The translations under genes and the position numbers were made by a program. The notes beneath the pieces are model-generated. The model saw only the letters and a program-made list of their open reading frames with translations, did not search any database and was not told where the DNA came from. From NCBI RefSeq assembly GCF_029168945.1, contig NC_083604.1, positions 71,254,211 through 71,318,210 of the forward strand: DNA of 64,000 nt. The letters run 5' to 3'. Below, one piece after another: positions 1-64,000 of the stretch. Source of the DNA: Cannabis sativa (taxonomy: Eukaryota; Streptophyta; Magnoliopsida; Rosales; Cannabaceae). The stretch's first letter is position 1. Every line of letters begins with the position of its first letter.

Positions 1-640
1 AATTCTATGATTACTCCACTATAAATTTAGAATTGAACCATTAGTAATTATAGAATTATATTTACTGAGTTTTACTACAGTGTTTATTGATTTAATCAAT
101 TCCAGTGATTAGCCCTCCATGTGTTGGTTCGTAATTAATTTTGGTCAAATTACCATTTTACCATTCTAATAAATTTTTTATCCTTTAGTACCATTAATTC
201 ACTAGTGGAAGTATAATTTAAATTCCATCTAAATTTGTGAACAACATTTCAGTTCTAAAATTAACACTTAAAGAGAGCCAGCATTTAATCCTTTAAAAAG
301 TTAGGATTAATCCATAATCGTAAATTATGTTTCCAACTATTAACCCCAAAAATTAATGTGTGCATAACTCTTTTAGCTTTGAAAACACGAGGGGAATTAT
401 TCTTTCGGTCATGAAAACATTCTTGCAGTTCTAACAAAATATCTACAACATTCTCCAAGTACATTATGTTGTAGCATCGAAGTATCCAAAAGATCGCTAT
501 ACATTGTTACATTGACACCACATATCCTAATAATCATCGTCTTTAATTAGCATCTAGTACAAGTAATTTTCTATTAACGAGCTTAATTTTATTCCATGCG
601 ACCAATACTATCACCATTGAATGCCTCCACTAGTTGTAAT
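1..640. other. AT-rich intergenic DNA, no gene seen
   Basis: No open reading frame with recognisable protein content, no RNA gene and no clean terminal repeats were seen. The stretch is plain AT-rich plant intergenic sequence up to the LTR-like start at 641. Confidence 0.6.
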
Positions 641-2590
641 TGTCACGACCCGAGCCCTAGGGCGTGGCAGATATGTAATATCCATAATTTGGGTGGTCAA
701 AGGTCACACTTTGACCCTTGTAGGAAGATAAAGTTTATAAATGATCCTTTTATTTATATCACAAAATAGTAATTTAAAAGTAATGGATTAACTCCTATAT
801 TAATAAAAAAAATATTAGTAACAAAATCAAGACCACTCATCAATATAAAAGAACAATAATATCTCCACAGTTATGTAATCACCGAATAGATAGATTTAAT
901 AAGTTAATAAAATACCAAATAATACCCAACATCCATCATTTCTCAGTTCTAACTAGTACATAGCTAATTTAAGTTATCCAGACCATCCATTTCAGCTTAA
1001 ATACAAAATCAGTTTCATTAGAAGATTAAAGAGTAGAATAAGACTAAACTAATAACGACTTTCTTTCCCAACGGTACCATCCTCATCCACTAGCATCAAA
1101 CTGAGTTCCTGGAATGGGAAAAAATAGGGGGTGAGCTTATAAAGTCCTGTAGGAAAACAACTAATATCAAAGGACCCTCGGTTTAATAAAATTCTTGCAT
1201 GGTTAGCTTTGTAAAAATAAAATATCTCATCACCAGTATCAAAATGTATATAAAAAAAAATAGAGAGACTACAAAGAATCACAAAATCAAGCATCAAATG
1301 CATATCATACCGTCCACTAAACCCCTAGCTCTAATCAATACCAATCATAGAAAACGACATCCGAAACCGGGTAGTCGCATCTGATATCCACCATAATACC
1401 TAGGCTCAAATTTAATTCACTCCCTATATAGATTCTAGGTCTTTCACCTACAGGTGAGTGCACACCTGATCTACCTATGATGACACAGAGACTAGGTCGC
1501 GAAATAACAATATGCACCGAACATGATCAACATGGCTCTCATCAGTATAACCAAAGCAGACAATTAATAAGCATAACAAAAGAACATATTTCTTTTCACT
1601 TTTAGAAAATTCGGCAGCATAACGACTGTATTTTGGATAAACCCAAAAATCATACCCTGCATAAATATTTGTACAAAAATATATTTGGCACACAATGCTC
1701 CAGAACAGTCCAGAAAAATATGCAGATTAAGTTTTTAATTTTTCAAACAATTTGCAAATCATAAAAGTTTAGAATATGTCTAATGTTATACAACACATAT
1801 AAAAATCAAGTCCAATAATCAAGTTGAGTCCCTACCTCTCCCAAGTCGTTAAACTTTGTCCAAAAGACGATCTTAAGCTCTCAAGTCTCGAGCTCCAAAT
1901 GTTTAGTCAAATCTTAGATATTACTCTCACATATACTATCAAATGGTTAAATAATTATCATCATTGCATTCTACATTCAAAATCGAGTCCAACGACATAT
2001 AATATGACTATATTTAAAATTTAGGGTTTCGAAGCCTCACCTAAGCGGTGCACATTTACAATCGGTGGCGGTAAAAATTGGTGTACCGGAAACATCGCCA
2101 AAAATAGGAGTAGTGTATATCAAAACGACCACCTCGACGAGTAGATCACACCCATGCAACCCGTTTGTCAAAATAGTAAACGATATCGCTGGAAAGTCGC
2201 TGAAAAGGGGCGGAGCTATAAAAATATCACTGAAAAAAGTAGCGAGCTGAGAAAAATGGTTTAGTGTAGGTTGTTCTCCTCGACGAGCTGAGTTTAGTGG
2301 TGAAGACGGCTCGTCAAACGAACACCGGAGATGACCGAAAAGTCCGTTCAAAGTTTGAACCCCCAAACTTTAACTTGCGATCCCGAGCTAACGGCAGTGA
2401 AAGAAGTGGCGCCGCTTGAGTGTGAGGTCGCTGGCACCAGGGGGTTCAGGTGGTCCGGTGCGTGGGGTGGGTCGCCGGAGTGTGCCGGTGATGGAGCTTT
2501 GTAGTTTTCTTTTTGTGTTGTGAAGAGAGAAAAAAAGAAAGAGATAGATAGAGAGAGGGATGATAGGGGTCTGCTGTTTTTTTTTTAATC
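641..2590 (-). mobile_element. probable Ty3/gypsy-type LTR fragment
   Basis: The sequence starts with TGTCACGACCCGAG and a short palindromic CCTAGGGCG block, a start typical of plant LTRs read from the far end. It runs through about 1.9 kb that holds no protein. The distal part (2040-2560) turns GC-rich with CCGG-type blocks and then GA-rich (2525-2560), like the U5/leader part of long chromovirus LTRs. No matching second LTR, primer site or target duplication lies in the window, so this is a truncated or solo LTR. Reading frames inside it (1049-2366) look non-coding. The right edge is approximate. Confidence 0.4.
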
Positions 2591-2639
2591 ATATATACAT
2601 ATATATATTATTATTATTATTTTATATATATTTGACTCA

Positions 2640-3105
2640 GTCAAAAATTGAGTCTTTACCGTAATACTCACAACCAATCAAAATCTTTGACACCAAACTT
2701 GCTTTAGATCTATGAGAAATAAAGTAAATAGTTTCACTTGAATATAATTGCTGAAGAACAAAAACTTTATATGAATCATCAAAGACATCTCCTTGATATC
2801 CAACACTAAGTTTAGACACTTCCACACATGCTATGAGCTTGAGTCAAGATCGATCGAGGAAGATGAGAAAGAAGTAAGAAACACACAATAATTGTGTGAC
2901 TCTGATACCATATTATAGTAAATGAATAGAAGATAATTATTTTTCATTAATTATTCAAAAATTACGTAATAAACTTATATATATAGCTCACTATGCTCAA
3001 CTAACATAAGAGATAATAGTTACAAGATTGTAACTAAAACTAATCACAATAGGTAACTAGTGGCCAACTTGTGCAGCTAGTCGCAACCGTACTAACTTAG
3101 ACACT
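2640..3105 (-). mobile_element. remnant Copia LTR with tRNA-Met primer site
   Basis: On the minus strand, 2898-2910 reads TGGTATCAGAGTC, the primer-binding site used by initiator tRNA-Met in many plant Copia elements. Immediately upstream (2911 to about 3105) is AT-rich sequence with a TATATATAAG promoter-like block near 2980, which fits a Copia 5' LTR. Downstream, 2637-2825 keeps a short frame that may be leader or the start of gag, but I recognise no domain in it. The rest of the element is missing. Confidence 0.45.
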
Positions 3106-3465
3106 AATTAATCATCACCTATATATATTTGATAATTATGTTCAGTATGCCATTATTATAATATGTAGACTTTTGGCGAAATGAGTTTTACTTTTGAAAC
3201 TACAATTAACTCGTAAACTAGATCCTCTAATTAATATATTTGACGTTACTACGTACAGAATATATATATATCGATCTATATATACATATATAATGAAATG
3301 ATCGGATGAGTACTGGAGACATAAATTCATCGAAGAGAGACCAATCCGAAGTTACATATATATTCGATCATTTTATCACATTCATTGCACCTCATTATCA
3401 CAAAATTAATATTGCTCAGCAAACAGGGATCAGATCCTCATGAATTAATCATGATCATACTTCCA

Positions 3466-3496
<31 letters not shown>

Positions 3497-5159
3497 ATAT
3501 ATTAATTATATGGTGTGTCGTGTTCGATTGTTAAAAAAACTGCAATATTATAATTTATACAGTTGTGTATATATAACTTGCAAAATGCAGGGAGATTGAA
3601 GATCATAATTAGTCCACGGTCATATATATATATATACTCAGTAATCATACATATATATATTTGTACTATTATAAATAACTAGTACAAGTTCCCAAAGCAA
3701 TTAATGAACACACAACGAGCATGAGAATATATATACAATGTATAAAATATATATATAATGTAATGTATCAGAGGAATCATGTGCCTTGCCATAATTACAA
3801 TCCTAAATTTAAGTAACAATTTTTCTTCTTTTCGGAGACTCTTTTATTATTTTGCACCATATAAGCTCTTTGTGGGTTGTAAAAGTTAGTATTGGTTGGA
3901 TCCAATTATTAAAATGTGATTATATAACTTATTAGAACAAAATTAGTGTAACCTATAAAAATAATATAAAATAAAAAAAATTATAAAAATATTGAGATAA
4001 TGAGTTTTTTTACATTTTTACTATAACAATTTTACAAAAATATTGTGTTTCAGAATGTAAAATAAAAAAACAATCTAGCAAATAACATAAAACAACTATA
4101 AAACAATAAAAATATAACTACAAGGCAAGGCAAGAGATAATAAAATATTGATCTAATTGCAATAAGTAAAATAATATTAACTCCTAAATATATTTTTGTA
4201 TTATGTTTTTTTTTTATTTAGTTTTGACAATTTAATTTTTTTTCATGAAATTTGTTGTTACAATTTTATTCTTTCATTTTTTTTTTTCTATCCTCCTTTT
4301 TGAGTATAATGATAGATAAAAAATAATTATAAACTAAAAAATAACCAAATAAATACACATAGAAATTTCATTGCCTTGTATTTTAATTTTGCCAAAAAGC
4401 TTACAATCACATATTAAAATAATTAAATTCTTTTAATTAATTATTAATAATAATAATAATAACTAAAAAATATTGACTTTTTCTAAAAATAAGATTATTT
4501 TTTTAGTGAGTTTTTAGACAACGACGTACTCATGTCATGTATAGAAACAGCGAAGAAAGTGGTCCCTTCTTAAGCAAAGGAATTTTGCATCGTGTGCTGT
4601 AGAGAACTCTAGTGTTTTTTGGGACAATAAGCATTAGATATATATGTAGGGGAAAAAGATCACTCTAGCAAACCACATGGTATGGCTCAAACTTTACACG
4701 TTAAATTATATTTATATAATCAATAACAAATTTTTATATTCATCAAACAAAAAAAAAAAAACAAATTTTTATAGGTGCAGCATCAATTTTGCTTTTATTG
4801 AAGTTAAATCATGATCAATTATTGAAAAAATTTAAATAATTTACATTATTAAATACATAATTCAAAATAGTGTATGTATATATATAAAAAAATCATAATA
4901 CCATAAATTATTTTAAATTTTAAAAAAATGAGCTGAAACCATAATATAAATTATTATATAGAGAAAAAAAAAGTGTAATCCTTTGTGTATAATTGGATTT
5001 ATAAAAAATAAAAATAAAAAAGTACAAATGACACCCACTATCTTCTTCTTCTCCTATCTTTATAGTGGTGGGTACCCTCCGTTTCTGTATGTAGATTCTA
5101 GACAGGGTAGGAGTGTAGGACCTTAACATCTATGAATGCTTCCATTTCCATGTAGATAT
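3106..5159. other. AT-rich intergenic DNA with (TA)n tracts
   Basis: Long AT-rich stretch with repeated TA microsatellites near 3260-3300, 3465-3500, 3620-3660 and 5157-5168. No coding content, RNA gene or bounded element was found. Confidence 0.6.
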
Positions 5160-6330
5160 ATATATATACTAGTATACTGTTACGTGCGATGCACGTATGT
5201 TATGTTTTATATTAAGTATTATATTATGAGTTCGAAAGGAAATAAATGAATCAAAAATAAATAATATTTAATTTGGAGAGATTTGAATAATAAATTTAAA
5301 TTAAACTTTTATGTCCAGTATAATAGAGTTTAAATTAAACTACAAATGTTAGTAAAAATATATTGGAAACAATAATAATAAGGTTATAATATATGTTGCA
5401 TTTGTTCCAATAATAGCAGCAAGAACATCTTTGAGCTGGAAAAACAAATATTACAAAATTAAGAATAACTAACACTTGAAGGAACATTCTCACTACCAAG
5501 AAGAAATCTTAGATATATATTACAAATATTACAAAATTAAGAATAACTAACACTGGACATTCTCACTACCAAGGAGAAATCTTAGATATGGAGTCAAAAA
5601 CAGAGCAAAATTAAAATTAATGTGTACAAGTATTCCTAAGAAGGACACTTTTTAGAAAAATAAAGTATTAGATATATATGCATTGGGTGAGATCATGAGA
5701 TTTGAACCAAAGATTGTTTAATTTTTTAGGTTTAATTATTAGATATATGCATTGGGTGAGATCATGATGATATATAGTAATAATATGTGTTTGCCTGTAT
5801 GGGTGATGAATGGGTTAATCGTAAAGATTGTTTAATTTGTTGGGTTTAATTATTAGGTTTATTTTTTGAAATTTGAATGAAGCAGTGTAAAAAAATTTCA
5901 AAAATTGTAGTTTGATAGAGAGATATGTAAGTTAATCGTAAATATTATTTAATTTTTTAGGTTTAATTATTGGGTTTATTTTTTAAAATTTGAATGAAGT
6001 CGTGTAAAAAAATTTCAATGGTAAGATTTGTTAGAGAGATATGTGGGTAGGATATTTTTTTTAATTTAAAAAAAGATTGTAGCCGTGTAAAATAATTTCA
6101 AAAATGGTAGGATTTGTTAGAGAGATATGTGGGTAAGATATTTTTTTTTAATTTAAAAAAAGATTGTTTAATTTTTTTGGTTTAATTATTGGGTTTATTT
6201 ATTTGTTAACGTTTAACGTTAACAGTCTGTTAAGTTAATCGTGTAAGGCTAAATAAAAAAAAGAATCGTTAAACCAAGAATCGTTAAACCAAGAATTGCC
6301 GTTAGATAGACACTTTTAATATATAAAGAT
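5160..6330. repeat. dispersed AT-rich repeat with internal tandem array
   Basis: The left end has ACTAG followed by a CG-centred palindrome (ACGTGCGATGCACGT, about 5182-5196). Similar ACTAG-plus-palindrome starts occur at 25742 and 28449. Inside, about 5690-6200 holds four to five diverged tandem copies of a roughly 110-120 bp unit containing TTTAATTATTGGGTTTATTT and AGAGAGATATGTGGGTA. The right end has a duplicated AGAATCGTTAAACCA (6262-6290) and finishes in AATATATAAAGAT. The transposon class is not recognised; a Helitron-like or other non-autonomous element is possible. Confidence 0.45.
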
Positions 6331-7913
6331 ATATCATATTTATGATTTACAATCCACATACATTACGTATATAAGTACTCCTTTGACTAAAATCACGTTG
6401 TAATATATATTTTCTTTTTCTTTTTTTGATAAATGATAATGTATATACGAAAATATATACTATAATTTGAAAACAAATTAAATTATATATTATATAGTAG
6501 TGTTGTCTAAATTAAGTCTGAATATCCGACCATTTCTCATGGTCATGGATAGGATCTTTATAAAGATTGTATAGTGACTCGAATTTTGTCAGTCTTTGAT
6601 TAAGAATCCCGACATTTCTTTTGGTATCGATCTCATCTTGTTTAGATTTCGAAGCCTTTTTTTTTCTTTTCTAATTCTCTCAGCTTCAAATATTAAATTA
6701 ATTAATTTTTTCGTGTGTAATATTATATACATCGTATGTTTATGTGTGCAAGTTACTAGATTCTTGATGCGAAGTAATATATATTATTAAGAATATATAT
6801 ATATATACATAAGCATTATTATGGGGATGTGTTACGAGGGTGAATATGATAATATATAAGTGGGATGGAAAGAATAAAGTTTTTGTTTATTTTTTTCTTA
6901 TATAGTTTATAGTGACATTGGGAGCAGTGTAGTAGATTTACATATATTGAGCAATGCATGTGAGGTTGTGGGGAATATAAGAGGATAATAGCAGAGTTGT
7001 GGTCACAATTTGTCCACTACGAGGATGATCACATATATATATAATTATTTTATATATATACACATAAGTCGATGTATATATATGTTCATTATTTTGATTG
7101 GACTTGTCGTTATATATTTATAGATATAGCAAAAATATCACAACAACAAATAAACATTGCACTATATATTTAATCTACTTTCGTCGTTGCAATTGCATAT
7201 ATCATTGGCTCGTAGAAATGAAGAATTTGATTAGAAAACCATTGTATAATTTAGGTTTCATGATCAATTGGTTAATGTATAGTCAAAATATATGCAGCGG
7301 CACATTTTAAGACCTTTCACACCTTTGATATGTTATCTAGTTTAATCATAAATATATATGTAAATTAAAAGCTTCTATGTTAATCTGCCAAACCATCTCC
7401 ATGAGTATTTAACCTAAAATTCATAAATTACAATTACAATTAAATAATGCATTTTATCATCATAACACCCTTGTAAAAATTATATTAACAACTCACTAAG
7501 TTAAACTAATTAAACCACTATCATAACATCATAAAAGCATATGAAAAAATTCATAAAAATAACAACACAAAAATAGCATTATCAAAGTATATTATCTATA
7601 AATAATAATAACAGAATCAAATCAGTCAATTCTGATTTATTTTATTTGCTCTCCAAAGTAAAGTTCTATCAATAACAATTTAGCTTTTAATTTGCTGAAG
7701 AAAAATAATACTATAAACACATTTTCATGCAATTTTTATATATATTAAATTAAAAGGTAATGGTGTAAAAATTCTCATTAAATTGATAGTGTTCTTATTG
7801 CAATATTACAAATTACTAAAATGAAAGGGAAAACAGAAAACATTAATATTCAATCAAAGCAAATTATTTTCCTACTATTAATCGAGTTTTATAGTTTTAT
7901 CTTTGGGTGACTA
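6331..7913. other. AT-rich intergenic DNA, no gene seen
   Basis: Frames at 6596-6790 and 7098-7310 are short, TA-rich and without recognisable protein character. No RNA gene or bounded mobile element is evident. Confidence 0.55.
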
Positions 7914-8744
7914 TTCAATGGTTACATTTTTATTGTAACCATATGGTTACATTTTTTTTTAACCTGTAATAGCAGGTTACTAATAGGTAGACTTTCCTTT
8001 TTTAGATTTAATTAATTATAATTAACTATTTTATTAAAATAATTAATTAAATAGACATTCTTTTTTTAGAATTATTTAATTATAATTAACTATTTTCTTA
8101 AATAATTAATTAAATATTTAACAAGATCTCTTTTAGCAATTAATATTTATATTTAAATCCTTACTTGAATTATTTTAATAATTAAGCCATTTAATTATAA
8201 TATTTACAATAAAATTTATTTTTTTACAAAAATTAAACTTCTTTTGACACAAATTAAAATTCTCTTCTTATAATAAATTTTCAAATAATTAATTATTTTT
8301 AAATGATATTTAATATTTTGTTACAATTATATGAACTAAGTATGAGGCCTCAATTAAATAATTAAGTGTAATAATTTAAAATTAAGATTACAAGAATAAT
8401 AAAATTTAAATTATGAAATTATATGTGTATAATTTTAAATTATAAAAAGTTTTGCTATAAAATTTTAAATAATTTAAGTATAAAAAAATAAATTGCTAAA
8501 AGATCTTTATATAGTAATAAATTACAAAAAATTAATTAATAATTATAATTAATTTAATTTTAAAATATAATTAATCTTAATTAAAGTTTTATAAGGAAAT
8601 AAATGATTAGGTTACTTTCAGGTTTCAAGTTATTTATTATTTATTTTTATTTAATTTTCAAATTAATCACAACCATTTAATAGTAATCCAATGGCTTAAA
8701 AAAAATATAACCATGATAGTTACAATAAAAATGTAACCATTGAA
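7914..8744. mobile_element. foldback/MITE-like element with ~50-bp inverted ends
   Basis: The left end starts TTCAATGGTTACATTTTTAT and continues TGTAACCATATGGTTACA. The right end, read in reverse complement, begins TTCAATGGTTACATTTTTAT and continues TGTAACTATCATGGTTA. The two arms are nearly identical over about 50 bp and enclose about 730 bp of very AT-rich DNA with no coding content. No target-site duplication was found, so the superfamily is left open. Confidence 0.6.
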
Positions 8745-9462
8745 ACCTCTTCCATATATATATATATATATATACTATATTGCACAACAACGTACGCTCC
8801 TTCTAGGACGACTGCTTTTATTGAAGAATTTAGCATAATATTAATAACTGTTTTCGATGCAATCCTTGATTGATTTTAGAAGGGGTGAAAAAGAGTTCAC
8901 TATTGGTTTGAATGTTCAAATCAAAGCTAATACAATAATAAAAAGCCAAAACAAATAAAGAATATTTTATTTAATAATTAGATGAATGCACTTCTGGTTT
9001 TGAATATATAAATAGTTCAGCTATGAATAAATTAATAGTAATTAAAAATAAAAACATACCTAATTTATAAATAAAGTAAAACCATACATATATAGATTTT
9101 TTTTTTTTTTTAATTTGAAAAAGAATACATAGTTAATCACTAGACAATTTTATTTCCCATATGAAATCATATGTTGTCCCACATTCTCATTTCCTATTTA
9201 TGTAAAAGGAAAACTAATCAAAATAATACATTAATACCATACCATACTATAACTTGCGCAATTTAATTTTCTAATAATAAATCACCACTAATTTATGATA
9301 ATGCGGTAGTTTTTTAATTAGTGCTACATGAATGAATAAAACAAGAAAAAGCAATAAAGTACAGTTAGTAGATATCGTTCTAACAATATATTTCAGTTTC
9401 TATAAAGTTAAAAATCAATGGACAATCTAAATATGGTGCACATTTAATTATTTTACACAAGA
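8745..9462. other. AT-rich spacer with (TA)n
   Basis: Contains a (TA)n tract at about 8754-8774 and otherwise unremarkable AT-rich sequence up to the LINE-derived ORF. Confidence 0.55.
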
Positions 9463-10233
9463 ATGAGTATTTGTACAATGTGGGCTATATGGACAAGTCG
9501 AAACAAAGCTGTCCATGGTAGCTCTGTTCAGAATGGTAAAGATATTGCTACTTTTGCAAAGGGCTATGTAGACAAGGTTCGGGTTCACTCTGCCAAGCCT
9601 CATCAGCATGCTACCAAATCACCTGGCCCTTTTTCTGCTGCTGTTCATAGCAGTAGTGTACAAGATCTGCCTGCTGCAACATATTGCAGAATTGTCCAGG
9701 ATCCTCAAGCTGCCACCTCAAGCAGTTTTGCTCCAAATGATCATGTTTCATGGCATCCTCCACCACGCTCGGGTGTAAAAATTAATGTTGATGCTGCTGT
9801 CAACTCAGTGTCTAAACAATTGGGGATTGGAGCCATTGTTCGTAATCATCATGGGGAAGTTCTTGCTGCACTTTCAATGCCTGCGCAAGGTGATTTTCGA
9901 TCGGATGAAATGGAAGCTAAGGCGTTATTTCATAGCCTGAATTGGGCATTGCAACACCAAATTCGCATCTCCCACATTGAAACTGATGCCCTTAGAGTTT
10001 ACCAGGCTTTAACTTCTTCATCTAGAGACTTATCTAGCTTTTCAGATTTGATCTCTGATGTTCGTTGTCTTTTATCCTTTTTCCCTGAAGCATTTATCTC
10101 TCATGTTAAGAGAAACGCTAACCATGCTGCTCATGGTTTGGCGAAATATGCTTTAGCGTTGGATCAAGACGTTTGTTGGTTTGGGGAAATTCCCTTACCT
10201 ATTTTCACTTCTGTTGTTAATGACTGCTGTTGA
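9463..10233 (+). CDS. LINE-derived RNase H-like (RVT_3) ORF, 5'-truncated
   Basis: This 256-aa frame is the C-terminal end of a plant non-LTR retrotransposon ORF2. Residues 1-20 (ICTMWAIWTSRNKAVHG) match the usual link between the zinc-binding zf-RVT region and the tether. Residues 40-100 are low-complexity. Residues 103-232 form an RNase H-like RVT_3 domain. Visible active-site positions are D110 (NVDAA), E151 (EMEAKA) and D175 (ETDAL), followed by a RNANHAAHGLAKYAL block with His where many RNases H have the last Asp, as is common in this plant family. The endonuclease and reverse transcriptase are missing upstream, as in a 5'-truncated LINE copy, and a poly(A) tract follows. Base composition is clearly higher in GC than the flanks. 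A domesticated RNase H gene is possible but less likely. Confidence 0.75.
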   Translation: MSICTMWAIWTSRNKAVHGSSVQNGKDIATFAKGYVDKVRVHSAKPHQHATKSPGPFSAAVHSSSVQDLPAATYCRIVQDPQAATSSSFAPNDHVSWHPPPRSGVKINVDAAVNSVSKQLGIGAIVRNHHGEVLAALSMPAQGDFRSDEMEAKALFHSLNWALQHQIRISHIETDALRVYQALTSSSRDLSSFSDLISDVRCLLSFFPEAFISHVKRNANHAAHGLAKYALALDQDVCWFGEIPLPIFTSVVNDCC

Positions 10234-10257
10234 TTAATAATATTAGTGAATTTTTCT

Positions 10258-10330
10258 CAAAAAAAAAAAAAAAATTGGAAAAGCTACATAGTAATTAAAA
10301 AAAAAAAAAAAAAGGAAAAGCTACACGCTC
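10258..10330 (+). other. LINE poly(A) tail and duplicated flank
   Basis: A run of A follows the RNase H ORF stop by about 25 bases. After AATTGG comes a second A run (10297-10313). The motif GGAAAAGCTACA occurs on both sides of that second run (10277-10288 and 10314-10325), which suggests a short duplication at or after insertion. Confidence 0.6.
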
Positions 10331-11045
10331 GTATACTGCATAAAAAATACAGTTTATAATCTTTTATCATGCACTTGTTGTTTGCATTTTTGCCAAACTG
10401 TCCGGTGCAGTGCAGTTTACAGTTTTGATCAATAATTGCGATTTAACCTACACTGCACTATATATTACAAAGTTACTAACCTTTACAATATAATTTTTAT
10501 TTTTTCTTTCATATAAAGACAAATATATGTAATATATGTGTATTATTATTTTTTAGAGACAATTTATTATATTGACTTGATGATTAGTATACATTGTTAT
10601 GATATTTATTACCTTAAAATTTACACATCTGACATGACATTTACACGTGGCATAATCTAACCAGTTCTTAAACATGACAAGAAAACCCCGTCCTGTATGG
10701 GGCTGACATCCATAAGTTGCAGGTGGCCTTCCATGAAGCTTTTGGCTGGGCCACCAACCTGTCAGTCTGAGATGGCAAGAGTAAGACTTTGCCAAAGTGA
10801 TTCCATGAGAGAAGACAAGTCTCAAGAGAGGCCTGGTCGGGTGATCAATATGTCGGGCAGAAATAATATTGTCGGGAGTACCGGACAAGGCTACGCGAGC
10901 CTTGATATCTTCTTCAACAATGTCTGACAAATATCTCAAATTGAATCCTACAAACTCGGATCCAATAAATCTATTTGAGAATAAAGGAGCTTCAACAGAT
11001 CGTAACTGCACCTCAAATTATAGGAATATTTACTCTTTGTTCACT

Positions 11046-12334
11046 CACTACAAAAAAAATAGGCCTATCTCGGTGGGCCCAGCCCCCGTTATTGTTTTAT
11101 CTCAACGGGCGCAAACCACCGTGAATTTGAATGGCGACATTGAAAAAGAATCATTCTCGACGGGCTAGGCCCGCTGAGATAGGTAAGCAATCTCGGCACG
11201 CCAAGCCCGCCAAGATAGGTGAGCAATCTCGGCGAGCTAGGCCCCCCATGATAGGTCATTTTTTATTAAAAAAATTACAGAAATTAAAATTAACTTATTC
11301 CTGCCAATATTATACATATATGCTTTAACCCAAATTTTAAACCACAATAATTTTTTAGAGAAGTATCAATACATAATTATAACAAAAATCTTTCACCAAA
11401 GTTTTTTCTTTGAATTGAATGAACATTCCAATCAAGAAAATTCCAACAACTATACTGACATAGAAACAAAGATAAATATCTATATACACACGAATAAATT
11501 ATTATTAATCATGCATAAATAAAAAAAAAATTAATCTAAACAACTCAATTTAAAAAATGAAATCAATAAAAACGCCTTTACAATATGACATTGAAAGTTC
11601 TTGCTTTTGATATGAAAAGTGACCATCTTAGAAGAAAAAAAAATTAGAAAAAAAAGATACAAAATAAGAAAACTAAAGAGAAAAAGAACTTTTATACCAT
11701 TCAGATGAAGAGAAGACTAACCTATAATTTATATGAGGACAATATTTTTTAACCTCTGATGTCCAAGGCTCAGCGTCGTCCCTAACTTCGGGGTCATCCC
11801 AAGAGAAGCTTCTTCCCCAACAACGGCGTACGTCGTCCGCCTAAAAAGAATACAAAAGAAGAAGAAAAATAAGAATACGATACACACACACACTACCATT
11901 CACGATGTCGAGCTTGTTGCCACTGCACGTGAAAAACGAAAAGAAGAACGAGATGGAGGGCTCCATCGCTCATGAGACCTCTGCTGCCTGCTGGTGCGAG
12001 AGAGAAGATGAGAGAAAGGGAAATAAGGTGCGACTGAGAAGTTAAAGTTGATTATGGTTTTTTTTTTGTCAGTCTTGGGGCCTATCTTGACGGGCCCAAC
12101 TTGGACCGCCGAGATTGGGTACACGGTTGTACCCAATCGTGTACCCAATCTCGGCAGTCTAAGTTGGGCCTGTCGAGATAGGGTCCAAAATTTATAATTT
12201 TCTTCAAAAAAATATATTATTGTGATCAATTATGGCAATTTTTTAATAGCCCGTTGAGACAGAGACCAAGCTCGACATACACACGCGGGCCTGCCGAGAT
12301 CGGTCTGTTGAAATTTCCTATTTTTCTTGTAGTG
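11046..12334. mobile_element. non-autonomous CACTA (En/Spm-type) transposon
   Basis: Begins CACTACAAAAAAAATAGG and ends, in reverse complement, CACTACAAGAAAAATAGG, giving an 18-bp terminal inverted repeat with one mismatch. The flanks carry a 3-bp target duplication ACT (11043-11045 and 12335-12337), as expected for CACTA elements. Subterminal copies of a ~29-bp GGGCTAGGCCCGCCGAGATAGG-like motif (written here in part) line both ends (about 11060-11255 and 12075-12300), as transposase-binding repeats do. At 1289 bp it has no transposase, so it would need a partner in trans. Frames at 11131-11328 and 11900-12229 look fortuitous. Confidence 0.85.
11156..11255 (+). repeat. CACTA subterminal direct repeats
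   Basis: At least three consecutive ~29-bp units of the form CTCGRCGGGCTAGGCCCGC..GATAGGT lie just inside the left terminus. Diverged inverted copies lie inside the right terminus (12075-12185, 12245-12305). They are the probable transposase-binding sites. Confidence 0.7.
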
Positions 12335-12698
12335 ACTCGTTTTACAAGGCCAAATGTAACAACCTCTCCCCTATAAATAGTGAATGAATTCACAAGGAGA
12401 AGGGAGGAATACCTAGACCTGAAATCGTACCCACACATCTAAGAGCATTTTGTTGAAAGATATTCTCTGTAAACACTTTGAAAGTCGTAGTTAGAATTCA
12501 CTTTGTCTTCCTCACTGGTATGCTCGGTATAATCTCATAATCTATACAACTAAAAGGAGAGTATGTCATTACCCATATACAAGAGGATCAAACCTATATA
12601 AATCATTCTTTTTATTTATTTATTATTCTTGACTTCTTATTTGTGATTAACCATTAATTATTTAACTCCGAGTCAGTTGGTTATTTCTCCAGTCGACA

Positions 12699-13799
12699 AT
12701 ATTATAACTTTAATAAGATTTTTTTTATATTGTTAATATTTTATTAGATTGATATTTAAATTTTAATTATAATATTTAATAATGATGATAGTGTAAACCG
12801 CTTAAACCGTAATGGACCACACCGTATTTTCGCGGTGTGGTTTCTGCAGTTTTAAGATCTCGCAGTGCGATTGTAGTTTGAGAAATTATAAAAGACCACA
12901 TATACAGCTTGATTTGAAAAAAGTTACAACCCACACTACTTAATGGTACCGGTCAGTAGTAAACTTCCACGGCTAAGAAAGATGGGTGGTAAATCGTAAA
13001 AATTTTATTTTTTATATATAGAATTTTTTAATTTTTAATAAAATAAAAAAAAATTAAAAAAAAAAGTTATTAAAATTTTTAATGATTTTTTTATTATTTA
13101 AATAATTTTTTTCATAATGTTGACCAATAAAATTTTAGCACGTAGTAATTTTAAGAACTACGAACGAAACTATTAAATTAAGTAAAAGAAGACTTTTATT
13201 TATGTCAAAACGTGATATTTTTTGTTTCTTAGCAACTAATCAATCTATTAAAATAGACTTATAAAAATTTTAAACTTAGAGATTATTATTACTATTTTTA
13301 AAATTAAAAATTTATCTACACAAAATAAATTTTTTAAAAACTTTTACTGTAATTATTCTTTTAAAATTCAATAAAAATTTTCAAAATAAAAAATCAAAAT
13401 AAAATAAAATAATAATAAAGTGTTTCAGTACCTTTTCATATTATCAATTTAAAATTGTGATTAACCTGTTTGTTTTACGAGAAAATGTCCAAACAGATTA
13501 GCAAAAGCCATGTGATGTGATGGGACACATTCAATCAAGAGGAGAGAGAAAGAGGGGCCAAGTTCACCCCTCAATGCCACGATATATTGCCCATTTGATC
13601 ACCATAAATAAATATAAGAAAATTTATTATTGTTTTTTTTTAAAGAAGAATTTATTTAATTAATATTTATGAAAAAAATATAAAACAGTGGAAAAGGATA
13701 ATTTAATAAAAGAAAAGAAAGCATTATTATGGAAGTACGAGTTGAAGGGGATGGATCATGGATGAGTCGTTATCTGGTAGAAAGAGGGGGCTGGGTGGT
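12699..13799. other. AT-rich DNA with one GC-rich hairpin
   Basis: Mostly AT-rich non-coding sequence. At 12816-12841 is a perfect 9-bp stem (ACCACACCG / CGGTGTGGT) with an 8-base loop, set among GCGGTTT-like motifs; this resembles ends of plant hAT-derived repeats, but no full element could be delimited. From about 13500 the composition becomes less AT-rich toward the NPY2-like gene. Confidence 0.5.
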
Positions 13800-13804
13800 A
13801 ACTG

Positions 13805-13914
13805 GTAAGCTCTCTCTCTCTCTTAAAACCATAACCTTTGAACTCACTCTGTATTTCTATAAGGGAGCAGCAAAGTTGGGTTTGTCAGATTGGCGTGCTT
13901 TTACATTATATAAA
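13805..13914 (+). promoter_or_regulatory. candidate promoter of the NPY2-like gene
   Basis: A TATATAAA box lies at 13907-13914, about 95 bases downstream of a (TC)n pyrimidine patch at 13811-13825, a combination common in plant core promoters. Transcription would start near 13940, in the GAGA-rich stretch that follows. Supported by composition and distance to the gene only; transcript evidence would be needed. Confidence 0.4.
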
Positions 13915-13939
13915 GAGAGAAAGAGAGAGACAGGTCTTT

Positions 13940-15757
13940 GTTCTCAACTGGGTTGCCTTTACTTTCTGCGTAAGAGCTTTAACTACCACCAAAAGAGAAC
14001 CTTTTCTTTGTAATTAAAAAGAAAAACAATATTAAGGGTACAAATTAAAATTAAAATTAATTTATGGGATTTGTGTTTTGAGGGAAATTATGAGGATATA
14101 TAGAAAAAGTTGGTGTTGGTGATGGTGGGGGCGTTGGTGCTGATTCAAAGGGTCAGGGGTAGAGAGAGAGAAAGAGAGAATGAGAGAGTGGGAACAGTCT
14201 TAAGAGCTTGGCTTTTTGCGTTGAGTTGTAGGTGTGGTGGTGGCTGTCAAAGATGAGAAACAGCTCATCTTTTTGAATGGGGTGTATTTTGTTCTTCTTT
14301 TCATTTTTCAGTCTTTGCTTCTGCTCTTGTGGGGTTTCTCTGAGGATTTAGTGTTCGTGCAGTGAACATTGTGTTTGTTTGTCGTGCTCCCCAGATGTTA
14401 GATTCTTGGTACTTGACACAACTGATATTGGAGAAGAACTCTCATGTCAGATCACCATTATTGCCACCTTCATATTTCTTAGGTGGGCTCTGTACTCTTC
14501 TTCTTCTACTACTCCTCCTTTTTCTCTGAGTTCAACTGTTTTTGTTTAGGCCCTGTTCATATTTTGTTAATCCCTTGTCCTTTTGACATTTCATGCCACC
14601 GATTTGTTTGTAAAAATCAACTCATTTCTCTTCTTTTGCACCATTTCTGAGGTGGGATTTTAATTATTATTATTATTACTATTTTTGCTTGTGTAAATGT
14701 GTAGCCTTTCTTCTATTGTGAAAGATGAAGCAATTTTCACTGATGTTTTTGTTACGTTAGATTTATTACATCTGTTTCAATAATACGACACAAAAGAGAT
14801 GTTTTCGGGTTTTGTTTTCAAGCTGAGGATGTGTTTAATGCTCATTTAGCTGAGTTTTAACTCTTGAAAGTATATGTTGGACAGAATGCAGAATTTAGTT
14901 TCTCCATTAATCTCTTGTTTTACATTCTGAGTTTGTTAAGTGAAAACAAAATTCTTTTGGGTACTTGGTATTATGTTTGTTTGCATAACCTTCCTTATGG
15001 AAATCCACCCAATATGGATGCTTTTTGTCTAGAGATTTGTTCATAATCTCAGCTAATACCGAGATATGCTGTCTTCTAATGCAGGGTGTTTTGGCTTGCA
15101 CACTGAGACAGGATAGCCAGCCAGGTATAAAAAGAGATTATAGCATTAAAGGAATGAGGGTTATGTGGGTTTTGGGCTGTGAAACTTTGTGAAGGGGAAA
15201 AGGTCCTTGTTTTGGTGTTTGATTTCGTTGGCAAAACCAAGCAAAAGTAACTCTACTATAAACAATTAGTAAAGGGTCGGTTGTGTCAGTTTGAGCAAGT
15301 GGGGGTGTCTCTGATATTGAGTTTTATATACAAATACAAGTCTCTTTGGTTAGTCATTTGGCACTTGGCAGTGTCTCCTAAGCTAAGCTGATCTCTCTTG
15401 CCCGGACTCCTTGGGCTGTGTTACCAGCTGGGGAAGCATCCTCTTATTTTGGTCTCTTCTCTTTCAAGTGAAGATTTCATTAAAAAAATCCTTATACCAT
15501 TTTCTCTCTTTCCTTGGTCTGTGGGAAAGATTCGGTCATACTAAGAGAAACAAATACAGATACAGAGTTTTTAGGATCCATTTTTATTTCTATCTTAATC
15601 TCCAGAACTATTCAACCCTTCAATACCTCCTTTGAGAGTCTTCTTGCATTAATTTTAGTTGGTGTTGTGGTTAACTTATAAACTGTTTGAGGCTCTTTAG
15701 AAGTTGATATTCAACCTCTTTAGGAAGTCAGAGAATCAGATCTTTTCCTTGCCAAAA
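13940..15757 (+). other. probable 5' leader with introns
   Basis: Between the TATA box and the start codon there is no coding frame, but splice-like signals fit a spliced leader. A donor TTAG|GTGGGC lies at 14482/14483, an acceptor TAATGCAG|G at 15084/15085, a donor GCCAG|GTATAA at 15124/15125 and an acceptor CTCTTTAG|G at 15723/15724. This would give two ~600-base leader introns and a 40-base middle exon. It is an inference from signals only. The frame at 13729-14013 crosses the promoter and looks fortuitous. Confidence 0.4.
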
Positions 15758-18743
15758 ATGAAGTTTATGAAACTTGGATCTAAGCCTGATTCTTTTCAGA
15801 CTGATGGAGACAATATTAGGTATGTGATCCTTCTTGAAATGTTTTTCCCTTTTTTTTTTTTGCTTCTTCTAGAAAAATATGTAATTTCTGGGTTGCGATA
15901 CTAAACTCATTTTTGCCTTTGTTTTGAAAATAAGTATAGTAAAAAAAAAAATTGGACTGTTGACATATTAATTCTCTCTTGATTGTTCAAGTCTTGTAGC
16001 TTTACAAGAAAAAAAAAGATAAATTGATTTAATCTTTGTATTTGTTTTATTTCTAATTTGAAGAACTATGATTGTATCTATTGACATTTCATCCAACACA
16101 TTTACAAAATGGAATGGTGGGGTCCAACTAAATTGTGTAGTGTAATATCTTATTTATTTGAGGCTTGAAGATTACTCATAGGATTCCCTTTCCATTAAAT
16201 TACATTTCTCAAGGTTGCTTACTTTTAGTTTTCTAATTCTTAGTCTTTAACATGACCCAACTACTTTGTGGATCCAGGTATGTGGCAACAGAGCTGGCAA
16301 CTGACATAGTCATTAATGTTGGAAGTGTTAAGTTCTATCTACACAAGGTATGAAACCCATTTGGTTTTGAGAAATAAGCTCACTATAAAGTGTAGGCCTT
16401 TTAATTTAATCTTTGCAATAACTGGGTTCACAGCCATGTTTTTATGTAATTATGCAAACAATGTCCAGATTAATGTAATAGTTAGAAATCTTCACTCTTA
16501 AACTTGCATGAGAACTGAACTGGTTTATTCTTATATATTCAATTCTGTGCACAAGTATTATCTCTCAATGGACCTACTTAAGATAAGATAGCTATTGTTT
16601 TGGGTTTTTAAAACAATTGTATTTTAAAGCAACATCCTACGGTCCATTTTTGAATTGTTTTTCCATTACTACTCTATTACTTTACCAAATCATATATGCT
16701 CTTAGAAGTATACATAGAAAACCTGCTTTAATTTGTTTGTGTGTTGTGATATCAATGAAAAGAGTTTTAGGATAGTATGTGACGTAATTTGATTAATGAG
16801 CTCTCCTGTATTCTTATATCCTGTGATTTCTGTAGTTTCCCCTGTTGTCGAAGAGTCCCCGCTTGCAGAAACTGGTTTCAAACACAAATGAAGAAAACAG
16901 TGATGAGATTAACATTCATGATATTCCGGGCGGTCCTGCTGCTTTTGAAATCTGCACAAAATTCTGCTATGGTATGACAGTAACACTAAATGCCTATAAT
17001 GTGGTTGCAGCTCGATGTGCAGCAGAGTACCTTGAGATGTACGAAACTGTTGAGAAAGGAAATCTCATATACAAGATTGAAGTATTTCTCAACTCCAGCA
17101 TATTTAGAAGCTGGAAAGACTCCATTATTGTTCTTCAGACTACAAAGTCTCTTTTCCCGTGGTCTGAGGAACTTAAAGTTATCAGCCATTGTCTTGATTC
17201 TGTTGCTTCAAAGGCCTGCATTGAAACTTCCAGGGTGGAGTGGTCTTATACCTATAACAGAAAGAAGCTCCCATCTGAGAATGACCCTCTATGGAATGGT
17301 GCTAGAAAACAACCGACGGTTCCAAGGGACTGGTGGGTAGAAGATCTTTGTGAGCTTCAACTTGATTTGTACAAGCGGGTCATAACGACAATTAAGTCAA
17401 AAGGAAAGATATCTAATGACATAATTGGAGAAGCATTACATGCTTATGCTCTAAGAAGACTTCCCGGTTTTAGCAAGGGTGTGATTCAAGGTGGTGATGT
17501 CTTGAAGTGCCGATTAGCAGTGGAGACCATAATAAGGCTGTTGCCCACAGAGAAAGGCAGTGTCCCCTGCAGTTTTTTGCTCAAGTTATTAAGGGCAACC
17601 ATTTCATTAGAATGTGGGGAAGCTGAAAGACATGATATCATGAGAAGAATCAGCCAGCATCTTGAAGAGGCTACAGTGGCAGATCTTTTAATTCGATCAC
17701 CATCTGATGAGACAACCATTTACGATGTTGATATAGTGCAAAGCCTGGTTGAAGATTTTTCGACTCGTGATCATACTGCTGTGATTGATCCTCTTATAGA
17801 AAATGAGTTTTTGGAGATTAGAAGCCCAAGATATAGCTCAGAAGCTTCCAAGGTTTCAGTAGCGAAACTTATTGATGGTTATCTTGCTGAAATTGCTCGC
17901 GATCCTAACTTACCTCTGTCAAAGTTTGTAAGTCTTGCTGAAATGGTCTCCAGCTTCTCCAGACCATCTCATGATGGAATCTATCGTGCCATTGACATGT
18001 TTCTCAAGGTTAGCTAGCTCCTGAATATTGTTAGGCTCAAGCTTTCATTACAATTAATGTTGTACTCGGGCCATTGAAAACCTCCTACCCTTTTTCTTTG
18101 CCACGAGAAGTCGAGTAATTGTTGTTTTATTCCTTGAATGCAGGAACACCCTGGGATCAGCAAGAGCGAGCGAAAGAGAATATGCAAATTGATGGACTGC
18201 AGGAAGTTATCAGCTGAGGCCTGCATGCACGCAGTACAAAATGAGCGGCTGCCACTTAGAAGCGTTGTTCAAGTCCTTTTCTTTGAGCAGGTTCGAGCCA
18301 CTACAACAGCCGGAAACAGAACGCCAGACTTACCAGGATCCATCCGAGCCTTACTCCCTCCTAGTGGATCCCATGGAAGCTCCAGGTCAACCACCACTAA
18401 CACAGAAGAGGACTGGGATACTGTGCCAACGGCCGAGGATATCAAAGCCATAAAAGGGGAACTTGCTACTCTAAGGCTAGGAACTGGGGATCATGGTGAA
18501 ATTGGAAGTAAGAGGAGTGGTTGTGATGGGACCAAAATCATTGTTGCAGAGAGAGCTGCATCAAATAAGAAAGGCTTGATCATGTCAAAGAAACTCTTCT
18601 CTAAACTTTGGTCAAGCAAAGACCGTAGTGGCTCTGGCGATATCAGTAGCTCAGAAACTTCTGAGAGCCCAGGTTCTACAAATGCAGAGGAGACTAAATC
18701 TAGTACTCCCTCTGCCAGAAGCGGGAGGCATTCAGTATCATAA
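15758..18743 (+). CDS. NPY2-like: NPY2-like BTB/POZ-NPH3 protein (4 coding exons)
   Basis: Coding exons are 15758-15819, 16278-16347, 16836-18008 and 18144-18743. All junctions are GT/AG and phases agree, giving 634 aa ending at TAA 18741-18743. The start [11 protein letters not shown] is the hallmark N-terminus of this plant family and is the first ATG after the last leader acceptor. Residues about 25-120 form the BTB/POZ domain ([20 protein letters not shown]). Residues about 208-486 form the NPH3 domain, from [11 protein letters not shown] to [18 protein letters not shown] and [11 protein letters not shown]. The tail is Ser/Thr-rich. NPY proteins act with AGCVIII kinases (PID/WAG) at the plasma membrane in auxin-dependent organogenesis and root gravitropism; BTB-NPH3 proteins can also act as CUL3 adaptors. 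Sequence similarity points to the NPY2/NPY4 branch rather than NPH3 or RPT2. It is the only intact host gene here; no frame damage is seen. A Copia element lies 700 bp downstream. Confidence 0.93.
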
Positions 18744-19443
18744 TAATAGGTTATCTTAGAGGGCAAGGCAACTTGTGTGTTGGGAATATTTTGAAGTGTT
18801 AACCCTTGACAAATAGAAGGGCTGCTGAGCCTAGTCTGGCATTGAAGAAGAAAGATGAGCCAGTGTAAAATCATCTCATTCAAATTGACTTTAGGGGATT
18901 ATTTTAGATTGTGCTGACAAGTTTAGTTGATTTTGGGGGTAAGAAAGAAGGTTATGTCTATTGTTAGAGAAAGAAGTGCCCAAGAAACAGAAGAATGTAT
19001 CTTTATATATATGATATATATATATATTTATAAGAAAAGGCCAGCCTGTAATTGAGCTTTGTAATGCCCCAAAGAAAAAAAAAGATTGGTCTTTTTTTTC
19101 AGTTTTCGAATGGATTTTGTGATAATGAGCCAGTTTTGCTGTATCATAATCAAAAAGGGAATGCCAATTTTCTTTTTGTGCGTATCAATTCTTATTTTCC
19201 AACTTTTCCCGTCAAAGTTGAAACATCTAAGAACACTCGTAGGGTACCATAGTTTTTTCTAAATTCTCTCTATGAATACATCTGTTCACACTGTGTATAT
19301 ATTATTAGAATTTTTCTTCTTTGTAAATTTAAATTTTACAAAAACTTAGTTTAAATTTTCAATATTTCCGTAGATTTTCCAATTAACTTTGAACAATTTT
19401 TCACGATAAATTATGGAAAATGATCCAAAAATATAATACAGAT
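18744..19443 (+). other. 3' UTR and downstream spacer of the NPY2-like gene
   Basis: AT-rich sequence follows the stop codon, with a (TA)n stretch at 18996-19030. The transcript probably ends near 19040-19070, before the A-rich run at 19073. No strong AATAAA signal stands out. The remainder is spacer up to the Copia LTR at 19444; the frame at 19052-19252 is not convincing. Confidence 0.5.
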
Positions 19444-20349
19444 TGTAGGAATTTTAAGATAGAATTTTACTATCTTGCCCCCTACACCAACAAACAAACC
19501 AAATCAATATTAAGGTCAATTTAGACCTTTCCCTGTTCAAAGACTTTTCAAAGTCTGAACAGTCAAAACGACTGCGTTTTGTATTTGAACAAAACCCAAG
19601 GCTCGAGAATCTTCTCAGCCACTTTCTCTCTTTCTTGTCTTCTCTTCGAAACCCTAGCAGAGAGTTTCTCTCTGAGAAACTCGAAGCTAGGTTTCAATCT
19701 TCCCAGAAAAATCAAGCCCCAAACACACTACTCAGATCAGATCTACAATGATCTGATCTGTAAACACCCACACACACAAACAGAATTAATTTAGGGATAG
19801 AAAACACCAGATTTTTCCCGAAGTTCACCAACGAGTTGGCTACGTCTCCGTTTGAGCTGCTCCTCAAATTTGAGAGCTCGATTCCACTATCAAAACGTTT
19901 CAGACATACAACAATGAAGATTCCAAGTCACAGGTAATTTTGACTGGTAATCTTATGTTTAATACAAGTGTTTATGTGTTTATTCAGTGTTTAATCCCTC
20001 TCTCTCTCTTGATCTAACCCTCTGTTGTTTTCCTTGCATGTACGAGCTTTCATCTCTGGTTCTTCAAGCTTCAAACTTCTGGATCTTGAAGAACACCCTC
20101 AACCAACCTTATCTGGTTATTTTGCTTGAGGTATATTTATAGATCTAGGGTTTTATTTTAATTTCAGCATGTGTTTAATATTGTTAGTTACTGATATTAG
20201 TTAGGTATGGATTTTCCTAATCCATTCTAACTAATTTCAGTTAGGGAATTAGAGGCCGAAGGCCAACTTAGGGATTTCCTTTTCTGTCCTTTTGTATCTG
20301 GTTGTATCTGGTCTAAATATCAGTTTAAGTGGAGGATTAATTTTTAACA
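19444..20349 (-). repeat. Copia 3' LTR (906 bp)
   Basis: Bounded by TG and CA and preceded by the duplication CAGAT. It is the 3' LTR because the polypurine tract lies at its inner edge. A small frame within it (19579-19794) recurs in the other LTR and is not a gene. Confidence 0.95.
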
Positions 20350-20363
20350 ATTTCCACCTAATC
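20350..20363 (-). other. polypurine tract
   Basis: On the minus strand GGATTAGGTGGAAAT sits directly against the 3' LTR, where plus-strand DNA synthesis would be primed. Confidence 0.75.
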
Positions 20364-20434
20364 CTTCACTGAGCTGATATTATAGTGGTCGAGTCATTTC
20401 TGAGGGTCATAGCTCTGTGATCCAAAGGATCACT

Positions 20435-22210
20435 TTATCCTTGATCCAACCCTATTAAGTTTAAACAATGTTTAAACTTAGATAGGGTGATCACTTTAGT
20501 TCCCATGTCTGCAGGGTTCTCTTCTGTAGGCACCTTGTCAATGTTTATGTGTCCCTGTGTCACTTTATCTCTGATGAAGTGGTACTTTATTTCTATGTGC
20601 TTGGTTCTGTCATGGAACATAGGGTTTCTGCATAGGTGTACACAACTCTGGCTATCAGAGTAAATTACTGGTTTTGTGTCTAGTAATCTTAGCTCTTCTA
20701 GGACTCCTTTAACCCATATGCTTTCTTTAATGGCCTCTGTAGTTGCAATGTATTCTGATTCAGTTGTGGATAATGCCACAACAGGTTGTAATTGGACTTT
20801 CCAACTTACACAATTCCCCCCTAGTAGTAATATATAGGCTGATGTAGATTTCCTACTGTCTCTATCTCCAGCATAGTCTGCATCACTGAAGCATTCTATT
20901 GCTGTGCTTCCTTGTTGCTTTCTGTACTTGAGTCCCAATTTAGTTGTCCCAATTAGGTACCTTAGTAACCATTTCATGGCAAGCCAATGTGTCTTACCAG
21001 GATTTGTCATGAATCTGCTAAGTACACTAATAGCATAAGCAAGGTCAGGTCTAGTGCTTACCATTAGGTACATAACAGATCCAATAGCATTAGCATAAGG
21101 AATTTTACTCATTTCCTCCTTCTCAGCTTTGCTCTCAGGGCATTGCTTCTTAGATAGTGTGAACTGTGTAGTTATAGGTTGGCTAGCAATTTTAGATCCC
21201 TTCATTGAGAATTTCTCAATTATCTTGTGTATGTAGTCTTCCTGATTTAGAATAAGTGTTCCTTCTGCTCTGTTTCTCTTAATAGAGATCCCCAAAATCT
21301 TAGTAGCTTCCCCTAGGTCTTTCATTTCAAACTCAGTATTGAGTAGGCCCTTCATTGTGTTTACTCTTGCCCTTTCTTTACTGATTATAAGCATATCATC
21401 TACATACAGAAGTAGATATATGACTTTATTAATATCAGTACCTTTGTAGTACAAACAGTGATCATAGTAACTCCTAGAAAACCCCAGCTTTAGCATAAAT
21501 CCATCAAACCTTTTATTCCATTGCCTAGGAGACTGTTTTAAACCATACAGTGACTTAACTAACTTGCATACATAGTTTTCCTTCCCCTTTTCAATGTATC
21601 CTTTAGGTTGTCTCATGTAGATCTCCTCTTCTAGTTCACCATGTAGGAAAGCAGTAGTAACATCCATTTGGTCAATTTCTAGGTTGAATTGAGTAGCTAG
21701 ACTTAGCATTATCCTTATAGTCTTGTATTTTGCAACTGGTGCAAATACTTCATTAAAATCTATACCCTCCTTCTGTGTAAACCCTTTGGCCACTAATCTG
21801 GCCTTGTATCTTATAGGCTCATTCTTAGTTCTGCCTTCTTTCTCCTTGAATAGCCATTTACAGTCCACTATGCTCTTGTCTTTAGGTTTAGGCACTACAA
21901 TCCAGGTCCTGTTCTTCTTAAGAGATTCCATCTCTTCATCCATTGCACCTTTCCATTTCCTGGAATTTGGTCCTTTAATGGCCTCTTCATATGATTGAGG
22001 TTCATTATTGGCCATTTCCAGTTCACTCATAAAGGCATATGCAATGTCTTCATCCCAAATATTAAAACTATATTTAGGATTAGGTCTTGGTACCCTTCTG
22101 CCCCTGTCCCTGACTAGTTGATAATCCCCCAAGTCTTCTTGAGTGCCTTCATCAATAATGTCAGTGTTGTCTTCATCAGGTTCCACCTGAACCTGGTTCC
22201 CAGGTTCCAC
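20435..22210 (-). CDS. pol: Copia reverse transcriptase-RNase H
   Basis: A 591-aa frame. Residues about 100-345 form the Copia RT (RVT_2), with the polymerase motif YVDD at 269-272, TTAFLHGEL before it and LYGLKQSPRQW at 221-231. Residues about 440-585 form the Copia RNase H, with FSDADYAG (441-448), STTESEY (481-487) and YSDSQS (517-522), ending in ENPADMGTK. In the intact element this is the C-terminal half of one polyprotein. Here it is separated from integrase by a frameshift inside a short tandem duplication of CAGGTGGAACCTG near 22190-22230. The listed start is only the first Met of the open frame, not a natural initiation site. It overlaps the end of the integrase frame by about 100 bases. 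Confidence 0.93.
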   Translation of the reverse strand: MEPGNQVQVEPDEDNTDIIDEGTQEDLGDYQLVRDRGRRVPRPNPKYSFNIWDEDIAYAFMSELEMANNEPQSYEEAIKGPNSRKWKGAMDEEMESLKKNRTWIVVPKPKDKSIVDCKWLFKEKEGRTKNEPIRYKARLVAKGFTQKEGIDFNEVFAPVAKYKTIRIMLSLATQFNLEIDQMDVTTAFLHGELEEEIYMRQPKGYIEKGKENYVCKLVKSLYGLKQSPRQWNKRFDGFMLKLGFSRSYYDHCLYYKGTDINKVIYLLLYVDDMLIISKERARVNTMKGLLNTEFEMKDLGEATKILGISIKRNRAEGTLILNQEDYIHKIIEKFSMKGSKIASQPITTQFTLSKKQCPESKAEKEEMSKIPYANAIGSVMYLMVSTRPDLAYAISVLSRFMTNPGKTHWLAMKWLLRYLIGTTKLGLKYRKQQGSTAIECFSDADYAGDRDSRKSTSAYILLLGGNCVSWKVQLQPVVALSTTESEYIATTEAIKESIWVKGVLEELRLLDTKPVIYSDSQSCVHLCRNPMFHDRTKHIEIKYHFIRDKVTQGHINIDKVPTEENPADMGTKVITLSKFKHCLNLIGLDQG

Positions 22211-23811
22211 CTGAACCTGATCTCACAGTTCTGTTCAGGTGTGTTCACTGTTTGTTCCACCTGAATAGATCCAGTTTCTTCATTTGCAGTGTTACCTGCA
22301 TTTTCAGTGTCTTTTGTACCTGCACTAGGGTTAGAAGAAATAGGCAAACATGGAAATATATCTTCTTTAAATATTACATCCCTGCTATTAATAGTTTTAA
22401 ACCCTTTTTGTTCCCAAACCCAAAGTCTATATCCCTTAACTCCTTCTGGATATCCCAGAAAAACACATTTCATAGCCCTAGGTTCTAATTTCCCAACACT
22501 TTGGTGTGCATATGCTGCACAACCAAACACTCTGAGATTAGATAAGTTAGGAGGTTTACCAGACCATTTTTCCTCAGGAGTTTTGAATCCATTTGCACTG
22601 GATGGACTCCTGTTAATTAAGTACACAGCTGTTAAAGCTGCTTCTCCCCAGAAACCTTGTGATAGTCCAGATTGCAACAGTAAGCATCTCACTTTGTTGA
22701 GAATGGTTCTGTTCATTCTCTCTGCAACTCCATTCTGTTGGGGTGTTATTCTAACTGTCCTGTGTCTCTGTATGCCATGTTCTTTACAGTAATTGTTAAA
22801 TTCATCATTACAAAATTCTAATCCATTGTCAGTCCTTAGAGTTTTTAATTTTTCATTTGTTAAATTTTCCACAAGTGTTTTCCACTGTGTAAACTTAGAA
22901 AAAGCCTCATTTTTATGTTTTAACAGAAAAATCCAAACTTTCCTTGAAAAATCATCAACAATAGATAAAAAATAGACACAGCCACCATGAGTACTAGTTT
23001 TCTCTGGTCCCCACAGATCAGAGTGAACATACTCTAGTATTTTCTTAGTGTTGTGTGTGCCAGTGGAAAATTTCAGTCTATGATGTTTTCCAAGTACACA
23101 ACACTCACAAAAATCAAGTTTGCATACCTTGTCTTTACCTAGTAAGTTCTGTTCACTCATTAGTTGCAGTCCTTTCTCACTTATGTGTCCTAGCCTCTTG
23201 TGCCATAGCATTGCATTTGAGTTATCATTGTTGCTGTGAGCAGTGTAATTGCAAGGTACAACTGGTTGTCCTTTTAAGTAGTATAAGCCTCCATCTTTGT
23301 GTCCTTTCATGATAGTTAGGGCTCCTTTGCTTATTTTCATTTGGCCAGATTCAATCTTGCTAACTATGCCTTGGTCATCTAGAACACTTAGTGAAATTAG
23401 ATTCCTAGCTAGGTTAGGAACATATCTAATTTCACTTAGAGCTCTGACCATTCCATCATGCATTTTAAAGCTTATAGATCCACAGCCTTGTATATCACAG
23501 GTCTGGTTATTTCCAAGTATAACTCTGCCTCCATTTGTTTTCCTGAAATCAAACATAAAAGCTTTATTATTAGTCATGTGGAAAGTGCAACCAGAGTCAA
23601 GGATCCATTCATCTTTGATGGATGGTCCAACTTGGTACACTTCACCACTTTCATATCCAGTAGTAATATTAGCATCATGCATATCAGATTTAGGTTTAGA
23701 GTTTGAGTATTTAGAGTCTCCCTGTCCATGTGGTTTTTGTTTGTTATTTCTTTTCAAGAAATAACAGTCTCTTTTGAAATGCCCAGGTTTACCACAGTTG
23801 TAACAGCCATT
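22114..23811 (-). CDS. pol: Copia CCHC-protease-integrase segment
   Basis: The open frame continues upstream of its first listed codon (23757) through a CYNCGKPGHFKRDC zinc knuckle at about 23770-23810. Next comes the retropepsin motif ILDSGCT (numbering from 23757: 52-58) and a GAG-pre-integrase zinc site (H186, H191, C217, C220). The integrase core has a D247-D310-E346 triad (HSDLWGP, RTDNG, AERMNR). The spacing fits DD35E. It ends prematurely after a frameshift relative to the reverse transcriptase frame. Codons before and after that shift read well, so one small indel explains the break. Confidence 0.9.
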   Translation of the reverse strand, partial: NGCYNCGKPGHFKRDCYFLKRNNKQKPHGQGDSKYSNSKPKSDMHDANITTGYESGEVYQVGPSIKDEWILDSGCTFHMTNNKAFMFDFRKTNGGRVILGNNQTCDIQGCGSISFKMHDGMVRALSEIRYVPNLARNLISLSVLDDQGIVSKIESGQMKISKGALTIMKGHKDGGLYYLKGQPVVPCNYTAHSNNDNSNAMLWHKRLGHISEKGLQLMSEQNLLGKDKVCKLDFCECCVLGKHHRLKFSTGTHNTKKILEYVHSDLWGPEKTSTHGGCVYFLSIVDDFSRKVWIFLLKHKNEAFSKFTQWKTLVENLTNEKLKTLRTDNGLEFCNDEFNNYCKEHGIQRHRTVRITPQQNGVAERMNRTILNKVRCLLLQSGLSQGFWGEAALTAVYLINRSPSSANGFKTPEEKWSGKPPNLSNLRVFGCAAYAHQSVGKLEPRAMKCVFLGYPEGVKGYRLWVWEQKGFKTINSRDVIFKEDIFPCLPISSNPSAGTKDTENAGNTANEETGSIQVEQTVNTPEQNCEIRFRWNLGTRFRWNLMKTTLTLLMKALKKTWGIIN

Positions 23812-24545
23812 AGTTTCATCAGAGTTTCTAGGGTTAGAACTTGATCTGCCTCTTTGAAAACCTCCCTGTTTGTTTGAACCTCTGCCTTGACTTCTACCTC
23901 TGTTATTCCAAGGTTTTCTTGGACACAGTGCACCCTACTCAGGTTGACTTCACCATTAGAATGTCCACCTTTCTCTGTCCTCATTTCTAAGTCTTTAGAT
24001 TTGAGTGCAGAGATCACCTCTTCTAGGGTTATAGATGTCCTTCCATACTTAATAGCAGTCTTGACTTCTCTGTAGGATTCAGGTAATGAATTTAGAATAA
24101 TAATGGCCTGGTTTTCATCACTTAGTGCCTCATTTTCCCCAGAATTTGCAAGTTCAATATGCATCCTTAAGAATTCATCCAAATTTTGATCAAGAGATTT
24201 GGATGAACTCATTTTAAACCCAAAAATCCTTTCCTTCAAGAAAATCTTGTTGGTTAGGGATTTCTGTTGAAACTGTTCTTCCAATTTCTTCCAAATCTGG
24301 GCAGGAGTTTCTTCCTTGTCAATTAGTCTGATAATGGCATCTGATAAGTTAAATATCATGATACCAGTAGCAGTTTCCAAGTATTCTTCTTGTTGAATCT
24401 TGGTAGTCCCTTCTGGCCATTCTATAGGGTCATTAAGTACTCTCAATAATTTCTGTTGAGCCAAGAGTGACTTAATCTTTCTCCTCCAAATCCTATAATC
24501 ACCAGAACCATCAAATTTGTCAATGTCAACCTTTAAATTGCTCAT
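23754..24545 (-). CDS. gag: Copia Gag
   Basis: A 263-aa frame starting about 225 bases after the primer site. Residues 1-190 match the Copia Gag region (YRIWRRKIKSLLAQQKLL, then WKKLEEQFQQKSLTNKIFLK and LNSLPESY), the capsid-like part that packages element RNA. After about residue 200 the frame runs out of register: the CCHC zinc knuckle that belongs to Gag is encoded in the neighbouring frame. A single frameshift near 23900-23940 therefore truncates Gag before its nucleocapsid-like end. Confidence 0.9.
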   Translation of the reverse strand: MSNLKVDIDKFDGSGDYRIWRRKIKSLLAQQKLLRVLNDPIEWPEGTTKIQQEEYLETATGIMIFNLSDAIIRLIDKEETPAQIWKKLEEQFQQKSLTNKIFLKERIFGFKMSSSKSLDQNLDEFLRMHIELANSGENEALSDENQAIIILNSLPESYREVKTAIKYGRTSITLEEVISALKSKDLEMRTEKGGHSNGEVNLSRVHCVQENLGITEVEVKAEVQTNREVFKEADQVLTLETLMKLMAVTTVVNLGISKETVIS

Positions 24546-24757
24546 AATTAATGAAGTTAAGTAAAATCAATTAAAATAGATAATAATAGGCAATTCAGTT
24601 ATAATGTTTATTAGAAAATGTCCCAGAAATCCTTTGTTAAAGATTTCAGATTGGTTTTGTTGAGTTCTTGAATTTCTTGTTTGTGTTTCTTGATTTCTTG
24701 CTTGAGTTCTTCTCCTTCTTGATATGTTTGAATGTTGATCTTTACAGCTTCAACCAA

Positions 24758-24769
24758 GCTCTGATACCA
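24758..24769 (-). other. primer-binding site, initiator tRNA-Met
   Basis: On the minus strand TGGTATCAGAGC lies one base inside the 5' LTR and is complementary to the 3' end of plant initiator tRNA-Met. Confidence 0.92.
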
Positions 24770-24770
24770 T

Positions 24771-25677
24771 TGTAGGAATTTTAAGATAGAATTTTACTAT
24801 CTTGCCCCCTACACCAACAAACAAACCAAATCAATATTAAGGTCAATTTAGACCTTTCCCTGTTCAAAGACTTTTCAAAGTCTGAACAGTCAAAACGACT
24901 GCGTTTTGTATTTGAACAAAACCCAAGGCTCAAGAATCTTCTCAGCCACTTTCTCTCTTTCTTGTCTTCTCTTCGAAACCCTAGCAGAGAGTTTCTCTCT
25001 GAGAAACTCGAAGCTAGGTTTCAATCTTCCCAGAGAAATCAAGCCCCAAACACACTACTCAGATCAGATCTACAATGATCTGATCTGTAAACACCCACAC
25101 ACACAAACAGAATTAATTTAGGGATAGAAAACACCAGATTTTTCCCGAAGTTCACCAACGAGTTGGCTACGTCTCCGTTTGAGCTGCTCCTCAAATTTGA
25201 GAGCTCGATTCCACTATCAAAACGTTTCAGACATACAACAATGAAGATTCCAAGTCACAGGTAATTTTGACTGGTAATCTTATGTTTAATACAAGTGTTT
25301 ATGTGTTTATTCAGTGTTTAATCCCTCTCTCTCTCTTGATCTAACCCTCTGTTGTTTTCCTTGCATGTACGAGCTTTCATCTCTGGTTCTTCAAGCTTCA
25401 AACTTCTGGATCTTGAAGAACACCCTCAACCAACCTTATCTGGTTCTTTTGCTTGAGGTATATTTATAGATCTAGGGTTTTATTTTAATTTCAGCATGTG
25501 TTTAATATTGTTAGTTACTGATATTAGTTAGGTATGGATTTTCCTAATCCATTCTAACTAATTTCAGTTAGGGATTTAGAGGCCGAAGGCCAACTTAGGG
25601 ATTTCCTTTTCTGTCCTTTTTGTATCTGGTTGTATCTGGTCTAAATATCAGTTTAAGTGGAGGATTAATTTTTAACA
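24771..25677 (-). repeat. Copia 5' LTR (907 bp)
   Basis: Near-identical partner of 19444-20349, with one extra T in the poly-T near 25620. It is followed by the duplication CAGAT. Primer site at its inner edge makes it the 5' LTR. Confidence 0.95.
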
Positions 25678-25682
25678 CAGAT

Positions 25683-26220
25683 AAATGTCATTATTTTAAA
25701 AATTTTAGTTAAGGAGCCTTTTACATTATTTATTGTTTAAACTAGTAAATTTTTCGCGTTTTGCGGCGGATGTATTAAATATTTTAAATTATACATAAAA
25801 AATAAATTATGTATTTTAATTAATAATAATTACTTAATAAAATTATATTAAAATTTTAACTTTATTATTAAAAAATTTGTGACATAAATACTTAAATTGT
25901 TAAATTTGTTGCTAATAAATATCGGAATTCGAAAAATTGTAGCATAAATCCTCAAATGACTAAATTTAGCAGTTTTATAATTTTATTGGTACCAAATTTA
26001 ATGGTCTTGAACGGAGACCAAGCCAAAGAATAAGAAGAAGACGAATTTGAGTTTAGATTCGATTCATTTAAGGTTTAATTTTTATTTTGATGAGTGTATG
26101 TTGAGTTTTAGGTTCAAATTTTATTGTGTGTGTTTTTAATGTTTGAGTTTTAGTGTTTTACTGGGGTTCCACTGTTTGAGTTTGTGTTTATGAGATTTAT
26201 TTTTATATTTATTTATTTAT
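25683..26220. other. AT-rich DNA with an ACTAG/CG-palindrome repeat start
   Basis: Contains ACTAGTAAATTTTTCGCG (25741 onward) followed by TTTTGCGGCG, comparable to the starts at 5172 and 28449. No gene seen. Confidence 0.45.
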
Positions 26221-26594
26221 GGATAAATATTATTTTGGACCCTGTGTTTTACAAAAGTTACTAATTAGACCATATGTTTTGTTAAATGACAAAATGGACT
26301 CTGTATTTTCTAAAATTGTACAAATAGGACCCTGAACTAATTTTTTATCAAAATAAAACTTAATAATAATCTAATCTAGAGATATTATGACAAAACTGGT
26401 TACATTTTCTGTATTCGTTCGTGTTAGAAATTGTCTTAAAGTTGGTTATATTAAAAAATAAAATTGTTAAAAATTGAGCTCAGGATCCTATTTTTATTAT
26501 TTTGAAAAATATAGGGTCTATTTTGTCATTTAATAAAACAGATGGTCTAATTGGTAATTTTTGCAAAACACATAGTCCAAAATGGTATTCACCC
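26221..26594. mobile_element. MULE-type MITE with long inverted arms
   Basis: Starts GGATAAATATTATTTTGGAC and ends, in reverse complement, GGGTGAATACCATTTTGGAC. The two arms stay alignable for about 130 bp. It is flanked by the 9-bp direct repeat TTTATTTAT (26212-26220 and 26595-26603), the duplication length of Mutator-like elements. At 374 bp it codes for nothing. Confidence 0.8.
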
Positions 26595-27299
26595 TTTATT
26601 TATTGTCATAAATTTTGAGAACTTGAAATTTGATGTTGTTTTTATTGATTATTGGGATTGAGAGTTTGATTTTTCATATGAAAATTAAAGTTTGCCTTTT
26701 TGTTTCATTGATTGGAAAATATTAGTAGAAAGTTTATGGAATACGAATTTTGAATATATGAAAATAGAATTGAAAGATAGCATTTGAATCGAGAATCAAA
26801 GTTTATTGTTAATCTTCTTACAAAAAAAATCTATTGTTAATCTGTAAAAATAACATGGCTGGAAGAAGATAGAAAATAATAAATAATTAATTTTTATTCC
26901 ATTTAATATATATATAATATTTTTTTTTTCTTTTTTGAATAATATGAATTTTTTAATTAATTTTTGTTTTTTTTAAAAGAATTATTAGTTTGATCAATAC
27001 TATATTTACATGTGGCACTTTATTGATCAACTAACAAAACGTTAAATTGGGTGTTAAGTTTAGAAATTTGAGGATATATATCAATAGGAACTACAATGAT
27101 GATATCAACTTTATATGACCGAGATATAAAAATAATGCATTATGAAAAAATTTGATTCATTATCTCACACATGTTTCTTCTACATAATTTCACACTTGCT
27201 TTTTTTGTTGGTTCAATTCATAATGTTTGATTCATAATATATTTCTTCTATTAAATAAATACACTTCTTATATTATGCAAAGTAAAAAAAAATCTTCAC

Positions 27300-28440
27300 A
27301 CATATATATAGTTATGAAAACGTATATATAAATAATTTAATAATTATTTAATTTAATTTATATTTATTATTGTGTTTTTTTAAAAAAAATAATAATTAAT
27401 TTATGATAGATATTTTTATGGAAAAATTATTAAAATAACAGTAAATATTAATTTATAAATTTATGTTCTAATAAAATATTAAAAATGAGAGAATTAAAGA
27501 GAAAAAAGAAAAATAGCTTTGGAGAGATTTTAGAGTGCCATGTTGTAACGTCCCCGCTTCAAGCCTCCATTGGGTCCTTACACCCACGGAATGATGGCTC
27601 TTATACATGAGTACGCTACTCTGATTGCTTCATGGACCGACAACTGACCCTACAGACCAACACGAGTGTTTCCAGCGTGCTTTGTCCTCACTCGCACGCT
27701 TCCTGGGAAAACTTCCCAGGAGGTCACCCATCCTGAAATTGCCCCAAGTCAAGCACGCTATACTGTGGAGTTCTTTCGTGATGGGCTACCGAAAAACAAG
27801 ATGCACCTTGTTGATTTAGGTAGTACCAATCAATCTATTTAAGCTCTCTCTAACTGTGTAGTCCCATACCTACACAGTCTCAGAATCATCCCACTTGACC
27901 TTCCCCATGCGATGTGGGATTGCACAGCTTACCCGGTGTTTCTCCTTACGGATCACGGGACTACTGACTGTCACACATGTCACCACTTCATTCTTTTATA
28001 TATATTGATGATGATGATTGATGATAGTAAATATTAATTTGTAAATTTATGTTTTAATAAAATATTAAAAATGAGAGAATTAAGGAAAAAAAGAAAAAAA
28101 AAGCTTTGAAGAGATTTTATAGTGTCATGTCACCGCTTTATTCTTCTCATTTATATATATTGATGATTGATGATTGATACATATATATAAATAATTTAAT
28201 AATTATTTAATTTAATATTATTAATTTAGTTTATATTTATTATTGTGTTTTTTTTTAAAAAAGACAATAATTAATTTATGTTAGATATTTTTATAAAAAA
28301 AATTATTAAAATAATAGTAAATATTAATTTGTAAATTTATGTTTAATAAAATATTAAAAAATGAGAGAATTAAGGAGAAAAAAGAAAAATAGCTTTGGAG
28401 AAATTTTAGAGTGTCATGTCACCGCTTCATTCTTATATAT
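27300..28440. repeat. tandem AT-rich repeat array (split by a Cassandra LTR)
   Basis: Successive copies of a unit with TAATAAAATATTAAAAATGA, GAGAATTAAGGAG, TAGCTTTGGAGAGATTTTAG, GTGTCATGTCACCGCTTCAT and TTGATGATTGATGATTGAT. Phase markers (CACCGCTTCATT) fall near 27980, 28130 and 28420. Further copies lie at 32650-33055 and 44047-44100, the latter two being one copy split by the Sirevirus-like insertion. Confidence 0.7.
27544..27975 (-). mobile_element. solo LTR of a Cassandra TRIM
   Basis: 432 bp starting TGTAACGTCCCCGCTTCAAG and ending GACTGTCACA, with a perfect 5-bp duplication CATGT (27539-27543 and 27976-27980). Its middle (about 27709-27785) matches the reverse complement of plant 5S rRNA: ACTTCCCAGGAGGTCACCCA and CAAGCACGCT...ACTG.GGAGTTCT. 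A 5S-like segment in the LTR is the defining mark of Cassandra. One LTR remains, presumably after LTR-LTR recombination. Confidence 0.9.
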
Positions 28441-28872
28441 ATACTAGGTAACGATACCGCGCCTTGCGCGGTTGTTTAAAAACTTTTTATTTATGTTGTA
28501 AAAATAAAATTTATATTTAATATATTAAAAAAATTATTAGCATATTAATATGTTAATATATTATAAAAAAATACTAAAAATTATAATCTTAATATGTTAA
28601 AATATTAAGTCACATTATTTAATTGAATTATTATTATTATTATCGTAAGTTTGTTATATAAATTGCACGTATAATTATTTGTTAAAATATGTAAAAGATT
28701 AATATTTTTTAAAAGAAATTACTTCAAACTAAATCAACCACAGAATAAATAATTTAAAATAAAAAAAAATTACAAAGACAGTTAATTATCTTTTATAACT
28801 TGCATTAATAAGGAGCATTAAAAAACAGAAAACACAAAATTTAATAAGAAAAAATTAGCAAATAAGCATATC

Positions 28873-28935
<63 letters not shown>

Positions 28936-31900
28936 TTATTTTATTTTTAAGATGCCAAGTTTAGAATGTTACAAAATTAATGTAAACTATTCAAATATTT
29001 TGTTTATGTTTTTTTTACTAATAAAAAATTAATGTGTTTTTTTATTCTAAAATAGTCTATTGATTTTTTAGAGAAAAAAAATCTATAATAATAATAATGG
29101 TGAGTGTTATAAAATGAAAAATACAACATTGATAATAAATAAAGACAGTTAATTACATAAAATATAATGTATAGAGAATACTAAATGAAATATGTTGTAC
29201 TTTCTTTTATATATGACTTTTTAAATAAAGGTAGATGGCTTAACTTTTTATGTATAGTAAAATATGTTCATTATAAATCCTTTCATATTTTGTTTTTTAA
29301 TAGAAATTGAGAAAACCTTCTCTAATGAACATTTAATAGACCTTTCAAGGTATATTATATATCTTTTCATATATATTGATAAAAAGAAAAAGAGAGAAAA
29401 AAAGTGGTTTCTTTCTCAATTAAAAAAAATGAACATTTGTTATTAATTCTTAATAGTTTCTTTTCTTATCAATCTATATTATTATATTTTTCAAAAAAAA
29501 AAATATATTATTATTAATATTAATGATATTAATTCTTAACAGTTTTTTTTCTTATTAATCTTCATTATTATTAATATTAATAATTTATTAATCCTCGTAA
29601 TAAATAAGAAAGAGCAAATAAATTTTAATATAATAAAAAAATAATAAAAAAAATTCTTGAAAAGCTAGAGCTCCACGTCACCTATTCCAACAGCAAAATT
29701 ATAAATATACATAGATTTTTTCCAATTTATATTATGAAAAATTAACATTCTTGTTTGATAATAATTAAATAATAGAATCATATCAAATTTTAATTTAATA
29801 TGTTAATTTTTTTTATAATATAAATAGTTATTTTACTATATTTTATTTCTTTCCGGAAAAGATTAAAAAAAATAATATTGTAAATCTTAGTTTTTATCAT
29901 TTTCTTTAAATAATTTCAATATACTTTATATTTTTATATATAAAAGAAATCCAATAAACTTGATCTCACATATACATCACATAATCATTTCGATGCATCT
30001 CCAAAAATTGGAAACTTAAGATCTAAAAACAATTATGATAATCACTTAATGTCGAAACCTTCTTATGATCTACAACATTATAATTAACTAAAAATAATAA
30101 AATAACAATATTCAAAACCAAAATTATCATATTCATGCCTTTCAATATATACTTTTGTATATCACATGAATAGTCAACTCAAATAAAATTAAAATATGTT
30201 GATGTGAATACTCATCAATGATAAAAAGCAATAAGAATAAATTTACAGAAATCATGAAGCCACATCAAATTAGAAAAAAGAAAAATTGAAGCTAAGAGAT
30301 GTTAAGAAAGAGAGTGCTATATTTTACACATCAGGAAAAAAAATTAAAGTGATGCAAACTTGGTTAACGGTGGTGTGGTGTTCACTGGTAGTAACCTTCG
30401 CTAGGAAAATGAGTGATGATTAACAAAAACATCAACTGTGAGATAGGTATATATATACACAAAAATAACAGTGGTGTGAGAGTTTAAGAGACTCTTAAAA
30501 TGAGTTTGAGACCATAAGAATGGTTAATTACTTTCTAACGTCCAATTTAATTATATGTTAAACAACCATATTATAATACTATTAATATTCCCTATATATA
30601 TGGACTGTTTAAATTTAGTAAAAATTAATGCAGTCATTATTTTTATTTTTATTATTATAACGTATACATTTTTTTCGTAATGGACCTATCCATATGGGTT
30701 GTTACCTTGTTCTTTTATTAATTATTAATTAATTAAAATAAAATATATTTTTTCTTGTACTAATAAATAAAATTATAAAAACTCAGAAAATAGAAAAATT
30801 GAAATTCTAAATAGTTAGGCCGCCACATCATCTGGTTTAACAACAGGATAAGTATATAGATAAATTTGAAAAAAATTATAGTTTTTTTTTTTATTTTATA
30901 GTTGATCTTAATTTGATTATTTTCCACTTAATTAAAAAAGATAAATATTTTTTTTTTCTATTCAAACAATAAAAAAACCTTATAAACATGTAATGATTTT
31001 TATACTGTTTTCTTGTTTTACTACATAATAACCTAACAAATTCAATGTAACAGTGTACAATTAATATTTGAATTGAAATACACATTTAAATATAAATATT
31101 TGAATTTAATAAATACCAACCTATAATTTGTGAACTGGTATTTGGCTCACAATATACATTATATTATTATTTTAGTAATGTTAAAAATAATTAAAATTCA
31201 ATCTGAATATATATCTATATATAAATTTTAAATCAGTTAGAAAATATATAATAATTAAGTATTATTACAACAAATAGCTAGGAAAATAAAGATATCTAAA
31301 GTGTGAATATCTCTCATCTATTATAAAGAAAAGTAACAAATAATTAATGAAAGTATTGAAATAAAATTAATAAATGAATATCAATATATTTTGTCTTTTC
31401 GAGAAGAATAAAAATATAAAATTCTTAATCAATGACAAAAATATATAGACATATGGAGTTGGCCCAAGTCCTAAATCTTATGCCCTTCTATTGGCATTGT
31501 TGGATTACTAAAGCCAACTTTTATCTATGCTTGACGGATGGATCTTGCAGTGAAACTCACTTTTGTTTTTTACTCGAGGACCAATCTTCGTCTAGCAAAA
31601 AAAAATTATATACACATATGAAAAAAAAAATTAGTATCGAAAAATTGCATAATTTAGTAGCCCTACAAAAAATAGAAGAACTAAAAATGAAAAAAAAAAT
31701 TAAAAAAAAGGCTTCATTATCTTTGAGATATCTAATTAATAAAAAAAATTACCTTTTAAAAATTGAATATTGGGTCAACTTTTGAGAAATCCAAAGAGCC
31801 CAAGCATTTAGAAAAAATGGTCTGCAGTAATGTTTTAATTCTTTTTCTTTTGGAGTACATAGAAAACTTTGGTATAGAGAGAAGAAAAATAATTTTAGAA

Positions 31901-32640
31901 AGATAGGTTAGTGGTGATATTATTAGTGTTTGTTGAGATTTATAGATAATAGTTAGTAAAAAACGTTACAACAAATAAAACTTTTCAAATGACTACAAAA
32001 CTATTTTAATATAATAATAACTATATTATATATATTGAATGTGTCTAATAAATGGGAAAATGTTTTCATCATAAACTCCATAATAATGCAGATTACAATA
32101 ATATCCTCATATATATAGGCAAATAAAAAGCTAAATAAATAAGGAAAATAGAATAAAAAATTAATTAATAAATAATAAAGTATAATTACATATATTAAAT
32201 AATAAATAATAATTAATATATTAAAATTCATAATAGTTACTATATGTTTTTAAACTGATGCGTTTTGAAGTTTCTATAATAAAGTGTAATTATATTAATA
32301 GTTATTGATTATTTTCATATTATGTAAAATATATGTAATATAAATTCATTGTATTAAGATTGGAACGTTGGGTTCCATAAAAAATATAATCTATAAATTA
32401 TTATTTTTATTAATTAGAATGTACTAAAAATATCATTTATTATGATAACGTGAGAAGGTGAATAGTTTTTAAAATTAACAACTAATAAAATACTTATTAA
32501 TTGTTATTAGTTTGTTAGATAGATTATAGATCCTTTTATTATTATTACATAAGAAAAATTAGAAAAAACCACAAATTTTGAAAATTAGAATCCTAAAATA
32601 TTAAACTGCCACATCATTGTGCTTAACAACAGAATTATAT
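28441..32640. repeat. very AT-rich repeat-derived region, no gene
   Basis: Begins ACTAGGTAACGATA followed by the palindrome CCGCGCCTTGCGCGG (about 28449-28477). Three similar right-end motifs of the form CCACATCA...CAACAG.ATTATA.ATATATAGAT occur near 29672-29715, 30822-30862 and 32610-32655, suggesting two or three diverged members of one dispersed family in a row. The frames at 29264-29446, 31432-31785 and 32001-32231 are Lys/Ile/Tyr-rich and not convincing as genes. Confidence 0.45.
28874..28934. repeat. (ATT)n microsatellite
   Basis: About twenty uninterrupted ATT units; likely length-polymorphic. Confidence 0.95.
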
Positions 32641-33055
32641 ATATATAGATAGATTGATGATTGATTGATGATTGATGAATGATGATAGTAAATATTAATT
32701 TATAAATTTATGTTCTAATAAAATATTAAAATTGAAAAAATTAAGGAGAAAAAAAATAACTTTGAAGAGATTTTAGGGTGTAATGCCACCGTTTCATTTT
32801 TCTCCTTTATATTTATTGATGATTAATGATTGATACGTATATATATAAATAATTTAATATTATTAATTTAGTTTATATTTATTATTGTGTTTTTTTTTTA
32901 AAAAAAAAACAATAATTAATTTATAATAGACATTTTTATAGAAAAATTATTAAAATAATAATAAATATTAATTTATAAATTTATATTTTAATAAAATATT
33001 AAAAATGAGAGAATTAAGGAGAAAAAAAAATAGCTTTGGAGAAATTTTAAGAGTG

Positions 33056-34281
33056 TGAAATTCCGTATTTTAATATTCCCAGTTTGATTATTTAATTAAA
33101 TGATTAGTTAAATGCGGAATAATAAAACTGGTACTGAAAACAGTTTTCTGTAGTTACAGAATGCAACTCTGTAACTCCAGAGAAACCCAGAAAAACAAAC
33201 AGTGCATAAAAGTAAAAACACACAAGATTTTTGTACGTGGTTTCAACAATCCTTTCAGATTGTTACTAGTCCACGGGGCCACGCCCAGAGATAAGATTCA
33301 TTAGATCGGTATCAAAAATACAAAGTAATTGACTTATGCATAAATAGACTCCCTCTTATTGTATGCCGCAAGCTTGATGTATTCCACCTACTAACCGAAT
33401 CTTGATAAAACTCCAAGTGCTCGAACTCCCTTCGATCACCTTGAAGAGTGCTTGAATCCTCCCGATTCAAGGCTTAAAGGCTATCTCCCGAAAGCCTATA
33501 CAACCATCTCCCGAAGGTTGTGTGCTTGTATCCTCCCGATGCAAGACTTCAAAAGCAATCTCCCGAAAGCTTGTAAATACCCTTCTCCCGAAGGTGCACT
33601 GATGTTCTTCTTCGTTGTAGACTTGAATACAGACTCAAGACAATACAAACAACAAATAAACAGAGTAAGAGTAGAACAACTCTTCTCTACAAATCAAAGA
33701 CTCTCTTTTCTAAAGATATGAATGAAATTCAAAGATACAAGAGAGGTACCAAGAGAGGTACTAAACAAAGACACTCTTTCCTTAAGATATGAAAGCAATT
33801 CTAAGTGTATGAAAGAGATCCAAAACCTAGCAGCTATAAGATGTATTTATAATGAATATACATCTCATAGACAGCTTACATTCGGTCTGAACAAGACCTC
33901 AACCCACTAGAAACTTCCCTAAAATAATTCTTCAATCGATCCGGGAATTTAGTTTCGTACATACAGAATCGTGGGCAGTAACTACAACTTTCCTTTTATA
34001 GAAAAGGAAAGTCTAGCTCCGGTTTTCTCTTCAAGAAACCTGATCTAAGAAAATGGGAAACTCAACACAAGATCAGAATAACAGCTGGTTAGATAAAAAA
34101 ACGAAATGGGTAACCAAACTTACCATTTTTACCTTTTTTCCAAAAATAGGAAAGCTAGACAACTTTCCTTTCAAGTTTGATTTACACAAATATGGAAACC
34201 ATATCAATATATGCCAGCCGAAATATACATTAAATAATAAAATATTTTTGTCAATTAAATATGCCAAAAATGGAATTAACA
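33056..34281 (-). repeat. Sirevirus-like 3' LTR (1226 bp)
   Basis: Bounded by TG and CA and next to the polypurine tract. On the minus strand a TATAAATA box lies near 33843-33850, so transcripts would start around 33815 and carry the hairpin cluster at 33452-33594 in their R/U5 part. Frames inside (33452-33910, 34053-34307) recur in the other LTR and are probably not genes. Confidence 0.93.
33452..33594 (-). repeat. hairpin cluster with CTCCCGA cores (3' LTR)
   Basis: Six short inverted repeats in 143 bases share the core CTCCCGA but have unrelated arms: TTGAATC/GATTCAA, AGGCT/AGCCT, ACAACC/GGTTGT, CTTGTATC/GATGCAAG (one wobble pair), AAGC/GCTT and CCTTC/GAAGG. Palindromic repeats are reported in Sirevirus LTRs; this regular constant-loop arrangement goes further. 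Confidence 0.8.
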
Positions 34282-34293
34282 ATCTCCCCCTTT
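34282..34293 (-). other. polypurine tract
   Basis: AAAGGGGGAGAT on the minus strand, directly against the 3' LTR. Confidence 0.9.
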
Positions 34294-34726
34294 GGCACTT
34301 TGATTGACAAAACATTTTATTATGAGAAAACCTGCATCAAGTGTTAGAAACCAAAGCAAATAGCTTTTTAAAGATACAAGAGTATAGAAAATACTCCCCC
34401 TGCATGAAAGCTCTCTAACACATAAAACATAGAACTTTTTTTGGACGGAAAAGCTTGCAAACCGAAGAACACAACTTTTTAAATGGAAAAGTGTTAAACC
34501 ACAAACAACTTTTTAAACGGAAAAGTGTTAAACCACAAACAAGCAACTCCCCCTAAAACCAAGGGTCCAGAGTTGTAACAAAGAGTTCAATGAATCCAAA
34601 AAAAAATATGACTACTCCCCCTTTTTGTCTATCAAGGAGCCAAAGATAACAAAAACAAACAAGAACAAAGTCATAAAGTCAAATAAACATTAGTAAAAAG
34701 CAAAAGATAAAAGATTGAACCACTTA

Positions 34727-36404
34727 TTCATCATCATTGGGTCGGAAGTATTTCATGATGCTGTCCATCTTCCTAAGAAGCAAGGCGTGGTCTCCATTCT
34801 TCCCAAACGCAAGTTGAATTCTGCCATTTGCGGGAGCGAAGTGGAATCGAATCCAGCGGCGGGATCATTTGTAAGACCGGGGAAGCGAGACCGAGCCTTT
34901 CTTTGAGCGGCTTTTCCTTGAGGAGGCTTCTCGGGAATTTTGAAAGTGGTTCCAACAGCGGGCATCTCAATTGATTCATTCTCAAGAATCAATTCCTCTT
35001 GATACGAGATAAGATTTTATAGATTAAGTGAGGAAAAATGAGATTGAGCCTAGGTTTCTTACCCTTTCGAAGAGAGACAATTTGCTCCCAAATCATGTCA
35101 GCCAAATCAATTTTAGCACCAATTGAAACTTTATACAAAAAGAAAGCAAGTTCATTTGAAACATTTACCGGATTGGAGCAAGGAAACCAATTGGATAGGG
35201 CAAACCTCATGAGAGCAGCATGTTGATAGGTGAGTTGAGACATATGCATGGTGTCGGAGAGTTCAATTTCATTATCACCAGAGAGATAACCGAACACCTT
35301 TTGACGATCAAACTCCACATCAGTTGGCTCAATTCCCATAGGCAAATTGAGAGCCTCAGCAACATCCTTCATAGTAAAGGAATACCAGTGTCCTCTGACA
35401 AAAACTTTGCCAAACATGAAAGAGTCCTCATCGAGAAACTCATCAGTGATGTTAGCATAAAATTCCTTCACAATTCTATCCACATACCCATCAAAACCGA
35501 TCAAGGTATCTACCCATTGTCTTTCTTTCAACATGTTATACACTCCAAAAGGCTTATGAGCAATAACATTAAAATTTTTCTCCACAGTAAAATTCCTATT
35601 CTCATAGAATTTCATATCTCTAGCATGATCATTATAACAAAAATAATGAGAGTGGGGCTTGAAGTTATCAAGAGAAATACCAGAGGGCCTCTTTCTTTTC
35701 TGTGGAAGAACAGGATTAGAGACAATGGGCCTTTTTCCTTTGTCCTTCTTTGGAACAGCAGGAGGGACTGGAGCAGATCTCTGTAGTGACCGGTTCGGTT
35801 TCGGTTCTTCACTCTCGGATCCAGAATCATCAACAACAGGAAGATCTTTGGGCACAAATTCTTCACTTGAATCGGACAAGCCCTCTGAATCATGATCCTC
35901 CTCACTTTCTTCTGGTTCAGAATCTGAGGAAGAGACCGAAGGGGGATTCTCCTTGAGATTTTTGGCCTTTGAAGATGAAGAAACCACCTTTTTCCCTTTG
36001 GATGCAATTTTAGGTTTAACCACTTCAGGCTTAGAAGGAGTGGAAACCTTGGACCTTGTTCGAGAACTCACCGTGGGCAAAGTCACCAAAGCTTGGTCGA
36101 CATTAGGAGCACCATTCGAAGAAGAGGACTTCGACAATGTGTGATCGGATGAATGGGATTCATCATGATCACCCAACCCAGGTGTTGGAGAAGCAATAGG
36201 AGAGGCACCAACAAGAGGAGATGAAAATTTTGCCACTGATTTTCGAGCTTGGGTCTTCGAATTCTTGGCAGACTTCGTCGGAGCAGAAGACGAACCAGAA
36301 GCTCCGGTTGCTGGAGCAGGCGGCGCAGGCGGAGACACCAGTGAAGCAGAAGCAGATCCACGAGTGGGCTTCTTGGATGGTTGGGCATTCTTAGTTTTGA
36401 CCAT
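34727..36404 (-). CDS. env-like extra ORF (ORF3) after pol, frame-broken
   Basis: The main frame is 36404-34989 (471 aa, MVKTKNAQPSKK start). Residues 1-250 are disordered: Ser/Pro/Ala-rich, then Lys-rich, then acidic Ser/Glu repeats, and a basic KKDKGKRP/QKRKRPSG stretch. Residues about 255-471 look globular (GFDGYVDRIVKEFYANI, VRGHWYSFTMKDVAEALNLP, WEQIVSLRKGKKPRLNLIFP) and resemble the domain annotated in databases as 'putative plant transposon protein'. The coding sense appears to continue in neighbouring frames past 34989 to a stop near 34727, needing two small frameshifts. Sireviruses carry such a gene in the place of a retroviral env, hence 'env-like'. I see no signal peptide or transmembrane helix, so an envelope role is unproven; an RNA- or chromatin-binding accessory role fits the composition as well. 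Confidence 0.7.
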
Positions 36405-37898
36405 TTTTTCTTTGAAACCCTAGAACACAAACCCTCTTACACTTTGAACAATGTTAGTCCTTTGAGAGAAAAAAAAACAAAAAGAGAAGAGAGAGTGGTG
36501 ATCGTGGGATTATGGGAAGTTGAGAATATATAACTTCCAATTTTAAATGCCCAAATTTAAAAAAAAAAAAACTGAAAAAGGAAGGTAACTTCCTTACCTT
36601 TGACCCACGTGTGGAAAGAAAAAAAAGGAAACCAAAGAAAGTTTTTTCAAGTGTGGTCAATGTTTCCTTAAATGAAAAAAGGAAACCATATCTTCCCACA
36701 AAATCCAAGAAATAATAACCCCACCAAATCCGAAAAAGCCACCAACAAGGAAACCAAAAATAAAATTAATTATTTAAGAACAAGTTTCCTATATACACCA
36801 AAAAGACCAAATCTCCACAAATAAAGGAAACATTCTAAATAAATAAATACAATTAAAACATGTTTTCATAAAATAAAAAATAAAAGAAAAAATATATACA
36901 AGGATTCGAAAATGAATTCGAAAAAAAAATTATGCCCCCCTTTTTCTTTTATTTTTTCAATAAATGCCCCCCAAAGAAAAAAAAAACAAATAATAAACAA
37001 GAGAACACACCAAGACACAAAAGTCACTAATCACCACTTAAGAGCAAAAATTGTGTCTAAGAATATAATGAAACATAACAAAAAAAATAACAACATTTTT
37101 AACAAAGCTCACTTGACAACTCGATCACGAACCCTTTTTTTTTTTATTTATTTTTTGATTAAAAGACAGAAAAATAAAATAACCTTGATATTTTTGCAAC
37201 TAGAATTCACAATGTCCATTTGTCTTTGTCCCTGATGAAAAAATCAAACTCATAAGAATAATCAGAAATTATTTTATCAAACTAATGAAGTAATAGAATG
37301 AGGTCATACCGGTTCACAGGAAAAATTGACTCCATCACCAAGAATATTAAAGCACATCAAACAGTACGTAATAGCTTTATAACACCATTTTCGAGAATAA
37401 ACAAATTTTACCACAAACTGTGTCAAGCATTAGTGTGTGAAAGTGTAAGCAGGGAACATTGCCCAATTTGTCAAAAAGACTTTTTCTGATAAATTGTACC
37501 CATAGGAGACGCTGTCACACTACCTCAATGGTAGCCCTTTTCAATGGTAGCGTATCTTCTACATAACTCCTAATTACATAGTTCCAACTTACTCAGAGAT
37601 GGCTTTCACACATTGAGATAGGTAGCTCTATTCATCCAATGGAGCTTGAATACACAGTTTTTTGAACAACAAAATTCGAAAATGGTAGCTTACATAACAC
37701 TGTTTGATGAACCTGAATATTCCTGTGAGGAGTGGACAATTTTCCTGACAAACCTGTATGACATCATAATATTACAACATTAGCAATAAAATAGTGACTG
37801 AAATTCTTATAAGGTTGAAATTTTCTTCTAGGACAAAGACAAGACATTATGAACTCTAAGACAACTCAAATATCAAGGATTATGGAAAAATAAAAGCA
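36405..37898 (-). other. non-coding spacer between pol and ORF3
   Basis: About 1.5 kb of A/T-homopolymer-rich sequence between the RNase H stop and the env-like ORF. Frames at 36454-36708 and 36912-37235 consist of homopolymer-driven residues. It probably contains the leader of any separate ORF3 transcript, but no clear promoter or splice signal was identified. Confidence 0.55.
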
Positions 37899-39494
37899 TT
37901 AAACAGTACAAACCCCTAAGGATTTCCTTAGAGAAATAAATCGGACCGAGTCAAGAGCTTTAGTAAAAATATCTGCAATTTGTTTGCTAGTTTCAACATA
38001 TTCTAAGACAAGAATTTTATTTTCCACAAGCTCTCTAATAAAGTGATGACGAATGTCTATGTGCTTAGTGCGAGAGTGTTGAACAGGATTCTTAGAAATG
38101 TTTATAGCACTAGTGTTATCACAAAAAATGGTTAAAGTTTTCAAATCAAACCCATAATCTGCCATCATTTGTTTCATCCATAACAATTGGGTACAACAAC
38201 TACCCGCAGCAATGTACTCAGCCTCTGCTGTGGACAGAGAGATTGAGTTTTGCTTCTTGCTATGCCATGAAACCAAATTGTTTCCAAGATAGAAACATCC
38301 ACCACTAGTACTTTTTCTATCATCAGCATTACCTGCCCAATCAGCATCACTAAAGCAAACAAGGTTAGAATTAGTGTCTTTTGAAAACCAAATCCCAAAA
38401 TCAATAGTGCTATTTACATAGCGAATGATTCTTTTCACAGCAGAAAGATGGGATTCCATGGGATTAGCCTGATAACGTGCACAAACACCAACACTATAGC
38501 AAATATCAGGACGACTAGCAGTAAGATAAAGCAAACTTCCTATCATACTTCGATACAAAGTTTGATCTACCTTTACTCCTTGTTCATCTTTGCTTAATTT
38601 CAAAGTTGTGCTCATGGGAGTGTTGGTATGTTTGGCTTTTTCAAGGCCAAATTTTTTCACCAAATTCTTCGCATACTTGCTTTGAGTGACAAAAGTTCCC
38701 TCATCTGATTGCTTCACTTGAAGACCGAGAAAATAAGTGAGTTCACCTACCATACTCATTTCGAACTCCTTTTGCATTTGGGAAACAAAAACCTGCACTT
38801 CAGAGTTAGAAGTAGAGCCAAACACAATATCATCAACATATATTTGAGCAACAATCACATCAGAATTAATGTTTTTGATGAAAAGTGTTTTATCAACATT
38901 TCCTCTCTTGTAATCATGAGAAAGCAAGAATTCAGTTAGACGCTCATACCAAGCACGTGGTGCTTGTTTTAGACCATACAATGCCTTGTCTAACTTATAA
39001 ACATGATCAGGAAAATGTGGATCCTCAAACCCTTTAGGTTGTTCCACATACACTTCTTCTTTTAACAGCCCATTCAAAAAAGCGGATTTGACATCCATTT
39101 GATACAATTTAATACCAAGAATGCAAGCTATGGAAAGAAGTAACCTGATCGATTCCAGTCTAGCTACTGGAGCAAATGTTTCATCAAAGTCAACACCCTC
39201 AACTTGAGTGTATCCTTGGGCAACCAACCTTGCCTTGTTTCGAATGATAGTGCCAAACTCATCACTCTTATTTTTGAAGATCCACTTGGTTCCAATGATG
39301 TTCACAAACGGTGGTCTTGGAATCATTTTCCAGACTTTGTTTCGAACAAGGCGATGAAGCTCATCTTGCATAGCTAAAAACCAATCTTCATCCATTAAAG
39401 CTTCTTTTACAGATTTAGGTTCTAAAGAAGAAATAAAACATAAAAATTGAATTATATTGGCATATTTTCTTCTTGTAACCATGCTCTCATCCAA
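37899..39494 (-). CDS. pol: Sirevirus-like reverse transcriptase-RNase H
   Basis: A continuous 531-aa frame. RT (RVT_2) spans about residues 50-300: FAPVARLESIRLLL (107-120), QMDVKSAFLNG (132-142), LYGLKQAPRAWY (172-183) and the catalytic YVDD at 219-222. RNase H follows with CFSDADWAG, STAEAEYIAAGS and FCDNTSAI, ending in QIADIFTKALD. This is the best preserved part of the element. The Met start is only the first in the open frame; in the polyprotein it follows integrase. Confidence 0.95.
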   Translation of the reverse strand: MDESMVTRRKYANIIQFLCFISSLEPKSVKEALMDEDWFLAMQDELHRLVRNKVWKMIPRPPFVNIIGTKWIFKNKSDEFGTIIRNKARLVAQGYTQVEGVDFDETFAPVARLESIRLLLSIACILGIKLYQMDVKSAFLNGLLKEEVYVEQPKGFEDPHFPDHVYKLDKALYGLKQAPRAWYERLTEFLLSHDYKRGNVDKTLFIKNINSDVIVAQIYVDDIVFGSTSNSEVQVFVSQMQKEFEMSMVGELTYFLGLQVKQSDEGTFVTQSKYAKNLVKKFGLEKAKHTNTPMSTTLKLSKDEQGVKVDQTLYRSMIGSLLYLTASRPDICYSVGVCARYQANPMESHLSAVKRIIRYVNSTIDFGIWFSKDTNSNLVCFSDADWAGNADDRKSTSGGCFYLGNNLVSWHSKKQNSISLSTAEAEYIAAGSCCTQLLWMKQMMADYGFDLKTLTIFCDNTSAINISKNPVQHSRTKHIDIRHHFIRELVENKILVLEYVETSKQIADIFTKALDSVRFISLRKSLGVCTV

Positions 39495-39756
39495 GTTTCC
39501 AAGGATGAGATCTGAAGGATGATTCTTTTTAACCCTGGAGGATGGTTCCCTCTGTATTGGATCAGTGATTGAATTTAAAGGATACTCAGTTTCTTTTGTT
39601 GTTGGATTTTACGTAGCAACGATTCTGCACTGATAACCTCGACGACCGCTTCGAAGCTTCGTCGGGTTCCTTTTCCTCGACGGGCTTTTCAAGCAAATCT
39701 TCAATCTGTTCTTCGTGGAAAACTCGGAAAAATCTTTTAGATCATCAACAACAACA

Positions 39757-40377
39757 TTAGCGAGATTCCATAACAGTTTGGGTTCTCATGTTATACACAC
39801 GATATGCCCTACTATTTGTGGAATATCCTAAGAAAACACCTTCATCACTTTTAGAATCAAATTTACCAATGTAATCACGATCTCGTAAAATATAACACTT
39901 ACATCCGAACACATGAAAGTGACTTACATTTGGTTTCTTACCTTTCCAGATTTCATATGGTGTTTTGTGAGTACCTGGGCGCAAGAATACTCTGTTGATG
40001 GTATAGCAAGCAGTGTTAATGGCTTCGGCCCAAAGGCGCTTTGTGAGCTTCTTGCTATTCAACATTACTCTAGCCATTTCTGCTAGAGTACGATTCTTTC
40101 TTTCAACCACTCCATTTTGTGGAGGAGTTTTAGGAGCAGAAAATTCATGAGAAATACCGTTAGCTTTACAAAATTCATCATATACGGTATTTTCAAATTC
40201 CTTACCATGATCACTCCTAATCCTAACAATTTTGCCAATGTTACAATCTTTTTCAACTCGTAATTTCAAACACAGAGTTTGGAAAGCTTCAAAAGTATCA
40301 GATTTTTCTCTCAAAAAATCCACCCATGAGAATCGAGAAAAAATCATCAACACAAACAAAAATATATCTTTTACCAT
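39757..40377 (-). CDS. pol: Sirevirus-like integrase, catalytic core
   Basis: A 206-aa frame with the integrase core residues D56 (IRSDHGKEF) and E92 (GVVERKNRT), followed by FGCKCYILRDRDYIGKFD and the FLGYSTNSRAYRVYN motif typical of the Copia integrase C-terminus. The first catalytic Asp lies in the upstream frame (HMDLMGP), so a frameshift splits the domain near 40300-40380. About 260 bases between this frame and the RT frame contain another break. Confidence 0.92.
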   Translation of the reverse strand: MVKDIFLFVLMIFSRFSWVDFLREKSDTFEAFQTLCLKLRVEKDCNIGKIVRIRSDHGKEFENTVYDEFCKANGISHEFSAPKTPPQNGVVERKNRTLAEMARVMLNSKKLTKRLWAEAINTACYTINRVFLRPGTHKTPYEIWKGKKPNVSHFHVFGCKCYILRDRDYIGKFDSKSDEGVFLGYSTNSRAYRVYNMRTQTVMESR

Positions 40378-41581
40378 TTAAGCTTTCTACCTGGATTGGA
40401 CCCATTAAGTCCATGTGCAAGAGTTCGAGAAGTCTGGAAGTATTCACATCTGGGACACTCTTGTGAGAAATTTTCAGTTGCTTACCTAACTGGCATGGAC
40501 CACATTTTCCCAATGACTCTTTACCTAATTTAGGTAATCCTCGAACAATCCCTGAAACAGATAATTTTTTCAGATTTTTAAAGTGAATGTGACCAAGTTT
40601 TTCATGCCATAGGTCAGTAACATTTTCAATGACAGAATGACAAGTGGCATGCGTGGTGAGAGTATAACAATTATCACTAGATCGCAGCCCTTGTAACACA
40701 ATTTCATCAAGAATATTATATACATAGCAATGATTGCTATCAAAGCTCACAGTATATCCCTGATCACAAATTTGACTAATGCTAAGTAGATTAGTTTTTA
40801 GTCCTTCAACCAACATGACATTCTTTAGTTTAGGAAGCCCTTCGAACTTGAGAGTTCCCATTCCTATGACTTTACCAGTAAGACCGTTACCAAATGTAAC
40901 TTCTCCACAGTGCATTGGTCTTATGTTCACAAGAAATTCTTTTTCACCTGTCATGTGTTTGGAACAACCACTATCAAAATACCACATGTTAGAAGCAACA
41001 GTTTTAAAACAAGTAGAACCTACCAAGCATTTGTTTTTGACAACCCATTTTTGTTTTTGTAAAACATGTTTATTTCCAATGTAATTAGATTTAAACATGT
41101 TATGCATGGTTATGCATTTAGGTCGAATGTGACCTTTTACTCCACAAAAATGGCAAATAGGAATGAAACGTCTTCCTTTTCCTTTGAAGTTGTCAAACTT
41201 ACCGTGCTGCTTCTTTTCTGTAACAACAGAGTGCTTTCTTTGTCGAGACGAGAGACTGCGAGGTAGAAACGGTTCTTCCCGAAACAAAACTATTAGTGGT
41301 ATTAGACACGGGTTGATTTGGAACATAACCCCCCCGGCATGATTGGTTTGGCCGGATTTTTGAATTTTTTCAAAGATGGTGGAACACGGATTTAACATTT
41401 TAACATTCTTTTTAATGTTATCAATTTCCTTGGTTAAAGAAATAATTTTTGACTCTTTTAAAGACAATTCAGATTCACAACATTTGAGTTTATCTTCCAA
41501 CTCATTAATGTTGTTACACAAAATTTTATTATCTTTAACCGTGGGAACGATTTTCGGCACTAGTTTCCAACCACTTACCAA
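40298..41581 (-). CDS. pol: Sirevirus-like CCHC, protease and integrase N-terminus
   Basis: A 427-aa frame. It opens with a coiled-coil-like stretch (residues 25-60), then a CCHC zinc knuckle CHFCGVKGHIRPKC, the protease motif MWYFDSGCSKHMTG, and the GAG-pre-integrase region with WHEKLGHIHF and CGPCQLGK (HHCC site). It ends in the start of the integrase core, LLHMDLMGPIQVESLNGKRY, where the frame breaks. Two zinc knuckles per element is unusual for Copia overall; the first one lies upstream near 41840-41870. Confidence 0.92.
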   Translation of the reverse strand: MVSGWKLVPKIVPTVKDNKILCNNINELEDKLKCCESELSLKESKIISLTKEIDNIKKNVKMLNPCSTIFEKIQKSGQTNHAGGVMFQINPCLIPLIVLFREEPFLPRSLSSRQRKHSVVTEKKQHGKFDNFKGKGRRFIPICHFCGVKGHIRPKCITMHNMFKSNYIGNKHVLQKQKWVVKNKCLVGSTCFKTVASNMWYFDSGCSKHMTGEKEFLVNIRPMHCGEVTFGNGLTGKVIGMGTLKFEGLPKLKNVMLVEGLKTNLLSISQICDQGYTVSFDSNHCYVYNILDEIVLQGLRSSDNCYTLTTHATCHSVIENVTDLWHEKLGHIHFKNLKKLSVSGIVRGLPKLGKESLGKCGPCQLGKQLKISHKSVPDVNTSRLLELLHMDLMGPIQVESLNGKRYIFVCVDDFFSILMGGFFERKI

Positions 41582-42754
41582 ACATTACCTTGTAGGATTC
41601 AATCATGGAATCCTCATCAATTTCGACTCATCCGATTCGGATGCGGATTCTTCCTTGTTGTCATTGATCAGGATATTGTTCAAGCAAATGCTTTTTCCTT
41701 TTTCCTGCAAATTTCTTGACAAAACACTTGTTAGGACAACTTTTTCTTTTTCATCCTCACTACTCTCAGAATCATCACTCCAAGTAACATTCAATCCCTT
41801 TTTATTTTTCTTTAAGGTATTAGCACATTCAGATTGAGTGTGACCAAAACCTTCACATTCTCTTGCATTTAATACCTTTTTTATTGTTAGATGGAAAAGG
41901 TTTAGAGGAATGTTACCGAAATGTTACCTTTTGGGTTCTTTGAAAAGAACTTTTTATTTCCACAGATTTCAAGAATTTTTGGAAATTTTTTGCCAATAGA
42001 ACCATTTCATCATCATTTTCATCATCAGAAACAATATTTTCAGAAGCATTAAAGGCAATACCTTTGCTTTTCTCATTCGAGAGATTTTGCTTACTCTTTT
42101 TCTTGATTTGTTGATTCAACTCAAAGGTTCTTAAAGATCCCATGAGTTCCTCAACCTTCATTTTGCCAAAATCTTTCGCCTCTTCCATTGCGAAGCAATT
42201 TTGTATCAAACTGTCGGGAAGAACTCGAACAATTTTTCGAACCAAGACAGATTCATCTAGTTTTTCTCCCAAGGCAAAAAACTCATTAGAGATGTCAGAT
42301 AATCTTTCATAGAAATCATTTAAAGTTTCAGTATCTGACATTCTCAATTCATCAAATCTAGTTTGAAGCATGGTAAATCGTGATCTCTTTACATCGGCGG
42401 TACCTTCAAATTGAATTTGAAGGATTTCCCATGCTTCTTTTGATTCACAAGATGATATTAATTTAATAAAACCTTCACCAACACCATTAAAAATAGCATG
42501 TAAAGCCTTATTATTATAACCGAACGCTTTTCATCTTCAGTGGTCCAACTGAGTTCAGATTTTACCTGAGTATTACCTTTTTCATCATTTTCAGTAGGTT
42601 GAGACCATCCTGTAAGAATAGCTCTCCATGCTTTCTCATCTTGCGATTTGATGAAAGCTCTCATCCTGACCTTCCAATAAGGATAATTCGACTCATTCAA
42701 TAGAGGAGGTCTAGAGATGGAACTTCCTTCTGCAAACAAAGACATCTCACACAA
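41582..42754 (-). pseudogene. gag: Sirevirus-like gag, frame-broken
   Basis: Gag begins near 42746 with MSLFAEGSS and NYPYWKVRMRAFIKSQDEKAWRAILTG (42458-42754). It continues in another frame with a UBN2-type Gag region (LNDFYERLSDISNEFFALGEKLDE, 41913-42371) and ends in an acidic Ser/Asp/Glu stretch (41603-41794). A first zinc knuckle near 41840-41870 is interrupted by a 1-base shift. At least three shifts lie in about 1.1 kb, while the amino-acid sense is otherwise well kept. Confidence 0.85.
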
Positions 42755-42799
42755 AACAAGTTAAACGGAATAACCTCAAGATCTCACTAAGAGTTTAGT

Positions 42800-42816
42800 G
42801 ACTCGCTCTGATACCA
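42800..42816 (-). other. primer-binding site, initiator tRNA-Met
   Basis: TGGTATCAGAGCGAGTC on the minus strand, two bases inside the 5' LTR. Confidence 0.92.
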
Positions 42817-42818
42817 AT

Positions 42819-44046
42819 TGAAATTCCGTATTTTAATATTCCCAGTTTGATTATTTAATTAAATGATTAATTAAATGCGGAATAATAAAGCTAGTGCGAA
42901 AACAGTTTTCGTAGTTACGAATGCAACTCTGTAACTCCGGAGAAACCGAGAAAAACAAAATAAAGGCATAAAAGTAAAAACACACAAGATTTTTGTACGT
43001 GGTTTCAACAATCCTTTCAGATTGTTACTAGTCCACGGGGCCACGCCCAGAGATAAGATTCATTAGATCGGTATCAAAAATACAAAGTAATTGACTTATG
43101 CATAAATAGACTCCCTCTTATTGTATGACGCAAGCTTGATGTATTCCACCTACTAACCGAATCTTGATAAAACTCCAAGTGCTCGAACTCCCTTCGATCA
43201 CCTTGAAGAGTGCTTGAATCCTCCCGATTCAAGGCTTAAAGGCTATCTCCCGAAAGCCTATACAACCATCTCCCGAAGGTTGTGTGCTTGTATCCTCCCG
43301 ATGCAAGACTTCAAAAGCAATCTCCCGAAAGCTTGTAAATACCCTTCTCCCAGAAGGTGCAACGATGTTCTTCTTCGTTGTAGACTTGAATACGGACTCG
43401 AGACAATACAAACAACAAATAAACAGAGTAAGAGTAGAACAACTCTTCTCTACAAATCAAAGACTCTCTTTTCTAAAGATATGAATGAAATTCAAAGATA
43501 CAAGAGAGGTACCAAGAGAGGTACTAAACAAAGACACTCTTTCCTTAAGATATGAAAGCAATTCTAAGTGTATGAAAGAGATCCAAAACCTAGCAGCTAT
43601 AAGATGTATTTATAATGAATATACATCTCATAGACAGCTTACATTCGGTCTGAACAAGACCTCAACCCACTAGAAACTTCCCTAAAATAATTCTTCAATC
43701 AGTCCAGGAATTTCCGTTTCTGTACATACAGAATCGTGGGCAGTAACTACAACTTTCCTTTTATAGAAAAGGAAAGTCTAGCTCCGGTTTTCTCTTCAAG
43801 AAACCTGATCTAAGAAAATGGGAAACTCAACACAAGATCAGAATAACAGCTGGTTAGATAAAAAAACGAAATGGGTAACCAAACTTACCATTTTTACCTT
43901 TTTTCCAAAAATAGGAAAGCTAGACAACTTTCCTTTCAAGTTTGATTTACACAAATATGGAAACCATATCAATATATGCCAGCCGAAATATACATTAAAT
44001 AATAAAATATTTTTGTCAATTAAATATGCCAAAAATGGAATTAACA
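42819..44046 (-). repeat. Sirevirus-like 5' LTR (1228 bp)
   Basis: Partner of 33056-34281. It carries the same CTCCCGA hairpin cluster at 43212-43357, except that the last core reads CTCCCAGA. It ends at 44046, followed by the duplication GAGTG. Confidence 0.93.
43212..43357 (-). repeat. hairpin cluster with CTCCCGA cores (5' LTR)
   Basis: Same six hairpins as in the other LTR; the last is slightly altered by one added A. In the element RNA this copy would lie in the 5' leader region. Confidence 0.8.
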
Positions 44047-44051
44047 GAGTG

Positions 44052-44768
44052 TCATATCACCGTTTCATTCATCTTATTTATATATATTGATTGATTATTT
44101 TTTTTTTCCATTTCAAAAAAATAATAATAATAATAATAAAATTACTTTCACATAAAATTTGCATAATTCTCACATCTTTAATGTTCAATCTATATTTTTA
44201 TTTTATTTTGTTTAAGATTTAGCATCACTTAAACTAGGTATTAGTAACATACAATGCATGTTTAAAATGCAAGTTATTGGTATATATATTTTTTTTATAC
44301 AATATATTTCTTTTTAGTTGTATGATATTTATTATTTTTAGATGTTATTTTCTTACTGTGTTATGAATAATAGTAATATATATTTTACAATATATTTCTT
44401 TCTTATATATATTTTAATGTAAGTATATAATATTATTGCTATGCTATATATATATATTTAATTTTATATATATATTTTAATTATATGATATATCATTTAT
44501 TTTAGATAATATTTAGTTTCTATTTAATTATATACAATGGTAGTATATAATTTTGTTACCATGGTATATATATTTTAATTGTAGTATATAATTTGGTTAA
44601 CATGGTGTATATATATATATTTAAAAATATGTTATTATTATTATTATTATTATTACAAACTGATAACGATACAATAAATTTTATTATATTTGTAAGTGTT
44701 TTATATCGCCAATACAGTACAAAGCTCGTTAAAGAAACTTTTATAACATGTTTAGTTTTATTAATATA
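44052..44768. other. AT-rich spacer with (TTA)n
   Basis: Remainder of the interrupted tandem repeat followed by AT-rich DNA with TA and TTA tracts (44632-44655). No gene seen. Confidence 0.6.
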
Positions 44769-45075
44769 CATTACAAAAAATCTTACTTTTAGTCACAACA
44801 AAACTTGTGACTAATTATAAATCATCATTCCTATGTTGTGACTAAAAAGTCCGTGACTAAAAGTATTAGTTACAAAAATTACAATTTGTTGTGACTAAAT
44901 GTAATTTTAGTGACAATACTTGTTGTGACTAAAACTAAATTAGTGACAACTTGTATCTAAATACTATGTTTTAGTCACAAGTAACATTTTGCTGTGACTA
45001 AAAGTCACATTTAGTCACAAAAAAATTGTGTTTTAACTAAACAGTTGTCACCAAAAGTAACAGTTTTTTGTAGTG
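44769..45075. mobile_element. CACTA-type MITE
   Basis: 307 bp with ends CATTACAAAAAATCTTACTT and, in reverse complement, CACTACAAAAAACTGTTACT, flanked by a 3-bp duplication ATA (44766-44768 and 45076-45078). The interior is built from many copies of TAGTCACAA / TTGTGACTA in both orientations, likely subterminal binding motifs. It has no coding capacity. Confidence 0.82.
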
Positions 45076-45425
45076 ATATACTAAATTAGTTGATATAAAG
45101 GTTGTTTACAGAGGTCTAATTGTTGTTTCTCCACATATTACTATTAAGGTACAATTAATTATCGATCAGTGACAAAAAAAATACTGACAAATAGTTTCTT
45201 ATATATACACGTCCACATTTAACAAATCTAGTTGCAATTAAAATGCACGTTAGTTTAATAATAGTTTTGCTGTTACAATATCATAGTATTATAAAAACAA
45301 TGCTCGAAATTATCAAATACATGACCTGAATAGATAAAACACGATTGTTGTAATATTCATTTGTATTAAATATGTAAAATTATTAGTTGGCTCGCAACAG
45401 ATATAACTGTTGCATTACAGTTTCA

Positions 45426-45662
45426 TCACAATTGTCTTGAAGTTGACTTCTTTCCCTTTTGGCCGTCGGAGTTGGAATTTTTTTCAGGCAAAGACACCTT
45501 CGACTTCGTCTTCACTGGACGACGACCACCTTTAGCCGAGGGAGCGAAATCATAGTCATCATCGTTGATGATTGGGCGTTTCTCTTTAACCTTGTTAGCA
45601 ACTATTTTATGACCTATTTTTGAAGCTTTTTCTAGCAATAGAGATGGAAAAAGTAAAGTCAC
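45426..45662 (-). pseudogene. small ORF or gene remnant, unknown function
   Basis: A 78-aa frame with GC content above its surroundings. It is Lys/Arg/Asp/Ser-rich (KVKEKRPIINDDDYDFAPSA, GGRRPVKTKSK), a disordered, possibly nuclear tail. I do not recognise the family. A potential acceptor-like pyrimidine stretch precedes it on the minus strand, so it may be the last exon of a lost gene or captured host sequence. No larger gene could be assembled around it. Confidence 0.3.
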
Positions 45663-46285
45663 AGGTAATAGCCGTTATAAATACGAAATGAAAGATATAT
45701 AAAAGAAAACTGATAAAAGAGGCAGTTAGAAGAAGAAGATGGCAAAGGTTATGGTTGGGAGGTAGTTTTAGTGAGTTTTGAACGTGGGTTTCGAAAGGGT
45801 AATTAATGGCTGGAATGTGGTTTTAAAATAAAAAATTAAGAAAAAAAAAATTGAATGTTAAATTTAAAAATAAAAAATGAAAGTAAAACGAGAAAAAAAA
45901 AATGTTAATATTCGAGTTGACATGAATGGATATGTGTAAGTTGTATTTTGGTAAATAAAATCTCATTAAAGACAAAATTGTTGTCCAGGTCTTATGAAAG
46001 TATTTTTTTGAATAAAGTGTTAATTTGTATTTTTCATGTAAAAACTTTTTTTATTTTTGTTAAAAAAGTTATAGTATATAAATTTATTACTACAGTGTAT
46101 TAATTGTTTTGTGTTACGATATTAAATATATTGTGCTACCATTTAAGGCACATAATAGCACCCTAGTTAGTTTTAGGCTAAGGCGAGCAAGGTTGCGGCT
46201 AGAGCCCATCTAGTCTAGGGGCACAAATGAAGAAAACGTTATTTTGAAAAATACACATTTTTTTATTAATTTTTAAAAATATAAT
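45663..46285. other. AT-rich spacer, no gene seen
   Basis: Plain AT-rich sequence; a GC-richer patch at 46165-46230 (CTAAGGCGAGCAAGGTTGCG) is not coding. Confidence 0.55.
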
Positions 46286-46620
46286 AAAAGCATCTCTAAT
46301 GGTAAAAAATTATGGGATGCTTGCTGAGATGGATAGATAAAGTGACAAAATATTGAGATGCTATACCATTAGAGGAAAAAGAATACTATTCTACGAATAT
46401 ATGATGCTATCATTATTTTTTTAATAAAAAATTATTGTTGCTAAAAAATTAAATAATAATGTGTGAGATCATAATTATATTATTTTTGAAGAGTGCTATA
46501 CCATTGGAGTGATTTTAGAAGTAAGAGTGCCAAAAATAATGTGGAAGAGAGATAAAATAAAAGATTATATTTTTAGATGATGTGAAGATTTTTAGCATCT
46601 GCTACCATTGGAGATGTTCT
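46286..46620. mobile_element. hAT-like MITE (CATCTCYAATGG ends)
   Basis: The left end has GCATCTCTAATGGTA and the right end, in reverse complement, GAACATCTCCAATGGTA, the ending of a widespread plant MITE group. Internal copies of GCTATACCATT repeat the theme. About 335 bp, no coding content. Target duplication not resolved. Confidence 0.6.
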
Positions 46621-47131
46621 AAAGGTCCAAAAAAATTATTTTTCTTAAGGCCCAAATACAACTTAGGGCTGACCTTATCTACTCCTTAGAATATTATATG
46701 TAGAAATTACACAATATGTGAAAAAAATTATAAGAGTTTAGTTTTTTATGGCATAAATAAATAATGCTAAGGGGTTATGGGTTTTTTTTTTTTTTTGTTT
46801 TACATTTATATGGGGTTTTTTTATGCCATATTTTTGTAAAAAAAGATGGAGATTCTATATTTGTAAATAATAATAAGTTTTGCCGGAAAAGTAACCTTTT
46901 AGTTTCTTTACTACAAAATTCAATTTTCAAATACTAACTAATTTCTAAAATAACTTATAAGAAACTAAATTTTTAAATATGATATTTTCTCTGCTGTATA
47001 GGATATGTTGGTGTTACTTAAAGTAAAATTATTTAGATGCTAGAAATTTTTTAAATATGAAATATTATAATATTTATTGTAGTAACCTATAAAATAAATT
47101 GTATACTTATTTTGTTCAAATATAATATTTA
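46621..47131. other. AT-rich spacer, no gene seen
   Basis: Homopolymer-rich AT sequence without features up to the target duplication of the next LTR element. Confidence 0.55.
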
Positions 47132-47136
47132 GTTAT

Positions 47137-47386
47137 TGTTATAAAATAATATAAAATAATATAAAGTAGATGAGAAGAAAGAAGAAGAAGATGAAGAGAG
47201 AAAGAGAAAGTGAATGAGAATTTCTGAGTTATTTATTTCAATGGGGTGAACCCCTATTTATACAAATACAAGAGTGAGATATTAAGAAACTAAGAAAAAG
47301 GGAAACTAAGGAAAGAGGAATGTTGATTACAATTCATGGTAATAAATAAAAGATTTGGACATCCACATAAATATATATTTATAACA
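47137..47386 (-). repeat. 3' LTR (250 bp)
   Basis: TG...CA termini, GTTAT to the left, polypurine tract to the right. CTATTTATAC (about 47262-47271) could be its promoter box. Confidence 0.92.
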
Positions 47387-47397
47387 CTCCCCCTTGG
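47387..47397 (-). other. polypurine tract
   Basis: CCAAGGGGGAG on the minus strand, directly against the 3' LTR. Similar AGGGGGAG motifs recur at about 47471-47478 and 48041-48048. Confidence 0.8.
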
Positions 47398-47442
47398 ATG
47401 TCCATAATAACTGCCTTATTAAAAATCTTGCTGAAAACTTGA

Positions 47443-47763
47443 TCAAAGGAAAAAGAGTATAGTGTAAACTAACTCCCCCTCATTTAGGCATTTGTGGAGA
47501 TCTTCTAATCGACGAATTTCGATATTATCTGCCGTCTTCTCAAATGTTGATGTTGGTAATAACTTTGTGAATAAGTTTGCAAGATTGACACTTGATTGAA
47601 TATGTTGAACACCAATATGAATTTTCTTGAAGCGTACAAAGAAGAATTTGGTGAAATGTGTTCTGACTCTATCTCCTTCAATGTACCATCCTTTTAGTTG
47701 AGCGATGCAAGCAGTATTATCCATAGAGAATTGCTTGGGTTGATACTTCTTTATTGAGTGCAA
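47443..47763 (-). pseudogene. Copia RNase H C-terminal fragment
   Basis: A 106-aa frame matching the end of Copia RNase H: FSMDNTACIAQLKGWYIEGD, then the HFTKFFF region, VQHIQSSVNLANLFTKLLPT and FEKTADNIEIRRLEDL. The catalytic DN of the DN.(S/A) motif is present, but the N-terminal two thirds of RNase H and all of RT are missing, so it cannot act. It is the only coding relic in this element and ties it to Copia. Confidence 0.8.
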
Positions 47764-47858
47764 TTCATATGTTTCCCAAATATGCTATGTCAATGATCTC
47801 ACTCACACACATTCTCTACTTGCTTCATAAAATGCAAGTATGTTAACATGATTTATAG

Positions 47859-48030
47859 TTGCCTCGTTAAAAACCTTGCCAGAAAAACCCAGTGGGACAA
47901 AATCTGAGCTAAGGGAAAAAAGAGTACAATATATATTTCATATTCATAACTATTTACAAGTTGCCTCGTTAAAAACCTTGCCAGGAAAACCCAGTGGGAC
48001 AAAACCTGAGCTAAGGGAAAAAGAGTGCAA
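47859..48030 (-). repeat. two tandem copies of a 70-bp pol-tail block
   Basis: 47859-47929 and 47961-48030 are near-identical, beginning TTGCCTCGTTAAAAACCTTG and ending AAGAGTRCAA, separated by 31 bases. A third, diverged copy is recognisable next to the LTR (about 47411-47460). Together they look like triplicated 3' ends of the parent pol, each near an AGGGGGAG motif. Confidence 0.8.
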
Positions 48031-48060
48031 CATGAATATGTCTCCCCCTCATGCACATAT

Positions 48061-51000
48061 GATCCATAATTCTTTTGGTGATAATAAATCTCATAAGATT
48101 ATTGTTATCACTTTTAAAATATCACAATATACAATCTTTGATCATATATTTTCTATAACTCTTCCAGAGTATGTATGGACTTCTAAATTATAGATGAGGG
48201 GTTCGTGGAACATTAGTCTTTATCCAACTAATTGTATCATTCATGTGTGTACACAACTTTGTTCATACGAAAATTTAAAATTTCAAGTAGATATGAACAT
48301 AACACATTAATGGTACTACAAATTTTCATTTGTGACAATGATGGTACTCCAAGACCATATATTTATTCCATCTTGTTTTATGATCTTAATTTCCATATCA
48401 AATGATCATATATCTATAATTCTTGATACATATGAAGTACTTCAGGACTTGATACTAATGAACAAACTTTATACATTAATATTTCTCGAAATACAAAAGA
48501 AATAAAAGTTTGTTCTTCAATTAATCAAAAACTCTTCAAGAGTCTATCACAACGTATAATTTACGTATTTATACTGCATAGACAACCATACGTATTTTTC
48601 AAACAATAATTTACTTACATGTCTTTATTTCATACAAAGATCTTTGTCATATAGTGCGCGCGACTTAGAATTTATATCACTTAAGACATGTATTAAATTC
48701 TTCTAGAATTTTTAGATAAGGCTTATTTCAAATTCTCACTATATTAGGAGCTCCAAATAAATAACCTTTTGTTGCAACATTTATGTGACGCTTATAAATC
48801 CTCATAAAATATATTCCAGGCTATAATCAAATCATGATTATATTTTCTCAATATTTAAGCCTTACTTCAATCAATCTCATGTCTATGCAAAATTTGTACA
48901 ACAATTCATTATGTACAAATACATATATGCAAATTTCTCATTAGAAATATTTATTTGCACACCCTACAGGTCTTACTTCACTTTATGTGAGTAAATTTGT
49001 CTGGATTGCGTCATAATATTTTGGCCAAAAATCAAAATGTATGTCGATGATTCTCGACAAATCTAATACCATGATCCTTGCTATCTCATGTTAGTTTATT
49101 GCATATGCAAACATTCAATATTTATTGTCGACAAAAATTTCAATAAATGATAATTTCCTCCCATATTGACATAACTTATAGAGATCTCTTTAAATTACAT
49201 ATTTTTCAAATATGTTTATCATTTATAGGTACCTATATAGAATCACTTCAGGGATTCAATTATGATCAAATGTGTTATGTCTAACTTCTCTTGGGAGTCT
49301 TTTCGAGTACCGTTTTCATCACGGTTATCATTTTAATACTTTATAACATTAAGGTATCTCCATGAGTGCCTCTAGATTTAACAACTTCAGGGCAAATCAA
49401 ATGAACATTTATTAATAATTTCTACATTGTTCATTTACGCTTCAGGCGTTTTCAACTCATTCTATCTCAACTTTGAATAATATTGATTTGCAGTTGGTAT
49501 ATATCATTTTGAACTATATTGTTCTTATATACTTTGTGCAAGGATCATTTTTCAAAAATTATCATCGATCCCAACTGCTTCTCTCCCCCTGATCGAGAGA
49601 ATTTTTAAAAATTGTGATATCTAATAATATTAATATACCTGTAGGGATTTCAATATATCACAATGAATCAATATTTATTTAAACTCATATATACTATATG
49701 ACATTGAACTTCAGGTTCAATAAACTTCAGTTTCTAAGAATGAGTCATACGTGTATAATTAGAAATACATAAATTTACACATTTTGTAAATGCATGATCA
49801 TATAATCTTATCACATCGATAAGAAACTATGCAATAAAAATCTAACAATGGCTCAAGATTGTTAAGAAAATATAATTTAAATATTTTCTATGTGCAAATA
49901 TATGCACATTCTTCTTTTGAGCCTTATAAATAACAATGAGAAGAATCTTCTGGTTCTTCAACAAAATTTAGTCAAATTCTTTGACAATTTATTGCATATG
50001 ATTGATCATGTCAAAATAATTCAATTCATGAACTTCAGGTTCACTATAATTTGTATTTCAATGAAACTTTCAAAATGTAATGTAAATTCATTACAACATA
50101 ATCATTACAAGTTTCATTTTTATATACACGAATAATATAATTATATTATTCTCCAAAACATATACACTCTTCAGGAATCACTGTCATCAATTCAATGATG
50201 TGTATAATTTAAAAGATACATGACAACTTCATCATGTTATTGTAATGGTCAAATAGATATAACCATAACATATCATTCATTTTTCCTGATATCTTTTTAA
50301 CAAGTCGTCTAATTTATTAATAGACTATTCATCAGTCTAATTATCATGATTTGATATATTATATATTTAAATGTATAACAAGTACATATAATAAGTTATT
50401 TATTATCACTTTCATAACTAGATAAAAGTTACACATCTAGGTACATACAAAGACATTTTACTACTCAAAGTAGCAATTGTATGTAAGACTTCTTCAGGAA
50501 GCTTTTCAACTAATCATTTTGTGATTCTTTATCACTTTGATTATATTGGATCACTAACAAATATTAGTAAATTATATATCCACTTTTGGGAATATGCAAA
50601 CTGAATTATATGGTAACTATATATTTACATATCATGTACCAACAATAGTTTGAAACTATTGATTTCAAGAAATAATAAAATATGTATATATTAATTTGCT
50701 TCTGGCATTACCAATATATGTGAAATCTATATTCTTTGAAATAGAATTTCATGTCTATTCATTCTCTTTAGGTAATGATATTTAAATATTCTAAATGTAC
50801 AATAAGTTTGTACAATTCACATTCTATTAAATAATCAAGTATACTTTTATCTTGACTATAAGTGTGTCCGTACTACAGGTACGCGACCACTATTATTCAA
50901 TTCCACACATGATATATAGATTTCATGCACTTTGATTGTGTGTGGTATCTCATCTTTTGGTTATTTCCAATTTCTTCTGGAAATATTTGAGTAGCAAACA

Positions 51001-51900
51001 ATGCCATTGATTATTTAAAATCATTACATTCACTTCGGGGAATGACGTTGAACAAGTAGAACATTATTATAAATTTCTTAAAAATTTATTACTTGTTCAT
51101 ATATAAAAAGAAATTACTCAGCAATTTCTTTAACAATATTTCAAAGAATATATGAATACAATTTTTGCATAATCTCCAAGATGTATATGCAAAATTTAAT
51201 CTTTAATATATATCACATGCAATAATTTTCAACATTGCAAGCAATAACAGTGTATAATAACATGACTAATACAAACAATCTTTAAAAGTAGTTGACTTCA
51301 ATTCGTATCATTCTCTGCAGGGAATGATGAACAATAAATACATGTCTCATGTATTTAAATAACATTAGTCATGCTCACTGTTATTCTTATACTTTGATGT
51401 TTCAATGCAATTTTCTTAATATTCTTTTTAGGTATTCAAAACCCACTATAAAATTGCATCAATAATAATCATTTTTAATGATTCTTTAGTTGTATTCACA
51501 TAAATACAATCATTTTTTTTGACAAATATAAAACATTTACTTCTGGAAATGTTTGTCAAAATCTATATCGATATTAAATTACTTTTCATTGTCCTCAAAG
51601 AATACAAGAACATATATATAAATATGTATTCATCTCTTTCATTATATATCCATCAACTATATAATGGATATTACATTTGCATAATCTTCAGGATACATGC
51701 AAGATTTTATTGAGGACGCATAATCATCAGGATATATGCAATATTTTATCGAGGATGCATAATCTTCAGGATATATGCAATATTTTAACGATGATGCATA
51801 ATCTTTAAGATATATGCAATATTTTATCGAGGATACATAATCTTCAGGATATATGTATAATTTATATAGATTTTCTTTATCATATCATAGGCAAACATAT
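48061..51900 (-). repeat. field of short hairpins, many with CTTCNGG loop core
   Basis: No coding content and no homology I recognise. Inverted repeats of 5-10 bp arms with short loops occur almost continuously. Examples with the shared core: 49240-49257, 49437-49449, 49703-49721, 49940-49959, 50029-50043, 50489-50501, 50970-50984, 51027-51044, 51533-51552. Arms differ from hairpin to hairpin. Others have 8-10 bp arms without that core (for example 49867-49891, 51066-51086, 51654-51680). On the element RNA the cores would read CCNGAAG. Frames at 49890-50135 and 51519-51713 are fortuitous. Confidence 0.75.
51676..51875 (-). repeat. tandem ~40-bp hairpin repeats
   Basis: About five copies of GCATAATCTTCAGGATATAT followed by GCAATATTTTATCGAGGAT. 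Each copy can pair GCATA with TATGC around ATCTTCAGGAT, so the hairpin theme has here been amplified in tandem. Confidence 0.85.
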
Positions 51901-52032
51901 ATTGTAAATATTATGAATGATAAGAACATAATATGTATATATATATGAATCAAAAATAAATATATAAAAACATATACATATATATATAATATATAGATAT
52001 ATATAGATAAAAAGAAAAAAAAAAACCAAAGG

Positions 52033-52113
52033 ATTCTTGAAATTGTTTCAGTCAGATAAGTATATATATAAATATATATTTAGTGTATCGTGACTTTGAA
52101 ACAATTCAAGAAT
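52033..52113 (-). other. long stem-loop in the element's 5' leader
   Basis: Arms 52033-52054 and 52091-52113 pair over about 20 bp (ATTCTTGAA.TTGTTTCA with TGAAACAATTCAAGAAT), with small bulges and a 36-base AT-rich loop. On the minus strand it lies about 75 bases after the 5' LTR, where packaging signals are usually found. Confidence 0.7.
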
Positions 52114-52175
52114 TTTAACAAGATACTTACATTGGGTCTTAGGCAGAGACTCATGCTTGAAGCTTGGGCAGAGAC

Positions 52176-52189
52176 TCGTGCTGATAACG
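52176..52189 (-). other. putative primer-binding site, non-Met type
   Basis: CGTTATCAGCACGA on the minus strand abuts the 5' LTR. It is not the usual initiator-Met sequence; which tRNA (or tRNA fragment) it matches was not determined. Confidence 0.5.
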
Positions 52190-52439
52190 TGTTATAAAAT
52201 AATATAAAATAATATAAAGTAGATGAGAAGAAAGAAGAAGATGATGAAGAGAGAAAGAGAAAGTGAATGAGAATTTCTGAGTTATTTATTTCAATGGGGT
52301 GAACCCCTATTTATACAAATACAAGAGTGAGATATTAAGAAACTAAGAAAAAGGGAAACTAAGGAAAGAGGAATGTTGATTACAATTCATGGTAATAAAT
52401 AAAAGATTTGGACATCCACATAAATATATATTTATAACA
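52190..52439 (-). repeat. 5' LTR (250 bp)
   Basis: Partner of 47137-47386, followed by the duplication GTTAT. Confidence 0.92.
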
Positions 52440-52444
52440 GTTAT

Positions 52445-55100
52445 TTCTTTATTAACAATTTATAAAAGGAAGGGAAATGTTACTTTTATCTTGTTCATTA
52501 ATTTTTATATTGAAAAAATATATATATATTTCTCACAACTCAAAATATAGCTTCAAATGGTATATTAAATAATAATATATCATATAATATTGCCTAAAAA
52601 TTAAAAAATAAAATCATAATTTTAAATCTAAATAAACAACTAACTAAATGTGTACGAAAAAAAAATTATCTTGAAACAATTTTTTTTTAAAAAAATAACT
52701 AATTGATATATTATTTATATCAAAAGCAATTAAAAAATTATTTTTTTTAAAACTTACAAAACACTGAAATTGCTGAAGGCAAGAATTTTCAAGTTTTTTT
52801 TTTCTATTTTTGGTAATTATTTTAAATTTTAGTATTTATGCTGATGTGGCACATCGGTATTTGTACAAATAAATTTATTGAAGTTATTTTGGTAAATAAA
52901 ATTAATTTTAAGTATAATATTAAAAAAAAACCTAATTAATACCCATTAAAAATATTCCTTATATATTAAGTAAATTAGCCTAAATAATAAAAAGGACTTT
53001 TTTATTTTTACACTTCAAAACATCGTATAGAAACCCCTATTACAACTAGCGCTGAAACCACTTTAAAAATCTAAACTGTAAATTTGAAAAAAAAAAAAAG
53101 TATATAAAGTAATTAACCATAATAAAATTGACAAAAATTAATTTAAAACTAGAAATATTAAATTCATCAAAATATATGACATTTTTACAATATTATACAA
53201 AAATAAATAAAAAGTAATTATTTCATATAATTAACTTTTTTTTTTAATAAAAATCATAATATTATTAAGAAAATTGAAACTAGTATATATATATATATAT
53301 ATATTTTTAAAAAAATCATATTTATGTAATTTCCTAAGAGAAAAAGGCATATTTTGTATAATTTCGACATTAATTAATCTCACCACTATATCTTTTGTTT
53401 TTTTTTAAAAAATAAATAATAATATATGACCATTTACATATATAAATATAAAGGAAATTGCTGGGTTTTCATATAATTTGTGCAAAATATAGTTTAATTT
53501 TTCCAAAAAAAAAAAAAAGTGAGAAAAGTAGTTAAGGACAGCCAGTTACCTGCTTAGGTAATTGGTTACCTTATAATATTTTTCTTATATTTTTTTAAAC
53601 TTTTTTTTAATATATTTCCCATAAAATAATTTTATTGAAAAAAGATATATTTTTATAAACTTTTGCCTTAAAATTATAAAAACGAAGATTCTCCAAAAGT
53701 AAGACTGGTTTGGGCTATTACGGATCCCTTAAGTCCAGGCCCCAAATTCCTTTAAAAAAAATCCAGGCCCCAAATTAGAGAAAGTTGAATTGATTTTTTA
53801 AGGGTCTAATAAATGACAATTTTACTGAAAACCATTTGTCAAGCCAATCTTGTAGTATTTTTTGAGTTTGTCTATTGCTTATCATAAAATAGAATAATAA
53901 TAATAATCATAAGGAAAGATTAGCAAAATTCAACAAAGACAAGTATCAACAAATCCTATATTTTGACTCAATAAAGAAAAAAAAAAAAAAATACTATACG
54001 AAGATCTTCTAAATAAAAAAAGGGCAACGGTATAAATCAGAAATTGGAAATAAAATATGGAAGTGATCTGAAATAAACCATACAAAAAAGAGTTTTTATA
54101 AATAAATAAATAAATAAAATGTGGAGTCTGTAGTACGTACGTAAACAATGTCATATTATTCTTTGACGATAAGACGTATTAATTATTCTTTATAAAAATG
54201 CCACACTAAATTGACCTACTACACTTTATAACCAACAACTCTTGAATCTTACATTATTATTCATCAATCACTAAATACTCATTTTTTCCCATTAATTTTT
54301 CTTAAAAAAAAAAGAACATTGTCAAGTCAGAATGCAGATTGATTTATTCTAATTTTTCCACTTTATCCCAAAATTTATCCCATGGGATACAAAAGAGTCA
54401 AAGAAAAATAAAATTCTTATTAACAAAGTGGACCACCTCAATAGAAGATGCTCGAAATCTAAATATATATATCTCACATGAACCAAGCTGTTACTTTATA
54501 TATTTTTATAAAGTCCACACTCACATCAAGTACACCTACCTTCACTTCCTCTCATTAATTCTACTTTTATTATTATTATTATTATTTTATTTTTACACGA
54601 AAAAGTAAAAGATTTAATTTTTAGGCCGAAAAGGAAGCGTTTCATATTAAAATAAATACCTTTAGCCGTTGGGCAAATTGACTTGCCAAATTGGAGGAAG
54701 ACTTCACATTTTTTTTTATCAAGAAAACAAACCGCCGACCAAGTTTGACTACATTTCGACCGCCACACTTAGTTTTATCGCACTATATGTGTCTCTTTTC
54801 CTCATCAAAACACAATCAAAGTACACTTTTTTTTCCAAAGAAGAAACTCGAAAAATAAATTCAATATTAACGCATATGAAAAATATTACTTAGAGAATAT
54901 AATGGTGTTTGATATTACTTAAATATGGTGTTTGATATTACCAAAATATGTTATATATGGTGAGTAATTTAATATTAAGTTCTATATATATCTTATATAA
55001 AAAATTGTTCACTAATCTTTCGGGACGGACCCACTTGTGTTAATGGGGCTACAGTTCCCATTAATAAAAATACTATTTTTTAAAAAATTTAATTTAATTT
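52445..55100. other. AT-rich intergenic DNA, no gene seen
   Basis: Contains TA, AAAT (54100-54118) and TTA (54568-54587) microsatellites, a doubled CCAGGCCCCAAATT (53737-53776) and a doubled ATGGTGTTTGATATTAC (54902-54944). Frames at 53930-54154 and 54339-54893 lack protein character. Confidence 0.55.
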
Positions 55101-55104
55101 TTTT

Positions 55105-55540
55105 AAGGGTGTCTACACATTTGGTATTCTGTGTTTTATCTAAATACAAGTTTGGTACCCTGTATTTTTAATAATGCTTATTTGGTACCTTGTATTTTAC
55201 AATCATACCTATTTGGTACCCTTAATTTAATTTTTTTTGATAAAATTTAATCAATACAATCAATAGTCTAAAATTTTATGAATTCTAAATTCAAATTTAT
55301 TTATTTGATTACATATAATTGACAATTGTTTGGTTAAATTAATAAAACTGTATTGATTAAATTTTATTTTAGGGTACCAAATATTTACAATTTAAAAATA
55401 TGAGGTACCAATTTAAAACTGTATTTTATTTTAAAAATATGTACAATTTAAATTTTATTTTATTTAAAGTATTATTGAAAATATAAGGTACCAAATATAT
55501 TTTTGGTAAAAATACAAGGTAATAAATAAGTATATTCTTT
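55105..55540. mobile_element. foldback MITE with TTTGGTACC arms
   Basis: The left part repeats TTTGGTACCNTGTATTTT three times and the right part has the same motif inverted (AGGTACCAAATAT). The arms are 60-70% alike by eye over about 130 bp, a design like the MULE-type MITE at 26221. Ends and duplication could not be fixed. Confidence 0.5.
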
Positions 55541-56037
55541 TTTTTTAATTTGATAATAATAGATTAAAATAGTAAAAAAATTCCACGTAATAAAAATTCT
55601 GAGTCGGTCGACACCATCATCTTATTATAGTGTCCAATACTTAATTTTTAATAATAATAATAATCATGTGTAACGTATATACATGAGAGTAAGGAAAAGG
55701 TAGAGAGATAAAAAGGAGAAAGTAAGTAATTCTTTTTCAACATTATCTGTAATTATTTTGATAGGTACATTCTTTTATTTTTGGGTACATAGATTTTGTT
55801 TTGTCTAAGTTGTGAGTTTGAAAGTGGACTTTGAGAGTTGAGCTTCCACACCTTATAATATGTAGCTGTGATTTAGGTTAAATGATAGATTATAGGTCAG
55901 ACGTTGCCTAAACCCGCGTGACCGTGTACACAACTTTTTCACCTACTTTGCCTAATTCCAACTTAATTTTATCTTTAAATCTTACACAAATATTATATTG
56001 GATTATAATGGTATAGGACAAGTGAATTATTCATGGG

Positions 56038-56502
56038 AAATTTGATTTTCTATACTTAGAAAATCAAAAAATTTGATTTCTAAACCAATAATTTAAACCC
56101 TAAAAAAACTATACTTTTTTTTCAAAACCCCAAAAATACCCCTCTCATTATTCTCAACCATCTCTCTCTCTTCCTCCTTTCTCTCTCAAAGCAATCCCAC
56201 CCGAAACCCAACTAAGAAAGCACCAAATCCAACCGATCCACCTCCGGCGTTCCACCCAAAACGCCGATCGACCACCACCCACGGTGAACCACCGCACCCA
56301 CGGTAGACCGCACCCACCCACCGACGGTAGACCGCACCCACCCACCCTAGATCGCACCCACCTACTCTTGACCGCCCCCACCCACTTCCTGCGATTTTCT
56401 CTGAAACTTTTTTTTTTTTTTTCCTGCGATTTGAGAGAGGGAAGAAGACAAAGGTCCGATGGTCGGACCCATCGGACCCCCAAGGTCCGACCATCGGACC
56501 TT

Positions 56503-56535
<33 letters not shown>

Positions 56536-56924
56536 CTCGCGATTCCGGAGAGAGAGGAAGAAAGGGTCAGATGGTCGGACCTTCGGGTCAGGTCGGACCC
56601 ATCGGACAGAAGGTCCGTAGGCTAATTTTTTTTTTTTTTTTTTTTTTTTTCCCGCGATTTGAGAGAGAGGGAGAGAGAGGTCGATGGTCGGACCTTGGGG
56701 TCCGATGGGTCGATTGGTCGGACCCCATCGGACCATGGTCCGACCATCGGACTCCGGGGTGTGGGATTATTGGGGCCAGAAGCTAGATAGAGAGAGAAAG
56801 AGAGATAGTTTTAGTTTGGGGGTATTTTTGGGGTTTTGAAAAAAAAGGTATAGTTTTTTTAGGGTTTTAATTATTGGTTTAGAAATCAAATTTTTTGATT
56901 TTCTATGCATAGAAAATCAAATTT
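56038..56924. mobile_element. foldback element with GGTCCGATGGTCGGACC modules
   Basis: Inverted ends of about 105 bp differ at roughly five positions and begin AAATTTGATTTTCTATRC. Between them are pyrimidine-rich sequence, a (GACCGCACCCACCCA)-type short array (56290-56395) and three tandem modules. Each module has a poly(T) run, a CGCGATTTGAGAGAGAGG-like block and palindromic GGTCCGATGGTCGGACC motifs (about 56407-56500, 56505-56620, 56622-56760). Several frames (56154-56786) run through it in both directions but follow the repeats and homopolymers, so I do not call genes. No target duplication was found. Confidence 0.7.
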
Positions 56925-57459
56925 ATGTGTCTTCATTTGGCTATATTTATATTTAAATAATGGGTAGAAGAAATAAAAAACTAAAAATCAGTTTTTATTT
57001 TGTTTATATCTTTTTAATATAAGGATTTTTTTTAATAAATTTTATTCAGAAGCTTTTTATTTGTTTAGGTGGAGCACAAACAATATATTTTTGGAAGTCC
57101 AAGTTTCATTTAATAATGGTCCACATCCACATCCACATCCACATCATAGAATGACTTGGTTATTTATTTTTTTGTTAAAGGAGAGCTAGTCAATTTGGCA
57201 ATTACTCCTTGCTGACTGACTCATGTGTGGAATTGGATGTGTCTGTTTGGTCTTATTGCGTAATCTTGTGCTTAGTTTGCACACGTAGCTTTGTGTACAA
57301 GACTACTTTCGCAACACTCATATTTCAGATACCTAAAGAATAAACAATATAAATTTATTCTGTATTTTTAATATTGCATAATTGCAATCTCAACCCGAAA
57401 TAAAAAATAAACACAATCGCGATCTCTTAGTAAACCTTTGTCTCTCAATAAAATACAGT
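56925..57459. other. spacer with (CCACAT)n
   Basis: Contains a short CCACAT repeat at 57121-57145. No gene seen before the LINE homology begins. Confidence 0.55.
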
Positions 57460-59825
57460 ATGTTTTGTTTAGTATTCCTAGCCCTAAAAGTCCAGGTCCA
57501 TATAGATTTAGGTCTAACGTCTATAAAGCTACGTGGCGAGAGATTTAGTTGGAGGTCAGTAGAGCTACTATTCACTTATTTGATAGTGGTGTTATCTCGG
57601 CTGAATTTAATGAAACTACAATCTCCTTGATTCCAAAAGTTGGTAATCTTTCAAGGGCTATTGATTATAGGCCTATAGTTTGTTGCTCAACTATTTACAA
57701 ATACATCTCTAAATTGTTATACTTAAGATTAGGAACGGTGTTGCATTCTTTAGTGAATTAGAATCAAGACGCTTTTGTTAAACACCGATCATTTGCCCAC
57801 AATATTCTCATCTTCTAGGATCTCATTAAAGATTATGGCAGGAAGAATACTTCCTCTAGGTGTGCTATCAAGATTGATCTCAAGCCTATAACATTGTAGA
57901 TTGGTGCTTCGTTGACGATCTCCTAAAAGCTATGTGTTTTTTTAGCTAGGCGCATGGGTTAGATAATGACTTGCTTGAAAGGAACTACATACTCTTTAAT
58001 GATGAATGAGAGGCTTCAGGGTAAGTTTAATGGTGAGAAGAGTTTAAGACAGGGTGATCCAATTTGACCTCTCTTCTGCTTTTTGTACTTGATATGGAAT
58101 ATTTAACTAGAAAGTTGAAGTTTGAAACCCAAGAGAAATCATTTCGCTAGCTATCACCCCATGTGTAAATGAAGCTCACTAGCCTTTGTTTTGCAGACGA
58201 TTTAATTTGTTTTGCAAGGGCACTTTACAAGTAGTGAGACATTTAAAACTTGCTCTAGATGACACCAGAAATGCTTTGGGTTTGATGGCCAATAAAGAAA
58301 AAACTCAACATTTCTTTGGAGGGGTTGCTGAAGAAGTTAAAGTTACCATTATGTAAGAACTTCAATTTGAGAAAGTTAAGTTTCCTCCTAAGTAGTTGGA
58401 AGTTCCTTTAAGTCCTACTAAATGGAGAATGGAGGATTATGGTATAATCCTTACAAAAATCAAGCTCAGAATTCAAACTTAGGCATCTAGGCATTTATCT
58501 TTTGCTGGCCGAAAAAACTACTGGATGAGTATTTTTGTGTTTCCTCAAAGTATAATCAAGGAAGTGGAGAAGCTTTGTCGTGAGTTTTTGTGGGGGAAAA
58601 ATAGAAACAGAAGCAAGATTCACATAGCCTCTTGGGAGAAAGTCTGTCTCCTTAAGGCTTATGGAGGTCTTGGGTTTCAGGAAAGTACTACTAAATGTAA
58701 CAGAGCTATTTTGGCTATGTGTGTGGGCTATAATGGGGAAACATGAACTATTATGTGTCAAATGGATAAATTCAATCTACCTCAAGGAGTCTAATTTCTG
58801 GGACAATTAGTTAAGACAAGATACAAGTTGGTATTGGAGAAAATTATGTCACTTAATTGAGGCAAGCTTTTAGCAAGAGTAATATTTAAACTGCTGTATG
58901 GAATGTTAAATTCAGAGCTTCCAAACATTATAGCAGTTTGCTGCAACAAACTTAAGTGTCTTACAAGAAAGTTGTTTGGTATCGATTGAGCATTCCAAAG
59001 CACATATTTACGATTTGGCATGCAGTTAATTTGTGACAGTCAGTAGTCTCGTGATCCATAAGGGGAAATACCGGGTAAGCTGTACAATCCCACACCGCCT
59101 GGGGAAGGTCAAGTGGGATGATTCTGAGACTGTGTAGGTATGGGACTACACAGTTAAAGAGCACTTAAATTGATTGATTGGTACTACCTATATCAACAAA
59201 GTGCATCTTATTTTTTGGTAGCCCATCACGAAAGAACTCCATGGTTAAGCGTGCTTGACCTGGAGTAATTTCAGGATGGGTGACCTCCTAGAAAGTTTTT
59301 CCAAGAAGCATGCGAGTGAGGACAAAGCACGCTAAAAACACTCGTGTTGGTTTGTAGGGTCAATCGTCAATCCAAGAAACAGCCAAAGTGGCATACTCGT
59401 GTATAAGAGCCATAATTCCATGGGTGTAAGGGCCCAATAAAAGCTTGAAGCAGGGACATTATTCTCACATGTCACCTGAGATCTTCTCCCTAGGTTTTGC
59501 GTGTCTATAGAGAGCTCTCTTTATTTAGCCTGTGGCTTGAAAAATGAGAACCATTATCATTTTTTTAAGTGTTGTTTTTTTAAGACATTGGTGGATTTAC
59601 TATTTACTTGGTTGGGGTATAAAGCTTGGCCTCTTGACTATGAAAGCTGGATAATGGATAAGGTGGATAAGTAACTCTCGATCAAGTTTAGTAGCCTCTA
59701 TTGTTAATGATTTGTTTGCTGCTATTGTGTACAACTTGTGGACTAATCAAAATAGATGTGTTTTTGAGAGCTTCTCCTATACGACTTTATATGTAATGAC
59801 TGATGTTAAACAGGTTCTTTAGTAA
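57460..59825 (+). pseudogene. degenerate LINE reverse transcriptase and zf-RVT
   Basis: Translated pieces in shifting frames follow plant L1-type ORF2. The RT start reads NETTISLIPKVGNLSRAIDY and RPIVCCSTIYKYISK (57600-57720). QDAFVKHRSFAHNIL comes near 57765, SLRQGDPI near 58040, the polymerase motif FADD near 58193, a FLWGKNRNRSKIHIASWEKV stretch near 58590, and zf-RVT residues VWYRLSIPKHIFTIWHAVN up to 59030. A Cassandra LTR then interrupts it. The reading resumes after 59464 and ends with FAAIVYNLWTNQNRCVFES near 59770, followed by a stop. Many stops and shifts make it dead. No RNase H domain or clear poly(A) follows. Confidence 0.82.
59032..59463 (+). mobile_element. solo Cassandra LTR inside the LINE
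   Basis: Starts TGTGACAGTCAGTAGTC and ends near AAGCAGGGACATTATT, opposite in orientation to the other Cassandra copies. The 5S-like segment (about 59222-59300) includes GGTTAAGCGTGCTTGACC and AGGATGGGTGACCTCCTAG, covering the 5S internal promoter (box A to box C). More diverged than the copies at 60599-61535; target duplication no longer visible. Confidence 0.88.
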
Positions 59826-60598
59826 TCGAAGACAATGACATGTTATTTTTATACCCTTATTTATTTTTTCAATTTGTGTATTATAATGAATATCATATTA
59901 ATATGAGAGCCAGTGATATGGAAACAAATGGTAAATAATGTTTAGAAAAATTTGCAGTAAAAGTTTTCAAAAAGTTCACTTTGTTACAGATTAGTCCATA
60001 ATCTTTGAAAATAACAACAATAGTCCTCAAGGTCACACTTTTTGTAAGTCTGTTAGTCCTAAATCTAACTGCTCTGTTAACTTATTCAAAAGTGCCATGG
60101 GTTGAAGCCTTATTGGTCCAAATAATAATTTTAATTAAAAATAAACTAGAATTATAAAACAAAACTAAATATTTTAAAATCCTAAAAACTAATTTTTTTC
60201 TATTTTTTTTCTCCTTCGTCTTCTTAAACATAACATGCATCCTCATCAGGTCTCTCATTCACCACAGTAACCAGACGATACATGTCGTGCCACAGACATA
60301 ACCTATTTACCTCTAAACCCCTATTTTGACCCTAGGCACTCTCCTCTCTCGCTCGCCCTCAGTCATCTCGTCTTCATCTCGATGTCACCACCTGATTCTC
60401 TTTCTCTCTCCCGCTTTCACTATTGACAAGAAAAAATCCACAATAATTCCTCCTTGCTTGTCTTTGTCTTCGTCTCTCTCTTTCTCGACTCCACCTCCCT
60501 TTCTCACTCGTTTTATATTTTTATGTGAGAAAAATGTGGGTTTAGTTGATTTTTTCTTAACTTCGTGGTGAACGACGAATGGAGCTTTGGAAACCACG
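59826..60598. other. spacer, no gene seen
   Basis: Includes an arm-like sequence about TTGTTACAGATTAGTCCATA (59980 onward) that resembles half of a MULE-type MITE. A CT-rich stretch at 60330-60500 produces frames (60326-60571, 60385-60642) without protein character. Confidence 0.5.
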
Positions 60599-61031
60599 TG
60601 TAACATCCCCGCTTCAAGCCTCCATTGGACCCTTACACCCACGAACTAATGGCTCTTATACACGAGTACACCACTCTGGCTGCTTCCTGGATTGATGACT
60701 AACCCTACAGACCAACACGAGTGTTTTCAGCGTGCTTTGTCCTCACTCACACGCATCCTGGGAAAACTTCCCAGGAGGTCACACATCCTTGAAATTGCTC
60801 CAGGCCAAGCACACTTAACTGTGGAGTTCTTTCGAGATGGGCTACCGAAAAACAAGATGCACCTTGTTGATATAGGTAGTACCAATTAATCCATTTAAGC
60901 TCTCTTCAACTCTGTAGTCCCATACCTACACAGTCTCAGAATCATCCCACTTGACCTTCCCCAGGCGGTGTGGGATTGTACAGCTTACCCGGTATTTCCC
61001 CTTACGGATCACGGGACTACTGACTGTCACA
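60599..61031 (-). repeat. Cassandra 3' LTR
   Basis: 433 bp, TG...CA, with a 5S-like core; polypurine tract at its inner edge. The frame 60692-60889 is not a gene. Confidence 0.92.
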
Positions 61032-61102
61032 ATCACCCCCCTTACGGGGTCCGACGTCCTCGTCGACCACTCTTCCGGCTGGGTCAAGGCTCTGATTCCA
61101 TT

Positions 61103-61535
61103 TGTAACATCCCCGCTTCAAGCCTCCATTGAGCGCTTACACCCACGGACTAATGGCTCTTATACACGAGTACGCCACTCTGGCTGCTTCCTGGATTGAT
61201 GACTGACCCTACAGACCAACACGAGTGTTTTCAGCGTGCTTTGTCCTCACTCACACGCATCATGGGAAAACTTCCCAGGAGGTGACCCATCCTTAAAATT
61301 GCTCCAGGCCAAGCACGCTTAACTGTGGAGTTCTTTCGAGATGGGCTACCGAAAAATAAGATACACTTTGTTGATATATGTAGTACCAATCAATCCATTT
61401 AAGTTCACTTCAACTGTGTAGTCCCATACCTACACAGTTTCAGAATCATCCCACTTGACCTTCCCCAGGCGGTGTGAGATTGTACAGCTTACCCGGTATT
61501 TCCCCTTACGGATCACGGGACTACTCACTGTCACA
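61103..61535 (-). repeat. Cassandra 5' LTR
   Basis: 433 bp, closely similar to 60599-61031, primer site at its inner edge. Confidence 0.92.
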
Positions 61536-61599
61536 ACGGGGCTCGGTGTTTGAAGTCCTATGAATACCATGGTGGTATTGACTCTTATGAGAAAGATAG
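61536..61599 (+). other. 64-bp island between two retroelements, possible exon relic
   Basis: The + frame is open through the island and includes EYHGGIDSYEKD, which faintly recalls the (Y/K)NGGIDTEE segment of papain-type cysteine proteases. Twenty residues are too few for a call. Confidence 0.2.
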
Positions 61600-63441
61600 T
61601 GTAACACCCTAACTAACATAGGCGTATTACGTGCTTTTTAAACATGCTGTGCAGCTCGTTGCTAATCAACGAGGTTTATGGAAAAACGTGATTAATTAAA
61701 ATTTTGCTCCGACTGCTGGTCATACTCCAGCCTGTACCGACGTGTTACTATATCCTCCTGATCGGTCGAACCGGTCATACTCCGGCTGCTGGTCATACTC
61801 CAGCCTGTACCGACGGGATACGTCAATAGCACGAAACCACCAACCAAGTGTCAGCCTGATCGGTCCAAGCCGGTCATACTCATTCTTGGTCATACTCACT
61901 GTAGACGTGACGGGGTTGGATGGTTCGAAGCCAACATACAACTAATGTAATCTAATAGGCTTCCTACATGCACGCTAAACATGTAATCTACATATGCATA
62001 CCTTGTTATACTAATCTTACTGGATTTCGAATTCGGGTGTGCGGATCAACTTGTTGGAACTTTAGCTGAGCGGCGGATTACAGGCTCCTAAACCATAAAA
62101 ATCACAACACTATAAGTGACACGCTAAATCACTTCCCGGGGACTTAAACTAGGAACTAAAAGTTTCCCTATCGATAAAAAGCATGGCAATACCCCTTAAA
62201 ACATAAAAACGAGGAAAAACACGGGTTACGAAAATTCCCCAACCAGGTAGGCCAGGTTGCCCAACCGGGAATTCCGGTTGAAGTCGGGACCCCCATCCGA
62301 ATCGGATGCACAAGTCGGTTCCTCGCGACGACAACATCAAATTTTCATATTTTGCTCAAATCAACCCCAAATCACCTCAAACTTTCCAGACCTGTTCTAT
62401 ACCTTCCCTAGAACATATCCAAGGCATCAAAACAACCCAGAAACCTCAAACACGAAAAATGCCATTGGAGCTCAAGCTTTGAGTTCTAAACTCAAACTTG
62501 AGCAAAACCACCTAATCATGCATTCCACTATCTTAATTCTACTTAAACTAGCATAAAATCACCTCTGAAAACTATTAAAAACAACAGCAACATCACAGAA
62601 ACAGATTCACCATATTTCTTCAAAAATCACATATTTGCATATAAAAAAAAACTATAGCTTGCTCAACCTAATAATCATGCATCAAAACAACTTTAAATAA
62701 CCCTAATCTAACAAGCTCAAACCTCTGAAAACATCCACTGACATACGGAAGAACAATTAAAAACATCATGCATGCATCACCATTTTCAACATTTTTTTCA
62801 AGAATTTAAAGAAGGAAGAACAAGGGCTAACCTAGCTTGCAAAGGACCTTAAGATGAGATGAATCAACAAGAAAAAATCAGTGAAGAAATCAGCTCCTTG
62901 CTGCCCAAGACTTGGCCGAAAATGAGAGAGAAATGAGAGTGTTTTTGAAAATTTCTTTCTTTTCTTTACTTAGTGATTTTTTTGTAAAAATGAAGGAATA
63001 CACATAAAGCCACATATCAACTTACATTTCAGCCAATAATTAAATAAAATAACATTTATTTTCCAATTCATGAAATCACAAAAGACAAAATACTAATGGG
63101 GCAAAAAGACCATTTTGCCCCTCCACCATAAAACCACATAAATCATACTAAAGGGGTATTTTTGGGAAATTCTAAATTCCCGGCCATTCCCGACATTCCC
63201 AATGTCTAAAACCCGTCCCAAACTAATAACATGCTAAGTTGTGATTTCTACTGAGCCAAACGCCGAGTTCCAAAATACTGAGACATAGGAAATGCAAAAT
63301 ATAAAAACTACTGAATAACATAACCATGCATTTCTGAATTCCATAAATAACAGTATAATAAATTATTTAAATAGCTATAAATAATTTCATAATTAATCAC
63401 AATTAACTGATAATTTCCAAATTAACTAAGCGGGCTTTACA
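61600..63441 (-). repeat. 3' LTR of a chromovirus (Ty3/gypsy), 1842 bp
   Basis: Starts TGTAACACCCTAAC and ends GGGCTTTACA; read on the minus strand it begins TGTAAAGCCCGC, a usual start for plant Tekay/Del-type LTRs. A polypurine-type AAAAGGGGGGATAGT lies at its inner edge (63442-63459, minus strand). The 5' LTR is off the window, so the duplication cannot be checked. Frames at 61720-62556 appear to be LTR noise. Confidence 0.85.
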
Positions 63442-63459
63442 ACTATCCCCCCTTAAAAG

Positions 63460-64000
63460 GATTTCGTCCCCGAAATCTAACTGAATAACTCGGATATTGA
63501 GCTCTCATATCGACTACAGCTCCCGGTGGCTTCCTCCACCTTCTTTGTTTCTCCAGAGAACTTTGACCAATGCTATGGTCTTATTCCGAAGGACTTTATC
63601 CTTTTTATCCAGGATCCGCCTTGTTCCTCATAAGTCATGTACTGAGTGAAGACTATAAGCGAGTATATGAGAGGGGTACGAAACGTATTTTCTCAACATC
63701 GAGACATGGAATACGTTGTGAACTGCTGATAAGGCTGGAGGCAATGCTAACCGATATGCCACTTGACCTATCTTCTCGAGAATCTCGAAAGGTCCTGTAA
63801 ATCTAGGGCATAACTTGCCTCTTTTCCCGAAACGTTTAATCCCCTTCATCGGAGATACCCGTAAAAACACATGTTCCCCTACTTGGAACTCAACATCTCT
63901 GCGTTTCGGATCCGCGTAACTCTTCTGTCTGCTCTGTGAGGCAAGCATTCTAGCTTTTATCTTCTCTATCGCCTCATTGGTCCGCTGTACTGACTCAGGA
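63460..64000 (-). CDS. pol: gypsy integrase C-terminus (partial, cut by window edge)
   Basis: The frame is open from the window edge (64000) down to 63628. It reads the integrase C-terminal region: MLASQSRQKSYADPKRRD, VGEHVFLRVSPMKGIKRFGK, LCPRFTGPFEILEKIGQVAY and VHNVFHVSMLRKYV. This is the pre-chromodomain signature of Tekay/Del chromoviruses. Downstream of 63628 the sense continues in other frames with KVLWRN-like residues of a degenerate chromodomain (63490-63600), so at least one shift breaks the end. The chromodomain normally directs integration to marked heterochromatin. The rest of pol and gag lie to the right of the window. Confidence 0.88.

Follow-up and report, generated by a model that had tools for sequence, protein, structure and literature searches.

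Non-autonomous LTR retroelements of plants, such as LARDs, possess LTRs, a primer-binding site (PBS), a polypurine tract (PPT) and a long interior without gag-pol, and presumably are moved in trans. The original LARDs, those of barley, have long LTRs. In single-stranded RNA viruses and in HBV, dispersed packaging signals are found as many short stem-loops all over the genome, with a common loop motif (RGAG) and variable stems, some of them bulged, and they have been established by SELEX and in vitro assembly (PMC7612645). Also the retrotransposons Ty1 and Ty3 depend on cis-acting packaging sequences, and Ty1 belongs to the same Ty1/copia superfamily as the element described here. A minimal Ty1 requires 380 nt from its 5' end and 357 nt from its 3' end, and internal deletions of up to 5 kb have no effect (PMC4974528), which by analogy would count against packaging hairpins in an interior. 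The Ty1 Gag has no zinc finger (PMC8396678), unlike the Gag of the coding relative L046 discussed below. Perfect RNA hairpins with short Watson-Crick stems, like the ones of the present element, have been proposed to be created and maintained by template switching, but the accessible part of that report makes no mention of a constant loop (PMC8794818). In titles and abstract openings of the literature, neither the loop motif described here nor packaging signals of plant copia elements were found, which does not prove their absence.

The window, which is the whole 64-kb stretch of Cannabis sativa DNA that was analysed, contains a complete but non-autonomous Ty1/copia-type LTR retroelement of 5,303 bp (47137..52439, minus strand) without any ORF of at least 150 aa. 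Its two LTRs of 250 bp (5' LTR 52190..52439, 3' LTR 47137..47386, minus strand) are 100% identical and are bordered by the target site duplication GTTAT, which like the PPT was read from the sequence (left 47132..47136, right 52440..52444). The PPT AAGGGGGAG is at 47387..47395 (minus strand), and a presumed PBS region, CGTTATCAGCACGAG, adjoins the 5' LTR at 52172..52189 (minus strand) and is assigned by position only; we assume a likeness to the complement of the tRNA-Ile anticodon arm, and a similar stretch adjoins the 5' LTR of L046. Identical LTRs, target site duplication, PPT and this PBS presumed by position place the element in the Ty1/copia LTR lineage, and the lack of an intact gag-pol together with many copies of the same architecture makes it LARD-like, although its LTRs of 250 bp are not the long LTRs of LARDs and its interior is derived from gag-pol and carries a constant loop. 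Downstream of the PBS, a long leader hairpin (52033..52113, minus strand) is common to L046 (fold z -5.70 in the window, -3.65 in L046), with the stem CTTGAA/TTCAAG in the window element and CTCGAA/TTCGAG in L046. It is followed by a 39-bp tandem array (51678..51872, minus strand) with a CTTCAGG-type hairpin in each unit, GCATAATCTTCAGGATATATGC or a variant thereof.

The interior with the constant-loop hairpins (48061..51850, minus strand) represents a decayed gag-pol that is colinear with the coding copia family L046 of the same genome. The colinear chain between the interior and the L046 gag-pol scores 212.5 where 12 shuffles reach at most 135.6, colinearity holds in all 5 copies tested, each set against 12 shuffles, and the gag-pol peptide remnants in the interior are in order. 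The C-terminal RNase H tail of pol (47473..47853, minus strand) matches the reading frame of L046 with 57% identity across 129 aa (tblastn 1.75e-34), and a weak remnant of the Gag zinc-knuckle segment is at 50848..50922 (minus strand; E 0.027, DNA match 1.7e-4). The earlier note had spoken of a retroelement interior, and this can be extended to a complete LTR element and corrected in that the interior is decayed gag-pol, with hairpins of this kind also in a coding relative. The copia-type pol of L046 follows from tblastn alignments of its frames, with E values as low as 6e-50 in the regions of integrase, RT and RNase H, to copia elements of the window that bear RVT_2 above cut-off; in L046 itself (447-1451), RVT_2 is partial and just below cut-off (29.3 vs 31.6 bits). 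Its Gag has a C-X2-C-X4-H-X4-C stretch, read from the sequence, with Pfam matches just below curated cut-offs.

In 48061-51900, CTTCNGG occurs 16 times and always on the + strand (CCNGAAG 0 times), where 0.15 +- 0.36 are expected from 200 dinucleotide shuffles (maximum 1). With the near variants CTTCAAG, CTTCTAG, CTTCCAG and CTGCAGG there are 20 core sites, whose loop is C(UUCNG)G on the antisense strand and C(CNGAA)G in the genomic RNA, the stem being flush or set off by one bulged base. When at least 3 extra Watson-Crick pairs are demanded, flush or past one 5' base and with other bulges disallowed, 14 of the 20 core sites have stems, as compared to 6 of 64 other C-N5-G sites of the same strand (Fisher p = 2.8e-7), in agreement with the constant loop and unrelated stems that the earlier note had described. 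Without stem are the sites 49385, 50169 and 50699 and the array units 51686, 51764 and 51842; at 50169 a stem is present in some sister copies, and the array units by our reading need a bulge for pairing, outside this rule. Perfect hairpins (loop 3-12, non-overlapping, 30 shuffles) with arms of at least 7 number 28 vs 6.2 +- 1.8 (maximum 9), bearing out the many further hairpins with 7-10 bp arms, and with arms of at least 8 there are 12 vs 1.8. Shuffled sequences come nowhere near the element in hairpins or in cores; the opposite outcome, as many of both in shuffles, was the one that the note had named as speaking against it. The element resembles dispersed packaging signals in having several stem-loops, more than expected by chance, that share a loop motif, but here they are in a retrotransposon and known from its sequence alone. 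An Rfam search of 44000-56000 (E <= 1) gave no match inside the element and two matches outside of it, both below gathering score.

All nine hairpins listed in the earlier note are present at the coordinates given in it, each on the + strand. They are AAACATTT-A-CTTCTGG-AAATGTTT at 51531..51554, with the inner stem ATATTT/AAATAT in several diverged copies; the core variant ATCATTC-T-CTGCAGG-GAATGAT at 51307..51328; CATTC-A-CTTCGGG-GAATG in the gag remnant at 51027..51044, which matches L046 4601-4618 (masked flanks 12/400); ATTTC-TTCTG-GAAAT at 50970..50984; TGAAC-TTCAG-GTTCA in a pol remnant at 50029..50043 (VNLKFMN vs VNEKFAN); GAAGAA-T-CTTCTGG-TTCTTC at 49940..49959, where LKNQKILL is still readable as in the L046 pol and where CTTCTGG stands in the same context in L067, a coding relative; ATTGAAC-TTCAG-GTTCAAT at 49703..49721; ACGC-TTCAG-GCGT at 49437..49449; and GAATC-A-CTTCAGG-GATTC at 49240..49257, a possible homologue of the L046 hairpin at 2229 (masked flanks 31/400). 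The core variant AAATTC-TTCTA-GAATTT is at 48695..48711 (+ strand). A global MAFFT alignment of the interior with L046 (52% identity overall, ends included) was distrusted for single hairpins and replaced by the colinear chain and a masked-flank test. Between L046 and the interior, 11 hairpin pairs had been proposed. The masked-flank test favours 2 of them (1 and 12 of 400) and, more weakly, 2 further ones (31 and 51 of 400), and 7 are unsupported; ACGC/GCGT vs GTCC/GGAC had been considered as a covarying pair, but with masked flanks at 150 of 400 covariation is not claimed.

In L046, hairpins of the same kind are found above a protein-preserving control: on the antisense strand, 9 of 9 core sites are in stems as compared to 13 of 158 other sites (p = 2.2e-9), codon-shuffled controls reach a mean of 0.93 and a maximum of 4 (300 shuffles), and the opposite strand has 0/3. 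What is new here is the combination of a decayed gag-pol interior with the same hairpins inside the readable genes of this relative. Its close copies L047-L050, counted with a slightly different motif list, have 8/9, 7/7, 7/8 and 8/8 core sites in stems (opposite strand 0/3, 0/2, 0/3 and 0/3), but with 98-99% identity to L046 over the coding part they are not independent. In the diverged coding relative L067 the ratio is 6/8 vs 15/139 other sites (p = 9.9e-5; opposite strand 0/2), and L067 lacks the stem that L046 holds at 2229, an uncompensated change (sites 1880 and 2229). Five near-full sister copies of the window element have 13/22, 14/22, 15/22, 14/21 and 15/21 core sites in stems, with no opposite-strand core sites either there or in the window element, and in the diverged non-autonomous copies L052 and L068 fewer hairpins are intact (6/18 and 8/19). 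Of the other copia elements in the window, copia2, which is of another lineage, likewise has an excess, though a weak one (2/7, p = 0.029), and copia3 has 0/1, with 0/2 on the opposite strand. L065 and L066, with closely spaced CTTCNGG, were rejected as relatives, as their sequences gave no tblastn match to the L046 frames; their core sites are scattered, with 1/2, 1/3 and 1/3 in stems. Among IMG/VR sequences, 2 stretches fit the pattern of a coding relative and none was confirmed.

Folding was scanned in 350-nt windows on both strands. The earlier note had proposed such a check for the minus strand, where 12 consecutive windows starting at 47851-51701 give z -0.6 to -3.9 against shuffles, whereas on the + strand all 12 are below -2 (-2.3 to -5.1). 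In the flanks (44001-47501 and 52051-54151), 14 of 18 + strand windows are between -1.1 and +1.9, the remaining ones being -9.0 (44701), -2.1, -2.3 and -3.1. Equally or more negative windows are found in parts of 19.5-26 kb and 33-44 kb, so hairpin density alone is not unique to the element; unlike hairpin density, the constant loop is unique to it. The rest of the window has 0/13 and 0/10 core sites in stems on the two strands. Over 17 windows (+ strand z -4.4 to +2.1), L046 as a whole has no consistent folding excess over shuffles. Core hairpins predicted with P > 0.5 by local folding (+-75 nt) are 9/20 on the + strand and 7/20 on the - strand, and the antisense strand folds slightly better than the sense strand. 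Without G-U, z is -3.55 and -3.27 on the two strands, and the pairing is Watson-Crick and strand-symmetric. G-U pairs are below shuffle level on both strands (69 vs 104; 114 vs 163) and stem changes lead equally often to either wobble type (39 and 38), and therefore the sense RNA is not marked as the selected strand; no G-U bias was found at mismatches adjoining stems.

Independent stems around one loop had been taken as covariation within a single molecule, which is not evolutionary covariation, and the latter is weak: an alignment of 37 copies has two Watson-Crick types in only 3 of 99 informative stem pairs. At the core hairpin 51534/51551 a C-G to T-A double change separates subfamilies, and ten diverged copies that are readable on both sides have both changes (6), neither (3) or one only (1). 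Subfamily differences touch 23 pairings: a single one changes in a compensatory way, in 17 a pair is gained or lost, and 5 are unpaired in both. At A/T positions, the constant loop bases vary among copies at 0.0035 vs a background of 0.0173 (45/2000 random draws as low), the free N position at 0.0251 and core stems at 0.0092 (164/2000 as low). The C/G bases of the core are no more conserved than the same-context background (CHH 0.0499 vs 0.0498, CHG 0.0676 vs 0.0576). In the 14 copies tested out of 36, the fold suffers less from the substitutions present than from the same changes placed at random, with a mean rank of 0.28 (+) and 0.38 (-) where 0.5 is expected (136 segment-copy pairs).

The hairpins are real, non-random and loop-strand-specific, and a structured-RNA function in packaging or Gag binding, as the earlier note had suggested, is the best remaining explanation, albeit with its covariation argument unsupported. 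We tentatively propose that they are dispersed cis-acting RNA hairpins, probably Gag-binding packaging signals, that may have been kept after loss of coding. The copia derivative would have lost gag-pol but kept, and apparently enlarged, its set of dispersed short hairpins that share one constant loop; acting in cis on the genomic RNA, these most likely would serve as multiple binding sites for the zinc-knuckle Gag of the partner (C-X2-C-X4-H-X4-C in L046), and the coding-dead RNA could thereby still be packaged and reverse transcribed. Such binding sites would explain both why the hairpins outlast the genes and why they are present in both partners. More doubtful is the broader idea that the genomic RNA of an LTR retrotransposon lineage bears a hairpin code, dispersed and defined by sequence (CNGAA as the constant loop, stems free), through a coding region under protein constraint, and that a parasitic derivative dropped the proteins and enriched the code. 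Passive inheritance, by which the hairpins simply remain from nucleotides under constraint in the coding ancestor, without any role in the non-autonomous element, seems improbable: some of them are exactly on coding remnants (LKNQKILL, FPEVN), and the copies differ in having the full core and stem at 50583 and 50766, but core sites are more numerous in the interior than in the coding relative (20 vs 9) despite the 52% overall identity, and the tandem array multiplies one hairpin.

A mutational process, the other possibility raised in the earlier note, would dispense with function altogether. In the course of reverse transcription or replication, short perfect inverted repeats could be made and repaired by template switching or snap-back copying, with CTTCNGG as the preferred turn-around on the first cDNA strand, and the proposal cited above fits this. 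So do the strand-symmetric Watson-Crick pairing with G-U under shuffle level, the lack of a G-U bias next to stems, and an excess of any-loop hairpins over codon shuffles that is found also in two other copia elements. Such a process predicts no constraint, yet in the constant loop there is conservation at the A/T bases, though none at the C/G bases, and the N position is free to vary. In L046 the protein constraint should resist insertions, yet 9 of 9 sites are in stems, and incidentally no switch event was noticed. We regard this origin as rather unlikely. It is unlikely, too, that another trans-acting factor uses the hairpins, be it a host protein, a translation or silencing route (e.g. stems processed to small RNAs) or an antisense transcript with the C(UUCNG)G loop; folding of the + strand is no weaker than that of the sense strand, and the loop presumably resembles the stable UUCG tetraloop with one extra base, but Rfam has no match inside the element, and Dicer-type processing would call for longer stems than the 3-8 bp found here, which counts against the small-RNA route. 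If the Gag-binding reading is true, RNA-level and protein-level selection would be separated in one natural experiment, in which the RNA signal persisted beyond the loss of coding. Particle borrowing by non-autonomous retroelements, which are abundant in plant genomes, would become accessible at the level of sequence, with a testable prediction for Gag binding, and the idea of dispersed packaging signals would extend to LTR retrotransposons, among which Ty1, a well-studied case, speaks for signals at the ends.

The window element is one of hundreds of copies in the Cannabis genome. A first look with the interior gave 926 candidates, of which 40 were scored, namely the window itself and 39 others at 92-96%, and copies of the same architecture comprise five near-full and two partial ones. 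The 39-bp array has 5 cores in the window element and 4-6 in seven other copies. A box TTGCCTCGTTAAAAACCTTGCC...CCCAGTGGGACAAAA, present in the window element as two copies 102 bp apart (47857..48022, minus strand), is found also at a further locus, L069, the box and about 230 bases being all that the two have in common, and the motif of this box has 1,089 copies in the genome.

The constant-loop hairpins sit within a complete LTR retroelement (47137-52439, minus strand), which has two LTRs of 250 bp each that are 100% identical and, as read from the sequence, a GTTAT TSD, a PPT and a presumed PBS, while the ORF listing contains no frame of at least 150 aa in it. A first look at the genome gave 926 candidate copies of the interior, and among the 40 of these that were scored, one is the window itself and the other 39 are at 92-96% identity; the genome also has 1,089 occurrences of a box motif that the window element carries in two copies near its 3' end. 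The architecture is common to the seven copies first fetched, five nearly whole (L009, L010, L011, L013, L015) and two with a partly missing interior (L012, L014), at 90-97% identity by segment.

The earlier note had described this interior as tiled by hairpins with a CTTCNGG loop and variable stems, and all hairpins that it listed were recovered where it had placed them. Both the loop motif and hairpins in general are in excess, with 16 CTTCNGG occurrences seen and 0.15 expected by chance, and 28 general hairpins compared with 6.2 in shuffles. CTTCNGG is strictly confined to one strand of the interior, and counting close variants such as CTTCAAG or CTGCAGG brings the core sites to 20. Their hairpins come in two recurrent forms, with the stem either standing directly on C[TTCNG]G or set off from it by a single unpaired 5' base, and core hairpins were called by a fixed rule of at least three extra pairs, flush or past one unpaired 5' base. 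By this rule 14 of the 20 core sites have stems as against 6 of 64 other C-N5-G sites; five near-full sister copies have 13-15 hairpins at 21-22 core sites, the diverged copies L068 and L052 have 8 at 19 and 6 at 18, and the opposite strand has zero core sites in all eight sequences. Each unit of a 39-bp tandem array (51678-51872) is itself a core hairpin, and the array has five cores in the window and four to six in seven other copies.

A second family in the same genome, the coding relative L046 and its near-identical copies L047-L050, matches the window element at 84-86% identity in the LTRs and at 80% in the 3' end, which covers part of the LTR and the pol tail. L046 has the same box and PPT and carries gag-pol reading frames, and since the 40 copies scored, out of 216 candidates, all have 99-100% identity, this family has probably been active recently in this genome. 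Between the L046 coding region and the window interior, blastn at 1e-5 found no match; a sensitive search against L046 gag-pol gave a colinear chain of 212.5 (maximum in 12 shuffles 135.6), and four further copies gave chains of 197-229 with shuffle maxima of 101-147. The top DNA match of the interior to L046 is at 48994-49205 (E 8e-9). Peptide remnants, each weak alone (E 0.03-0.4), stand in order across the interior, namely TCSTSFPEVN (51057-51001), a Gag zinc knuckle (50922-50848), VNLKFMN (50068-50024) and LKNQKILL (49961-49938). The interior is thus a gag-pol region decayed past coding.

On the antisense strand of L046 all nine core sites are hairpins, and on its sense strand none of three. 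When synonymous codons were shuffled inside four L046 ORF segments, so that the protein and its codon usage stayed the same, 0.93 +- 0.84 core hairpins were left, with a maximum of 4 in 300. L047-L050 have core hairpins at 8/9, 7/7, 7/8 and 8/8 sites, and in the diverged coding relative L067 (91-94% at the DNA level) 6 of 8 core sites are hairpins compared with 15 of 139 others, with 0/2 on the other strand; L067 also has the 49947-type hairpin with a full core, and one stem of L046 (2229) is gone in it (1880). Among the controls, core sites lie in stems in 0/13 and 0/10 cases in the rest of the window and in 0/1 and 0/2 in the copia element copia3. The other control element, copia2, is not a clean zero: 2 of its 7 core sites are in stems (Fisher p = 0.029), a count reached in 2 of 100 codon shuffles, and its opposite strand is without sites. 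Since each of the three coding elements has more hairpins with any loop than its codon shuffles (45 vs 27.1, 40 vs 27.3 and 35 vs 21.9), the hairpin tendency in general is common to them, and the constant loop largely is not. The two further copia elements of the window lie at 19.5-25.4 kb and 33-43.6 kb and have matching short stretches near the ends of each, and the excess of any-loop hairpins over codon shuffles holds for the coding regions of both; RVT_2 is found in both, and gag_2, CCHC and rve are above cut-off only in the former. Inside the span of the second, an ORF at 34989-36419 matches Pfam Transposase_32 (plant transposon protein) and is possibly a nested insertion. A host gene at 16836-18014 has 99% identity to a Cannabis protein.

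When folds were compared with shuffles, every one of the 12 folding windows from 47851 to 51701 had a + strand z below -2, whereas z was 0.01 at 47151 and 0.52 at 47501, the adjoining LTR and pol-tail windows, and -1.10 in the leader window (52051); negative values also recur in some windows farther out (44701, 46101, 46451, 53451). Local folding recovers part of the core hairpins, 9 (+) and 7 (-) of 20 in the window element, and predicts 5 and 7 of 9 on the two strands of L046. Variation was taken from an alignment that comprised 36 other copies and, from 50700 onwards, 12 diverged ones as well, with the window excluded from the rates. A/T positions vary at 0.0035 in the constant loop, 0.0092 in the core stems, 0.0173 in the background and 0.0251 at the N position, and this conservation of loop and stem supports selection, modestly so because random draws were equally low in 45 of 2000 cases for the loop and 164 of 2000 for the stems. 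At the core C and G positions no conservation is seen, their variation being equal to the background of the same methylation context. They vary 10-20 times as much as the A/T bases of the core (0.050-0.068 vs 0.0034), as expected for methylation-driven deamination after insertion, which may conceal C/G conservation in the core. The substitutions in 14 of the 36 copies keep the folding energy better than random placement does (mean rank of fold disturbance 0.284 on the + and 0.379 on the - strand, over 136 segment-copy pairs), but these copies have ancestry in common. True covariation is thin, with 3 of 99 informative pairs among copies and one core example, 51534/51551, where the window group has C-G and, of the 10 diverged copies that can be read at both positions, 6 have T-A, 3 are unchanged and 1 is half-changed. 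In a comparison of single L046 hairpins with interior hairpins under masked flanks, 2 of 11 pairs were supported (1/400 and 12/400) and two more weakly.

A cis-acting role in the RNA is the best explanation of the core hairpins, because they occur both in the coding element and in its coding-dead derivative, outnumber those of the protein-preserving control in the former and are more numerous in the latter. The most economical such role would be packaging of the non-autonomous RNA by the partner's Gag via dispersed hairpins, since packaging is what a non-autonomous element must get in trans, and the packaging signals described for ssRNA viruses and HBV (PMC7612645) have a dispersed, loop-defined, stem-free design like that of the window element. 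That the hairpins are packaging signals for the partner's Gag is a tentative reading, with chances put a little short of even, and the main points against it are the thin covariation, the Watson-Crick symmetry of the stems and the precedent of Ty1, whose internal sequence is dispensable (PMC4974528). The same symmetry on both strands fits template switching (PMC8794818), and a purely mutational origin of the hairpins by this process is the rival explanation, which is considered unlikely. Pairing favours neither strand: once G-U pairs are left out, folding is equally good on the two (z of -3.55 and -3.27), G-U pairs are rarer than in shuffles on both strands, and single stem changes yield the two wobble types equally (39 vs 38). 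As the loop itself is one-stranded, it is probably a single-stranded molecule that is read, with the genomic RNA, an antisense transcript and first-strand cDNA as the candidates.

A candidate for a packaging or dimerisation signal is a long hairpin after the PBS, which is common to the window element (52033-52113, fold z -5.70) and L046 (5425-5525, fold z -3.65) and has the stem CTTGAA/TTCAAG in the window as compared with CTCGAA/TTCGAG in L046. Elsewhere in the window, the stretches 44701-45050 and 26201-26550 fold very strongly (+ strand z -9.0 and -8.7) and are perhaps MITE-like inverted repeats. A further region, 56408-56709, has repeated units about 113-115 bp apart with T-run starts and TCGGACC inverted repeats, and the mean z for 56001-57000 is -3.4.
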